A stretch of DNA of 48,801 bases from NCBI GenBank assembly GCA_030550515.1, contig JAUQPE010000026.1, positions 1-48,801 of the forward strand. The letters run 5' to 3'. The notes beneath the pieces were generated by a model that saw only the letters and a list, made by a program, of their open reading frames with translations, had not been told where the DNA came from and did no database searches. A program made the position numbers and the translations under genes. Shown piece by piece: positions 1 to 48,801 of the stretch. Source of the DNA: Thermotogota bacterium (GTDB taxonomy: Bacteria; Thermotogota; Thermotogae; Thermotogales; Thermotogaceae). How positions within the stretch are numbered: position 1 is the first letter of the stretch; each line of letters begins with the position of its first letter.

Positions 1-51
1 GACGATTTGAAAGAAGAGGCGGGAAAACTTGGGTACAGACTACTCGTTTGA
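1..51 (+). CDS. C-terminal end of an upstream gene (partial)
   Basis: The first 17 codons read in frame as an acidic/basic tail ending GYRLLV and a TGA stop at 49-51. The next gene's ribosome binding site begins at the last base of this stop, so the two are almost certainly co-transcribed. From the context (next gene is an OppF/DppF-type ATPase) the missing part is probably the paired OppD/DppD ATPase, but 16 residues cannot show this. Confidence 0.45.
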   Translation, partial: DDLKEEAGKLGYRLLV

Positions 52-66
52 AGGAGCTGATGCAGT

Positions 67-1236
67 GTGAAAGCTGTGGAAGTTCAAAACTTGAAGAAGT
101 ACTTTCCACTGAAGAAGGGGTTCTTCATAAAGAAAACCGTGGATTTCGTCAAAGCAGTTGACGAAGTCAGTTTTTCCGTGGAGAAGGGCAAGACCTTCGC
201 ACTAGTCGGGGAATCTGGTTGTGGCAAAACAACTGTAGCCAAGACCGTCCTACGCTTGATCGAGCCTACCGCTGGTCGGATCGTCGTGGGTGGCGAGGAT
301 ACCACGTACTATTTCATGAAGGAGAGCGAGGCCAGGCGTTACCTTGTATCGACTTACGTGAACGTTTTCAAAGAGATGGTCAAGAAATCCGATCCAGAGA
401 AAATCGTGAATACTTTGGACGGAGTGGACAAAAAGTACGCAAAGATCTTCTTCGAAGAGGCAAAACAGAACGAAGAAGTCTTCCTCAACATCATGTTGGG
501 AGATCTACAGGAGAAGAGGAGACGTTTCAGGAAGAAGATTCAGATCGTCTTCCAAGACCCCATGAGCTCTTTGAATCCAAGGATGACGGTGGGAGACATT
601 CTAACGGAACCGATACTCTTTCATGGAATCGCAAAGAACAAAAAAGAGGCGATCCAGATAGCCAAAGAGCTCCTTTTGAGCGTCGGCCTGAGGGATTTTC
701 ACCTGGAGCGCTATCCACACCAGTTCAGCGGAGGGCAGAGACAAAGGATAGCGATTGCCCGCGCCATATCGATAAATCCAGAGATAATCGTGTTGGACGA
801 ACCAACCGCATCTCTTGACGTGTCGGTGCAGGCACAAATAATAAACTTGTTCCTGAAATTACAAGAGGAACATCACTTCTCTTACCTCTTCATCTCTCAC
901 GACCTCGGTTTGGTGAGGTTTGTAAGCCACGAAGTCGGTATAATGTATCTTGGAAGGATCGTAGAGATGGGAGACACAGACGAGATATTCGATAACCCCC
1001 TTCATCCGTATACACAAGCACTTCTTTCGGCGGTTCCGATACCGGATCCCAAAGTGGAACGGACGAGGAAGAGGATCATCCTGAAAGGGGGTGTACCGAG
1101 CCCTATAAACAGACCGGCCGGTTGTTTCTTCCATCCGAGGTGCCCTTACAAGATGGAAGTGTGCGAGAGGGAATACCCTGCTTTCAAGGAAACGAGCGAA
1201 GGTCATTGGGTGGCGTGCCACCTTCATTCATCGTAG
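67..1236 (+). CDS. Oligopeptide/dipeptide ABC transporter ATP-binding protein (OppF/DppF type)
   Basis: Cytoplasmic ATPase that powers uptake of peptides (in Thermotogales such systems can also carry oligosaccharides). Walker A GESGCGKTT lies at residues 48-56, the Q-loop reads IVFQDP, the signature is FSGGQRQR, Walker B is IIVLDEPTASLD, and the switch histidine follows in LFISHDLG. The C-terminal segment with GGVPSPINRPAGC and CPYKMEVC is the Oligo_HPY extension typical of OppD/OppF. GTG start with AAGGAG 9-14 bases upstream. At 389 residues it is longer than the usual ~320-330 because about 70 residues are inserted between Walker A and the Q-loop (roughly residues 80-155). It opens the recognisable part of an operon with a binding protein and two permeases. 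Confidence 0.93.
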   Translation: MKAVEVQNLKKYFPLKKGFFIKKTVDFVKAVDEVSFSVEKGKTFALVGESGCGKTTVAKTVLRLIEPTAGRIVVGGEDTTYYFMKESEARRYLVSTYVNVFKEMVKKSDPEKIVNTLDGVDKKYAKIFFEEAKQNEEVFLNIMLGDLQEKRRRFRKKIQIVFQDPMSSLNPRMTVGDILTEPILFHGIAKNKKEAIQIAKELLLSVGLRDFHLERYPHQFSGGQRQRIAIARAISINPEIIVLDEPTASLDVSVQAQIINLFLKLQEEHHFSYLFISHDLGLVRFVSHEVGIMYLGRIVEMGDTDEIFDNPLHPYTQALLSAVPIPDPKVERTRKRIILKGGVPSPINRPAGCFFHPRCPYKMEVCEREYPAFKETSEGHWVACHLHSS

Positions 1237-1251
1237 AGGGAGGTGTACGGT

Positions 1252-2994
1252 ATGAGGAGGCTGTCCGTTTTGGTTTTCTTGGTTGTGGCAACCTTCACGT
1301 TGATAGCCGCGCTTTCACCTTTTGCACACTCCGAAACGTACATCGGGGCGAACGTCACTGGCAAACACGGAGGATTCCTGATCGTCCCAACGCTCTCCGG
1401 TCCCAGGACCTGCAACGATGTGGTGGCCCAGGAGACGAGCTCAACGGACGTCATAGCAAGGTTCATGGCGAGTATGATCGCGATGGACAACTACGCCCGC
1501 ATCCATCCTGCCCTCGCAGAGAGGTGGGAGCTGAAGCAGAATCCGGACGGTAGTATGGAGATCACTTGGTATCTGCGGAAGGGAATCAAGTGGTCCGATG
1601 GGCATCCATTCACCGCTGACGATGTGGTCTTCACCATCAACGACATCTACTTCAACCCAGACATACCCAACGACATGCAAGACCTCTTCGGTGACAACTG
1701 GCCAAAGGCCGTGAAGATCGACGACTACACACTCAAGACGATCCAGAAAGAACCTTATCGTCTCGCCGTCAGGTACATAGGTGGAATCCCGATCTTCCCG
1801 AAGCATCTGGCGGAGAAGTACGTGAAAGAAGGAAGGTTCAAGGAGTTCTGGACGGTCGACGCCATCAACAAGAAGGAGATCGTGGGACTTGGACCGTTCA
1901 TACCGGTGGAGTACGTCCCAGACCAGTACGTGAAGTTCGTCAGGAACCCGTACTACTGGAAATACGACAAAGAAGGGAAGCAACTTCCATACCTCGACGG
2001 TATCATCTTCAGGATAATACCTACTCAGGACGCCCAGAGGCTTGCGTTCGAGAAGGGTGAAGTGGACGTCTACGGACCGAGGGGGGCCGAGTACGCTGAC
2101 CTCAGGAAGAAGGCTGCGGAGAAAGGTTGGGTCGTGGGTACCGGTGGTCCGAACTTCGGAACGGAGTTCATCACGTTCAACTGGAACACGCCGGATCCAG
2201 TGAAGAGGAAGTGGTTCAGGAACGAGTACTTCAGGAGGGCCGTTGCGTACGCCATCGACAAGAGGTCCATAGTGAACACGATATTCAACGGTCTTGCCGT
2301 GGAACAATGGGGACCCATCAGTGCCGCAGCCAAGGTGTATTACGACGAATCCGTTCTCAGGAAATACCCGTACAACCTCGATCTCGCCAGGACGATGCTC
2401 AAACTCGGTGGGTTCAAGTGGGACGACAAGGGAAGACTCTTGGACAGCGCCGGTAATCCCGTGAAGTTCACCATCATGACGAACGCAGGAAACCAGATCA
2501 GAGAAGGTATAGGAAACATCATAACTGATGCCTTGAAGAAACTCGGAATGGATGTAACGTTCGCACCCATCGACTTCAACACGCTGGTTCAGAAGCTGGT
2601 GAACACAGGTGATTGGGAAGCGGTCATAATAGGACTCACAGGATCCGATGAACCACAGGGTGGTGCCAACGTTTGGACGATAAAGGGTGCCCTGCACTTC
2701 TGGAACTACCACCCAGACGTGAAGGCATACGTCGACAGGGAAGACTACTACTCGCCTGACTGGGAAGCCAAGATCGATACCATATTCAAGGAGAACGTGA
2801 AGATCCTCGACCAGGAAAAGGTGAAGGCCATGTTCAGGGAATTCCAGAAATTGGTCTCTGAGAACTTGCCACTCATCTACACCGTGCAACAGCTCTACCT
2901 GTACGCCTACAGCAAGAAGCTTCACAACCTCGAACCAACCGCGTTTGGTGGTATGTGGGGTTGGAACCACGACTGTATCTGGAAAGAACAGTGA
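1252..2994 (+). CDS. Extracellular solute-binding protein, family 5 (peptide/oligosaccharide type)
   Basis: Periplasmic receptor of the peptide-type ABC importer. A positively charged start followed by a hydrophobic stretch (residues 1-27) is a signal peptide, and the mature part has the SBP family 5 pattern, for example HPALAERWELKQNPDG, the SDGHPFTADDVVFT region and RRAVAYAIDKRSIV. About 580 residues, normal for the family. A GTG at 1243 is in frame but overlaps the ribosome binding site; the ATG at 1252 sits eight bases after GGAGG and starts directly at the signal peptide, so I use it. The gene is followed by a GC-rich hairpin before the permeases. Ligand is not predictable from sequence alone. 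Confidence 0.93.
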   Translation: MRRLSVLVFLVVATFTLIAALSPFAHSETYIGANVTGKHGGFLIVPTLSGPRTCNDVVAQETSSTDVIARFMASMIAMDNYARIHPALAERWELKQNPDGSMEITWYLRKGIKWSDGHPFTADDVVFTINDIYFNPDIPNDMQDLFGDNWPKAVKIDDYTLKTIQKEPYRLAVRYIGGIPIFPKHLAEKYVKEGRFKEFWTVDAINKKEIVGLGPFIPVEYVPDQYVKFVRNPYYWKYDKEGKQLPYLDGIIFRIIPTQDAQRLAFEKGEVDVYGPRGAEYADLRKKAAEKGWVVGTGGPNFGTEFITFNWNTPDPVKRKWFRNEYFRRAVAYAIDKRSIVNTIFNGLAVEQWGPISAAAKVYYDESVLRKYPYNLDLARTMLKLGGFKWDDKGRLLDSAGNPVKFTIMTNAGNQIREGIGNIITDALKKLGMDVTFAPIDFNTLVQKLVNTGDWEAVIIGLTGSDEPQGGANVWTIKGALHFWNYHPDVKAYVDREDYYSPDWEAKIDTIFKENVKILDQEKVKAMFREFQKLVSENLPLIYTVQQLYLYAYSKKLHNLEPTAFGGMWGWNHDCIWKEQ

Positions 2995-2998
2995 TGCC

Positions 2999-3018
2999 GA
3001 GGGGGTTACGGCCCCCTC
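2999..3018 (+). terminator. GC-rich hairpin after the binding-protein gene (partial terminator/stabiliser)
   Basis: Seven-base stem GAGGGGG paired with CCCCCTC around a short loop, starting four bases after the stop codon and followed only by TTTC. The weak T-run suggests an attenuator or mRNA 3'-end stabiliser rather than a full terminator. It would let the binding protein be made in excess over the permeases downstream. Confidence 0.6.
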
Positions 3019-3049
3019 TTTCAGAAAAGAACGGATGGGGTGATGAAGT

Positions 3050-4015
3050 TTGCTCAAATACATACTGAGAAGGCTAATAATAATGGTTCCGGAACTCTTC
3101 GTGATCACTTTCATCGTCTTCATCATCATGCAAGCAGCTCCCGGCGATTTCCTGGACATGTACAGACTGGATCCTTCGGTTTCCGAAGCCTTCCTGAGGA
3201 AAATGGAGAAAGAGTTGGGGTTGGACAAACCGTGGATCGTCCAGTACGGTATCTGGCTCAAGAACTTTTTGACCGGTAACTTCGGTTACTCTTTCTATTA
3301 CAGGAGACCCGTCTCTTCGTTGATATGGGAGAGGGTGTTCGCCACGGTGATACTCTCCCTTTCTTCGTTGGCTTTTGAGTGGATCCTTGGAGTGGTCTTC
3401 GGTGTCTTCTCTGCCCTGAAGAAGTACAGCCTGTGGGACAAGATCATAACGGTGATCGCTTTCAGTGGTATCGCCTTGCCAGGGTTCTTCCTGGCCATTC
3501 TGCTCTTGTTCGTGGCCGCAAAAACTGGTTGGTTCCCCATAGCGGGTATGATCTCCGTGAACCATTTCCAGATGTCGATGTGGGAGAGATTCAAAGACAT
3601 TCTCTCACACCTCATCCTTCCAACCATTGCGTTGGGTTTTGGTGGGTTCGCCTCGTTGATGAGGTACATGAGGGGTAGTCTCTTGGACGTTCTGAACGAA
3701 GACTACGTGGAATTCGCCAGGGCGAAGGGAATGCCCGAGAGGGTCGTGATATACAAGCATGCCTTCAGGAACGCCATAAACCCCATGATCACCTTGCTCG
3801 GTTTCAGCATATCCGGCATACTGGGTGGTGCTTTGATCGTGGAGAACATCTTCTCTTGGCCTGGAATGGGAAGGTTGGTCTATCAAGCGCTTCTACAGCA
3901 GGATGTGTACGTGGTTATGGCCTCTGCGGTTATAAGCGCTATCCTGCTCGTGATAGGTAACTTGATAGCCGACATACTTTTGGCCGCTGTCGATCCAAGA
4001 GTGAGATACGAGTGA
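3050..4015 (+). CDS. ABC transporter permease, DppB/OppB type
   Basis: Integral membrane subunit of the peptide-type importer. 321 residues, the family's usual length, starting with the typical first membrane helix (YILRRLIIMVPELFVITFIVFI) and the PGD and LGLDKPWIVQY periplasmic pattern. The ATPase-contacting EAA loop is visible near residue 210-230 (DYVEFARAKGMPERVVIYKHAFRNA). TTG start, chosen because GGGGTGAT ends six bases upstream and the protein then begins exactly where DppB proteins do. The stop is 13 bases before the next permease. Confidence 0.92.
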   Translation: MLKYILRRLIIMVPELFVITFIVFIIMQAAPGDFLDMYRLDPSVSEAFLRKMEKELGLDKPWIVQYGIWLKNFLTGNFGYSFYYRRPVSSLIWERVFATVILSLSSLAFEWILGVVFGVFSALKKYSLWDKIITVIAFSGIALPGFFLAILLLFVAAKTGWFPIAGMISVNHFQMSMWERFKDILSHLILPTIALGFGGFASLMRYMRGSLLDVLNEDYVEFARAKGMPERVVIYKHAFRNAINPMITLLGFSISGILGGALIVENIFSWPGMGRLVYQALLQQDVYVVMASAVISAILLVIGNLIADILLAAVDPRVRYE

Positions 4016-4028
4016 GGGAGGAAAGGAA

Positions 4029-5579
4029 ATGGCTGAAGAAAAGATCTTGATCAGCGAAGCTGAGGTGGAATTTAAAGAAAAAATACTCTCAAGGAGAGAG
4101 CTCGCTTGGATCGCTTTCAAGAGGAACAAGCTTGGTATGTTCGGGTTGGTGGTCCTGATCGTCCTCTACCTCATGGCGCTCTTTGCCGATTTTCTCGCGC
4201 CTCATCACCCTTACGAGCAATCGCTGAGGCACTCTTTCGCCCCGAGGACGAAGGTACACAGAGAGTACAAGGGAAAAAGGGTGAAACCCTACGTTCTTCC
4301 CATGATCAGTTTCGTCGACGAGACGACTTACGAAAGGAAGTTCTTCGAGATGATCTTCCCGAACAGACTCATCGTGGACATGTTCGGCGAGGAGCACGCG
4401 TACGAGATTGGAAAGGATGGAGTCACAGGCTTCTCTTTCGTGATCGACGAAGAGTACTATGTGGTTTTGGAGGATGGGCTGGAGTTGCAGGTGGACTCTT
4501 CCACGACCGTTTTGGATTACTTTCTCGCCGGTTACAATTTGGATGTTTTGAACAGAGGAGAAGCCGAGATATCGTCGGATTCCCCAGTGGCGAAAGACAT
4601 CTACTACGCCAAGTACGGTTTTCTGTACGATATAAACTCGCCCGAAGAGATCGATCGTGTGATCGTGAAACAACGCCTGAACGCGATCATGGTGAAGAAA
4701 GGCGAAGATCTGGAACTCGTGGTTGGAAGCGTGAAAGACTACGACTACAAGATCTATCCATTCAAGTGGTTTGTGAAGTCCTGGGGAGGAGATGAGAAGA
4801 ACCGTATAGGCTATCTCTTATGGCTCATACCTTTCCACTACCACCTGTTCGGGGTGGAGAACCACGACAACAACGAGTACGTCAGGTTCTACCTCTTGGG
4901 AGCCGATCAGTTCGGGAGGGATCTATGGAGCAGGATCGTTTTCGCATCCAGGATATCCCTCTCGATAGGCTTCATAGGTATGATCGTAACCTTCTCGTTC
5001 GCCTTGGTACTTGGAGGGATCTCCGGGTACTACGGTGGCCTGTTCGATGAGTTCCTCATGAGGGTTTCGGAAGTGATCATGTCCATACCCGGTTTTTACC
5101 TCCTCATACTCCTCAGATCCCTCCTTCCCTTGGACATACCGTCAACGAGAATCTACATCATGTTGGTGTTCATACTGTCCTTCATAGGATGGGCGGGAAG
5201 GGCACGAGTCATAAGGGGAATGGTTTTGTCGATAAAGCAAAGGGAGTTCGTCGAGGCCGCGAAAGCCCTCGGTTTTTCTGACGCACACATCCTGTTCAAA
5301 CACGTGCTGCCGAACACCGCGACGTACATCATCGTCTCGGCCACGTTGGCAATCCCAGGTTACATCCTGGGCGAGGCGGGTTTGAGCTTTCTTGGCCTTG
5401 GGATAAGGGAACCAAGTGCGAGTTGGGGTCTCATGTTGGCACAGGCCCAGAACATCACTTACATGACGAAGTACCCGTGGCTTCTCATACCTGGTGCCTT
5501 CATCTTCATCACAGCCCTCTCCTTCAACTTCGTTGGAGACGCTTTGAGGGATGCCCTGGATCCAAGGTCGCTGAGATGA
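4029..5579 (+). CDS. ABC transporter permease, DppC/OppC type, with a large periplasmic insertion
   Basis: Second membrane subunit of the importer. The C-terminal half has the whole DppC core: the LGADQFGRDLWSRIVFASRIS motif near residue 290, several membrane helices, and an EAA loop (EFVEAAKALGFSDAHILFKH). The first membrane helix is at about residues 36-60. Between it and the GADQFGRD motif lie about 220 extra residues rich in charged and aromatic positions and lacking membrane helices, so the protein is 516 residues against about 300 for ordinary DppC. The inserted part should face the periplasm. ATG with GGGAGGAAAGG upstream. The stop codon is one base from the sigma-factor start. Confidence 0.92.
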   Translation: MAEEKILISEAEVEFKEKILSRRELAWIAFKRNKLGMFGLVVLIVLYLMALFADFLAPHHPYEQSLRHSFAPRTKVHREYKGKRVKPYVLPMISFVDETTYERKFFEMIFPNRLIVDMFGEEHAYEIGKDGVTGFSFVIDEEYYVVLEDGLELQVDSSTTVLDYFLAGYNLDVLNRGEAEISSDSPVAKDIYYAKYGFLYDINSPEEIDRVIVKQRLNAIMVKKGEDLELVVGSVKDYDYKIYPFKWFVKSWGGDEKNRIGYLLWLIPFHYHLFGVENHDNNEYVRFYLLGADQFGRDLWSRIVFASRISLSIGFIGMIVTFSFALVLGGISGYYGGLFDEFLMRVSEVIMSIPGFYLLILLRSLLPLDIPSTRIYIMLVFILSFIGWAGRARVIRGMVLSIKQREFVEAAKALGFSDAHILFKHVLPNTATYIIVSATLAIPGYILGEAGLSFLGLGIREPSASWGLMLAQAQNITYMTKYPWLLIPGAFIFITALSFNFVGDALRDALDPRSLR

Positions 5580-5580
5580 C

Positions 5581-6159
5581 ATGTTGAGGTACAAACTCAG
5601 GGGAAAGAGAACGGAGGTGCTCGTCCAATACGCCCAGGCAGGTTTCAAGGAAGCTATGGAGTTGATCATAGAGAAGTATTATCCGATGGTTTTGAAAATC
5701 TCTTCGAACTACTACGCCCCTTGGGCCGAAAGGGAGGACATCGTGCAGTGTGGTGTCGTGGGTTTGATAAAGGCGGTGTTCTACTTCGAAGAGGGTAAGA
5801 GTTCTTTCACGTCTTTTGCGTGGAGAAGCGTTGAATCGGAGATAAAGTCCTTCCTCACTTACTTGAACAGAAAGAAAAATAAAATGCTGTCTGACGCGAT
5901 CAGCGTTGAGCAAACTGAGGACGAGGAATTTCCCGAATACGAAATTGTGGACACATCGCGTGACGTACCGTTGGAAGTCTTCTCTGATATAATCTTAGAG
6001 AAAGTGTTGGAGAGACTGAAAGGAGCGGAGAGAGACATATTTTTGAAATGGCTAAACGGTTTTTCTTACAAGGAAATCGCGGAAGAGTTCAAGACCAGTG
6101 TGAAGAAAGTGGATAACACCGTTCAGAAAGCGAGGAGAATCATATCAGAATTAGGGTGA
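5581..6159 (+). CDS. RNA polymerase sigma factor, small sigma-70 family (SigH-like)
   Basis: Directs core RNA polymerase to an alternative promoter class. Sigma region 2 covers about residues 25-95 (YYPMVLKISSNYY, EDIVQCGVVGLIKAV, SFTSFAWRSVESEI) and region 4 is the C-terminal helix-turn-helix (FSYKEIAEEFKTSVKKVDNTVQKARR). No region 1 or recognisable region 3, and 192 residues in total, matching SigH/SpoIIAH-type and ECF-like factors. It starts one base after the peptide permease stop, so it is expressed with the transporter. T. maritima has, as I recall, a SigH-type gene in the same position. No anti-sigma gene with a cytoplasmic domain is adjacent. Target promoters unknown. Confidence 0.88.
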   Translation: MLRYKLRGKRTEVLVQYAQAGFKEAMELIIEKYYPMVLKISSNYYAPWAEREDIVQCGVVGLIKAVFYFEEGKSSFTSFAWRSVESEIKSFLTYLNRKKNKMLSDAISVEQTEDEEFPEYEIVDTSRDVPLEVFSDIILEKVLERLKGAERDIFLKWLNGFSYKEIAEEFKTSVKKVDNTVQKARRIISELG

Positions 6160-6163
6160 TAGG

Positions 6164-6778
6164 ATGAGGAAAAAAAACTGGTTTGTGTCTCTTTTAGCTT
6201 CCATGTTGGTTCTGGCCATCTTGATGTTCTTCATCCTCTCAGTCTACAACCTGATAGAGATCAGGCGTCTAGGAAGAAAATTCGAAGACCTTGAAAAGAG
6301 ATTTCTCTCAGAACTCAACTCTCCGAGAATGAAGATGATCGAAGAGCTGTTGGCTCCCAATTCTATTTTGAGCCACTACATCACGGCGTACGAGTACTTC
6401 AAAAAAGCGACGGTGGACTTGGAAAAAATATTTTCGGAGCTATACGACGACCCAACGACCGGGTACATAAGGGTCTTCATCATAGGGAACGATCCCGTTT
6501 GGGTCACGATCAGAAAGGGCGACACCGTCATCTTTTCGAGGGACCTCAAACCTGGCCTTTCCCCGTACAGGTTCTTCTACTACAAGGAGCCGAAGGTGAA
6601 GACTAGTTACGACATAACCATCCCGAGAGACGCGAGTTTGGTGGTTGGGGTGCCGAACCGCGTGTTTTTGTTGGTGTTCGGCGTCGGTACCTCTCATCAC
6701 CCAACCAAGATCGTACAGGTGACACGGAGCAGGATTGAGAACATAGCCAGGGATCTGAACCTCTACATTCCCAGGTAA
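6164..6778 (+). CDS. Membrane-anchored protein of unknown function downstream of the sigma factor
   Basis: Not recognised. Six charged/polar residues at the N-terminus are followed by one hydrophobic helix (about residues 8-30), then a coiled-coil-prone stretch (IRRLGRKFEDLEKRFLSEL) and a mostly beta-rich domain that should lie outside the membrane. It starts five bases after the sigma-factor stop behind AGGGTGAT, so it is translationally close to it. A membrane anti-sigma role is tempting, but the cytoplasmic N-terminus is too short to hold an anti-sigma domain. It is the last gene before a strong terminator. Confidence 0.75.
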   Translation: MRKKNWFVSLLASMLVLAILMFFILSVYNLIEIRRLGRKFEDLEKRFLSELNSPRMKMIEELLAPNSILSHYITAYEYFKKATVDLEKIFSELYDDPTTGYIRVFIIGNDPVWVTIRKGDTVIFSRDLKPGLSPYRFFYYKEPKVKTSYDITIPRDASLVVGVPNRVFLLVFGVGTSHHPTKIVQVTRSRIENIARDLNLYIPR

Positions 6779-6785
6779 AACAAGA

Positions 6786-6818
6786 GGAGGGACGGTACGT
6801 CCCTCCCTTTGACTTTTT
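6786..6818 (+). terminator. Rho-independent terminator of the peptide transporter/sigma operon
   Basis: Nine-base perfect stem GGAGGGACG / CGTCCCTCC with a three-base GTA loop, followed by CTTTGACTTTTT. It lies eight bases after the last stop codon of the operon. The next 140 bases to 6960 hold no gene; they contain an imperfect inverted repeat (AAGTGTTCG ... CGAACTT, 6903-6924) and a possible TATACT -10 at 6895. Confidence 0.85.
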
Positions 6819-6960
6819 AGACTTCATCGGGTCTTCAGGGGGGATCGGGGGATGGGGGGACATGCAACAACTAATTTATCCCAACACGGTAACGTATACT
6901 TGAAGTGTTCGCAAAAACGAACTTAATTTTCCCTGAAAAATCGCATGAGGTGATGGCGTT

Positions 6961-7539
6961 ATGAACATGATTCTCGTGAAGGATCTGAGATTTTTCTATT
7001 ACCCGGAAGGACTTATATTGTTCAGGAAAGAAGCGGATATGGCACGCTTCAACGTGTTGAATTATGTTTTAAATAAATTTAAAGGAGAAAAATTCGTTTT
7101 CATAAACCTATTTTGGCAGAAAGCCGATCCAATAACGGTCGAAGAGTTTGTGCTGGAACACCTTCCAAAAGATTGCGTGGTGACGGATGAACTTGTGAAG
7201 GAACTCCACATTCCGGGTGTGGAAACTTCCTTCGAATACGATTACCCGGAGTTCAGCTCTTCACCCTTCGCCACCGAATGCAAATGTTTGATCTTTTCGA
7301 ATGGCACCTTCACCGAATTGGATCTCGGTTTTTTGAGAGTCAAATTCGAGGAAGAGTTCGTGTTCGGCGACCTCGCACTTGGGTACCCCTCGAGCGACTT
7401 GGTGGTTCTTAAAGGCTTTTTGTGGCGGGAGGAATACGAAAGGTTGAAGCACGTTGAAAATGCAAAGTTCATCGGTGAGGTGTTGGACAAAGTTGGTGAC
7501 TGGACAAAATTGGAGAGAGCTCTTTTGAAGGAATTGTGA
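6961..7539 (+). CDS. Hypothetical protein paired with a YhaN-like ATPase
   Basis: Not recognised. 192 residues, soluble by composition, with no signal peptide or membrane helix. GAGGTGATGG lies just upstream of the ATG. Its stop is 13 bases before the ATPase gene, an arrangement usually used by a nuclease such as SbcD or YhaO in front of its SMC-like partner. However none of the metallophosphoesterase motifs (DxH, GDxxD, GNHE/D, GHxH) is visible, so it is either a very degenerate relative or an unrelated partner. The C-terminal third (GFLWREEYERL ... LERALLKEL) is helical and could bind the ATPase. Confidence 0.8.
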   Translation: MNMILVKDLRFFYYPEGLILFRKEADMARFNVLNYVLNKFKGEKFVFINLFWQKADPITVEEFVLEHLPKDCVVTDELVKELHIPGVETSFEYDYPEFSSSPFATECKCLIFSNGTFTELDLGFLRVKFEEEFVFGDLALGYPSSDLVVLKGFLWREEYERLKHVENAKFIGEVLDKVGDWTKLERALLKEL

Positions 7540-7552
7540 AGGGGAGATAGAT

Positions 7553-9826
7553 GTGAGAGTGGAGAAGGTTGTTATAGAAGGCTTTGGTAAGTTCGAGGAT
7601 TTCACGGTTGAGTTCAAAGAAGGCATCAACATCGTCTTCGGTAAAAATTCCACGGGTAAGACAACGCTGGCGAACTTCATAAAGTACTGCCTGACTGGCC
7701 ATTTGGAAAATTTGGAAGACTTCAGACCGTGGCACTCCAGAAAGTTTGGTGGAAAGTTGACGTTGGACGGAAGAGAGTTACTCTTCGGAGAAGGGCGAAT
7801 AGATCCCGACGAGTACTTCTTCACCTCTTTTCTCCCAGAATCAGGAGATCCCTCGTACAATGGTTTCGAGAAGATCATGAAGATTTTGAAGGAACATCGC
7901 TACAACACAGAGACGGCGACTTTCTTCAGAAAGATACTTGAAAGTTCTTTCGAAAGGCTCAGGAGGATGGAGAGGGAGATTGATCTTTCGATAAAGGAGT
8001 TAGAAAAAAAGCTTGGAGCGTGGTATGGGAGGAGGGACGAGCTAAAGAAATTGCTGGTTGAGAGGAATAGGCTCCTCGAAGAACTTGATAACAAGAAGAA
8101 TAGGTTCTCATCCGAGATGCAGAAATTCATGAGAGAAAAAGAAAAGAGACTCGCAGAGATCGACGCCGAGATAGGAAAACTCGAATCGGAACGAGAAGCA
8201 ACACGACGTGAACTTGAGAGGATGCCACATAGACTCATCTCACTTGAAACCTGTAAGGAGATAGAAGATAAGGTGGAGAAACTCGCCTTTTCAAAAGGAA
8301 GAAAGGAAGAGTTAATCGGAGAGATCGAAGTTTTGAACGAGAAACTCGCAGAAACGAGGGAAAAGATCAAGGAATTGATCTCACAGGTCGGAGCGGAAGA
8401 CCTTGAAGGGTTCATGTTGAGGATCGAGAACTTGAAACTGCAAGCGGAAGTTTTGAAGGAAAAAAAGAAGCACGAGTTGAGGGAAATCTTGGAACGCCTA
8501 AAGAAACCGCTGGAAAGCGTAGAAAACGAGTTGAACGAAGTGAACGAAGAGATGGTGAAAGCTGGCGAGGTGTTGGCAAAAGGAGACAAGAAGCTTTCTC
8601 TCTTCAAAGTGCTTCTCCTATCGTCAGCTGCGCTCTCCTTGGTTTCCACTCTGTTTTCCCTGTTTTCGAGCAGGTACTTGTTGATCCTCACCGCGTTGGG
8701 TCTTTCTCTCACAGGTGTGTTTGCTTGGAGGTACTTTTACACGAAGAGAGAGTGCGCGAAGTTGGAAAGGACACTTTCTGAGCTTACGGCAAAGCGTAAA
8801 GACCTGATGGAGAAGCGTTCTGCGATGATTATGGAAATCAAAGGAACCACCGGAGTGGAAGACCTGAACTCTCTCGAAGAACGCCTGAAGAGGGATCTTA
8901 ACTCCGAGTTTTTGCGCAGGCATCCCTATCTGAGTGCCTTTGGGAAAGATCCGGAAAGTGCGATCGACGCGCTGGAGAGGAGATTGAACGAGCTCTTGAT
9001 GAGTAAAGAAACCATTGAGGCTGCGCTGTTGGAGAAAAACAGGGCCGTCGAGGAGCTAGAAAGCTTCATGAACCGTGTGGGAAAAGAGGTGAAAAGCGCG
9101 CTCACGGAGATGGGGTTCGTCAGCGTCGAAGATATGAAGGAAGCGGTTGAAGTTTACAGAAGAAGAGAGGCGTTGGAGGAGAAGCTGAGAGAGATAGAAA
9201 AGCGTTTGCAAGCGTTGATGAAAGAAAGGGAAGAAATTGAGCAAAGAGTTTCTTCGGTTGAATTAGATTCGTTGAAGCGGGACATAGAATTCTTGAAACG
9301 AAAGGTCGAAGAGATGCGCCTCGATAGATTGGAGGAACCTTGGGACGTCCTGGAGGAATTGTACAGGAAGAAGGTTGAGTACGCCTTGGTTTCGGAAAAG
9401 ATCGGTCACATTCCACTTCTGAAGGATAAGGCGAAGAAACTTTTAGAGGAATTCCTCGAAGGGTACACGAAAGAGATAGAGATCGGTTTAATCGAAGGTT
9501 ACAAGCACTTCTTTGGAGCGGTGGTGAACTTCAAAGTTCACCCGGATTTGAAGGTTAGAATTAGAGGTTACGAAGACAGAGAACTCTCCCGAACGATGAG
9601 CAAGTCCTGTCTCACGTTGATTGCCTTCCTTCTGAAAAAGAACGTCTCAGAATTGCTGGAAGTGAATTACCCCTTCATAATTGACAACAGCTTCGTAGAT
9701 CTCGACGATGAAAGAGTGGAAAAGGTTTGGGAGTATTTGGTCGAGGTCGCCAGAAAACGTCAAGTGATATTCTTCACGAGCGACAAGAGATTCTTGAAAA
9801 AAGATCCGATAGTTGTGCTTTCCTGA
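7553..9826 (+). CDS. YhaN/SMC-like AAA ATPase with internal coiled coils and membrane segments
   Basis: ABC-type ATPase of the Rad50/SbcC/YhaN kind. Walker A GKNSTGKTT at residues 30-38; two long coiled-coil arms at about 130-345 and 395-590; between them a hydrophobic double span (about 350-395, LSLFKVLLLSSAAL to ALGLSLTGVFAWRYFY) that would put the hinge tip in the membrane, as in YhaN-type proteins (COG4717). The C-terminal lobe has the signature-like ELSRTMSKSC and a Walker B/D-loop YPFIIDNSFVDLDDERV near residue 705. GTG start with GGGGAGAT upstream. 757 residues. Known relatives act on DNA or membranes with an SbcD-type nuclease, but no nuclease is adjacent here. Role inferred only. Confidence 0.85.
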   Translation: MRVEKVVIEGFGKFEDFTVEFKEGINIVFGKNSTGKTTLANFIKYCLTGHLENLEDFRPWHSRKFGGKLTLDGRELLFGEGRIDPDEYFFTSFLPESGDPSYNGFEKIMKILKEHRYNTETATFFRKILESSFERLRRMEREIDLSIKELEKKLGAWYGRRDELKKLLVERNRLLEELDNKKNRFSSEMQKFMREKEKRLAEIDAEIGKLESEREATRRELERMPHRLISLETCKEIEDKVEKLAFSKGRKEELIGEIEVLNEKLAETREKIKELISQVGAEDLEGFMLRIENLKLQAEVLKEKKKHELREILERLKKPLESVENELNEVNEEMVKAGEVLAKGDKKLSLFKVLLLSSAALSLVSTLFSLFSSRYLLILTALGLSLTGVFAWRYFYTKRECAKLERTLSELTAKRKDLMEKRSAMIMEIKGTTGVEDLNSLEERLKRDLNSEFLRRHPYLSAFGKDPESAIDALERRLNELLMSKETIEAALLEKNRAVEELESFMNRVGKEVKSALTEMGFVSVEDMKEAVEVYRRREALEEKLREIEKRLQALMKEREEIEQRVSSVELDSLKRDIEFLKRKVEEMRLDRLEEPWDVLEELYRKKVEYALVSEKIGHIPLLKDKAKKLLEEFLEGYTKEIEIGLIEGYKHFFGAVVNFKVHPDLKVRIRGYEDRELSRTMSKSCLTLIAFLLKKNVSELLEVNYPFIIDNSFVDLDDERVEKVWEYLVEVARKRQVIFFTSDKRFLKKDPIVVLS

Positions 9827-9864
9827 CAAATTCCCCCCTTCTCTCAACGATGCGTTCGGCATCC

Positions 9865-9893
9865 TTGGTTTTCGAAAAGTGATAAGATAATAA
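9865..9893 (+). promoter_or_regulatory. Probable promoter of the AllA-family gene
   Basis: TTGGTT at 9865-9870, a 17-base spacer, and TAATAA at 9888-9893 (part of the longer run GATAATAATGATATT). It lies 27 bases before the chosen start codon. Moderate match to a sigma-A promoter. Confidence 0.5.
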
Positions 9894-9919
9894 TGATATT
9901 ACATTTAGGGGGGATGACC

Positions 9920-10417
9920 ATGGAACTGGTTCGTTTGAAAGTGGAGGAGTTAACCCAAGAAAAATTCTCTCCCTACGGTTGCGTCCTGGATGTCGGGAAA
10001 CTCAACCCGAGAATGAGAGAGGACATCTTCACGTTCTGGGATGGCCTGGCTAGGATGAGGGTTGAGGGTGAACTCACCGTCGGATACCTCAGGGTGTTCA
10101 AGAGACCCCCAGAGTTCAGCAAACTCGAAAGGCACGTGAAGACTGAAGAAATATTCTTTGCGATCGACAAGCCTGTCGTCGCTTTGGTTGGTGTCCCCAC
10201 ACCCCATCAAGATCATCCCGATCCGTCCACTGTGAAAGCCTTCTACGTGAAGCCAGGTAAGGGCGTACTCTTGAAGGAAGGTACTTGGCATTGGATACCC
10301 TTTCCGTTGGAAGAGAGTGCTGACCTTCTTGTCCTGTTCAAAAGTGGAACGGTAGACAATGACTTAACGATAGAGGATCTAGCAGAAAAGGGCGTGACCT
10401 TCAAGATAGAAATCTGA
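9920..10417 (+). CDS. Ureidoglycolate lyase (AllA)-family protein
   Basis: Cupin-fold protein of the COG3194/AllA family; the founding member splits ureidoglycolate to glyoxylate and urea. The supporting pattern is EELTQEKFSPYG at the start, ERHVKTEEIFFAI, and KGTW-type motif LLKEGTWHWIPFP near residue 120. Length about 165, normal. Upstream in-frame ATGs at 9893 and 9914 are less likely than 9920, which sits seven bases after AGGGGG. No other allantoin-degradation gene is visible, and the gene lies directly upstream of a sugar-type ABC transporter, so the substrate may instead be a small carbohydrate or acid. Function beyond the family is uncertain. Confidence 0.75.
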   Translation: MELVRLKVEELTQEKFSPYGCVLDVGKLNPRMREDIFTFWDGLARMRVEGELTVGYLRVFKRPPEFSKLERHVKTEEIFFAIDKPVVALVGVPTPHQDHPDPSTVKAFYVKPGKGVLLKEGTWHWIPFPLEESADLLVLFKSGTVDNDLTIEDLAEKGVTFKIEI

Positions 10418-10451
10418 GCGAACCTTGCCGCAAGGCTGAGAAAAGTTTCAC

Positions 10452-10482
10452 TTGACAGGGTGTAATGTTATAATGTTATAAT
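10452..10482 (+). promoter_or_regulatory. Promoter of the ribose-type transporter operon
   Basis: Consensus TTGACA at 10452-10457 and two overlapping perfect TATAAT boxes at 10469-10474 and 10477-10482. The second gives a 19-base spacer, somewhat long; the first is too close. The tandem TATAATGTTATAAT could give alternative start sites. It is 25 bases from the binding-protein start codon. Confidence 0.65.
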
Positions 10483-10506
10483 AAACCATGCGGGGGGTGA
10501 GTACGT

Positions 10507-11940
10507 ATGAGAAAAGCCTGGCTGGTTGTTGTTTTCCTGTTGCTGATTGGTGTGGTGTTGACGGCCCAGCCAAAGTGGTTCCAGGACTTCGTGAAGGCTC
10601 GTCCCGGTCTCGATCGCGAAGCGCTGAGGGCAGAGTTGGCTAAGACTTACGCAAACGCAAAACCAGGTGAAAGATTCGCAATTGGTTACATAACGTGGGG
10701 ACTTGCACAGGAATACCTCATGATCTGTTGGCAAGCCGTTGAACAAGCTTGTCGTCAGCTCGGTCTGGACTTCATCGGAGCCGTTGCCGAAACGGATGCT
10801 GCGTGGATAGAGACCACCCAAAACATGATCGCTGCCGGTGCGAAGGCCATCATCTACAATTGTCCTTCCGCCGCCGTGATGCCTGAGCTCGTCAGAATCT
10901 GCAACGAAAATCGCGTCTTCATGGCAACATTCTTCGGTTACACGGGTGACTTCCTACCGGGAGACCTCGGACCTTATTGGGTGATAGACAACACACCACT
11001 TTCAGACGAGCAAACGTATTTCCCACTCATGATACTGTTCGAGAAGATGAGGCGCGATGGCAAGACAAAACTCCTGCATCACCAAGCTTCTAAGACAGTC
11101 GCCACCGTTTCCACAGTTTACATAAACCTCGGTGTCTACATGGCGTGGAAGCACTACCCTGAGATCCAGATCCTTGGCCATCAGTACGGCGAATGGACGT
11201 ATGAGGGTGGTAGAAAGGCAGCACTCGCATCTCTCGCCGTGCGCAGAGACTACGAGGCGTTGTGGGGTGCAAACGACTCTCAAACGATGGGAGCCCTCAG
11301 GGTCCTGGAGGAACACGGTTTGAAAGTAGGACCGTACACGGCTTCCAGAGATATGGAGTACAGCACAGCGCTTGAGATACTAAAGGGTAACTTCCTGTGC
11401 ACTTCCGGATTCGACATACCTTACTTTGCAGGAAGAATGGTCCCGATGTTGTACGACATGTGTGTTGGTGCGTGGTATCCTCTCCCCGAAGAGATGATTC
11501 AGGCACCGAGGTTGACCGTCTACGGAAGGCTCGAGGAGATTGAACCTCTCGCTAGAGCGGCTGGGATTATAGACCATCCGAGTTTCGCGATGGCCGACCC
11601 GAAGGAGTACTTCGACAAGATTCTCGTCGAAATGAAGAAGAAGGAACCCAATTACCCGTTCGATTTCAGGCTCATGTCTCATGCCAAGTGCAAAGAACTT
11701 GGACTCACTTACGACAAACACGCTGGTGCTGAGAAGTTCGGAATCAAGCACCTCGGCCGTTTCGATTACTACTACCCCGTCTTGAGCCCGAGATTCGGTG
11801 GGAGTTTTGAAGCTTTCAGGGCACACGTAGCAGCTCTTCACAAATACTTCCTGGATTTCAGCTGGGCGGACACCTGGAAACAGGCAGAGGAATACTCCAA
11901 GAGGTTCCCACCTGAGCTCAAAGTGGAACCTGTGTGGTGA
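10507..11940 (+). CDS. Periplasmic sugar-binding protein, type I (RbsB-like), enlarged
   Basis: Receptor of a ribose-type (CUT2) ABC importer. Signal peptide at residues 1-20 (KAWLVVVFLLLIGVVLTAQ). The two-lobe fold is suggested by AIGYITWGLAQEY, AGAKAIIYNCPSA, and YEALWGANDSQTMGALRVLEEHG, the last being the typical end of lobe 2 where the effector protein looks up a variable number of substrates. 477 residues, well beyond the usual 310-340 of RbsB-type proteins; the extra sequence is mostly the last 120 residues, rich in Tyr, Phe and His. Starts seven bases after GGGGGGTGA. Followed by a hairpin and then the ATPase. Ligand unknown. Confidence 0.88.
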   Translation: MRKAWLVVVFLLLIGVVLTAQPKWFQDFVKARPGLDREALRAELAKTYANAKPGERFAIGYITWGLAQEYLMICWQAVEQACRQLGLDFIGAVAETDAAWIETTQNMIAAGAKAIIYNCPSAAVMPELVRICNENRVFMATFFGYTGDFLPGDLGPYWVIDNTPLSDEQTYFPLMILFEKMRRDGKTKLLHHQASKTVATVSTVYINLGVYMAWKHYPEIQILGHQYGEWTYEGGRKAALASLAVRRDYEALWGANDSQTMGALRVLEEHGLKVGPYTASRDMEYSTALEILKGNFLCTSGFDIPYFAGRMVPMLYDMCVGAWYPLPEEMIQAPRLTVYGRLEEIEPLARAAGIIDHPSFAMADPKEYFDKILVEMKKKEPNYPFDFRLMSHAKCKELGLTYDKHAGAEKFGIKHLGRFDYYYPVLSPRFGGSFEAFRAHVAALHKYFLDFSWADTWKQAEEYSKRFPPELKVEPVW

Positions 11941-11950
11941 GGAAACTCAG

Positions 11951-11978
11951 AAGGGACCCCATTCCTGTGGGGTCCCTT
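11951..11978 (+). terminator. Hairpin between binding-protein and ATPase genes (attenuator/stabiliser)
   Basis: Perfect 11-base stem AAGGGACCCCA / TGGGGTCCCTT with a six-base loop, ten bases after the stop codon. No T-run follows (CGTTATCGG), so it probably stabilises the binding-protein message or reduces readthrough rather than ending all transcription. Confidence 0.7.
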
Positions 11979-12000
11979 CGTTATCGGAGGATGGTGTGAG

Positions 12001-13539
12001 ATGGCCTCAGAGAAGATCCCCTTGCTGGAATTAAAGGGTGTGAACAAGACGTTCAACGGTGTCGTTCGCGCCCTCATCGACGTTAACATCTGCCTGTATC
12101 CGGGTGAGATCCTTGGAATCGTGGGTGAGAACGGAGCAGGAAAATCTACACTGATGAAGATCCTCGCTGGTGTTCTCCCCCCAGATAGTGGTGAGATGTA
12201 CTTCTTCGGCACAAAGGTACCGTTCCCGAGGAATCCAAGAGAGGCGGCTTCACGAGGGATCGCTTTGGTACCCCAAGAGAAAGGTGTGATACCTCACCTG
12301 AAGGTTTACCAGTTCTTGATGTTGGGAAACGAAGATTGTTTCTCCAGTTTCGGAAGGTTGAAGATCGGAGAGATGAGAAAGACAGCAGAAAAGATTTTGA
12401 GCGAACTCAACATAGAATGCGACACAAACACTTACATGTACGAGTTACCTTTGCCAGTTCAAAAACTCGTGGAGATAGCGAAGGCCATCCTTACCATCAG
12501 GGTGAGATGCAAAGATACCAGGATCACCCCTGTGGTGATCCTCGACGAACCAACAGCCCCCCTCGCTGTCGAACACCGAAAACACTTGTTCGAATTCATG
12601 ACTAAAGCAAAAGAACACACTTCGTTTGTGTTCGTGTCACACATCATCCCGGAGATCCTGGGGTTCGCCGATAGGATATACGTGCTCCGCGATGGTAGGG
12701 TGGTCGTCTCGCACAACTTAAGAGAGGAGAAACTATCAGAAGAGGACATATTTAGAGAGATCGTTGGAAGGAGCTCTTCGGAGTTTTTGAAGAGGAGGGA
12801 ATCCGTTACCCGAGAAACACCATGGAGGGTGTTGCTCAGCGTTAGGAATTTAAGTAAGAGAGGTTCTTACTACAACGTATCTTTCGATCTACACGAAGGG
12901 GAATGCCTTGGATTGTTTGGAACGGCGGGATCTGGAAAGGCAGAAATAATCAAAACCCTCGCGGGTATCATGGATTTCGATGAGGGTGAGATCGTCTTCG
13001 ACGGGCGACCTTTGAAGAAGGGTGAACCACCTTACGCGAGGTTGAAGAGAGGAATAGGGTATTTCTCAGGAGAGACTGGCAAAGAGCTCTTCTTGAACTG
13101 GTCCATAGCCAGGAACTTGTCCATCCTCAACCTGGAGAAGGTGATCGGACTGGGGGGTGTGATCCTCAACTCAAAAAAAGAAGAGGAGATTGCAGAGAAG
13201 GTGATGAAGACGTTGAAGATAAAGGCGCCATCCCCGAGGGCGGAGTGCTATTCTCTCAGTGGTGGTAACAAGCAGAAAGTTTCGGTCGGCAAGTGGATGG
13301 AGCGAAAACCCAGGTTACTCTTGCTAGAGGATCCCACCATAGGGATAGACGTGGGTGCGAGGGAAGACATATACGAAGCCCTATTGGAGATGAAGAAGAA
13401 CGGGATCTCCATGGTGTTGGTCAGCGACGATCCAAAGGAATACGTTCTGCTCTGCGATAGGATCCTTTACATAAAGGGAGGGCGCATTGAGAAGACGGTC
13501 ACCCCGGAAGAGTTGGAGAAAATCCTGAGGGAGGAGTAG
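12001..13539 (+). CDS. Sugar ABC transporter, double ATP-binding protein (RbsA type)
   Basis: Single polypeptide with two ABC domains that energises the CUT2 importer. Domain 1 has Walker A GENGAGKST near residue 41 and Walker B VVILDEPTAPL; domain 2 has a weaker Walker A (GTAGSGKAE, Ala in place of the usual Thr/Ser) near residue 308 and a standard signature SLSGGNKQKVSVGKWM. In domain 1 the signature position reads LPLPVQKLVEIAKAI, lacking the LSxGxxQ pattern. 512 residues, normal for RbsA. ATG with GGAGGATGGTG upstream; six bases to the permease gene. Confidence 0.92.
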   Translation: MASEKIPLLELKGVNKTFNGVVRALIDVNICLYPGEILGIVGENGAGKSTLMKILAGVLPPDSGEMYFFGTKVPFPRNPREAASRGIALVPQEKGVIPHLKVYQFLMLGNEDCFSSFGRLKIGEMRKTAEKILSELNIECDTNTYMYELPLPVQKLVEIAKAILTIRVRCKDTRITPVVILDEPTAPLAVEHRKHLFEFMTKAKEHTSFVFVSHIIPEILGFADRIYVLRDGRVVVSHNLREEKLSEEDIFREIVGRSSSEFLKRRESVTRETPWRVLLSVRNLSKRGSYYNVSFDLHEGECLGLFGTAGSGKAEIIKTLAGIMDFDEGEIVFDGRPLKKGEPPYARLKRGIGYFSGETGKELFLNWSIARNLSILNLEKVIGLGGVILNSKKEEEIAEKVMKTLKIKAPSPRAECYSLSGGNKQKVSVGKWMERKPRLLLLEDPTIGIDVGAREDIYEALLEMKKNGISMVLVSDDPKEYVLLCDRILYIKGGRIEKTVTPEELEKILREE

Positions 13540-13544
13540 CAGAA

Positions 13545-14483
13545 ATGAGGGTTTTTTTGAGGATCTTCAGGGAAAATTTCGTGATCTTTGTGCTCTTGGC
13601 ACTTTTGGTCCTCTTCAGTATCATCTATCCCCAGAAGTTTTGGTCACCGGTGAACATCTCCGCGATCTTCAGACAGTTCCTGAGACTTTCTCTGTTCGCA
13701 CTCGGCCCGACAATGGTGGTCACGACGGGATCCATGGACCTCACCTACGTGGGTATCTGGATGCTCGGAGGAGTCCTCACCTGGTACCTCCACCCAAAGC
13801 TTGGAAGCCTTGCAATACTCGTCTATCCCCTGCTTGGACTGGCTACCGGCCTTCTCACAGGACTGGTACAAGTGAAAGCCAAAATACCTTCCTTCATACT
13901 GACCCTGAGCGTGACGGTGAGCTATTGGGGGTTAACCGCTTGGTTGTCCGGTGGATACCCCAGGATGGTGAGAGGCTATAGGTTCATCACGACTTCCCTT
14001 TCACCCTACGTGCCGACAGCGCTTGTCTTAGCGATTCCGATAATGGCTGCCGCGATATTCATCATGAAGGGCACGAAGGTAGGAACGTACTTGTACGCAA
14101 TTGGATCCAACGAAGAGGGTGCCGAGTTGAGTGGGATCGATACGAGGAAATACAAAGTACTCGCCTTCACCTTGAGTGGTTTGTTCACGGGGGTGGGTCT
14201 GATCATCTTGTTTCCGCTCCTTGGAGGTGCCGCACCCACAGAACTGAGACTTGGGAACTTGGTTGAACCACTCATCGCGATCGTGCTTGGAGGAACCCCT
14301 CTGGTCGGTGGAAGCGGTGGGCCAGAAAAAACCCTACTTGGAGCCCTCACTTTCGCCGTCATCCAACGAGGCCTAGGTCTTGCCTTCCTGAGGCCAGAGC
14401 TGGTGAACTTACTCCTTGGTTTCATCGTGCTGGGCGCTATATTCGTTGGGACGAGGAAGCTGAAGGGGATGATTGTCACATGA
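13545..14483 (+). CDS. Sugar ABC transporter permease (RbsC type), first copy
   Basis: Membrane subunit of the CUT2 importer. 312 residues with eight or more hydrophobic segments. The family signatures are visible: GPTMVVTTGSMDLTYVG near residue 55, YAIGSNEEGAELSGIDTRKYKV near 185-205, and GNLVEPLIAIVLGGTPLVGGSGGPEKTLLGA near 250. The stop overlaps the next permease by four bases (ATGA), so equal synthesis of the two is expected. The two are related but distinct, implying a heterodimeric channel. Confidence 0.9.
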   Translation: MRVFLRIFRENFVIFVLLALLVLFSIIYPQKFWSPVNISAIFRQFLRLSLFALGPTMVVTTGSMDLTYVGIWMLGGVLTWYLHPKLGSLAILVYPLLGLATGLLTGLVQVKAKIPSFILTLSVTVSYWGLTAWLSGGYPRMVRGYRFITTSLSPYVPTALVLAIPIMAAAIFIMKGTKVGTYLYAIGSNEEGAELSGIDTRKYKVLAFTLSGLFTGVGLIILFPLLGGAAPTELRLGNLVEPLIAIVLGGTPLVGGSGGPEKTLLGALTFAVIQRGLGLAFLRPELVNLLLGFIVLGAIFVGTRKLKGMIVT

Positions 14484-15433
14484 AAGTGACGTTTGTTGCT
14501 TGGTTTCGCAAAAATGTTTCCGTTGTTTCCTCTTTGGCGGCCACCGTCCTCATCATACTCGTCTTCCAAGCCATGAACCCAGCCTTCCTGAGCTACAACG
14601 GGTTGAGAGCCCTGATCTACGCGATGTCTTATTTCTTGATAGTAGCCTGCGGTCTGACTTTCGTGATCATGATGGGTTCTTTCGATTTCTCCGTGGTGAG
14701 TTTGTTGAAGCTCTCGGCGCTGTTCTGCGTGGTCTTCATGGACAGGTATGGGCTTTTGGTGATTCCCCTGGCCATCTCATTGACCACCGCCTTTGGTTTC
14801 CTCAACGGGTTGTTAGTGGCGAAGTTTCATGTGCCGTCTTTCATGGCTACGCTGGGCGTCTCCATAGTGGTGGAAGGGATCGTCCTCTACTTCTCGAAAG
14901 GCAAGCTCTTTTTGACTTACAATGAGGCCTTCAGAGCCCTCGCGATAAAGGAGATATTTGGGCTTCCCGCCATCTTCTATTGGGCCATGGGGATATGGGT
15001 GTTGAGTGTTTTTCTTGCTTTATACACCCCTTTTGGACGCAAGACTTACGCGGTGGGATCAAATTTGGTGGCAGCGGAACTGTCAGGAGTTAACATTGTA
15101 TTCCACCGAACGTTGGTTTTCACTTTGAGTGGTCTCTACGCTGGTGTGGCGGGTGTTCTGTACATGGCACAACTTGGTGGTGGATCAGTTCAACTTGGAA
15201 GTGACCTCTCCGTTCCCCTCTTCGCGAGCATAGTGGCCGGTGGCACGGCACTCACCGGTGGAGTGGGAGGGCCACACCGCACACTGCTCGGTGTGATCAT
15301 CATCACGTGGACACAAACGGGACTCCAGATGATGGCCATAGGTAGAGACATCCAGATGGTGATCTTCGGGATCGTGGCGATCATCTTGGCAGCGGCAACC
15401 GTCGACAGGAAGAAAATAAGGATGGTGAAGTGA
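14480..15433 (+). CDS. Sugar ABC transporter permease (RbsC type), second copy
   Basis: Partner of the preceding permease, 317 residues. Contains GLTFVIMMGSFDFSVVS near residue 60, YAVGSNLVAAELSGVNIVF near 195 and SIVAGGTALTGGVGGPHRTLLG near 250, the same landmarks as the first copy. Start overlaps the upstream stop by four bases. Ends the operon; no regulator gene is linked. No plus-strand terminator with a T-run is seen after it. Confidence 0.9.
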   Translation: MKVTFVAWFRKNVSVVSSLAATVLIILVFQAMNPAFLSYNGLRALIYAMSYFLIVACGLTFVIMMGSFDFSVVSLLKLSALFCVVFMDRYGLLVIPLAISLTTAFGFLNGLLVAKFHVPSFMATLGVSIVVEGIVLYFSKGKLFLTYNEAFRALAIKEIFGLPAIFYWAMGIWVLSVFLALYTPFGRKTYAVGSNLVAAELSGVNIVFHRTLVFTLSGLYAGVAGVLYMAQLGGGSVQLGSDLSVPLFASIVAGGTALTGGVGGPHRTLLGVIIITWTQTGLQMMAIGRDIQMVIFGIVAIILAAATVDRKKIRMVK

Positions 15434-15498
15434 AAGGCACCTGACTTCAAGTCTGTTCAAGCGGAGGGGCTCGTCCTTTCCCATCGACACTCATGATC

Positions 15499-15534
15499 AA
15501 AAAAAGAGAAACCGGGGACATCCCCGGTTTCTCT
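15499..15534 (-). terminator. Terminator of the initiator tRNA gene
   Basis: Read on the minus strand, the stem AGAGAAACCGGGG / CCCCGGTTTCTCT is followed directly by seven T residues. Twelve to thirteen base pairs with a four-base loop. On the plus strand there is no T-run, so it serves the tRNA on the minus strand; it could still slow plus-strand readthrough from the permease gene. Confidence 0.85.
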
Positions 15535-15551
15535 CCGCAACTTGGGAGGGC

Positions 15552-15628
<77 letters not shown>

Positions 15629-15647
15629 CCCAATAGTCCGTTATTTA

Positions 15648-15676
15648 AATATATCACCCCCTCCACTGGTTGTCAA
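15648..15676 (-). promoter_or_regulatory. Promoter of the initiator tRNA
   Basis: Minus strand: perfect TTGACA (15676-15671), 17-base spacer, TATATT (15653-15648), about 20 bases upstream of the tRNA 5' end. Strong sigma-A-type match. Confidence 0.8.
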
Positions 15677-15733
15677 GTTCAATCAAGTGAGGTTAATCTA
15701 AGTCGTTTAAGGGGATTTTTAAGCGATCACCAG

Positions 15734-15809
15734 GTGTTTTTTGAGTAATTTTTTGGCGTCCACTTAAGAACTTGTCGTTTAAATTACCCGTGAGTACCTC
15801 AAAAAACAC
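15734..15809. repeat. Widely spaced inverted repeat and direct repeat before the secretin-module cluster
   Basis: GTGTTTTTTGAG (15734-15745) is exactly inverted as CTCAAAAAACAC (15798-15809). A nine-base direct repeat GTCGTTTAA occurs at 15702-15710 and 15774-15782. The second arm ends 22 bases before the first start codon and just before the ribosome binding site GAGGAGGGG, so folding would create a 52-base loop in the leader or, as DNA, a pair of regulator sites. The roughly 400-base gap from 15434 to 15831 otherwise holds the tRNA gene and its signals. Confidence 0.6.
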
Positions 15810-15831
15810 TTCAGTGTGAGGAGGGGTTAGT

Positions 15832-16260
15832 ATGAAGAGGTTGTTAGTTCTGGCATTAGTCGTGGTGTTTGGAGCGCTGCTACTCGCCGGGGCCATGTTT
15901 CCCGGAAGACCGGGAGGGTTCAACGCGGTTTTGACAGGTGACGCAACGATAAGGGTCCACCAATGGCTCGACGCAACCTTCACACCTGGTGAGGCTGACA
16001 TTCTCGACTACGGTCCCCTCGCCGAGCTCGTACTCGGTTCGTTGGCTATCGATTCGAACGCTCCCGTGAACATCGCAATAAGTGCGAACTGGAACGGATT
16101 GGCAGGATGGGTCAGCGTTGGAGGTTACTACCCAGTCAGCACGTTCGGTGATGGCACGTACCCGGTCAAAGCCCTCAACCTCAACGTTAACAAGGACACT
16201 CCCGCTGCCTCCTACACAGTCAGCGTAACCATCACGATCACGCCAACGGTGGTATTCTGA
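15832..16260 (+). CDS. Small exported beta-rich protein of unknown function
   Basis: Not recognised. 142 residues: a clear signal peptide (residues 1-20, KRLLVLALVVVFGALLLAGA), then a domain with alternating hydrophobic and Thr/Ser/Val residues and no cysteine, ending YTVSVTITITPTVVF. The pattern (LAIDSNAPVNIAISANW ... LNLNVNKDTPAAS) resembles immunoglobulin-like beta sandwiches of surface or fibre proteins, though I cannot assign a family. GAGGAGGGGTTAGT precedes the ATG. First gene of a four-gene group for exported proteins; 25 bases separate it from a secretin-tail module. Confidence 0.8.
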   Translation: MKRLLVLALVVVFGALLLAGAMFPGRPGGFNAVLTGDATIRVHQWLDATFTPGEADILDYGPLAELVLGSLAIDSNAPVNIAISANWNGLAGWVSVGGYYPVSTFGDGTYPVKALNLNVNKDTPAASYTVSVTITITPTVVF

Positions 16261-16285
16261 GGAAAGAAGGCGATATAATGTCCTC

Positions 16286-16564
16286 TTGGACGTGAAGGTC
16301 ACGTCTTCCAACATCTTGAACACCAACCGGGAGCTCCCAACGACGACCACACACTCCCTAACGGGTACCCTGCGCTTGAAGTTGGGAGAAACCGTCACGG
16401 TGGGTGGCGTGGGGTTCGACACGTACAGTACGACGGTGAACAAGGTGCCGATATTGGGCGATATCCCAGTCGTGGGTTACCTGTTCAAGAAGGAGACGAT
16501 CACCAAAACCCACAAAGAGATCCTGATACTGATAAGGTGTGTCAGAGCGGGTGAAGAAGGATGA
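16286..16564 (+). CDS. Free-standing secretin C-terminal module (short gene or remnant)
   Basis: The 92 residues match the last part of a type II/IV secretin: LKLGETVTVGGV corresponds to the GETVVIGG strand, VPILGDIPVVGYLFK is the near-invariant secretin motif, and KEILILI is the closing strand. The N- and pore-forming parts are absent. The frame is open from 16229 and secretin-like residues (YNVLLDVKV) begin before the TTG I use as start, where no good ribosome binding site is seen. Its stop overlaps the next ATG (ATGA), so it is coupled to a gene that carries secretin N-domains. It may be a remnant of a broken secretin, or a split subunit; a +1 shift would join it to the gene before. Confidence 0.6.
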   Translation: MDVKVTSSNILNTNRELPTTTTHSLTGTLRLKLGETVTVGGVGFDTYSTTVNKVPILGDIPVVGYLFKKETITKTHKEILILIRCVRAGEEG

Positions 16565-17850
16565 AGCACGTTTTCCTCTTGTTCTTGGCCGCCTGCTCTG
16601 TGGTCTTCCCTCTGGACTTGGTCTTTCAGGACGTCGAGCTCAAAGAAGCTCTCGCCACACTTTCTCATGCGAGCGGGGTGCCAATCATCTTCCCACAGGA
16701 TGTCACAGGTAGGGTGAGTTTGAAGGTGTACGGCGTGAGTCTCGATACGGCGTTGAACCTCCTGCTGACCGGTACACCGTACGACTGGATCAAGGAGGAC
16801 GAACAGTGCGTAGTGGTGACGAGAGTAGGAAGTGATTCCAAACTTTGGAAGTTACACTCGATAACGCTGCAACATACCTCGGTCGAGCAGGTCTTACCGT
16901 ACCTATCGGACTACAAGGCTTACGTCACGGGAATCGGAGAGAACCAACTCGTGATCTTCTCTGGGGAGAGGATCTTCAAAGAAATCGAAGAATTAGTGAG
17001 GCAACTCGATGTCGAAAAAGCGCAGAAGTTCGTCTGGTACAGGTACACAAGGTTCACCGAGGAAGAGAAGATCGAGCTCAAAAGACTTCTACCTCTCGTT
17101 CCGACAGTCTTGAAAAACGAAATCGCTGTTGACGAAATCCTGAAAATACTCTCCAAAGAGAGAAAGGAGAGGTTCTTCACGGGAATCGCTCCGCTCCTCG
17201 AGTCGAAGGAGTCGAAAATGGAGATAACCGAGAACTCTTGGAAGTTGAATGTAGCCTTTCTCCTTCAGGGGGCGAGCTTGAGGGTGAAACTCTCCGAGGG
17301 ACCTTTCGAAGTCGAGACAGTGGTGAACGTGCCGTCCAAGAAGACAACGGCGCTGTTGTTCCAAGAGGGACTTCTGGAAATACAAGTTTTGGAGGTTGCT
17401 CGCGTGGAGTTCAAGAGGGAAGAAACGAGAGAGTTGAAGGAAAAGTTCGCGTTCGTTTGTGAAATTTCGATCGGAAAACAAGCGGTCTTGCTCGCGGGAG
17501 CTTCCACTAAGTTTCTGGAAGACATGCATTTCCACGTTTTGTTTGGCGTCTCAACAGACAAACCCGTTCTTGCCATCAAGCTGGAGGACGTGAAGACGAT
17601 AGGTGCGTCTCTTTTCTCCTACGGAGAAGCCCGGTTGATCTTTGGGGAAAGAGGCGTCGACGGTGGGTACCTTTCCATCGGCGTAGGTTTCAGGAGGGGA
17701 AGTTTTTCAATCGGAGGGGGCGTTGGGACGGATTTCAGGGGCGTGTCTCCGGAGGTCTGGCTGGGAATGGCAAACGAGCGCGTCAAGTTTTGGGTGGTGC
17801 TGTCGATGGAGAAGTTCGGCATAAACTTCGGTGTGAAGGCAGGGTGGTAG
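16561..17850 (+). CDS. Exported protein with secretin N-terminal domains (STN + N1) but no secretin pore
   Basis: Signal peptide at residues 1-18. Residues ~19-85 (LVFQDVELKEALATLSHASG ... LNLLLTGTPYDW) form a secretin/TonB short N-terminal (STN) domain; residues ~95-155 (LQHTSVEQVLPYLSDYKAYV ... FKEIEELVRQLDVEKAQ) form an N1-type secretin ring domain. After that the sequence departs from secretins: no VPILGDIP motif, and the last 80 residues alternate hydrophobic/polar with many glycines (LSIGVGFRRGSFSIGGGVGT) ending in an aromatic residue, as in outer-membrane beta-barrel strands. 429 residues. Overlaps the secretin-tail module by four bases. Confidence 0.75.
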   Translation: MKHVFLLFLAACSVVFPLDLVFQDVELKEALATLSHASGVPIIFPQDVTGRVSLKVYGVSLDTALNLLLTGTPYDWIKEDEQCVVVTRVGSDSKLWKLHSITLQHTSVEQVLPYLSDYKAYVTGIGENQLVIFSGERIFKEIEELVRQLDVEKAQKFVWYRYTRFTEEEKIELKRLLPLVPTVLKNEIAVDEILKILSKERKERFFTGIAPLLESKESKMEITENSWKLNVAFLLQGASLRVKLSEGPFEVETVVNVPSKKTTALLFQEGLLEIQVLEVARVEFKREETRELKEKFAFVCEISIGKQAVLLAGASTKFLEDMHFHVLFGVSTDKPVLAIKLEDVKTIGASLFSYGEARLIFGERGVDGGYLSIGVGFRRGSFSIGGGVGTDFRGVSPEVWLGMANERVKFWVVLSMEKFGINFGVKAGW

Positions 17851-17851
17851 C

Positions 17852-18472
17852 ATGAAAGCGAGGGCGCTGGCCTTTTTTCTCTTGCTCACCCTTTCGTGCG
17901 TTTTCGTCTTTTCGTCAGCGAAAGATGATATCTTGAGGGCCAGGGAATACGTCAAGGAGAGGTTGAAAGATCCCGAGTTGGTCTTCGACACGCAAGATCA
18001 AGCCATGGCGGCGAAGGTAAAGTGCCTGAATCCCGCAGCGATCGTGTTGTTCGATCCAGAAGAACTCTTCAACTTGATAACCACAAACTCCGTAGGAGAT
18101 TTCGAAAGTCTGGTGATGTTGCTGCTGACCGGCAGGTGCTTCTGGGACCTTGGGAAGATGAGGGTGGAGAGGGACGTTTTCAACTACACGGACAAGTGGA
18201 AAGGGATGTTTGGGATCTTGGTTTCGAGCTTTGAAGAGCTCTCGATGTGTTTCTCTCTGGAACTTGGAAACCTGAGGGTAAACAGCGTGATCCTGTACGA
18301 CTTTGTAAACGATTGGCTCGAAAACGGTGGAAACTTAAAAGAGTTGGGGAAGTATTTGTTGAACTTTCCGGTTGGAACGGGTCACACGGTTTACATGACT
18401 CCAACCGAAGGAGGGTTTTCCTTCTCGTTGGAAAAGGGATCTTCGCTCCTGAAAAACAAACCCTACCTGTAG
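17852..18472 (+). CDS. Exported protein of unknown function, last gene of the secretin-module group
   Basis: Not recognised. 206 residues with a signal peptide (residues 1-22, ALAFFLLLTLSCVFVFSSA) and a soluble, partly helical remainder with four cysteines after the signal region. It begins one base after the previous stop, so it is made together with the secretin N-domain protein. The 130 bases after it (18473-18603) are AT-rich, contain short inverted repeats around AAAATTTTCTTT and no gene. Confidence 0.75.
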   Translation: MKARALAFFLLLTLSCVFVFSSAKDDILRAREYVKERLKDPELVFDTQDQAMAAKVKCLNPAAIVLFDPEELFNLITTNSVGDFESLVMLLLTGRCFWDLGKMRVERDVFNYTDKWKGMFGILVSSFEELSMCFSLELGNLRVNSVILYDFVNDWLENGGNLKELGKYLLNFPVGTGHTVYMTPTEGGFSFSLEKGSSLLKNKPYL

Positions 18473-18603
18473 ATCTTCACCCTCACGGATTACACCACTT
18501 TTTCCCGCGTATTATAACACAAAATTTTCTTTAGAAATAAAATTTCTTTCGAGAAAATTTGCCAGGAAAGGACTGTACAATACGGATAGATGGGGTGAAA
18601 AGG

Positions 18604-19425
18604 ATGAGGACAATCGGGAGGGCGATCTTGTGGTTGTCGGTTGCGTCTCTGATTCAAGGTTCCACTTTCCCAGTTCAAAAGTTGGTACTCGGCGACGTCT
18701 CACCGTTCGCTTACAACTTTCTACGCTTCGGTGTGGCGACTCTCACGTCCCTGTTCTTGTTCGGGCCAGGAAAGTTCAAGAGAGGGTTCGTGCTGGGAAC
18801 GGTCTTGGGTGTGGCGTACGTGTTTCAGATATGGGGTCTTCAACTCACAACGGCTTCGAAGAGTGGGTTCATAGTTTCGAGTTTTGCGCTGATGGTACCC
18901 GCTGTGGCCTATCTCGTTGAGAAAGAGAGGTTGGTGCCTTCAAAATTCGTATCCTTTACTTTGGGAGGGTTAGGACTTTACCTTCTGACTGGCGGTGTGA
19001 AAGGTATATCACTGGGTGACGTCTTTCAGATGTTTTGCGCAGTTTTGTTCGCCTTTCATGTCGTTTTGATAACGAAGTTCTCGAGGGTGGAGAAGGAAAG
19101 GGACATGATGTTTTGGCAGTTCTTCACGGCGGCGGCGACGAACGCGTTGTTTGGAGCGGGAAAAAGATGGTACCTTCCGAAGGAATCCCTGATCGTAGCT
19201 TGTTACACGGGGGTATTCGCCACAACTTTTGGAATCTTCCTACAAACAAAGTACCAAAAATGTGTTGGAAACAACACCACCGCGCTCGTTTTCATGGTCC
19301 AGCCGGTGTTCTCCCTGTTGCTCTCCGCGATCGTTCTGTCGGAGAGGATGTCGCTCGCACAGTCTCTTGGTGGTATCATCCTGTTGCTGGCCTTCCTCGT
19401 TGGAACCTTTACGAGAGGTCGATGA
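18604..19425 (+). CDS. DMT/EamA-family membrane transporter
   Basis: About 274 residues with ten hydrophobic segments arranged as two EamA repeats; the second ends in the standard pattern VFMVQPVFSLLLSAIVLSERMSLAQSLGGIILLLA. The start of the first repeat (VASLIQGSTFPVQKLVLGDVSPFAYNFLRFGVA) is also typical. Drug/metabolite exporters of this family move amino acids, nucleosides or other metabolites; the substrate cannot be read from sequence. I use the ATG at 18604 behind GGGGTGA rather than an in-frame TTG at 18559. The promoter of rnpB must lie in its 3' end. Confidence 0.85.
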   Translation: MRTIGRAILWLSVASLIQGSTFPVQKLVLGDVSPFAYNFLRFGVATLTSLFLFGPGKFKRGFVLGTVLGVAYVFQIWGLQLTTASKSGFIVSSFALMVPAVAYLVEKERLVPSKFVSFTLGGLGLYLLTGGVKGISLGDVFQMFCAVLFAFHVVLITKFSRVEKERDMMFWQFFTAAATNALFGAGKRWYLPKESLIVACYTGVFATTFGIFLQTKYQKCVGNNTTALVFMVQPVFSLLLSAIVLSERMSLAQSLGGIILLLAFLVGTFTRGR

Positions 19426-19440
19426 GTCTATTAAGACGGG

Positions 19441-19775
19441 GGAGAGGAGCAGGTGGTCGCGGGCGCACACACACGTGCGTCCCGAGGAAAGTCCGGACTC
19501 TGGAGCGGGGTGCCGGGTAACGCCCGGGAGGGGTGACCCTCGGACAGGGCCATAGAGAAGAAGACCGCCCGGACAGGGCAAGGGTGGAACGGTGGGGTAA
19601 GAGCCCACCAGCACCAGGGCAACCTGGTGGCTTGGCAACCCCCACCTTGAGCAAGGCCGAGCAGGGGGTTGGGTCGCTCCCCCTATTCCCCCGGGTAGGC
19701 CGCTCGAGGGGTGTGGTGACACACCTCCCAGATTGATGACCACCCTCGACAGAATCCGGCTTACGTTCCTCTCCC
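19441..19775 (+). ncRNA. rnpB: RNase P RNA, bacterial type A
   Basis: Catalytic RNA that removes 5' leaders from pre-tRNAs. Conserved landmarks are present in order: GAGGAAAGTCCGGACTC (P4 5' side, 19490s), the GGGTAACGCCCGG stem-loop, GGGTAAGAGCCCACCAGC, the long P15-P17 region, and ACAGAATCCGGCTTAC at the 3' end (P4 3' side). The ends pair as P1 (GGAGAGGA with TCCTCTCC, extendable by further G:C pairs). The sequence strongly resembles the T. maritima RNA as I recall it, with a shorter P12 arm (CCGCCCGGACAGGGCAAGG). A TATTAA at 19429-19434 is a plausible -10. Exact ends may differ by a few bases. Confidence 0.96.
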
Positions 19776-19787
19776 CCATGCTATAAT
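19760..19787 (+). promoter_or_regulatory. Probable promoter of the rel operon, overlapping the rnpB 3' end
   Basis: Perfect TATAAT at 19782-19787, 21 bases before the rel start codon. A 17-base spacer puts the -35 box (GCTTAC) inside the conserved 3' end of rnpB, so only the -10 is convincing. No T-run terminator separates rnpB from rel. Confidence 0.55.
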
Positions 19788-19808
19788 GTTTTGTAAGCAG
19801 GTGAAAGG

Positions 19809-21956
19809 ATGTTGAGCCGTACGGAACTGAAAGTCGAAGCGGATAAGGTAGTGGGTGAACTTGAAACGCTGAGAGGGAAGCCCTTATCCAAGGAAGAAAA
19901 GGAATTCCTTGCGAGGGCTTACGAGTTTGCGTACTTGGTTCACGAGGGACAGACCAGACTTTCCGGAGAACCTTACATCGTTCATCCCGTTGAAGTTGCG
20001 AAGATACTCGCCCAGCTTGGGGTTGACACGATCACCCTGGCGGCGGCCCTCCTGCACGACACGATAGAGGACAGTCAAGAAGTCACCATAGAGAGACTGA
20101 AGGAAGAATTCGGGGAAATAGTAGCGAAGATCGTCGATGGCGTGACGAAGGTGGAACACATAAGTACCACCGTGGGGCCAGACCAAGATTCCAAGAAGAA
20201 GATGGAAACCATTCAGAAGATGTTCTTGGCCATGGCGGAGGACATGAGGGTGATCTTCGTCAAGTTGGCCGACAGGTTGCACAACATGAGAACCATAAAC
20301 TTCGTCGAGGACCCAGAAAAGAGGAGGCAGAAGGCGTACGAGACTCTCGAAATTTACGCCCCCCTCGCCCACAAGCTCGGCATATACACCATGAAATCCG
20401 AATTGGAAGACGCCGCCTTCAAAGTCCTCTATCCGGAGGAATACTACAAGATCAAAGAGTTGGTTGCGAAGAAGAAGAAAGAGAGAGAGGATCGCACGAA
20501 CGAATACATAAAAATCTTGAAGAGCGCCCTCGAAGAACACGGCATAGATGCGATCGTGGAAGGTCGATACAAGCACTACTACAGCATTTGGAGGAAGATG
20601 GTGGAGAAAGGAAAGAAGTTCGAGGAGATATACGACCTAATCGCTCTGCGGGTGGTGGTGAAGGACGTCACCACCTGCTACACGGTCCTTGGGATTGTTC
20701 ACAACCTTTGGAAACCCCTCCCAGGGAGATTCAAGGACTACATAGCTGCCCCAAAGTCGAACGGTTACAGGTCCCTCCACACGACGGTGATAACGAACTA
20801 TGGTGAGCCTCTTGAAGTGCAGATCAGAGACGAGGAGATGCACAAAGAAGCCGAGTACGGTCTGATCGCGCATTGGATTTACAAAGAAAAACCCGATCTG
20901 AAGACCGCCAAGGAGTGGATAGAGAGGCTCCTCGAATGGAGGAAAGAACTGGCACAAGGACTTGCGGAATTCGACGACATAAAGAAAGAACTCCAAATGG
21001 ATGAGGTTTACGTGTTCACTCCAAAGGGAGACATAAAGCACCTTCCCAAAGGGGCCACACCCATTGATTTTGCCTACGCTATTCACACGGAGATCGGCCA
21101 TCATTTCGCTGGGGCGAAGGTGAACGGAAAGATAGTACCGATAGATTATCAGCTCCAGAATGGGGACGTGGTTGAGATCATAGTCAACAAGAACTCGCCT
21201 GGACCGAGCATCGACTGGTTGAAGTACGCGAAAACCCAAAACGCGCGCGCAAAGATAAAGAAGTTCATAAAGGAGAAGTTGGCACCAGAGCTCGTAGAGC
21301 GGGGAAAAGAAATTCTCAGAAAAGTTTGTAGAAAGCTTGGAAAGTCCTTCGAAGAGGCCCTACAAGCTGAAGGCATAAAGAAGCACTTGAGCCTTTACCA
21401 AGAGAAGGATTTCTTCATGAAGATCGGAGAGGGTACGATTACCGTCCAAGATTTGGTGGAGGCCATAACAGGGCAAAAGGTTCTCCCTACCAGAAAACAG
21501 GTTGGCAAGAGGAAGAAGAGTACACAATCCGTTGTCAAGGTCGAGGGTATCGAGAGTATAGAGCTTCACATAGCCAAGTGTTGTAACCCTGTGAAAGGCG
21601 ACCCTATAGTCGCCGTAGTCAGCCGAAAGGGTATGAGCGTTCACAGAAAAGACTGCAGGAACCTGCGGGGAATGCCTGAAGAAAAGTTGTTTAGGGCCGA
21701 ATGGGTAGTCGATTCTTCGGAAAGGTTCGACGCCTTCGTGAGGGTGGTACTCGATTCCGAGAAGAACTTACCCAGTCTCGTGGACAGGGTAACGGCCCTG
21801 GGAGCAGAGTTCGTAGCGGTGAAAGTACTGAAGATGGGTGAGCCGTTCTTCCTCCAGCTGCACATAAGAGTCAACAGCACCGCGGAACTTGGCGAGTTCA
21901 TCTCAAGACTCAGAACTTACAGGTACGTGTTGGACGCAGAAAGGGTGATCCAATGA
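19809..21956 (+). CDS. rel: Bifunctional (p)ppGpp synthetase/hydrolase (Rel/SpoT)
   Basis: Makes and degrades the stringent-response alarmone. HD hydrolase domain in the first 200 residues with HPVEVAKIL and LLHDTIED; synthetase domain with [19 protein letters not shown] and [21 protein letters not shown] around residues 300-350; TGS domain at about 395-460 ([24 protein letters not shown]); the conserved CCNPVKGD zinc-finger segment near residue 590; and a C-terminal ACT domain. The RFKD (RxKD) motif is the form found in bifunctional enzymes. 715 residues, the normal long Rel form. ATG behind AGGTGAAAGG. The stop overlaps dtd. Confidence 0.97.
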
Positions 21957-22405
21957 TGAGGGCAGTTGTCCAAAGGGTCAGCGAGGCTAGGGTAGAGGTG
22001 GATGGCAGGATTGTCGGATCGATAGAGAGAGGGTTGCTCGTCCTCCTCGGTATCGGAAAAGACGACACGGAGAGGGACTGTGAGTGGATGGTGGACAAAG
22101 TCTCAGGGCTTCGAATCTTCGAAGATGAAGGTGGCAAGATGAACCTGTCGGTAGGAGACGTTGGAGGAGCAATCTTGGTGGTCTCCCAGTTCACACTTTA
22201 CGGGGATTGTAGAAGGGGGAAGAGGCCTTCCTTCACGGACGCGGCACCACCGGAGAAGGGGAAAGAACTGTACGATTTGTTCGTGGAACTCCTGAGGAGA
22301 AAGGGTATCAGGGTGGAAACGGGTGTTTTCGGTGCCCACATGAACGTTCACCTTGTCAACGACGGTCCCGTCACCATACTCCTGGACTCTTCGAAACTGT
22401 TCTGA
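21953..22405 (+). CDS. dtd: D-aminoacyl-tRNA deacylase
   Basis: Cleaves D-amino acids from mischarged tRNA. Starts with [16 protein letters not shown], and has the [21 protein letters not shown] motif around residues 80-100 and the cross-subunit NDGPVTI Gly-cisPro motif near residue 140. 150 residues, full length. Two adjacent ATGs (21953 and 21956) are possible; both overlap the end of rel, so translation is coupled to it. This gene order next to rel occurs in many bacteria. Confidence 0.95.
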
Positions 22406-22416
22406 GGTGATCTGAG

Positions 22417-22989
22417 ATGTTGGTACACGTTTGTTGCGCTCCCGACCTTCTCACGACCTTGTTTCACGTCAAGGACGTACATTTTCATTTCTACAACCCG
22501 AACATCCACCCACCCGCAGAGTACAAGAGGAGAAGAGATGCTGTAGAAATCGTGGCGAAAGCGTTCGAATTGGATGTGGAATTCGAAGATCCGAGCATGG
22601 AAGACGTCAAAGAATGGTTTTCTCAAGTGCGCGGTTACGAGCGTCTCGGAGAGGGTTCCACGAGGTGCGAAAGGTGTATCGAATTTGTTCTGAAGAGGAC
22701 GGCTCAGATGGCGAGAGAAAGCGGTGAGGAAGTCTTCTCCACAACGCTCCTGGCGAGTCCAAGGAAAGATTTGGAAATGGTGAGGAGAATAGGGGAGAAG
22801 ATCGCGAGAGGGTATGGTTTGATCTTCTTCTTTGAGAACTTCAGGAAGAAGGGTGCTTACCAAGCTGGTGTGAGACTCTCCAAAGAGCTCGAAATCTACA
22901 GGCAGAATTACTGCGGATGTGTCTTCAGTTTCCTGGAGAGGAAGGCGAAAAGGAATGCTCAAGCTAACCCCCTCGCTCACGGTATGTGA
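22417..22989 (+). CDS. queH: Epoxyqueuosine reductase QueH (DUF208)
   Basis: Last step of queuosine synthesis in tRNA wobble position 34. The cysteine/aspartate pattern is complete: HVCCAPD at residues 4-10, CERC near residue 88 and YCGC near 168, which hold an iron-sulfur cluster and a second iron in the family; the T. maritima member has been studied structurally. 190 residues. GAGGTGATCTGAG precedes the ATG. Its last 35 bases overlap the start of the next gene in another frame. Confidence 0.92.
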   Translation: MLVHVCCAPDLLTTLFHVKDVHFHFYNPNIHPPAEYKRRRDAVEIVAKAFELDVEFEDPSMEDVKEWFSQVRGYERLGEGSTRCERCIEFVLKRTAQMARESGEEVFSTTLLASPRKDLEMVRRIGEKIARGYGLIFFFENFRKKGAYQAGVRLSKELEIYRQNYCGCVFSFLERKAKRNAQANPLAHGM

Positions 22990-23749
22990 TGGAAGAAGGA
23001 TCTTATGGAACGGTCTCGGGATGAAACCTGAGGAGGTCTTGGAGATCTCCAAGTTGGTTTTGGAGTCGAACGTTCCCATCAAGACGACCTTCCTGTGTAC
23101 CCCTGTCGACACCATCTTGGGTAAAATGGCGGTGTTCTCGAACGAATTCACACCAACTGAGATACTCACCGGATACTTGAACAGCCAATTTGAAAAGCTC
23201 AGACGCTACAACCCAACCGTGGAGAGAGCCGTCGAGGTTCTTTCAAGAAGTTGGAGACCGGGTAAAAGGGTTTTTGGTCTGGAAATTCCGAACTTCGAGC
23301 AGAGGATGTCGGTGAGGAAGGAGATGGCAGGGATTGTGGACGGGATATTCTACTTTGACGAGATGGACATCGGTATCGCACCGGCCAGTCTTCGAAAAGG
23401 TGTGCTCGAAATCGAAGGGGGAAAGTTGGTCTTCTCCGATTCGGAACAAGATCTACACGAAGCTGTTAGAAAGGTATTCATGCTCGCCAAGTACACAAGG
23501 GAGGATGGTGTGTTCTTTTACGAAGATTTACCGGTTTTGAAAGGGAAACTCCAAATCGCGCTTCACCTCCCCAAGACAATCAGGATGTACTTGCTGCTGG
23601 GCGACTTGGATGAAGTCGAAAGAAGAACGAGAATTGAAAAATCAAAGGTTTTTGAGGAGATACTGGCATTTGAAGAAAAGTACTTGGTGTCCGTGAGGAA
23701 ACCAATCGAGGCGATGTTGTTGTTGGGGGAGGAAACGTGGCAAGCGTGA
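22955..23749 (+). CDS. Conserved-operon protein of unknown function
   Basis: Not recognised. About 264 residues, soluble, mixed helix/strand, no signal peptide. A short C-terminal region is helical (VERRTRIEKSKVFEEILAFEEKYLVSV). The first in-frame ATG with a ribosome binding site (GAGAGGAAGG, nine bases before) is at 22955, within queH; the end overlaps the next gene by 13 bases. Such double overlaps argue it is real and translated with its neighbours. The position between a tRNA-modification gene and an anti-sigma-type ATPase gives no firm clue. Confidence 0.75.
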   Translation: MLKLTPSLTVCDGRRILWNGLGMKPEEVLEISKLVLESNVPIKTTFLCTPVDTILGKMAVFSNEFTPTEILTGYLNSQFEKLRRYNPTVERAVEVLSRSWRPGKRVFGLEIPNFEQRMSVRKEMAGIVDGIFYFDEMDIGIAPASLRKGVLEIEGGKLVFSDSEQDLHEAVRKVFMLAKYTREDGVFFYEDLPVLKGKLQIALHLPKTIRMYLLLGDLDEVERRTRIEKSKVFEEILAFEEKYLVSVRKPIEAMLLLGEETWQA

Positions 23750-24147
23750 TAACGATCTTCCTTCTTTCCAAACGTTCGAGTGTGAGGATAGCAAGGTACG
23801 CGCTCAAGTCCTTTCTCGCTGTGAACGATGTGCCGGAAGATATAGCGATAGATTCAGAAATTGCTCTCGGAGAAGCTCTGAGTAACGTGATCATCCACAC
23901 TTACCAAGAATCCGAGAGAGGAAAGATCGTGATCTCGTATCTGCTGAAGGGTGACGAGCTCCGGATTGTTATCAGGGACTTTGGCCCCCCCGTGAACAAG
24001 GAAAACCTTCGACCGATCCCCCCCGATCCGGAAAACCCTAGGACTGGTGGATACGGGTTGTACATAATCCGAAATCTGGTGGATCACTGGGAAGTCAGAA
24101 ACCTGAAGAACGGGAACCTCACAGTGTTGGTGAGAAAGTTGAGGTGA
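23737..24147 (+). CDS. Anti-sigma-factor-type serine kinase/ATPase (RsbW/SpoIIAB-like)
   Basis: GHKL-fold ATPase of about 136 residues. The N-box is EALSNVIIHTY near residue 50, the G1 box IRDFGPP near 82, and the G2 box GGYGLYIIRNLVD near 107. Standalone proteins of this kind phosphorylate an anti-sigma antagonist (STAS protein) or bind a sigma factor. No STAS gene or sigma gene adjoins it here; the small sigma factor at 5581 is the only one in the window, and a link is speculative. GTG start behind GGGGGAGG, overlapping the previous gene by 13 bases. Confidence 0.85.
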   Translation: MASVITIFLLSKRSSVRIARYALKSFLAVNDVPEDIAIDSEIALGEALSNVIIHTYQESERGKIVISYLLKGDELRIVIRDFGPPVNKENLRPIPPDPENPRTGGYGLYIIRNLVDHWEVRNLKNGNLTVLVRKLR

Positions 24148-24156
24148 AGATGGCAC

Positions 24157-25452
24157 ATGGTCAACGTGATTGGGGCAGGCCTTGCGGGTTCAGAAATCGC
24201 GTACAATTTGGCGAAACGTGGTGTCAAGGTGAGACTCTTCGAGATGCGACCTTTGAAGATGACGGAGGTACACAAAACGGGTTATTTCGCGGAGCTCGTG
24301 TGCAGCAACTCCTTGAAATCCGAAGACATTACAAACGCAGAGGGGCTTCTGAAAGCGGAAATGAAGATGTTCGGTTCCGTTGTCCTGACGGTGGCGGAGG
24401 AGACGAGAGTACCCTCTGGGAAGGCGTTGGCTGTGGATAGGATTGCCTTCGCAAGAAGGGTGACGGAGATCGTGGAAGGCGTGGAAAACGTCGAAGTGAT
24501 AAGACAAGAGGTGACGAGATTCGATCCGGACGAAGGTGTTTGGGTGGTCGCCACGGGTCCAGCAACTTCGGAAGGGATGTTGGAATTTTTGAAAGAGCTG
24601 GTTGGAGATTTCCTGTTCTTTTTCGACGCGGTCTCACCGATCGTTACGTTCGAGTCTGTGGATATAGAGAGGGCCTTCTGGGGAGACAGGTTTGGAAGGG
24701 GAAACGACTACATAAACTGTCCTCTAACGCAGGAGGAGTACGAGAGATTCTGGAAGGCCCTCGTGGAAGCGGAAGTCATAGAAATGGAAGGGTTCGATAG
24801 AAAGCTCCTTTTCGAGAGGTGTCAACCCATAGAAGAGATCGCAAAAAGCGGTAAAGACGCTCTACGTTTTGGTCCCATGAGACCCACCGGATTGATCGAT
24901 CCCAGGACTGGGAAAGAGCCGTACGCTGTGGTTCAACTGCGAAGGGAAGACAAGGAAGGACGGTTTTACAGTCTGGTGGGTTTTCAAACGAGGCTGAAGT
25001 GGGGAGAGCAGAAGAGGGTCTTGAGCCTCATACCATGCCTCAGAAACGCTGAGATCGTGAGGTATGGTGTGATGCACAGGAACATTTACATAAATTCCCC
25101 GAAAGTGTTGGATCCCTATTTCCGTCTCAAGAAGAAGGGGAACATCTTTTTCGCTGGTCAGATCGTGGGGGTGGAAGGGTACCTCGAATCGGCTGCTTCG
25201 GGTATATACGTTGCTTACAACATCTGCAGGTTGCTCGAGGGGAAGTCTCCTTTGAAGTTACCGCGGGAGACGATGATGGGTGCCCTTTTCGACTATATAA
25301 TAGAGAGAGTTGAAGGCGATTTGAAGCCCATGTACGTCAACTTTGGGCTTTTACCACCCGTCTCCGGAAGGGACAAGTACGAAAGAAGAAAAAGATACGC
25401 TGAGAGAGCCTTGAAAGCTTTGAAAGAGTTCTTGGAAGAAAACGCATGGTGA
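24157..25452 (+). CDS. trmFO: Methylenetetrahydrofolate-tRNA-(uracil-5-)-methyltransferase
   Basis: Flavoenzyme that makes ribothymidine at position 54 of tRNA using methylene-THF. The FAD-binding VIGAGLAGSEIAYNLAKRG at the N-terminus, VHKTGYFAELVCSNSLKS with the catalytic-site cysteine, and the later GPMRPTGLIDPRTGKEPYAVVQLRREDKEG and FAGQIVGVEGYLESAASG blocks are diagnostic. 431 residues, full length. Start ATG ten bases after the previous stop, with GAGGTGAAG. Confidence 0.96.
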   Translation: MVNVIGAGLAGSEIAYNLAKRGVKVRLFEMRPLKMTEVHKTGYFAELVCSNSLKSEDITNAEGLLKAEMKMFGSVVLTVAEETRVPSGKALAVDRIAFARRVTEIVEGVENVEVIRQEVTRFDPDEGVWVVATGPATSEGMLEFLKELVGDFLFFFDAVSPIVTFESVDIERAFWGDRFGRGNDYINCPLTQEEYERFWKALVEAEVIEMEGFDRKLLFERCQPIEEIAKSGKDALRFGPMRPTGLIDPRTGKEPYAVVQLRREDKEGRFYSLVGFQTRLKWGEQKRVLSLIPCLRNAEIVRYGVMHRNIYINSPKVLDPYFRLKKKGNIFFAGQIVGVEGYLESAASGIYVAYNICRLLEGKSPLKLPRETMMGALFDYIIERVEGDLKPMYVNFGLLPPVSGRDKYERRKRYAERALKALKEFLEENAW

Positions 25453-25465
25453 GGGGGAATGAGGG

Positions 25466-26845
25466 GTGCGTTTGGAGTTCTCCATCTCCGAAGACAGGAT
25501 GAAGGCCTACGTACTCCTCAGAAAAGAAAAAGAAGAGGAGAAACCCTTAACGTTGGAAGAGCTCATGGGAGCAATCAAAACAGCGGGAATAAAGCACGGT
25601 ATCTTGGAAGAAAATTTGGTACGCCTCGCCACCTCTCCCGTGTACAACACACCCGTCTTGATCGCAGAGGGTACCCCTCCCTTGGACGGTGAGGACGGAA
25701 GGGTCGAGTTCATCAAAGAGGAAGCGAAAGAGGTGTCCGAAGAGAAGGAAGAAAAGTTCAGGATAGATTTGAAGGAGATACCGAAGAAGAAGAGGATCAT
25801 CGTCAAAAAGGGCGAAACGATCGCAAAGATTGTTCCCCCAACACCAGGTGTCGATGGGAAGGATGTGTTTGGAAACCCCGTGAAATCCAAGCCTGGTCGC
25901 ATGCCGGAATACCACATCGGTTCGAACGTTGTGTTGGATGGGGACAAGATTGTAGCAACCAGAAGCGGCATCTTGGTTGTAGAAAAAGGTGGAACGATAA
26001 GCGTTTTGGACACGCTTGAAGTCGAGGAAGTGGACTACTCGACGGGTAACATAGAATTCCCCGGCAAGCTCTTGGTTAAAGGCGACGTGAAACCAGATTT
26101 CGTTGTAAAGGTGCAAGGGGATATCACCATCAAAGGAGTCATAGAAGCGGCCACGGTGATTTCCTTGGAAGGGAACGTAACGGCCGGCGGTATAAAAGGG
26201 AGAGGGAAGGCCTTTGTGAAGGCGAAAGGCGTGTTGAGAAGTGTGTTCGTGGAGAACGCAGAAGTCGAAGCAGGAGAAATCGTTGTGGAGAGGTTGATCG
26301 AGAACTCCACCGTTCGTTCGGGGTCCAACGTGATACTCTCGGGCAACAAGGGAAGCATCAGAGGCGGTTTGATCCTGGCCAGGATGAAAGTTGAGGCTTG
26401 GCAGATAGGATCTCCCCTTGGCGTGAAGACACGCGTGGAAGTCGGAACGGATCCAACCTTGAACGAGAGGATAAAAATCCTGGAAGCACAGATCTCTCTC
26501 GACAAGGCGAACGTCGAAAAGCTGACGAAGGCTTTGATCGAGTTGAGGAAGCTGAAATCGTCCTTGGGGACATTGCCACCAGACAAGGAGGCTCTGCTCC
26601 AAAAGATCACAAACACCCTTATAAACTTGAAAGAGGCGATACAAAAGAACGAAAGCGAGCTCAACGAGTTGGTGAAGAAGGCACAGGAAATGGTCGCGGA
26701 GGCCAAGGTGGTGGCGAAGGAAATGATCTTTCCAGGTGTCGAAATCGTCATGTTCAACAGGATCTTCCACGTCGAAAAACCCATCGTCAAGGCGGTGGTT
26801 TACTACAGAGACGGAGAGATCAGAGTGGGGGGTTACTCGGAGTGA
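25466..26845 (+). CDS. FapA-family protein (DUF342)
   Basis: 459-residue cytoplasmic protein of the DUF342/FapA family. The N-terminal third contains a region typical of the family (IVKKGETIAKIVPPTPGVDGKDVFGNPV near residue 115-140), followed by a right-handed beta-helix-like repeat section (ITIKGVIEAATVISLEGNVTAGG and similar, 210-290) and a C-terminal coiled coil (335-430). FapA proteins are linked to flagellar or polar assembly in other bacteria, but the family is broad. GTG start behind GAGGGGG. The stop overlaps the next start (GTGA). Confidence 0.85.
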   Translation: MRLEFSISEDRMKAYVLLRKEKEEEKPLTLEELMGAIKTAGIKHGILEENLVRLATSPVYNTPVLIAEGTPPLDGEDGRVEFIKEEAKEVSEEKEEKFRIDLKEIPKKKRIIVKKGETIAKIVPPTPGVDGKDVFGNPVKSKPGRMPEYHIGSNVVLDGDKIVATRSGILVVEKGGTISVLDTLEVEEVDYSTGNIEFPGKLLVKGDVKPDFVVKVQGDITIKGVIEAATVISLEGNVTAGGIKGRGKAFVKAKGVLRSVFVENAEVEAGEIVVERLIENSTVRSGSNVILSGNKGSIRGGLILARMKVEAWQIGSPLGVKTRVEVGTDPTLNERIKILEAQISLDKANVEKLTKALIELRKLKSSLGTLPPDKEALLQKITNTLINLKEAIQKNESELNELVKKAQEMVAEAKVVAKEMIFPGVEIVMFNRIFHVEKPIVKAVVYYRDGEIRVGGYSE

Positions 26846-27675
26846 TCAGGATCTTTCCGAGACTGAGGCCACAGGTGTGGGGGAACGAAGAGCTGGGGAA
26901 GATGTTCGGTTCAAGAGAGAAAATAGGGGAGGTTTGGTTGGTCTCCGGACATCCTCTGCTTGTGACGGAAATGGAAGGTGGGCTCGATTTGAACGAAGAC
27001 ATGGAATCCCTCATCGGAAAGAAGCTCCCCAGGTTTCCCCTCTTGATCAAGCTCATCTCGGCGTCCGAATGGCTCTCCGTGCAAGTCCATCCAGACGACG
27101 AGAAGGCTAGAGAGCTCGAAGGGGAACCGTGGGGAAAGACGGAAGCCTGGCATTTTCTCGAAGACGGTACGGTGGCGTTGGGGGAAGATCCTTCTGAAGT
27201 ACTGAAAGCCTTGAAAAACGGAAACTGGAATTTGGCCCTGAAGAAGATCAGGGTGGGAAGGGGTACCTTCGTCTTCCTCCCGGCGGGTACCGTCCACGCG
27301 CTGGGACCTGGGGGGCTACTTTTGGAAGTGCAACAAGCCTCCGATGTCACCTACAGAATCTACGATTGGGGGCGCCCCAGGGAAACGCACCTCGAAAAAG
27401 CAGCCAAGGTGATGAAACCGTGCAAGCTGAAAGAAATCCTCTTCGAGGGGTCGGATCGGTTCGAGTGTGAGTACTTCACGGTGGAAATAATGAAAGACCG
27501 AGGTGAAATAGATGGTTTCTGTATCCTGATCGCTTTGAAAGAGGGGGAACTGAACGGGAAAAGAGTGAAGCGCTTTGAAACCTTTCTAGTCCCGAAAGAT
27601 TCGAAAGTGCGCATCGATACCAGCGTTTTCTGCGTAAAACTTGGGAAATTCTTCGAAAGATGGGATGGATCATGA
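26842..27675 (+). CDS. Mannose-6-phosphate isomerase, class I type
   Basis: Zinc enzyme interconverting mannose-6-P and fructose-6-P. The metal ligands can be seen: Gln and His in LSVQVHPDD (residue ~80), Glu in KTEAWHFL, and His in LPAGTVHALG near residue 150. RLRPQVWGNEELG at the start is also typical. 277 residues, on the short side, like Bacillus/Thermotoga forms. The frame is open far upstream, but the GTG at 26842 overlaps the fapA-like stop by four bases and begins at the family's normal N-terminus. The end overlaps the next gene by four bases. Confidence 0.88.
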   Translation: MIRIFPRLRPQVWGNEELGKMFGSREKIGEVWLVSGHPLLVTEMEGGLDLNEDMESLIGKKLPRFPLLIKLISASEWLSVQVHPDDEKARELEGEPWGKTEAWHFLEDGTVALGEDPSEVLKALKNGNWNLALKKIRVGRGTFVFLPAGTVHALGPGGLLLEVQQASDVTYRIYDWGRPRETHLEKAAKVMKPCKLKEILFEGSDRFECEYFTVEIMKDRGEIDGFCILIALKEGELNGKRVKRFETFLVPKDSKVRIDTSVFCVKLGKFFERWDGS

Positions 27676-28853
27676 AGAGGATATTCATCAGCGATCTTCA
27701 CATCGGCGACGGATCCGCGAAGGACGATTTCCTGTACGACGAGGATCTGATCGATTTCCTGAACGATTTCATGGACGAAAACGAGGTCGAACTCGTGTTC
27801 GTCGGGGACTGTTTGGAAATCACGGAAAGTGAGCAGGTGAGAAGCTTAGGTCTGGTTCCATTCGAGGAGGTCGTCGAGAAGCTGGACGGAGGTGTTTTGG
27901 ATGCCATAGAAAAAAGGCATACCGCCCTTTTCGACGTGTTGAAGCGCTTTTCAAAGAGGCACAAGATCTTCTACGTGGTTGGAAACCATGACTACCACCT
28001 TCTCAAGAACGAATCTCTGCAGAAAGCCATGAAGGAGAGATTCGAGAAATTGGAGATACTTCCTTTCTTCTACGACGAAAGATACAGAATCCTAGCGCTT
28101 CATGGAAATCAGTTCGACACGTTGAACAGGTTTTCTGTGGACAGGAAGACGGGCAAAGTGATACCGCCACTTGGGGATTTCATCTCGAGGTACATGATGA
28201 TCGAGTTCGATTCGTTCATATCCAGCTTCGTCCCAGACGAGGTGATCAAAGACTACGACAACGTACGTCCACTGCTCGACCTGTTCCACTGGTTTGAGTA
28301 CGTGACGGAGTTTTACGACCTTGGGATGGATCTTCTCGAGGAATGGGTGAAGAAGTTTTTGGAGATGTTGAGAACGGAAGAAGCAAGAAGGTGGATCAAG
28401 AACAACTTCCCAAAGACACATTGGTTGTCCAGAGTTTTCGTGAACAGGTTCGGTGGACTCGAACTGGGAAGGATCCTCGTGAGAACCGCTTACCGTCTCA
28501 GGCGGATGAGGCGAGTCGATTACTTGTTGAAGTGGGCGAAGGGCATTTTGAAGGGAAAAGAGCGTTGGAGAGAGTACATGATCGGTTACGAGGAAGGTTT
28601 GGAGAGGGTAGGGAAAGTTGATATACTTGTTATGGGACACATCCATCACTTCTCCTACAACATCATACCAGTTAGGGATGGAAAGAAACTGTACATCAAC
28701 TGTGGCAGTTGGAGACCGGTGGTTGAGAAGATTGGGTTGCGAAGAAAGAGTGGTTTCCACAAGAAAGCCGAACTCCCGAAACTGATCTTCCACTTCTCGC
28801 AGGGCGGTGTCAGCGTCAAGGCTTCGATCACGGGGATTCTCGGAAACATCTGA
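27672..28853 (+). CDS. Calcineurin-like metallophosphoesterase
   Basis: Predicted phosphoesterase with an intact two-metal site: SDLHIGD at residues 6-12, GDCLE near 46 (Glu after the usual GDxxD spacing), GNHDYH near 105, LHGNQFD near 140, and GHIHH near 325. 393 residues; a long helical insert between the fourth and fifth motifs (about 165-310) is unlike small phosphoesterases and resembles UDP-diacylglucosamine-pyrophosphatase-like enzymes only loosely. ATG overlapping the manA-like stop (ATGA) is preferred to an in-frame ATG four codons upstream. Substrate unknown. Confidence 0.88.
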   Translation: MKRIFISDLHIGDGSAKDDFLYDEDLIDFLNDFMDENEVELVFVGDCLEITESEQVRSLGLVPFEEVVEKLDGGVLDAIEKRHTALFDVLKRFSKRHKIFYVVGNHDYHLLKNESLQKAMKERFEKLEILPFFYDERYRILALHGNQFDTLNRFSVDRKTGKVIPPLGDFISRYMMIEFDSFISSFVPDEVIKDYDNVRPLLDLFHWFEYVTEFYDLGMDLLEEWVKKFLEMLRTEEARRWIKNNFPKTHWLSRVFVNRFGGLELGRILVRTAYRLRRMRRVDYLLKWAKGILKGKERWREYMIGYEEGLERVGKVDILVMGHIHHFSYNIIPVRDGKKLYINCGSWRPVVEKIGLRRKSGFHKKAELPKLIFHFSQGGVSVKASITGILGNI

Positions 28854-28865
28854 GGGGATGGGTGT

Positions 28866-29324
28866 ATGTTGGTCAACCCCACTCTCGGCTATCGACTCGA
28901 TCCCGGAGAACCTGGCTTGGCGTACTCCGCTCCCGCAAGTAGGAGCATCTTGAGGGTGCTCTCCCAGGAGATCTCGAACCTCGTGGCCTTCAAAAAGGAG
29001 GCCATGAGGGAAGGCGGGTACGTGGTGTACAGCAACATTTCGCTCGACCTGAGAAAGAGGGGCTCGTTCCTCGCAGCGGTTGCGGGACGCACACAAGTTC
29101 TCGTGTACAAACCGGTCGAAAGGATACTCGAAGAGGACACCAGAAGGGAGATAGAGGACAAGATAAACCAGTTGAGAGCTCAGTTGATACGCGAAACGAA
29201 TCCCTTGATCAAGGAGAGACTCGAAGAAGACATAAGAAGGCTCGAAATCGCCCTAACCGTACTGAAGTCCGGCTTGAAGATTCCAGAACTACTACTCGGC
29301 GTGCTCTTGGACACCCTCGTCTGA
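28866..29324 (+). CDS. Hypothetical protein, end of the rel operon
   Basis: Not recognised. 152 residues, no signal peptide. The first half contains a beta-rich segment (SFLAAVAGRTQVLVYKP) and the second half is a helical hairpin (residues ~88-140, REIEDKINQLRAQL ... RRLEIALTVLKSG). GGGGATGGGTGT precedes the ATG. Its last 33 bases overlap, tail to tail, the end of the HD-GYP gene on the other strand, and no terminator lies between the two operons. Confidence 0.75.
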   Translation: MLVNPTLGYRLDPGEPGLAYSAPASRSILRVLSQEISNLVAFKKEAMREGGYVVYSNISLDLRKRGSFLAAVAGRTQVLVYKPVERILEEDTRREIEDKINQLRAQLIRETNPLIKERLEEDIRRLEIALTVLKSGLKIPELLLGVLLDTLV

Positions 29325-30149
29325 GAAAACCTTGAGGAAAGCCTCCACCACCGTTGGGTCGAACCTCTTGCCAGATTCCCTCTTTATCATCTCGATGGCC
29401 TCTTCGTGAGTTTTCACCGTGCTTTCCCACTCTGAAGAGACGAAATGTGTGAGTTCATCGTAATAATCGCACACAGCGATGATCCTCGCAAAGAGGGGAA
29501 TCTCTTCACCCCTCAGACCGTCGGGATAGCCATTCCCGTCCCACCTCTCGTGGTGGTGTCTGACGACTGGTACAACGTCCCACAGAAGTTCCAAAGACGC
29601 TAAAAAAACGGAACCCATGATGGTGTGATCCTGGGGGTACTGCTCGAATATCCTGATGCGTGTGGGAGTAAAGAGCATGAGTTGCTCTATCCCAATCTTG
29701 CCGACGTCATGCAACATAGCGCATTCTCTCAGCTTCAACAGCTCCTCTCGAGAAAAGCCAAGGGCTTTCCCCACTTTTTCAGAGAGCCTGGCAACCCTTT
29801 GGGAATGGCTCGTGCTGTCCTCACTTTCCGTCTCCATGAGAACGATCATCCCCTGCAGGAGACCACTCACCATCCTCCTGGCCCAATCCAGGGGAATCAC
29901 CTTCTTGCCGGCCAACATGAGCGCCAGAGGAACGACGATGTCCTCATCGAGCAGGCCAATTTCCCCTACCTTTCTACCCGCCAGGTAGAACTCTACCCCT
30001 TCGTCTTTCAAAAGGACGGACACCCCTTGAAATTCCGCGGGTTTTCTCAAAAAAGCCACGTTTGCTTCTTCAAGGGTTTGCACCTTTTCCAAGCTCTTGT
30101 CGTACTTCTCTACAGCCTTCTCGAAGTCCACTTCCAGGTAGTACCGCAC
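29292..30149 (-). CDS. HD-GYP domain phosphodiesterase
   Basis: Predicted c-di-GMP (or related cyclic dinucleotide) hydrolase. The catalytic core fills the C-terminal 180 residues: HSQRVARLSEKVG, MLHDVGKIGI (HD), HHERWDGNGYPDGLRGEEIPLFARIIAVCDYYDEL (GYP) and a family ending ESGKRFDPTVVEAFL. The first ~100 residues are not recognised and may be a sensor domain; there is no membrane helix, so it acts in the cytoplasm. GTG start with GAGGTGAT. Lies 11 bases after thrS, the last gene of the minus-strand operon. Confidence 0.92.
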   Translation of the reverse strand: MRYYLEVDFEKAVEKYDKSLEKVQTLEEANVAFLRKPAEFQGVSVLLKDEGVEFYLAGRKVGEIGLLDEDIVVPLALMLAGKKVIPLDWARRMVSGLLQGMIVLMETESEDSTSHSQRVARLSEKVGKALGFSREELLKLRECAMLHDVGKIGIEQLMLFTPTRIRIFEQYPQDHTIMGSVFLASLELLWDVVPVVRHHHERWDGNGYPDGLRGEEIPLFARIIAVCDYYDELTHFVSSEWESTVKTHEEAIEMIKRESGKRFDPTVVEAFLKVFSDEGVQEHAE

Positions 30150-30160
30150 GCCGTATCACC

Positions 30161-33187
<3,027 letters not shown>

Positions 33188-33188
33188 A

Positions 33189-33848
33189 TCAGGCAAGCCC
33201 TCTGTACATGAGGAACTTCCAAAGCACCGAAACGAGGATCCCCCACGCTGGGCTGACCCACCAATCCTCCCTAGGCTTTCTGAACTTCCAGAGTCTGTAG
33301 AGGAAACCTATCAGAAGCGACAAGAACGCGAAGAGAGGCTTGCCCGCAAGGTAGAAGACAAAGAAGGCCAAACGCTCGGATATCCCCTCTATATCCGAGA
33401 TGTTTGGATTTCCGGGTTTGAAGTTCCTGAAGAAGTAAGTTGCCGCCACGGAAACAAGGTTCATTCCGATGAGGTAGAAGACGAACACAGTGGAAAGGTA
33501 CGACGCATTCAAGAGATCTTTGAAGTACCAGTTTACGACGAAGAAGAAAATCAGCTCGAAAAGTTCCAAAAAGTCTATCCACCTTTTCTTTCCCAACCTG
33601 TGAAACTCCGTCCTCAAGTAGTCGCCAGCAACGTGCACGAGAAAAGAAGCCAGGAGGACCATCCTTCCCTCGAGTGTTTTCAACAACGTGTCGAAAGTGA
33701 AGGCCAAAATCGCCAAGATGGACCAAACCATATGACCAACGAGCTTTAATCCCCTGTATTCCCTTATCTTGGCGTTGTTCGTGAAACCGTGGTCAGCCAC
33801 CACGTGTCCCAAAAAGAGGTGGAGTGGAATGATAAATTGGGGCCACAC
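33189..33848 (-). CDS. DUF3307-type membrane protein
   Basis: 219 residues with about six hydrophobic segments. The N-terminal half (LHLFLGHVVADHGFTNNAKI ... LVGHMVWSILAILAFTF ... FLVHVAGDYLRT) carries the His/Asp pattern of DUF3307, whose function is unknown; the buried His and Asp residues suggest a membrane enzyme or ion site. GTG start behind GGAGGTGAT. It lies between the glycosyltransferase and the phosphatase with one- to four-base gaps. Confidence 0.8.
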   Translation of the reverse strand: MWPQFIIPLHLFLGHVVADHGFTNNAKIREYRGLKLVGHMVWSILAILAFTFDTLLKTLEGRMVLLASFLVHVAGDYLRTEFHRLGKKRWIDFLELFELIFFFVVNWYFKDLLNASYLSTVFVFYLIGMNLVSVAATYFFRNFKPGNPNISDIEGISERLAFFVFYLAGKPLFAFLSLLIGFLYRLWKFRKPREDWWVSPAWGILVSVLWKFLMYRGLA

Positions 33849-33852
33849 GTTA

Positions 33853-35076
33853 TCACCTCCAGATCCTCTTCTCGACCCTTTCGAAGAAACCTTTGAGTTT
33901 TTCGAACTTCACGAATTCCTTTATCAAGAGAGTCGTGTTTATCGGAATCGGTCCTTCTTGGATGGCCTCATAATAGATTCGTTCCAATTTTTCAACGAAG
34001 GTGTCCACGGACCAGTTCCTCCTCACGTATTCCACGCCTCTTTTGGAAAGCTCCGCACGCAATTCGTTCTTGTTCAGCAACTCCTCTATCCTGGTTGCGA
34101 ACGCCTCCACAGACTCTTCCTCGATGAGAAAAGCTCCCTCTCTCTCCTTTAAGACGTTCTTCACTCCCTTCTGACTGAGCGCCACGACGGGAACACCTGA
34201 AGCGAGGGCTTCCAAGACAACAAGGCCCTGGGTTTCCGTCTTGGAGGCAAAAACGAAAACGTCCCCAGCTTTGTAGTACTTTGCGATCTCATCGTGTGGT
34301 ACAAAACCTGTGATTACTACCTCCAGCTTCTTATCTTTCGCGTACTCCTCGACCTCGTCCCTTTCGGGCCCATCTCCCACTATCAGGAGGACCACGTCAG
34401 AAAGTTTCGATCGCACCCTCTCGTAGACTTTCAACAGGAAATCCACGTTCTTCTCTTTGGCAATCCTACCAACGTACAACAAAACTCTTTTCCCAGATAA
34501 CCCCAACCTTTCTCTCACGTTCTCTGGACACTTTTCGAACTTCTCCACTTCAATTCCGGTTGGCAAAACTTCGATGCGTCTTTTCACACCGTAACTTTCC
34601 AACTCTCTCTTGATCTCCTCGGTCGGGGCGATCACCGTGTTGACGAAGTTACAGTACCACACGCTAAAATGTTCCACGATTCCCCTGGGTGGTGTGAAGG
34701 GTTTCGGAATGTAATGCCTGTATTCCACGAGAAGGGTATGGTAGGTGTGAACGTGTGGGATCCTCATCTCTTCTTGAACCTTCAGGGCTTTGAAGCCAAT
34801 GAAAAAGGGAGAATGACTGTGTATCAGCTGAACTTCGTGTTTCCTTGTGAAGTCGAGTATTTCTTTCGTGGAGGCGATGGCGATCCTGTGCTGTTTCTCC
34901 ATTATGAAAGGAATGCTCCTCACCTTCAACACGTTTTCGTCGTTGGCCGGTCCCGTTGGTGCCACAACTACAACTTTGTGCCCCCTCTCCTCCAGCTTCC
35001 TCCTGTATATCTTGATGGAATTGGCCACACCGTTCACTTGAGGCACGTAGGTATCAGAGAACATCGCTATGTTCAT
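33853..35076 (-). CDS. GT4-family glycosyltransferase, probably lipid-directed
   Basis: GT-B enzyme transferring a nucleotide-sugar residue. N-terminal acceptor lobe begins MFSDTYVPQVNGVANSI and includes LIHSHSPFFIGFKAL; the donor lobe has VLLYVGRIAKEKNVDFLL near residue 200, GDGPERDEVEEYA, and the E-x7-E motif region KTETQGLVVLEALASGVPVVA near 290. The pattern is that of diacylglycerol or phosphoinositol glucosyl/mannosyltransferases of Gram-positives and Thermotogales; the T. maritima counterpart has been linked to glycolipid synthesis, from memory. ATG at 35076 sits six bases after GAGGTGA; a GTG six bases earlier is too close to that site. Confidence 0.87.
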   Translation of the reverse strand: MNIAMFSDTYVPQVNGVANSIKIYRRKLEERGHKVVVVAPTGPANDENVLKVRSIPFIMEKQHRIAIASTKEILDFTRKHEVQLIHSHSPFFIGFKALKVQEEMRIPHVHTYHTLLVEYRHYIPKPFTPPRGIVEHFSVWYCNFVNTVIAPTEEIKRELESYGVKRRIEVLPTGIEVEKFEKCPENVRERLGLSGKRVLLYVGRIAKEKNVDFLLKVYERVRSKLSDVVLLIVGDGPERDEVEEYAKDKKLEVVITGFVPHDEIAKYYKAGDVFVFASKTETQGLVVLEALASGVPVVALSQKGVKNVLKEREGAFLIEEESVEAFATRIEELLNKNELRAELSKRGVEYVRRNWSVDTFVEKLERIYYEAIQEGPIPINTTLLIKEFVKFEKLKGFFERVEKRIWR

Positions 35077-35082
35077 CTCCAC

Positions 35083-35517
35083 TCACCTCATCCACTCCGT
35101 CATCTTCCAAAGGACGAAGAGGAGGACAGGTAGCCTCAGCGCGAGAATGACGTGGACGTTCTTGATGTTCACAGCAGAGAGAATTGAGATCGATACAACA
35201 AACAGCACACAAAGTACGATCCTAGGATCAAAGAACAAAGCAAAGAGTGGGAAAAATACATAAACAGAGAACGACACCATCATCTCTTCTGGAGGTCTTT
35301 TCAAGACCGTTTTGTACAAACCTGAGACGAAGAGAGTGTACAAAAAAAACACCACGAAGAGTTCCAGAACCTTCCTTCCGATCCTCAAGGAGTTGAAGAT
35401 GACCACAAACTCGTCCCAAAGCCCAAACAAGTTGACGAAAAACACCGTCACGGGAACTACGATTGAAAAACGTCTCATCGATTCATCGAGGTCAGAAAGA
35501 TCGAAGAAAAACCTCAT
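35083..35517 (-). CDS. Small integral membrane protein of unknown function
   Basis: Not recognised. 144 residues; the first ~16 are charged (RFFFDLSDLDESMRRF), then four to five hydrophobic helices. No cysteine-based or charged intramembrane motif stands out. Start overlaps the upstream stop by four bases and its own stop is six bases before the glycosyltransferase, so it is tightly coupled to both. Confidence 0.75.
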   Translation of the reverse strand: MRFFFDLSDLDESMRRFSIVVPVTVFFVNLFGLWDEFVVIFNSLRIGRKVLELFVVFFLYTLFVSGLYKTVLKRPPEEMMVSFSVYVFFPLFALFFDPRIVLCVLFVVSISILSAVNIKNVHVILALRLPVLLFVLWKMTEWMR

Positions 35518-35900
35518 TTTCTCACCTTCAATACGAACGTGATACCGTTTGTTTGAAATACCCTTTCGTTATCCCTCTCCACAGGCTTTGGTTCATTCCC
35601 TATCTCCTTTCTGACGACTTCTTGAGCTTTTTTAAAAGATTCTTCGTCAACAAACAAAAAGGTTGAGGACTCAGGGAAGTAAAAGACACTCTCCACACCT
35701 TTCAAAACCTCGTTTATCAGTATACTCTTCTCCATCTCCCTTTTTATCTCCTCGAGACTCGTTATCCACGCGCTCTTAAAAGTTACTCGAGGAGAAGGGT
35801 AACGAATGAAAACTTTGCGCTCCCATTTTAAGCACATGTCGATCAAAGAAAAGAGCATGGCAACCGTCACCAGGAACACCAAGAAACCGTTTCTGGTCAT
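35514..35900 (-). CDS. Single-pass membrane-anchored small protein
   Basis: Not recognised. 128 residues: one N-terminal membrane helix (residues 4-24, GFLVFLVTVAMLFSLIDMCL), then an extracytoplasmic alpha/beta domain of about 100 residues. The gene overlaps ctpA upstream and the multi-pass protein downstream by four bases each. Position directly after a periplasmic processing protease makes it a possible partner or substrate of CtpA; this is inference. Confidence 0.75.
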   Translation of the reverse strand: MTRNGFLVFLVTVAMLFSLIDMCLKWERKVFIRYPSPRVTFKSAWITSLEEIKREMEKSILINEVLKGVESVFYFPESSTFLFVDEESFKKAQEVVRKEIGNEPKPVERDNERVFQTNGITFVLKVRK

Positions 35901-37102
35901 AATTTGCTCAATAGAATCTCTAGACCCTTTTTGATGAAGGGATCGCCTTCCACATCAACTTCTATCTCTTCTCTGGTCTCCGCATGTCTTTCCCTTTCCA
36001 CTCTCTCTTCAACCAATACGTCGGGTTCTATCCCCAACTTGTGTATGTCCCTACCAGACGGCGTGAAATAACGAGCTGTCGTCAAAAAGAGCACGCCACC
36101 GTTGCTCAGAGGGAACCCAGTTTGAACCGCTCCTTTTCCGAACGTCCTCCGCCCCACCACAATCGCGAGTCCGTGGTCTTTGAGTGCGCCGGTGAGTATC
36201 TCTGAGGCGGAGGCAGTGCCCTCGTTCACGAGTACCACCATGGGAACGTTTGGGTACTTGTTGCCGTAGGACTCGTAGACGTCTTCTTCTCCAAAACCAT
36301 TCCTCACCTTCAAGATCACCCCTTTATCCACAAACATGCTGGTAACGCTGAGCGCCGCATCGAGGTATCCACCTGGATTATCCCTCAAGTCGAGGAGAAG
36401 CCCTCGGACTCCCCTCTCGAATATCTTGTTCAAGGCGTTCCTCATGTCGTCCACTACCCTTTCGCCGAACCTGGTGATCCTCACGTACCCTATCCTTCCC
36501 TTCTCGGTTTCCACAAAGGAGTACAGCACCATCTTTATCTCTATCTTTTCCCTGACGATGGTGAACTCCAAGGTTTCTTCCCCTCTGACCACTTCGATCT
36601 TCACCGTCGTACCTGGCTCTCCCCTCAACTTGTTCACCGCCTCCATGTACGTCATCTTCGCAACGGGTTCTCCGTTTATCGTCACTATCAGGTCTCCAGA
36701 TTTCAAACCTGCCCTCCATGCCGGTGTTCCGTACATCGGGGCGATCACTTTTATGGCCTTTCGGTTGGAATCGTATGTGACCTCTATTCCAATACCCCCG
36801 TATTCTCCTTTCATCTCGATTTGGCTCTCTCTGTAAGTCTCTGGATCTTGATAATAGGAGAAATCGTCACCTATACCCTTGACTAGACCGTCTATCGCCG
36901 AGTTGATCAACTTGTTCAAATCCAGAGAGCTTCTGTCGTAGTAGTAATTCAGTATGATCGACAGGGAATCGAAAAACGGGCTAAGAGCTTTGTTCACCTG
37001 TTCGATGGTGAGGCTGGTTTTCGTGGATCCTCCAAGGATCAGAGTCAGAACGAGCACGAAGACGCTGACGAGAACAAACTGTGAAATCTGCCTCAACTTC
37101 AT
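35897..37102 (-). CDS. ctpA: Carboxyl-terminal processing protease
   Basis: Periplasmic serine protease of the S41A family. Signal/anchor helix at residues 7-25; S41 N-terminal helical part; PDZ domain near 90-170 (GGIGIEVTYD ... WRAGLKSGDLIVTINGEPV); catalytic Ser in EGTASASEIL and Lys in GRRTFGKGAVQT near residues 290-325. 401 residues, normal. The frame is open for 85 codons upstream, but those run through trmI; the ATG at 37102 behind GGAGGCGAG overlaps the trmI stop by four bases. Confidence 0.95.
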   Translation of the reverse strand: MKLRQISQFVLVSVFVLVLTLILGGSTKTSLTIEQVNKALSPFFDSLSIILNYYYDRSSLDLNKLINSAIDGLVKGIGDDFSYYQDPETYRESQIEMKGEYGGIGIEVTYDSNRKAIKVIAPMYGTPAWRAGLKSGDLIVTINGEPVAKMTYMEAVNKLRGEPGTTVKIEVVRGEETLEFTIVREKIEIKMVLYSFVETEKGRIGYVRITRFGERVVDDMRNALNKIFERGVRGLLLDLRDNPGGYLDAALSVTSMFVDKGVILKVRNGFGEEDVYESYGNKYPNVPMVVLVNEGTASASEILTGALKDHGLAIVVGRRTFGKGAVQTGFPLSNGGVLFLTTARYFTPSGRDIHKLGIEPDVLVEERVERERHAETREEIEVDVEGDPFIKKGLEILLSKL

Positions 37103-37893
37103 ATTCTCGCCTCCTTCTCTTTCACTTTCACGGCGAAGATCATGTAAGCCGTGTGAGCCACCATCCTGTCCACAGGTCTGAACCTCTCGTGGACAGGTTT
37201 GTAAGCCCTGAAAAGGCTCTCCCATACCTCCACTTTCACGAACGGGAGGTTGTTGATCTCCTTGAGGGTCTCCTGCACTTGGTTGGTCGTGGGACAGACG
37301 ACGGCGAACCTTCCTCCCCCTCTCAAGGCCTCCCAACAAACCTTTACGTAGTTCCACGGATCGGGCACGTCCAAAAAAAGAGCATCCACGTCTTTTTCGT
37401 CGAATCCCTCCCCTATGTCCTTGACTTTTATCTCAACCCTGTCCAAGAGCCCCCACTCTTTCAGATTTTCTCTGGCCAATTCCGCGAACTCTTTTCTCCT
37501 TTCATAAGCGAAAACCTTACCGGTCTTTCCTACGTGCCTCGCAAGAACAGCGCACATGGCGCCACTTCCTACCCCGCTGTCTATCACCTTGTCGCCTTCC
37601 TTCACGTCCAGCTTCAAAGCGATGTACGAAGAATCCTTTGGATAGACGATCTGTGTCCTTCGCTTCATCTTCATTATCTCCTCCAAGAGCGTAGGTCTCA
37701 GAATAAAGCCCACTTTCCCCGTGGAAGTTTTCACGACGTCGCCGTAATCTTTACCTATGAGCTCACCCAGATCGATGGTACCAAGGTGGGTGTGGAGTTT
37801 CTTCTCTTCAAGCCTTACAAGGTATTCCGAACCGTCTTGGAAGAGTATCAAGACCTTCTCCATCTGCTTCAACGTATCGGCCACTTTTCCCAC
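37099..37893 (-). CDS. trmI: tRNA (adenine-58-N1)-methyltransferase
   Basis: SAM-dependent enzyme that methylates A58 in the T-loop, a heat-stabilising modification. The family landmarks are MKRRTQIVYPKDSSYIALKLDVKEGDKVIDSGVGSGAMC (motif I), LFLDVPDPWNYVKVCWEALRGGGRF (motif IV with DVPDPW) and CPTTNQVQETL. 264 residues; the T. maritima structure is known. The start MGKVADTLK at 37893 agrees with my memory of that protein, although its GTG is close to the ribosome binding site; a GTG at 37884 is an alternative. Overlaps the end of the GerMN gene by 25 bases. Confidence 0.95.
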   Translation of the reverse strand: MGKVADTLKQMEKVLILFQDGSEYLVRLEEKKLHTHLGTIDLGELIGKDYGDVVKTSTGKVGFILRPTLLEEIMKMKRRTQIVYPKDSSYIALKLDVKEGDKVIDSGVGSGAMCAVLARHVGKTGKVFAYERRKEFAELARENLKEWGLLDRVEIKVKDIGEGFDEKDVDALFLDVPDPWNYVKVCWEALRGGGRFAVVCPTTNQVQETLKEINNLPFVKVEVWESLFRAYKPVHERFRPVDRMVAHTAYMIFAVKVKEKEARI

Positions 37894-38318
37894 ACCTCTC
37901 TGGGAAAACTGAACCTGATGTCGACGTACCTCACGAGCACGTTCTTTCTCTCGTCATCCACGATAAAATACACAGACGCCACGTTCCTGAAGTTCACAAA
38001 GATCGTGTACAGAACTTGGTGTAAGAAATACCTTTCTCCCTCAAAAGAAAAGCCTTTCAGTTTGTTCCCCTCGAGGTCGATGATCATGGTATTTCCAACA
38101 AAAAAGTAAGCTCTGAGCACACCCGATGGGACGTAGGTTCTCAAACCCTGTGGGGGCGAGGCGAGTTTTCGAAAAATGGCTGTCACCACATCTCCTTCCA
38201 CTTCAAAGGTTTTGATCACGGGTGACAACTTCTCGTTCAAGTAACACACCTTCACTTCAACCGCGAACAAGAACATCACGGCGATCAACGCAGAAGAGAT
38301 CGATAGAATTTTCCTCAT
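37869..38318 (-). CDS. GerMN-domain exported protein
   Basis: About 149 residues: a signal peptide (LSISSALIAVMFLFAVE) and a single GerMN domain (VCYLNEKLSPV ... LASPPQGLRTYVPSGV ... MIIDLEGNKLKGF ... FRNVASVYFIVDDE), the fold found in the spore germination/peptidoglycan protein GerM and in lipoproteins LpqB/YjbA-like. The usual Cys of lipoprotein GerM is not at a lipobox here. It is placed between an amidase-like protein and trmI. A cell-envelope role is likely; the organism group does not form spores. GTG at 38321 is an equally possible start. Confidence 0.78.
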   Translation of the reverse strand: MRKILSISSALIAVMFLFAVEVKVCYLNEKLSPVIKTFEVEGDVVTAIFRKLASPPQGLRTYVPSGVLRAYFFVGNTMIIDLEGNKLKGFSFEGERYFLHQVLYTIFVNFRNVASVYFIVDDERKNVLVRYVDIRFSFPREVWEKWPIR

Positions 38319-39226
38319 CACTGCATCACCTTTTCTATGATTTCTAAGAGTTTTTCTCTCTCTTGCTCGCTACGAACCAACACCAACACGCCTACGCCTC
38401 CAAGAGGCAGGTCGTATATGGGACACTCCTCAACCTTGTAGTTCATGGACTGGGCTATCTCTTGTGCGAGTTTTTTGGATTGAGAGTAAGAGACGAAATC
38501 CAACCCCTTGAGATCTCTCGTGTAATTTCTGTAGATGACCCGCCCATCGCCGTATCCTATCAAAAACACCACTCTTTTCTCGTGAGGATCCACTTTTTCA
38601 CCTAAATCTTTGACCAAGTAATCTCGCCTTGCGGGTGTTTCCAACATAACTCTCACTTGGCCCGGTTCCTCGGCAATTTTTGCAATTCTCATACCTCGCT
38701 CTTCAAGTCTATAAAGGATCGTTTTCGGAGGAACGGTCTCCTGCTTAAACTTCAACCAAGACGCGGCAACGATCTTCAAGGTCCCCGAATCTTCCAAAAC
38801 GTCGAAACGCCTGACACCCCTGAAATCGATCTGTACCGTTTTTTCTAACTCTTTCACCGCCAAAATCTCACAGTCCACGATGTAAACTTTACCATCGTTT
38901 TGAACGTACTCGATCCCAAAACGTTTGAGCACGTCCACGGGGACCCCATCCGCTAGGATTCTCTCGTCGTCAAGTACGTATATACCATCAGTGTGCAAGA
39001 GAACGTGTTTTCTAAACTCAACATACCTCATACTACCGATGGTTCCTTCTTTGAAAGAATCGTCTTGAAACGCACTGGAGATGTAGGACAACACCTTCCT
39101 CACATCCTCGAAACCCAAATGAAACTCTGTCGTCCTCACGAGGACCTCGTTTCCGGCAAATATTTCGATGGAAAAAGCGAGGGAAGATAACCCCAACACC
39201 ACGATCACGATCATCAGTTTCTTCAT
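38318..39226 (-). CDS. Exported AMIN/N-acetylmuramoyl-amidase-like protein lacking zinc ligands
   Basis: 302 residues with a signal peptide (residues 1-20). The middle resembles an AMIN domain (EKTVQIDFRGVRRFDVLED ... RIAKIAEEPGQVRVMLETPARRDYLV). The last 90 residues look like amidase type 3: VVFLIGYGDGR at the place of the DPGHGG strand, SQSKKLAQEIAQSM in the helix, and GVGVLVLVRSEQEREKL near the end. The zinc-binding His and Glu residues of active amidases are not seen, so it may be a non-catalytic regulator. Family call is tentative. It overlaps the uridine-kinase gene by one base, and the GerMN gene too. Confidence 0.6.
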   Translation of the reverse strand: MKKLMIVIVVLGLSSLAFSIEIFAGNEVLVRTTEFHLGFEDVRKVLSYISSAFQDDSFKEGTIGSMRYVEFRKHVLLHTDGIYVLDDERILADGVPVDVLKRFGIEYVQNDGKVYIVDCEILAVKELEKTVQIDFRGVRRFDVLEDSGTLKIVAASWLKFKQETVPPKTILYRLEERGMRIAKIAEEPGQVRVMLETPARRDYLVKDLGEKVDPHEKRVVFLIGYGDGRVIYRNYTRDLKGLDFVSYSQSKKLAQEIAQSMNYKVEECPIYDLPLGGVGVLVLVRSEQEREKLLEIIEKVMQ

Positions 39227-40893
39227 CAATATTTGAATACACTCCTCCCTATGAATTCCCTAAGAATGGACTTGTCCGGCACGTCCTCCACGTTGGTTAT
39301 GGGAAGGAAGAAATCGAGAAGCTTGAGCAACCTGAGGGCTTCCGAATACTCTTGAGAGTCTTCTGGAACCTGTATCAACAAGGACTCGGCGAATATTTTC
39401 AGGATTGGGATCTCGTAGATCAAGGCGGAGTTGAACATGACGTCCGCTTCTTCTTGGTATGGGAAGATGTACCTCTCCTCACCTTTTCTCACGTTTGGCC
39501 AGTTCTTCAAAGTTTCCCAAGCACTGTAACCTCTGAACTTGTGGTCTCTTACGATCCTCCTTATGAGGCGTGTGTCCGTCGTGGAGAACCTGTTGTGGTC
39601 GTCTATGTTCAAGTGGGTCAAGGCGCTCACGTATATCTTGTACTTTTGGTCTCTCGGCACAGCTTCGGTGAGTCTTTCGTTCAGACCGTGTATGCCTTCG
39701 ACCAGGAGGACGTTGTTCTTGCCGAGTTTCACGGGTTTACCTTTCACCCTCTTGCCCAACTTGAAGTTGAACTTCGGTATCTCCACTTCCTTCCCTTCCA
39801 AAAGCTCCTTGAGATGCTGGTTGAAGAGAGCGACGTCCAAGGCGTCTATGGAATCGAAATCGTAGTTCCCCTCTTCGTCTCTAGGAGTCTTCTCCCTGTC
39901 GACGAAGTAGTCGTCCAAGGAGATGGCAACTGGCTCCAGACCGTTTATCTTGAGTTGAATCGATAATCGCTTGGCGAACGTGGTCTTCCCAGATGAAGAG
40001 GGACCCGCGATCAGTATCAAGCGTACACCCTTTCGGCTTGAGATCTCGTCAGCTATGTCGGCGATCTTTTTCTCGTGCAGGGCTTCCGCAAGGAGCATCA
40101 ACTCCGCCACTTTTCTTTCCCCTTGAGTGATGATGTTGTTCAAATCCGAGACGTACTCTATCTCCAAAACGTCCAACCACCTTGCGTATTCCAGAAAGAC
40201 CTTAGAGAGTTTTGGCATCTCTATCTTTGGAACCTCACCCGTTCGTGGATCGGGATGCACGAGCACGAACCCATGACTGTAAGGTTGAACTGAGAAGACC
40301 TCCAACCTTCCGGTGGATGGTGGGAGGTACCCGTAGAAGTACGCCCAGAATCCATCACAGTGGTAGAGCTTTACGGTTCTTTTCTTCCTGTACTTGAAGA
40401 GTTCTACTGTCTTTTGAAGCCCCTCTTGCGAGAGGATCTTCCGAGCCTCGTCTTTGTAGAACGTTTTCTTCTCTATCGGGAGGTCTTTCTTCACCAACCC
40501 TCGCATCGTCTCTTCTAGTTTTTCGATCTCCTCCTTGCTTGGAACGTGTAGACTTTCGTTTTCGAAGATTTCGCAGTATATACCCTCCCCGAGGGAATGC
40601 AGGACTTTGAGGCGCCAATTTGGGTTCAACTTTCTCAAAGCACAACTTGCCAGAAATATCAAACCTCTTTGGTATATCCTCAATCCATCCGGATCCGTGA
40701 GATCGATGAAACGTAGTTCTCCCCCTCTATCCAAAGGTTTGAACAATTCCACGATTTTGTTTTTCACTTTAGCGGCAAGTATCTTGTACTTGAAGTATCT
40801 TTGGTACTCCTCGGCTAAACGGAGTAGGTTTTCGCCTTTTCTCAACGAAACGCTCCTACCGTCCAACTTGGAGAAGAGGACGATCTTTTCCAT
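39226..40893 (-). CDS. Uridine kinase/phosphoribulokinase domain fused to ThrRS-like N-terminal domains
   Basis: 555 residues. The kinase half has P-loop LILIAGPSSSGKTTFAKRLS near residue 290, the DDYFVDREKTPRDEEGNYDFDS phosphate-acceptor region, and the HYxD-like VEGIHGLNERLT. The N-terminal 200 residues resemble the TGS plus editing-associated (SAD) domains of threonyl-tRNA synthetase (LRFIDLTDPDGLRIYQRGLIF ... HSLGEGIYCEI ... FYKDEARKILSQEGL), but the editing HxxxH is replaced. This fused form is known from Thermotogales and clostridia, annotated as uridine kinase-like. ATG behind AAGGAGGAAG; first gene of the long minus-strand operon. Confidence 0.88.
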   Translation of the reverse strand: MEKIVLFSKLDGRSVSLRKGENLLRLAEEYQRYFKYKILAAKVKNKIVELFKPLDRGGELRFIDLTDPDGLRIYQRGLIFLASCALRKLNPNWRLKVLHSLGEGIYCEIFENESLHVPSKEEIEKLEETMRGLVKKDLPIEKKTFYKDEARKILSQEGLQKTVELFKYRKKRTVKLYHCDGFWAYFYGYLPPSTGRLEVFSVQPYSHGFVLVHPDPRTGEVPKIEMPKLSKVFLEYARWLDVLEIEYVSDLNNIITQGERKVAELMLLAEALHEKKIADIADEISSRKGVRLILIAGPSSSGKTTFAKRLSIQLKINGLEPVAISLDDYFVDREKTPRDEEGNYDFDSIDALDVALFNQHLKELLEGKEVEIPKFNFKLGKRVKGKPVKLGKNNVLLVEGIHGLNERLTEAVPRDQKYKIYVSALTHLNIDDHNRFSTTDTRLIRRIVRDHKFRGYSAWETLKNWPNVRKGEERYIFPYQEEADVMFNSALIYEIPILKIFAESLLIQVPEDSQEYSEALRLLKLLDFFLPITNVEDVPDKSILREFIGRSVFKY

Positions 40894-40905
40894 GCGTCTT
40901 CCTCC

Positions 40906-40941
40906 TTGAAAATCCCTCCCCGCAATGGTAAAATTATATCA
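40906..40941. promoter_or_regulatory. Overlapping divergent promoters (tRNA-Gln, plus; uridine kinase operon, minus)
   Basis: Plus strand: TTGAAA (40906-40911), 17-base spacer, TAAAAT (40929-40934), about 20 bases before tRNA-Gln. Minus strand: extended -10 TGATATAAT (40941-40933) in front of the kinase gene; its -35 would fall in the tRNA gene and is not recognisable. The two -10 boxes overlap, so the two promoters should compete for polymerase. Confidence 0.65.
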
Positions 40942-40954
40942 CGAAGAGGAGCGT

Positions 40955-41029
40955 TGGGGCGTGGCCAAGCGGTAAGGCGGCGGACTTTGGATCCGCTAAT
41001 CGGTGGTTCGAATCCACCCGCCCCAGCCA
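40955..41029 (+). tRNA. tRNA-Gln (UUG)
   Basis: 75-base cloverleaf with encoded CCA. Acceptor TGGGGCG pairs with CGCCCCA; anticodon loop CTTTGGA in the stem GCGGA/TCCGC gives anticodon UUG; T-arm GGTGGTTCGAATCCACC. First pair U1:A72 is typical of tRNA-Gln. Confidence 0.95.
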
Positions 41030-41030
41030 A

Positions 41031-41051
41031 AACCCCCCTCCCCGGGGGGTT
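41031..41051. terminator. Shared bidirectional terminator of tRNA-Gln and the GH4 gene
   Basis: Perfect eight-base stem AACCCCCC / GGGGGGTT with a five-base loop. On the plus strand it is followed by ACCTCTTTT, on the minus strand by TTTTGG. It starts two bases after the tRNA CCA end and its far arm touches the stop codon of the convergent glycosidase gene. Confidence 0.75.
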
Positions 41052-42462
41052 ACCTCTTTTCGAAGTACCTCCTCAGTTCCTCGTTGAACGGCAAACTCAA
41101 AATCTCGTCCAACACTGCACACACTTGTTCGTAGGAACGCGTTCTGGGGTCCCTGATGAGTATTTCCTCGAGTACCCTCCTGTCTCCAGACACGAACGCT
41201 TCCAAGTACCACTCCATCCTCAACACCCTGGGCCAAAGGAAGAACTTTTTGATCCTCTCCGTCAGGTCCGGTTCTACTTTCTCCCTATGGATGCCATCTT
41301 TGTCCACGATCACGGGAAGCTCCATGATCAGGTCGTCTGGAAACCCTTTCACGGCTCCCATGTTCTCCACATTCAGGAAGAGCCTGACCTTTTTCCCGTT
41401 CGCGATCGCGTTTATGAAAGGTACGTGCTGTTCTCCGCTCAATTGGCCTTTTCTGAAGAACTCGGGCCACTCCTCGGTGAGATTCAACCTTGGGTTTACG
41501 AGGACTTCTTCGGCGAGTTTTAAAAGCTTTTCTCTTGTTTTTCTCAGTGCTTCGTGGAGTTTTGGCCTTTCGATTTCGTTGTCTATCCCTCCAAACTCCC
41601 CGTACCACTTCTTTTTCGTCTCGAGGTTGTAGTGGTACTTCCAGCTACCGTTTCTGACCGTATCTCCTATGGGAAGCATGCCGTAGAACTTGTACATGTC
41701 GATGGCCGCAGGAGAAAGTTGCACGTCCCATGGACTCTTGGATCTCCACTCGTGCGAACGCTTCTCTATCCACTCGTCCAAGAGTTTGTAGGCGTTTTCT
41801 CCCTTGTAAAGGAACCTGTTCAACCATATCCCGTGGTTGACGCCTGCGACCTGCCAGTCCACCTCCTCCGGGTTCAATCCCAATTCCCTGAAGACCTCGT
41901 AGACGCCCGCCACACCATGACAGAAACCCACGATGTTGGCTTCTGCGAGCCTTTTCACCGCCTGGGTGATCTCAAAAACCGGATTGGCTGTCTGCATGAG
42001 ATACGCCTTTGGTGCCAACCGTTCCATCCTTCTGGCAATATCCAAAGCCAGTTTGACGTCTGGATAGGATGCGAGGACGTAGGTGTAAGTGGAGACCATG
42101 TTGAACTCTTGGGCGTCTATTCCTCTGTAGTAACCGTGTTTCTCACCTATCTCCGTGACGATCTCCCACCTCTGAAACCCGTCCTCGTGGTAACGTGGAT
42201 CGTATGGGTAAGCGGTGTTTATTATGAAATCCGCCCCCTCCACAGCTTCGTCTAGATCTTTCGTCTTCACTATCCTGATGGGAGAGCCGAGCTCATGTGC
42301 GTATTTGTTTGCGAGAATGTAGGAAGCGTTGAGACGCCTTTCGTTTATGTCCATCAGAAAGACTCGTGTGTCCTCGTTGGAAAGCTCCTCCGTTTGGGCT
42401 ATATCGCCGACGATCTGGAGGGCAAATCTCACACTTCCTGCTCCGATTATAGAGATCTTCAA
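41050..42462 (-). CDS. Family 4 glycoside hydrolase, probable alpha-glucuronidase
   Basis: NAD- and metal-dependent glycosidase. The N-terminal Rossmann motif is SIIGAGSVRF; the metal-binding cysteine motif is CHGV (in IVGFCHGVAGVYEV, near residue 175), and the second metal His is in VNHGIWLNRF near 205. Within GH4, CHGx is the form found in alpha-glucuronidases as opposed to CHSV (alpha-glucosidase/galactosidase), from published motif comparisons as I recall them. About 470 residues. The first possible GTG (42471) overlaps the ribosome binding site; the TTG at 42462, eight bases after GGGAGG, begins at the first beta strand and is preferred. Likely acts on glucuronoxylan fragments in the cytoplasm (no signal peptide). 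Confidence 0.9.
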   Translation of the reverse strand: MKISIIGAGSVRFALQIVGDIAQTEELSNEDTRVFLMDINERRLNASYILANKYAHELGSPIRIVKTKDLDEAVEGADFIINTAYPYDPRYHEDGFQRWEIVTEIGEKHGYYRGIDAQEFNMVSTYTYVLASYPDVKLALDIARRMERLAPKAYLMQTANPVFEITQAVKRLAEANIVGFCHGVAGVYEVFRELGLNPEEVDWQVAGVNHGIWLNRFLYKGENAYKLLDEWIEKRSHEWRSKSPWDVQLSPAAIDMYKFYGMLPIGDTVRNGSWKYHYNLETKKKWYGEFGGIDNEIERPKLHEALRKTREKLLKLAEEVLVNPRLNLTEEWPEFFRKGQLSGEQHVPFINAIANGKKVRLFLNVENMGAVKGFPDDLIMELPVIVDKDGIHREKVEPDLTERIKKFFLWPRVLRMEWYLEAFVSGDRRVLEEILIRDPRTRSYEQVCAVLDEILSLPFNEELRRYFEKR

Positions 42463-42473
42463 CTTCCCCACCT

Positions 42474-42512
42474 CCCAAAAAATAAGGGTCTCGGTTGTTC
42501 ACCGAGACCCCA
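42474..42512 (-). terminator. Terminator after spoVS
   Basis: On the minus strand the ten-base stem GGGTCTCGGT / ACCGAGACCC around a five-base loop is followed by TTATTTTTT. It lies 19 bases after the spoVS stop and directly before the ribosome binding site of the GH4 gene, so GH4 expression depends on readthrough or a promoter not visible here. Confidence 0.8.
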
Positions 42513-42530
42513 TGGATCGAAAACCATTTT

Positions 42531-42794
42531 TCACTCCTTCGGGAAAACGATGAACTTGATTGCTGTTCTGGTCTCGCCGTTGATCTGGACTTCCGTGAAA
42601 GCTGGTACGCAGACCAAGTTGATACCGCTGGGAGCCAAATAACCTCTTGCGATCGCAATGGCCTTCACCGCTTGGTTCACGGCCCCTGCTCCGATCGCCT
42701 GAAGCTCCGCTTTTCCTCTTTCCCTTATAACGCCTGCAAGGGCTCCTGCTACCTTGTTTGGATTTGAACTGGAAGCAACTTTGAGTACTTCCAT
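42531..42794 (-). CDS. spoVS: Stage V sporulation protein S family
   Basis: 87-residue nucleic-acid-binding protein of the SpoVS/Alba-like fold. Almost the whole chain matches the conserved family (EVLKVASSSNPNKVAGALAG ... QAIGAGAVNQAVKAIAIARG ... SGINLVCVPAFTEVQINGE). In Bacillus it affects septation and spore-coat formation; here it occurs in a lineage without spores, where its role is unknown. GAGGAGGTAAG precedes the ATG. It is located 57 bases downstream of a tRNA operon without an intervening terminator, so it is probably transcribed from the tRNA promoter. Confidence 0.95.
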   Translation of the reverse strand: MEVLKVASSSNPNKVAGALAGVIRERGKAELQAIGAGAVNQAVKAIAIARGYLAPSGINLVCVPAFTEVQINGETRTAIKFIVFPKE

Positions 42795-42851
42795 GAACTC
42801 TTACCTCCTCTACCATGATGTGTATGTTGTGGTATTACATTCATCGCCAGG

Positions 42852-42928
42852 TGGCGCGCCCGGCAGGACTTGAACCCGCAACCATCGGATCCGAAGTCCG
42901 ACGCTCTATCCAATTGAGCTACGGGCGC
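42852..42928 (-). tRNA. tRNA-Arg (UCG)
   Basis: 77 bases with encoded CCA. Acceptor GCGCCCG/CGGGCGC, anticodon loop CTTCGGA in stem TCGGA/TCCGA giving UCG. Fourth and last tRNA of the minus-strand cluster. Confidence 0.94.
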
Positions 42929-42933
42929 GTTCC

Positions 42934-43010
42934 TGGGGTGACCAGCGGGATTCGAACCCGCGACCACCTGATCCACAGTCAGGCGCTCTACCAGCTGAGC
43001 TATGGTCACC
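42934..43010 (-). tRNA. tRNA-His (GUG)
   Basis: Anticodon loop CTGTGGA in stem CCTGA/TCAGG gives GUG. The histidine identity element, an extra G at -1 opposite C73, is encoded in the gene (coordinate 43010). CCA is encoded. Confidence 0.95.
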
Positions 43011-43018
43011 ACGATATC

Positions 43019-43095
43019 TGGCGCGCCCGGTGGGAGTCGAACCCACAGCCCTCGGATTAGAAATCCGATGCTCTATCCTGTTGAGCTACGGGCGC
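43019..43095 (-). tRNA. tRNA-Arg (UCU)
   Basis: 77 bases with encoded CCA. Anticodon loop TTTCTAA in stem TCGGA/TCCGA gives UCU, reading AGA/AGG, the major arginine codons of this gene set. Acceptor GCGCCCG is identical to that of tRNA-Arg(UCG). Confidence 0.95.
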
Positions 43096-43098
43096 AAC

Positions 43099-43173
43099 TG
43101 GAGCGGGCGACGGGATTCGAACCCGCAACCCTCGGCTTGGAAGGCCGATGCTCTACCGTTGAGCTACACCCGC
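43099..43173 (-). tRNA. tRNA-Gly (UCC)
   Basis: 75 bases with encoded CCA. Acceptor GCGGGTG/CGCCCGC with a G:U-type position, anticodon loop CTTCCAA in stem TCGGC/GCCGA gives UCC. First gene of the minus-strand tRNA cluster, 20 bases after the promoter. Confidence 0.95.
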
Positions 43174-43200
43174 CCATCAAAGACCCCACAGGCACTAAAA

Positions 43201-43229
43201 ATATTATCACAATGCCCTTCAAGAGTCAA
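43201..43229 (-). promoter_or_regulatory. Promoter of the Gly-Arg-His-Arg tRNA/spoVS operon
   Basis: Minus strand: TTGACT (43229-43224), 17-base spacer, TAATAT (43206-43201). The tRNA-Gly gene starts 28 bases downstream. The rest of the gap to 43378 has no gene; I see only an imperfect repeat of GCGGGATAACTCGC and GCGGAGTTATCC around 43290-43370. Confidence 0.75.
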
Positions 43230-43378
43230 GGTTAAGCACCTTTCCGAATGGGTTATGGAATGTTCCTCTTCACCTCGGAGTTTTTTCTGCGGGATAACTC
43301 GCAAAAACGCGGTCCGTTTCGACACACAATAAGATTGAACTAATTCATGCGAGAAAAGGGAGAAACGCGGAGTTATCC

Positions 43379-43407
43379 TTGAACGAGGTGAGGTTTACGT
43401 GTATAAT
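43379..43407 (+). promoter_or_regulatory. Promoter of the Ser-Arg tRNA pair
   Basis: TTGAAC (43379-43384), 17-base spacer and perfect TATAAT (43402-43407), 13 bases before tRNA-Ser. A strong sigma-A-type promoter. Confidence 0.8.
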
Positions 43408-43420
43408 ATATGACGGCGGT

Positions 43421-43510
<90 letters not shown>

Positions 43511-43520
43511 GCTTTTTTAG

Positions 43521-43597
43521 GTGCCCGTAGCTCAGTTGGATAGAGCGCCAGACTGCGGATCTGGAGGTTGGGGGTTCGAATCCCCCCGGGCACGCCA
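43521..43597 (+). tRNA. tRNA-Arg (GCG)
   Basis: 77 bases with encoded CCA. Acceptor GTGCCCG/CGGGCAC, anticodon loop CTGCGGA in stem CCAGA/TCTGG gives GCG. Most bacteria use an ACG (inosine) anticodon for CGU/CGC instead. Eleven bases after tRNA-Ser and transcribed with it; the T-run at 43513-43518 between them has no hairpin of its own. The reverse strand carries the end of the phosphatase gene. Confidence 0.94.
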
Positions 43598-44413
43598 GCT
43601 TGCGTTTTTCACGCTCAAGAGTTCGTAAGCGATACCGTACCTGTACCCTTTCGTGCTGACGGTCATCTCGCCGCCATATTCTTCCAACAACGAAAGCGCC
43701 ACGATCGCGCCCGCAAGGAGGGTCTTTTCCCTACCTTTTGGTAGAAAGGATAGAGAAGAGAGCGCTTCGTAATCCATCGTGCGTATCTCGTCAACGATGC
43801 TCCAGACGTCGTCGTGAGACAACTTCATTCCATGAATCCTGTCGAGGTTCCACTCTTTCAGGAGATAGGCGCACAAGGTTACAAAACTTCCCCCTATTCC
43901 AAACAGATGTCTCTTCCTCACTTTCGGGAGCTTTTCACGAATGAAAGTCACGATCTCTTCCAGGGAACCTTTGAAGGGATGATTTATGTGGAAAAGTTTG
44001 TTCAAAACGTGTGTACCAAGCTCCAAACTCACGAAACCATTCTCCCAACAGAGCTCGAGACTCCCTCCACCGAGGTCCGCAACCAATGCTTCTCTCACGC
44101 AAAAATCCCTCACAACTGAAAGGTAAGAATAACGCGCTTCCTCCTCTTCCGAGATGATCCTACCTCTTCCCTTCGTAATCTTCTGGAACAACTCTGGGTT
44201 CTTCCTGAAGAAGGCCGTACCGAAGATGTGTAAGGGTATGCGGTACAACTTCGCCAACCTTTCGATTTCCTCAAAGGTAGCGAGGGCTCTGTCAAAATTT
44301 GTTGAATCACCGGCGATTCCCACCTCGTAGACCCTTTCGTACACACCTTTCCCGTCCTTGGAAACGACGAGGAAGATGAAGGAATTGCTTCCCATGTCGA
44401 GTATGGCAATCAC
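43532..44413 (-). CDS. Ppx/GppA-family phosphatase
   Basis: Exopolyphosphatase/guanosine-pentaphosphatase-type protein with the ASKHA fold. Phosphate-1 loop ILDMGSNSF at residues 4-12, phosphate-2 loop [11 protein letters not shown] near 112, and IGGSFVT near 180. About 275 residues are family-like, the short form; no HD domain. The frame continues about 20 codons beyond [10 protein letters not shown] through the antisense strand of tRNA-Arg before a stop, giving a tail ([18 protein letters not shown]) that is a familiar artefact of antisense tRNA. GTG start behind GAGGTGATCG. Substrate (polyphosphate or pppGpp) unknown; rel in the same window makes the latter interesting. Confidence 0.85.
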
Positions 44414-44439
44414 TTTTCGATCACCTCATTCGACAGCAC

Positions 44440-45432
44440 TTAAGTGCTCTCCCTCACCACCAGTTCCACGTCCAGCACCACTTGTTTTGGTTCTTCTCTT
44501 ATTCCCAAGAGCCGTTCGTAGAGCATCTCGAAGGCGATTACTCCTTCCAAGTACTTGTCTATTCTCACTGTTGTGAGTGTAGGGTGAACGAACTCCGCAT
44601 AAGGTATGTCATCATAACCGACGATAGCCACGTCTTCTGGAACCTTTTTCCCAAGGACTCTCAAAGCTTTCAAAGCAGCGATAGCGAACACATCGTTGAA
44701 ACAGAATATAGCATCGTAATCCAGATTCCTGAGTTCCATTATCTTGTTGAAAGCTGATTCGTACCCTTCTTCTATTTCAACCATGTAGTAAGGCTCCATT
44801 CCGAACTCTCTCAACGCCTTCACGTAGCCGCTGTGACGCATCTGAGCAACCGACTTGTACATGTATCCGTTGAGCATAAGGATCCTTTTCCTACCTTTCT
44901 CCAGGAGATGTTTCGTAGCCAAATAACCTCCTTTGAAATCGTCGGAGTACACCTCGTCGAGTACGACGTTTTCGAAATGGACACCCAAAATGACAAAAGG
45001 GAAGTTGAGTTTTAGGAGTTGATCAATGTCTTCACTCTCAAACTGCGTTGGAGAAATTATGATTCCGTCAACACGCTTTTTAATGAGTGTTTCCACAGCT
45101 TGCTTTTCTCTTATATAGTCTCTCTCAGTGTTCATGAGAACAACCTGATAACCGTATTTTCTTGCAGTGGCTTCAATACCTTTGAAGACCTCTGCGTAGA
45201 ACGGGTTAGAACTATCTTCAAATATGACGCCGATAGTTTTGGTGGCGCCACTTCTGAAAGCGATCGCTCCGGTGTTCTTTATGTAGCCAAGCTCTCTTGC
45301 CACTCTCAGCACTTTCTCTCTCGTCTCTTGGCTCACATCTGGTTTGTTGTTCAGAGCCCTGGAGACTGTATTTATGGAAACGCCAGCTTTCTCGGCTATG
45401 TCTCTTATGGTCACAAATTTTTTCTTTCTCAA
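44440..45432 (-). CDS. LacI-family transcriptional repressor
   Basis: N-terminal helix-turn-helix TIRDIAEKAGVSINTVSRALNN (residues 8-29) with the hinge helix near residue 50, then a periplasmic-binding-type effector domain (IGVIFEDSSNPFYAEVFKG ... GIIISPTQ ... AIVGYDDIPYAEFVHPTLTTVRID). 330 residues, full length. TTG start eight bases after GGGAGGG; an ATG nearby is in another frame. It ends the sugar-transport operon and most likely binds the palindrome in front of that operon. The stop codon lies in a 14-base palindrome (AGCACTTAAGTGCT). Confidence 0.92.
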   Translation of the reverse strand: MRKKKFVTIRDIAEKAGVSINTVSRALNNKPDVSQETREKVLRVARELGYIKNTGAIAFRSGATKTIGVIFEDSSNPFYAEVFKGIEATARKYGYQVVLMNTERDYIREKQAVETLIKKRVDGIIISPTQFESEDIDQLLKLNFPFVILGVHFENVVLDEVYSDDFKGGYLATKHLLEKGRKRILMLNGYMYKSVAQMRHSGYVKALREFGMEPYYMVEIEEGYESAFNKIMELRNLDYDAIFCFNDVFAIAALKALRVLGKKVPEDVAIVGYDDIPYAEFVHPTLTTVRIDKYLEGVIAFEMLYERLLGIREEPKQVVLDVELVVREST

Positions 45433-45484
45433 GATTCATACCCTCCCCCACTCGCTTTTGAAGAAATGTTATCTCACCTTAATG

Positions 45485-46324
45485 TTATCCTTTGATTCCC
45501 CCAAATGTTAAACCCCTTATGAAGTACCTCTGGAACACGAGAAATACCACAACTGGAACAGAGGCGACCAAAAGACTTCCGGCTGCTATGATGTTCCAAC
45601 TGCTTATCCACTGACCCTGAAACGCTGTGAGACCGATCGTTACAGTCTTCTTAACATCGCTTTGGAGTAAGATCAGAGACCACAAGTAATCGTTCCATAT
45701 CCACGTGAATTCGAGTATCGCAAGGGCTGCCATGGCTGGTTTCATAAGTGGCATGATGATCTTTGCGTATATTGTGAAAGCACCTGCCCCATCGATTCTG
45801 GCAGCATCAAATAGACTAGAAGGTATAGTGATCATGAAGTTTCTCAAAAAGAACGTGCAAAAACCAAGTTGAAAAGCGATGTGAAACAAGATCACACCCG
45901 TCAACGTGTCGTACAAGCCCGTCATTACTGAGAACTTGTAAACTGGTATCAAGAGCATTTGGAAGGGGATAAGCATGCCAGCTACGAACATCATCAAGAT
46001 TGGTTTTTTCATTTTAAAATCGTACCACGAGAGTGCGAAAGCTGCGAGACTGGATAAAAACAGAGTACCTGAAACGGATATCGAAGTCACCCAAAGGGTG
46101 TTGATGAAATACCTTCCCATCTTACCCTCTTTCCATGCAACTTTGAAATTTTCAAAAGTCCACGTACGTGGCGGTGCCCAAAAATTCCTGAGCATGAAAA
46201 TCTCGTCTATCGTTTTGAAAGCTGTGAATATGGCTACCAAAAAAGGTATCATCCACAAAACAACAATGAAAGTGCAGAAAACATAGAAAAGAAGTGCAAA
46301 AAGCCATTTTTTCCTTGATATCAT
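45485..46324 (-). CDS. Sugar ABC transporter permease (MalG type)
   Basis: Membrane subunit of a CUT1 importer. 279 residues, six membrane helices; the ATPase-contacting EAA loop is IPSSLFDAARIDGAGAFTIYAKIIMPLMKPAMAALAI near residue 185. Typical MalG ending (FQRYFIRGLTFGGIKG). Start overlaps the stop of the MalF-type gene by four bases. Confidence 0.93.
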   Translation of the reverse strand: MISRKKWLFALLFYVFCTFIVVLWMIPFLVAIFTAFKTIDEIFMLRNFWAPPRTWTFENFKVAWKEGKMGRYFINTLWVTSISVSGTLFLSSLAAFALSWYDFKMKKPILMMFVAGMLIPFQMLLIPVYKFSVMTGLYDTLTGVILFHIAFQLGFCTFFLRNFMITIPSSLFDAARIDGAGAFTIYAKIIMPLMKPAMAALAILEFTWIWNDYLWSLILLQSDVKKTVTIGLTAFQGQWISSWNIIAAGSLLVASVPVVVFLVFQRYFIRGLTFGGIKG

Positions 46325-47190
46325 ACTTCTCTTTCCTCCTTTTTCATAACGTTTAAAACGTAGATCAAAATGAAGATCAGAGTGACCAGAAATTGAATCA
46401 CCGAGATGGCTGCTCCGTAACCCATCCTATAGTTGTGAAAGGCTTGTATGTACATGTAGTTGGCCATGACACTGGAGGAGTAAAACGGTCCTCCCCGTGT
46501 CATCACGTAGACAATATCGAAAGCTCGAAGAGAATCTATTACATTCACTGTTACAGCCACCACCATGGCAGGTCTGAGTTCTGGAAGAACAACGTACCAA
46601 AATCTTTGGAGGGCGTTTGCACCATCCACCATCGCAGCTTCCACACGGTCCCTATTCACGTTCTGCAATCCCGCCAGAAACAAAACCATAGCGTATGGAA
46701 TCTGTCGCCAGAGAGCTGCCCATATGAGAGAATACGTAACCACCTTAGGATCACTCAACCAAGATTTTGCGAAATTACTGAGACCTATCCAACGTAGAAA
46801 CGTGTTCACAACACCACCAGTGGGTTCGAGGATCCAAGACCAGATTTGCCCTATAACCACAAAGGAAAGAGCCATGGGAAGGTACACCAAAGTTTTGTAC
46901 ACTCGATGACCTGGGAACCTTTGATCCATAAGCAGCGCAAAGAGTAGGCCAAGAGGTATGGAGAGAAGAACAAATCCCACCATCCACTTCAAATTGTTGA
47001 TGAATGAAAGCAAAAAGTAACGATCCCTGAAAAGTTGAACGTAATTCTGCAATCCAACAAACCTCATTTTCGTCATACCATCCCACCTGGTGAAACTGAC
47101 GATCACGGTGTGAAAGATCGGGAACAAAACCCACACGATGTACATGGCGAGTGGACCTATCAAGAACAAGTATGGGGTGATCTTTTTCAT
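46321..47190 (-). CDS. Sugar ABC transporter permease (MalF type)
   Basis: Partner permease. 289 residues from the ATG at 47190, which follows GGAGGCGATC; the longer frame upstream runs through the terminator-like hairpin and is not used. Has YLFLIGPLAMYIVWVLFPIF as first helix, SFTRWDG, and the EAA loop VNRDRVEAAMVDGANALQRFWYVVLPEL near residue 190. Short MalF form, without a large periplasmic loop. Confidence 0.93.
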   Translation of the reverse strand: MKKITPYLFLIGPLAMYIVWVLFPIFHTVIVSFTRWDGMTKMRFVGLQNYVQLFRDRYFLLSFINNLKWMVGFVLLSIPLGLLFALLMDQRFPGHRVYKTLVYLPMALSFVVIGQIWSWILEPTGGVVNTFLRWIGLSNFAKSWLSDPKVVTYSLIWAALWRQIPYAMVLFLAGLQNVNRDRVEAAMVDGANALQRFWYVVLPELRPAMVVAVTVNVIDSLRAFDIVYVMTRGGPFYSSSVMANYMYIQAFHNYRMGYGAAISVIQFLVTLIFILIYVLNVMKKEEREV

Positions 47191-47205
47191 ACGATCGCCT
47201 CCTTC

Positions 47206-47236
47206 AAAAAAACTCCACGGGCAAAGGCCCGTGGAG
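47206..47236 (-). terminator. Intra-operon terminator/attenuator after the binding-protein gene
   Basis: On the minus strand a ten-base perfect stem CTCCACGGGC / GCCCGTGGAG with a four-base loop is followed directly by seven T residues. It sits 29 bases after the binding-protein stop and 16 bases before the permease start, so it should limit permease transcription. Confidence 0.85.
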
Positions 47237-47264
47237 CAAAGTTCCATTCCCCAATGTATCTCAT

Positions 47265-48494
47265 CTATTTACCGTATATCCTCTTTCTCTCGCTCTCAAG
47301 TCTCCTTAGAATATCGTTGATTTTTGCTGGATTGTGCATGAATTCCACAAAACCGTTCATACCAACTTCAGCCATTTCTGGATTGCTATCCCTGTCGTAG
47401 AATTGTGTGACACCGGCAGATTCGAGAACCATGTTCAATCCTTTCCTGGCATGCTCATCTGGTGGGGCAACATGGACGTTGGCCGCCAATCTTCCCAGAT
47501 CCTTTGCGAACTTTTCCTGAGCTTCCTTTGAGGCTATGAACTTGAGGAAGGCGATAGCACCCTTCTTGTTCGGTGCGTTCGCTGGTACCATGAAACCATC
47601 GATAGGTGTTTCTTCGTACAAGGGTACCGACGGATCTATGATTGGGAATCTGAAGAAATCTAGATCATCCTTCACTTCCGCCGGGGCTACATCCTTTATG
47701 AATTGACCTATGTAATACATACCAGCCTGTCCTCTGAACAGGAAAGTTGCCGCTTCTTGCCATTCGTAAGAAGAATGGTTGGGCAAGAAATAATCCCTTT
47801 CAACCAGTACTCGCCAATAATCGAAAACTTTGACTACCCTTGGATCGGTGTAGGGAACCTCTCCAGCCGTCAAAGATATGTGGAAGTCCAAACCATTGAT
47901 CCTGAGGTTCAGGATGTCGAACCATCCCGCTGCGGTCCAAGGGAACTTCGTCCCTATGGCGATGGGGACGATGCCGTTCTTCTTCAAAGTCTCGCAAACC
48001 TGAAGGAATTCATCCCAAGTTTTTGGAGGTTTGATCCCAAGTTTTTCGAAGACGGATTTTCTGTAATACACCCCCCACCAGTACCAACTTTGAGGAATGA
48101 AGTATATTTTGCCTTTGTAAGAACACGTACTCTTGAAAGACGCTGGGAAGTAATCTTCCCATTTGCTACCCGCAAAAACTTCTTCTACCGGCACGATCAA
48201 ACCCATTTCCGCGAAGTACCTCATTCTCTCTCCCGCAAACCATGTCACGACATCTGCAGTTCCTTTCGGTGACGCGAGCCACGTTCTCAGGAGAACCTTG
48301 AAATCTTCGTGCGCAAAGGTGTTGATGACAACTTTGTACTCTGGGTATTTCTGCTCGAACATCTTCACTAACTCTTCTAGCGCTTTTCTGGGAGCAGGGT
48401 CAGACATATAGCTGTTGATGACAACTCTTTCCTTGCCGAAAGCGAAAGAAGCCACGACGAGTATCAAAAGAAGGAAAAACCTAAACCCACGCAT
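47265..48494 (-). CDS. Extracellular sugar-binding protein, family 1 (MalE/UgpB type)
   Basis: Periplasmic receptor of the CUT1 importer. Signal peptide at residues 1-22 ([17 protein letters not shown]). Family 1 patterns follow: [78 protein letters not shown], and a C-terminal [16 protein letters not shown]. About 409 residues. The ATG at 48494 behind GGGGGGTG gives the normal signal peptide; an in-frame ATG upstream lies before the operator and is not credible. Sugar not predictable. Confidence 0.92.
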
Positions 48495-48518
48495 AAGAGC
48501 ACCCCCCAGTAAAATTAT

Positions 48519-48532
48519 CGGTAACGTTACCG
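48519..48532. promoter_or_regulatory. LacI-family operator
   Basis: Perfect 14-base palindrome CGGTAACGTTACCG with a central CG, the form recognised by LacI-type repressors. It lies about 11-24 bases downstream of the expected transcription start of the binding-protein gene, a position that blocks initiation or elongation. Binding by the repressor at 44440 is inferred from linkage. Confidence 0.85.
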
Positions 48533-48549
48533 GAAAAGTCTCCATGAGA

Positions 48550-48578
48550 AGTTTACCAAAAAGAGATTATTTTGTCAA
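48550..48578 (-). promoter_or_regulatory. Promoter of the MalEFG/LacI operon
   Basis: Minus strand: perfect TTGACA (48578-48573), 17-base spacer, TAAACT (48555-48550). The start site near 48543 is followed by the operator and then the ribosome binding site of the binding-protein gene. Confidence 0.75.
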
Positions 48579-48693
48579 GTTTCAGGGGACGGTTGTTAAC
48601 ATTAATCTTGAGAAGCAATCAGATCGTACAAGATTCAAAGTTGTAAAATTGATGAACAGGGAAAACCCTAGCATAGGTGGGGAGGTGAAATCC

Positions 48694-48801
48694 TTGTCGG
48701 TTCAATTCGAAGTGGTTGATGTGCCGATTCCCGAAAGGTCAAACGTCATCATAGGACACGCACACTTCATAAAGACCGTTGAGGATCTGTACGAGGTGCT
48801 C
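48694..48801 (+). CDS. Adenosine-specific kinase family protein (PF04008), N-terminal part
   Basis: Cut by the window edge after 36 codons. The start [32 protein letters not shown] matches, from memory, the highly conserved N-terminus of the small adenosine-specific kinase family (about 160 residues) found in archaea and Thermotogales. TTG start six bases after GGGGAGGTGA; the in-frame GTG at 48685 is part of that site. No convincing promoter is seen in the 115 bases before it. Confidence 0.65.

Follow-up and report, generated by a model that had tools for sequence, protein, structure and literature searches.

A probable deletion remnant of a secretin cluster in a Thermotogota genome

Genes and features of the locus

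The window, that is, the whole stretch of 48,801 nucleotides analysed here, corresponds to contig C19 of a Thermotogota genome of 1.61 Mb (29 contigs, assembly 99.76% complete). The four reading frames of the original prediction were all found in it, as was the 4-base overlap between the second and the third (Table 1). They are named here after the gene order of the cluster in related genomes (A, B, C, secretin, D, E), the second one being called the tail. Upstream of gene A there is a perfect inverted repeat with an arm of 12 bp, against a maximum of 11 in 60 shuffles, that is possibly a regulatory site. Directly 3' of the cluster lies a gene for an EamA-type transporter (18559-19425), and a similar gene was found near a partial secretin in the related genome G005 (L209 3071-3883).

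Table 1 Features of the locus in window coordinates
Feature	Position	Strand	Description
Perfect 12-bp inverted repeat	15734-15745, 15798-15809		Upstream of gene A; arms GTGTTTTTTGAG and CTCAAAAAACAC
Gene A	15832-16260	+	Exported protein of 142 aa; ORF intact; strong ribosome site (GAGGAGGGG)
Probable deletion junction	16258-16280		End of A joined to secretin codon ~285
Probable secretin pseudogene fragment (tail)	16286-16564	+	Last ~92-94 residues of a secretin
Gene D	16561-17850	+	STN/N0 and N1 domains, barrel-like C-terminus; ORF intact
Gene E	17852-18472	+	Exported protein, truncated by TAG at conserved Trp

The 92-residue tail matches the Pfam Secretin domain (75.9 bits) at profile positions 72-164 of 169 only, bearing out the claim that this gene carries just the end of a secretin. 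It is 66-67% identical to residues 286-379 of the 380-residue secretin of the relative G011, and the N-terminal periplasmic ring domains present in that protein are absent from the tail polypeptide. A hydropathy scan found no hydrophobic N-terminus indicative of a signal peptide: the maximum over 12 residues was 0.48, compared with 2.8-3.3 for A, D, E and the intact relative (3.25 in the G011 secretin). Nor was a well-placed ribosome site found upstream of the in-frame starts, the first of which are TTG 16286 and GTG 16292. The TTG sits 15 nt after an AGAAGG, and this AGAAGG is 7 nt ahead of an ATG (16278) that is out of frame. A complete gate domain, a signal peptide and ring domains in the same polypeptide, as a functional secretin has them, are all missing. 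All four proteins had been described as exported, which agrees with the hydrophobic N-terminus of A, D and E but not with the tail, devoid of one and with poorly placed starts. Decay of the tail sequence itself is not visible, since its identity to the relatives is not below that among the relatives themselves. The dN/dS estimates run on the tail, A, D and E were uninformative because synonymous sites are saturated.

The 429-residue product of gene D has a Pfam STN match above the cut-off (E 5e-8), a weak Secretin_N match and no match to the Secretin domain. Its residues 1-165 match secretins with 99.6% probability in profile comparison and the alignment stops after N1, so that STN/N0 and N1 are there and the gate domain is not. 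Along residues 4-425 it is 38% identical to D of G011. The last residue is aromatic in 20 of the 23 D homologues (a Trp in the window), and a C-terminal aromatic residue is a feature of outer-membrane barrels. The AlphaFold model, obtained from an alignment of three sequences, was of poor quality (pLDDT 34). The end of the secretin match at residue 165, together with the C-terminal aromatic residue, points to D as a secretin paralogue in which the gate domain appears to have been replaced by a barrel-like domain. The domain content predicted for this gene (STN, N1, then a different C-terminus) stands, with N1 only weakly matched, but the protein is not the N-terminal half of a split secretin.

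The two flanking proteins, described as unrecognised, have homologues that occupy the same cluster in relatives. Gene A is 51% identical to the first gene of the intact cluster of G011 (G011:C1:1877513-1877950) and is also homologous to gene B of the relatives (99.9% probability); its AlphaFold model from 3-4 sequences was likewise poor (pLDDT 42). Gene E of the intact cluster shares a terminal motif with A and B; the copy in the window ends at a TAG where the three Thermotogaceae homologues keep a conserved Trp. The TxAGxY terminal strand found in six homologues was not restored in any of the three frames 3' of this stop. Extra genes of the A/B type, some of them identical or truncated, were seen near the cluster in several records (L090 6530-8644, L098 9606-14500, L091 5709-9602), which suggests local duplication and loss.

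The intact cluster in related genomes

We used D, the tail, A and E each as query against 60 relatives. The neighbourhood search among Thermotogales proposed with the original prediction did reveal a conserved cluster, with a full-length secretin upstream of D. The order is A, B, C (a WxLIP/DUF916-like protein), a secretin of ~380 aa, D with its STN, N1 and barrel-like end, and E. In G011 the genes form a single run, B being a paralogue of A and C, the secretin, D and E having 468, 380, 435 and 239 aa; a gene for a BTAD regulator lies downstream, on the opposite strand. The same genes are present in G001 and G002, interrupted by contig ends. In more distant Thermotogota families C, secretin and D follow each other in unchanged order, and so they do in two Mesoaciditoga-like records (L115, L116). 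In the window, A, secretin, D and E are still represented by homologues that follow this order; B, C, a full secretin and a full E are lacking. The comparison shows D to be a separate conserved gene downstream of the secretin and not one half of it. Actually, most secretin/D pairs of the relatives overlap by 4 bases, indicating that the overlap in the window was inherited from the intact operon.

Gene C of G011 matched DUF916 (WxLIP_PGBD) with 32.2 bits (cut-off 27.3) and its counterpart on contig C9 of the window's own genome with 34.4 bits, while that of G001 fell below the cut-off. A search with a secretin alignment collected mainly generic secretins, and a C-like neighbour was present at 2 of 80 loci, both from Thermotogota. 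In NCBIfam no named family scored above its cut-off. Direct repeats spaced 11 bp are expected for BTAD-type regulators. Such repeats (TTTAAGTGAT-like) were found 5' of the cluster in G011 and G001 (L086 about 5360-5430; L087 5050-5340, minus strand) and would be possible binding sites of the BTAD regulator; none were found upstream of A in the window. Two relatives depart from the common arrangement. In G036 (L210 5073-6232) a secretin of this kind is split into two pieces (232 + 122 aa) next to open C and D frames; decay and a sequencing error are both possible causes. In G060 (L214 3796-6775) C adjoins a D-like STN gene, and there is no secretin either between the two or at their sides.

Probable loss of the secretin gene and alternative readings

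In G011 the interval between the end of A and residue 286 of the secretin measures ~2.9 kb and contains B, C and secretin residues 1-285. D comes after a full secretin in G011, G001 and G002 and in the other families that we examined, and the tail aligns from residue 286 of the G011 protein to its end. Both observations argue that we are dealing with a second copy of the Thermotogota secretin cluster in decay, which suffered a ~2.9-kb deletion. We consider this reading very probable as a whole, including the view that the tail ORF persists just as sequence in front of D. The ancestral order would have been A-B-C-secretin-D-E, and the deletion would have joined the end of A, just past its stop, to secretin codon ~285, taking out B, C and, of the secretin itself, the signal peptide, the N0/N1 domains and the first half of the gate. 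The bases after the A stop, with their ribosome site and the ATG at 16278, may be what is left of the beginning of another gene that was lost, probably B, now joined to the secretin in a different frame. Separately, E would have been shortened at its C-terminus and the BTAD regulator gene next to the cluster would have disappeared; the genome has a single BTAD gene, on C9. With most of the secretin gene deleted, the window copy cannot make a secretin, and the intact paralogous cluster on C9 presumably supplies one instead.

One of the possibilities originally raised, that of a decaying, broken secretin operon, is the one favoured by the single intact secretin found at the homologous place in G011, G001 and G002. 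The original prediction had named an intact full-length secretin in a related genome, paired with frameshifts in the window copy, as grounds against it; the intact gene exists and the damage here is a deletion instead, which comes close to that refutation. There is no reversal of gene order either, the relatives having a complete secretin and then a separate STN/N1 gene. The overlap and the preserved tail motifs had been taken as arguments against decay. The former is ancestral, and the latter could have outlasted a recent deletion. The identity of the tail to its relatives by itself fits a recent deletion or retained constraint alike, and we favour the first since the tail has neither a signal peptide nor a good start site.

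Some observations do sit uneasily with decay by deletion: the tail frame is open, with identity to the relatives undiminished, and A and D are full-length ORFs that could still be used. The intactness of A and D is what one would expect if the locus were reduced but working, having lost its secretin and kept A and D in some role, perhaps together with the C9 secretin, and the arrangements in G060 and G036 offer parallels of C and D-like genes lacking an intact adjacent secretin. However, C, B and the end of E are gone too, and D has lost the translated upstream gene that its start overlapped, making this unlikely. The device imagined in the original prediction, in which translational coupling would yield tail and D as the two parts of an outer-membrane gate, draws on the same open frame, on the conserved motifs and on the 4-base overlap. 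We regard it as very improbable, given that the tail is not exportable as it stands, has no well-placed start and misses ~70 of the 169 positions of the secretin domain, that D is a conserved separate gene accompanying a full secretin in the relatives, the overlap being inherited, and that the end of E and the regulator were lost as well.

Two further explanations concern the junction itself. The organism might keep an intact cluster from which the assembly skipped ~2.9 kb, and contigs do end within or near the cluster in G001, G002, G021, G033 and G035, suggesting that it is hard to assemble. Against this, the junction DNA is unique in the genome, so that a misjoin driven by repeats is not supported, and the missing B, C and first part of the secretin are on no other contig of this nearly complete assembly, where the only matches to C or secretin are the C9 paralogue and a divergent secretin of 1292 aa on C14. 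The independent truncation of E and the missing BTAD gene also fit true decay, and an assembly artefact seems improbable. Finally, the tail frame is without stops and open back to 16229, overlapping the last ~30 bases of A, and a +1 frameshift at the end of A could in principle yield an exported A-tail fusion. Such a product is hardly credible: no recognised slippery site was seen by eye, the conserved C-terminal strand of A would be changed, and A of the relatives ends alike with no fusion to a secretin.

Possible role and relation to known systems

With the locus read as the remnant of a deletion, the supposed split secretin can be discarded and a single event explains the odd gene order. 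The window copy is then an ordinary relic, and the interest moves to the intact and apparently undescribed cluster, made up of a secretin with its N0/N1 partner, a DUF916-like protein, small exported proteins and a BTAD regulator, which is found in many Thermotogota and bears at most a pilQ annotation. Sec export seems likely for A, B and C, and our best guess is that the intact cluster could be a system for export or assembly of surface proteins. In it the secretin would serve as the way out through the outer membrane, with D as its partner there; A, B and E would be beta-rich subunits exported by Sec to the surface, and C would be either an Ig-like chaperone in the periplasm or an anchor to the wall. 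We propose tentatively, as something possible but rather less than probable, that Thermotogota have an undescribed export system in which a secretin and a co-translated D (N0/N1 plus barrel-like domain), aided by a DUF916-like helper, would export small beta-rich subunits, the window holding a reduced relic of which A and D may still act. Such a cluster could bear on the building of the outer sheath (toga).

The closest known counterpart is the cluster of T. neapolitana CTN_1933, probably the one in G011. The G011 cluster shares content and order with the window, at the identities given above for the tail, D and A, and differs in having A, B, C, the full secretin, D and E intact. PMC5637354 lists three genes of T. 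neapolitana, among them CTN_1933, as putative pilQ, and this was the only mention of the A-B-C-secretin-D-E cluster in the literature that we found. The TM1117/CTN_1450-type cluster, present in the window's own genome (C9:62425-67732; L104 4425-10772), is intact and only distantly similar to the window. Like the A-E cluster it has two exported proteins, a WxLIP-like C, a secretin of ~385 aa, a barrel-like downstream gene and a BTAD gene nearby, but the gene downstream of its secretin codes for 372 aa and has no STN match.

As for PilQ, GspD and SctC, the secretins of the intact relatives match the Secretin and STN domains and resemble PilQ best, but score far below the cut-offs of these families (126 bits for PilQ, where 284 are required). 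The machinery genes of type II and type IV systems (ATPase, platform, pseudopilin) were not apparent in the cluster gene maps, read by eye. DUF916 is a domain of the WxL-interacting proteins of Firmicutes (PMC10599100), and like in the WxL/WxLIP clusters of these bacteria, a C protein with WxLIP_PGBD adjoins two small exported proteins. The Thermotogota clusters differ in that C has no DUF3324 match after DUF916 (G011, G001 and C9), nor any match to WxL, and in that they include a secretin with an outer-membrane-type partner.
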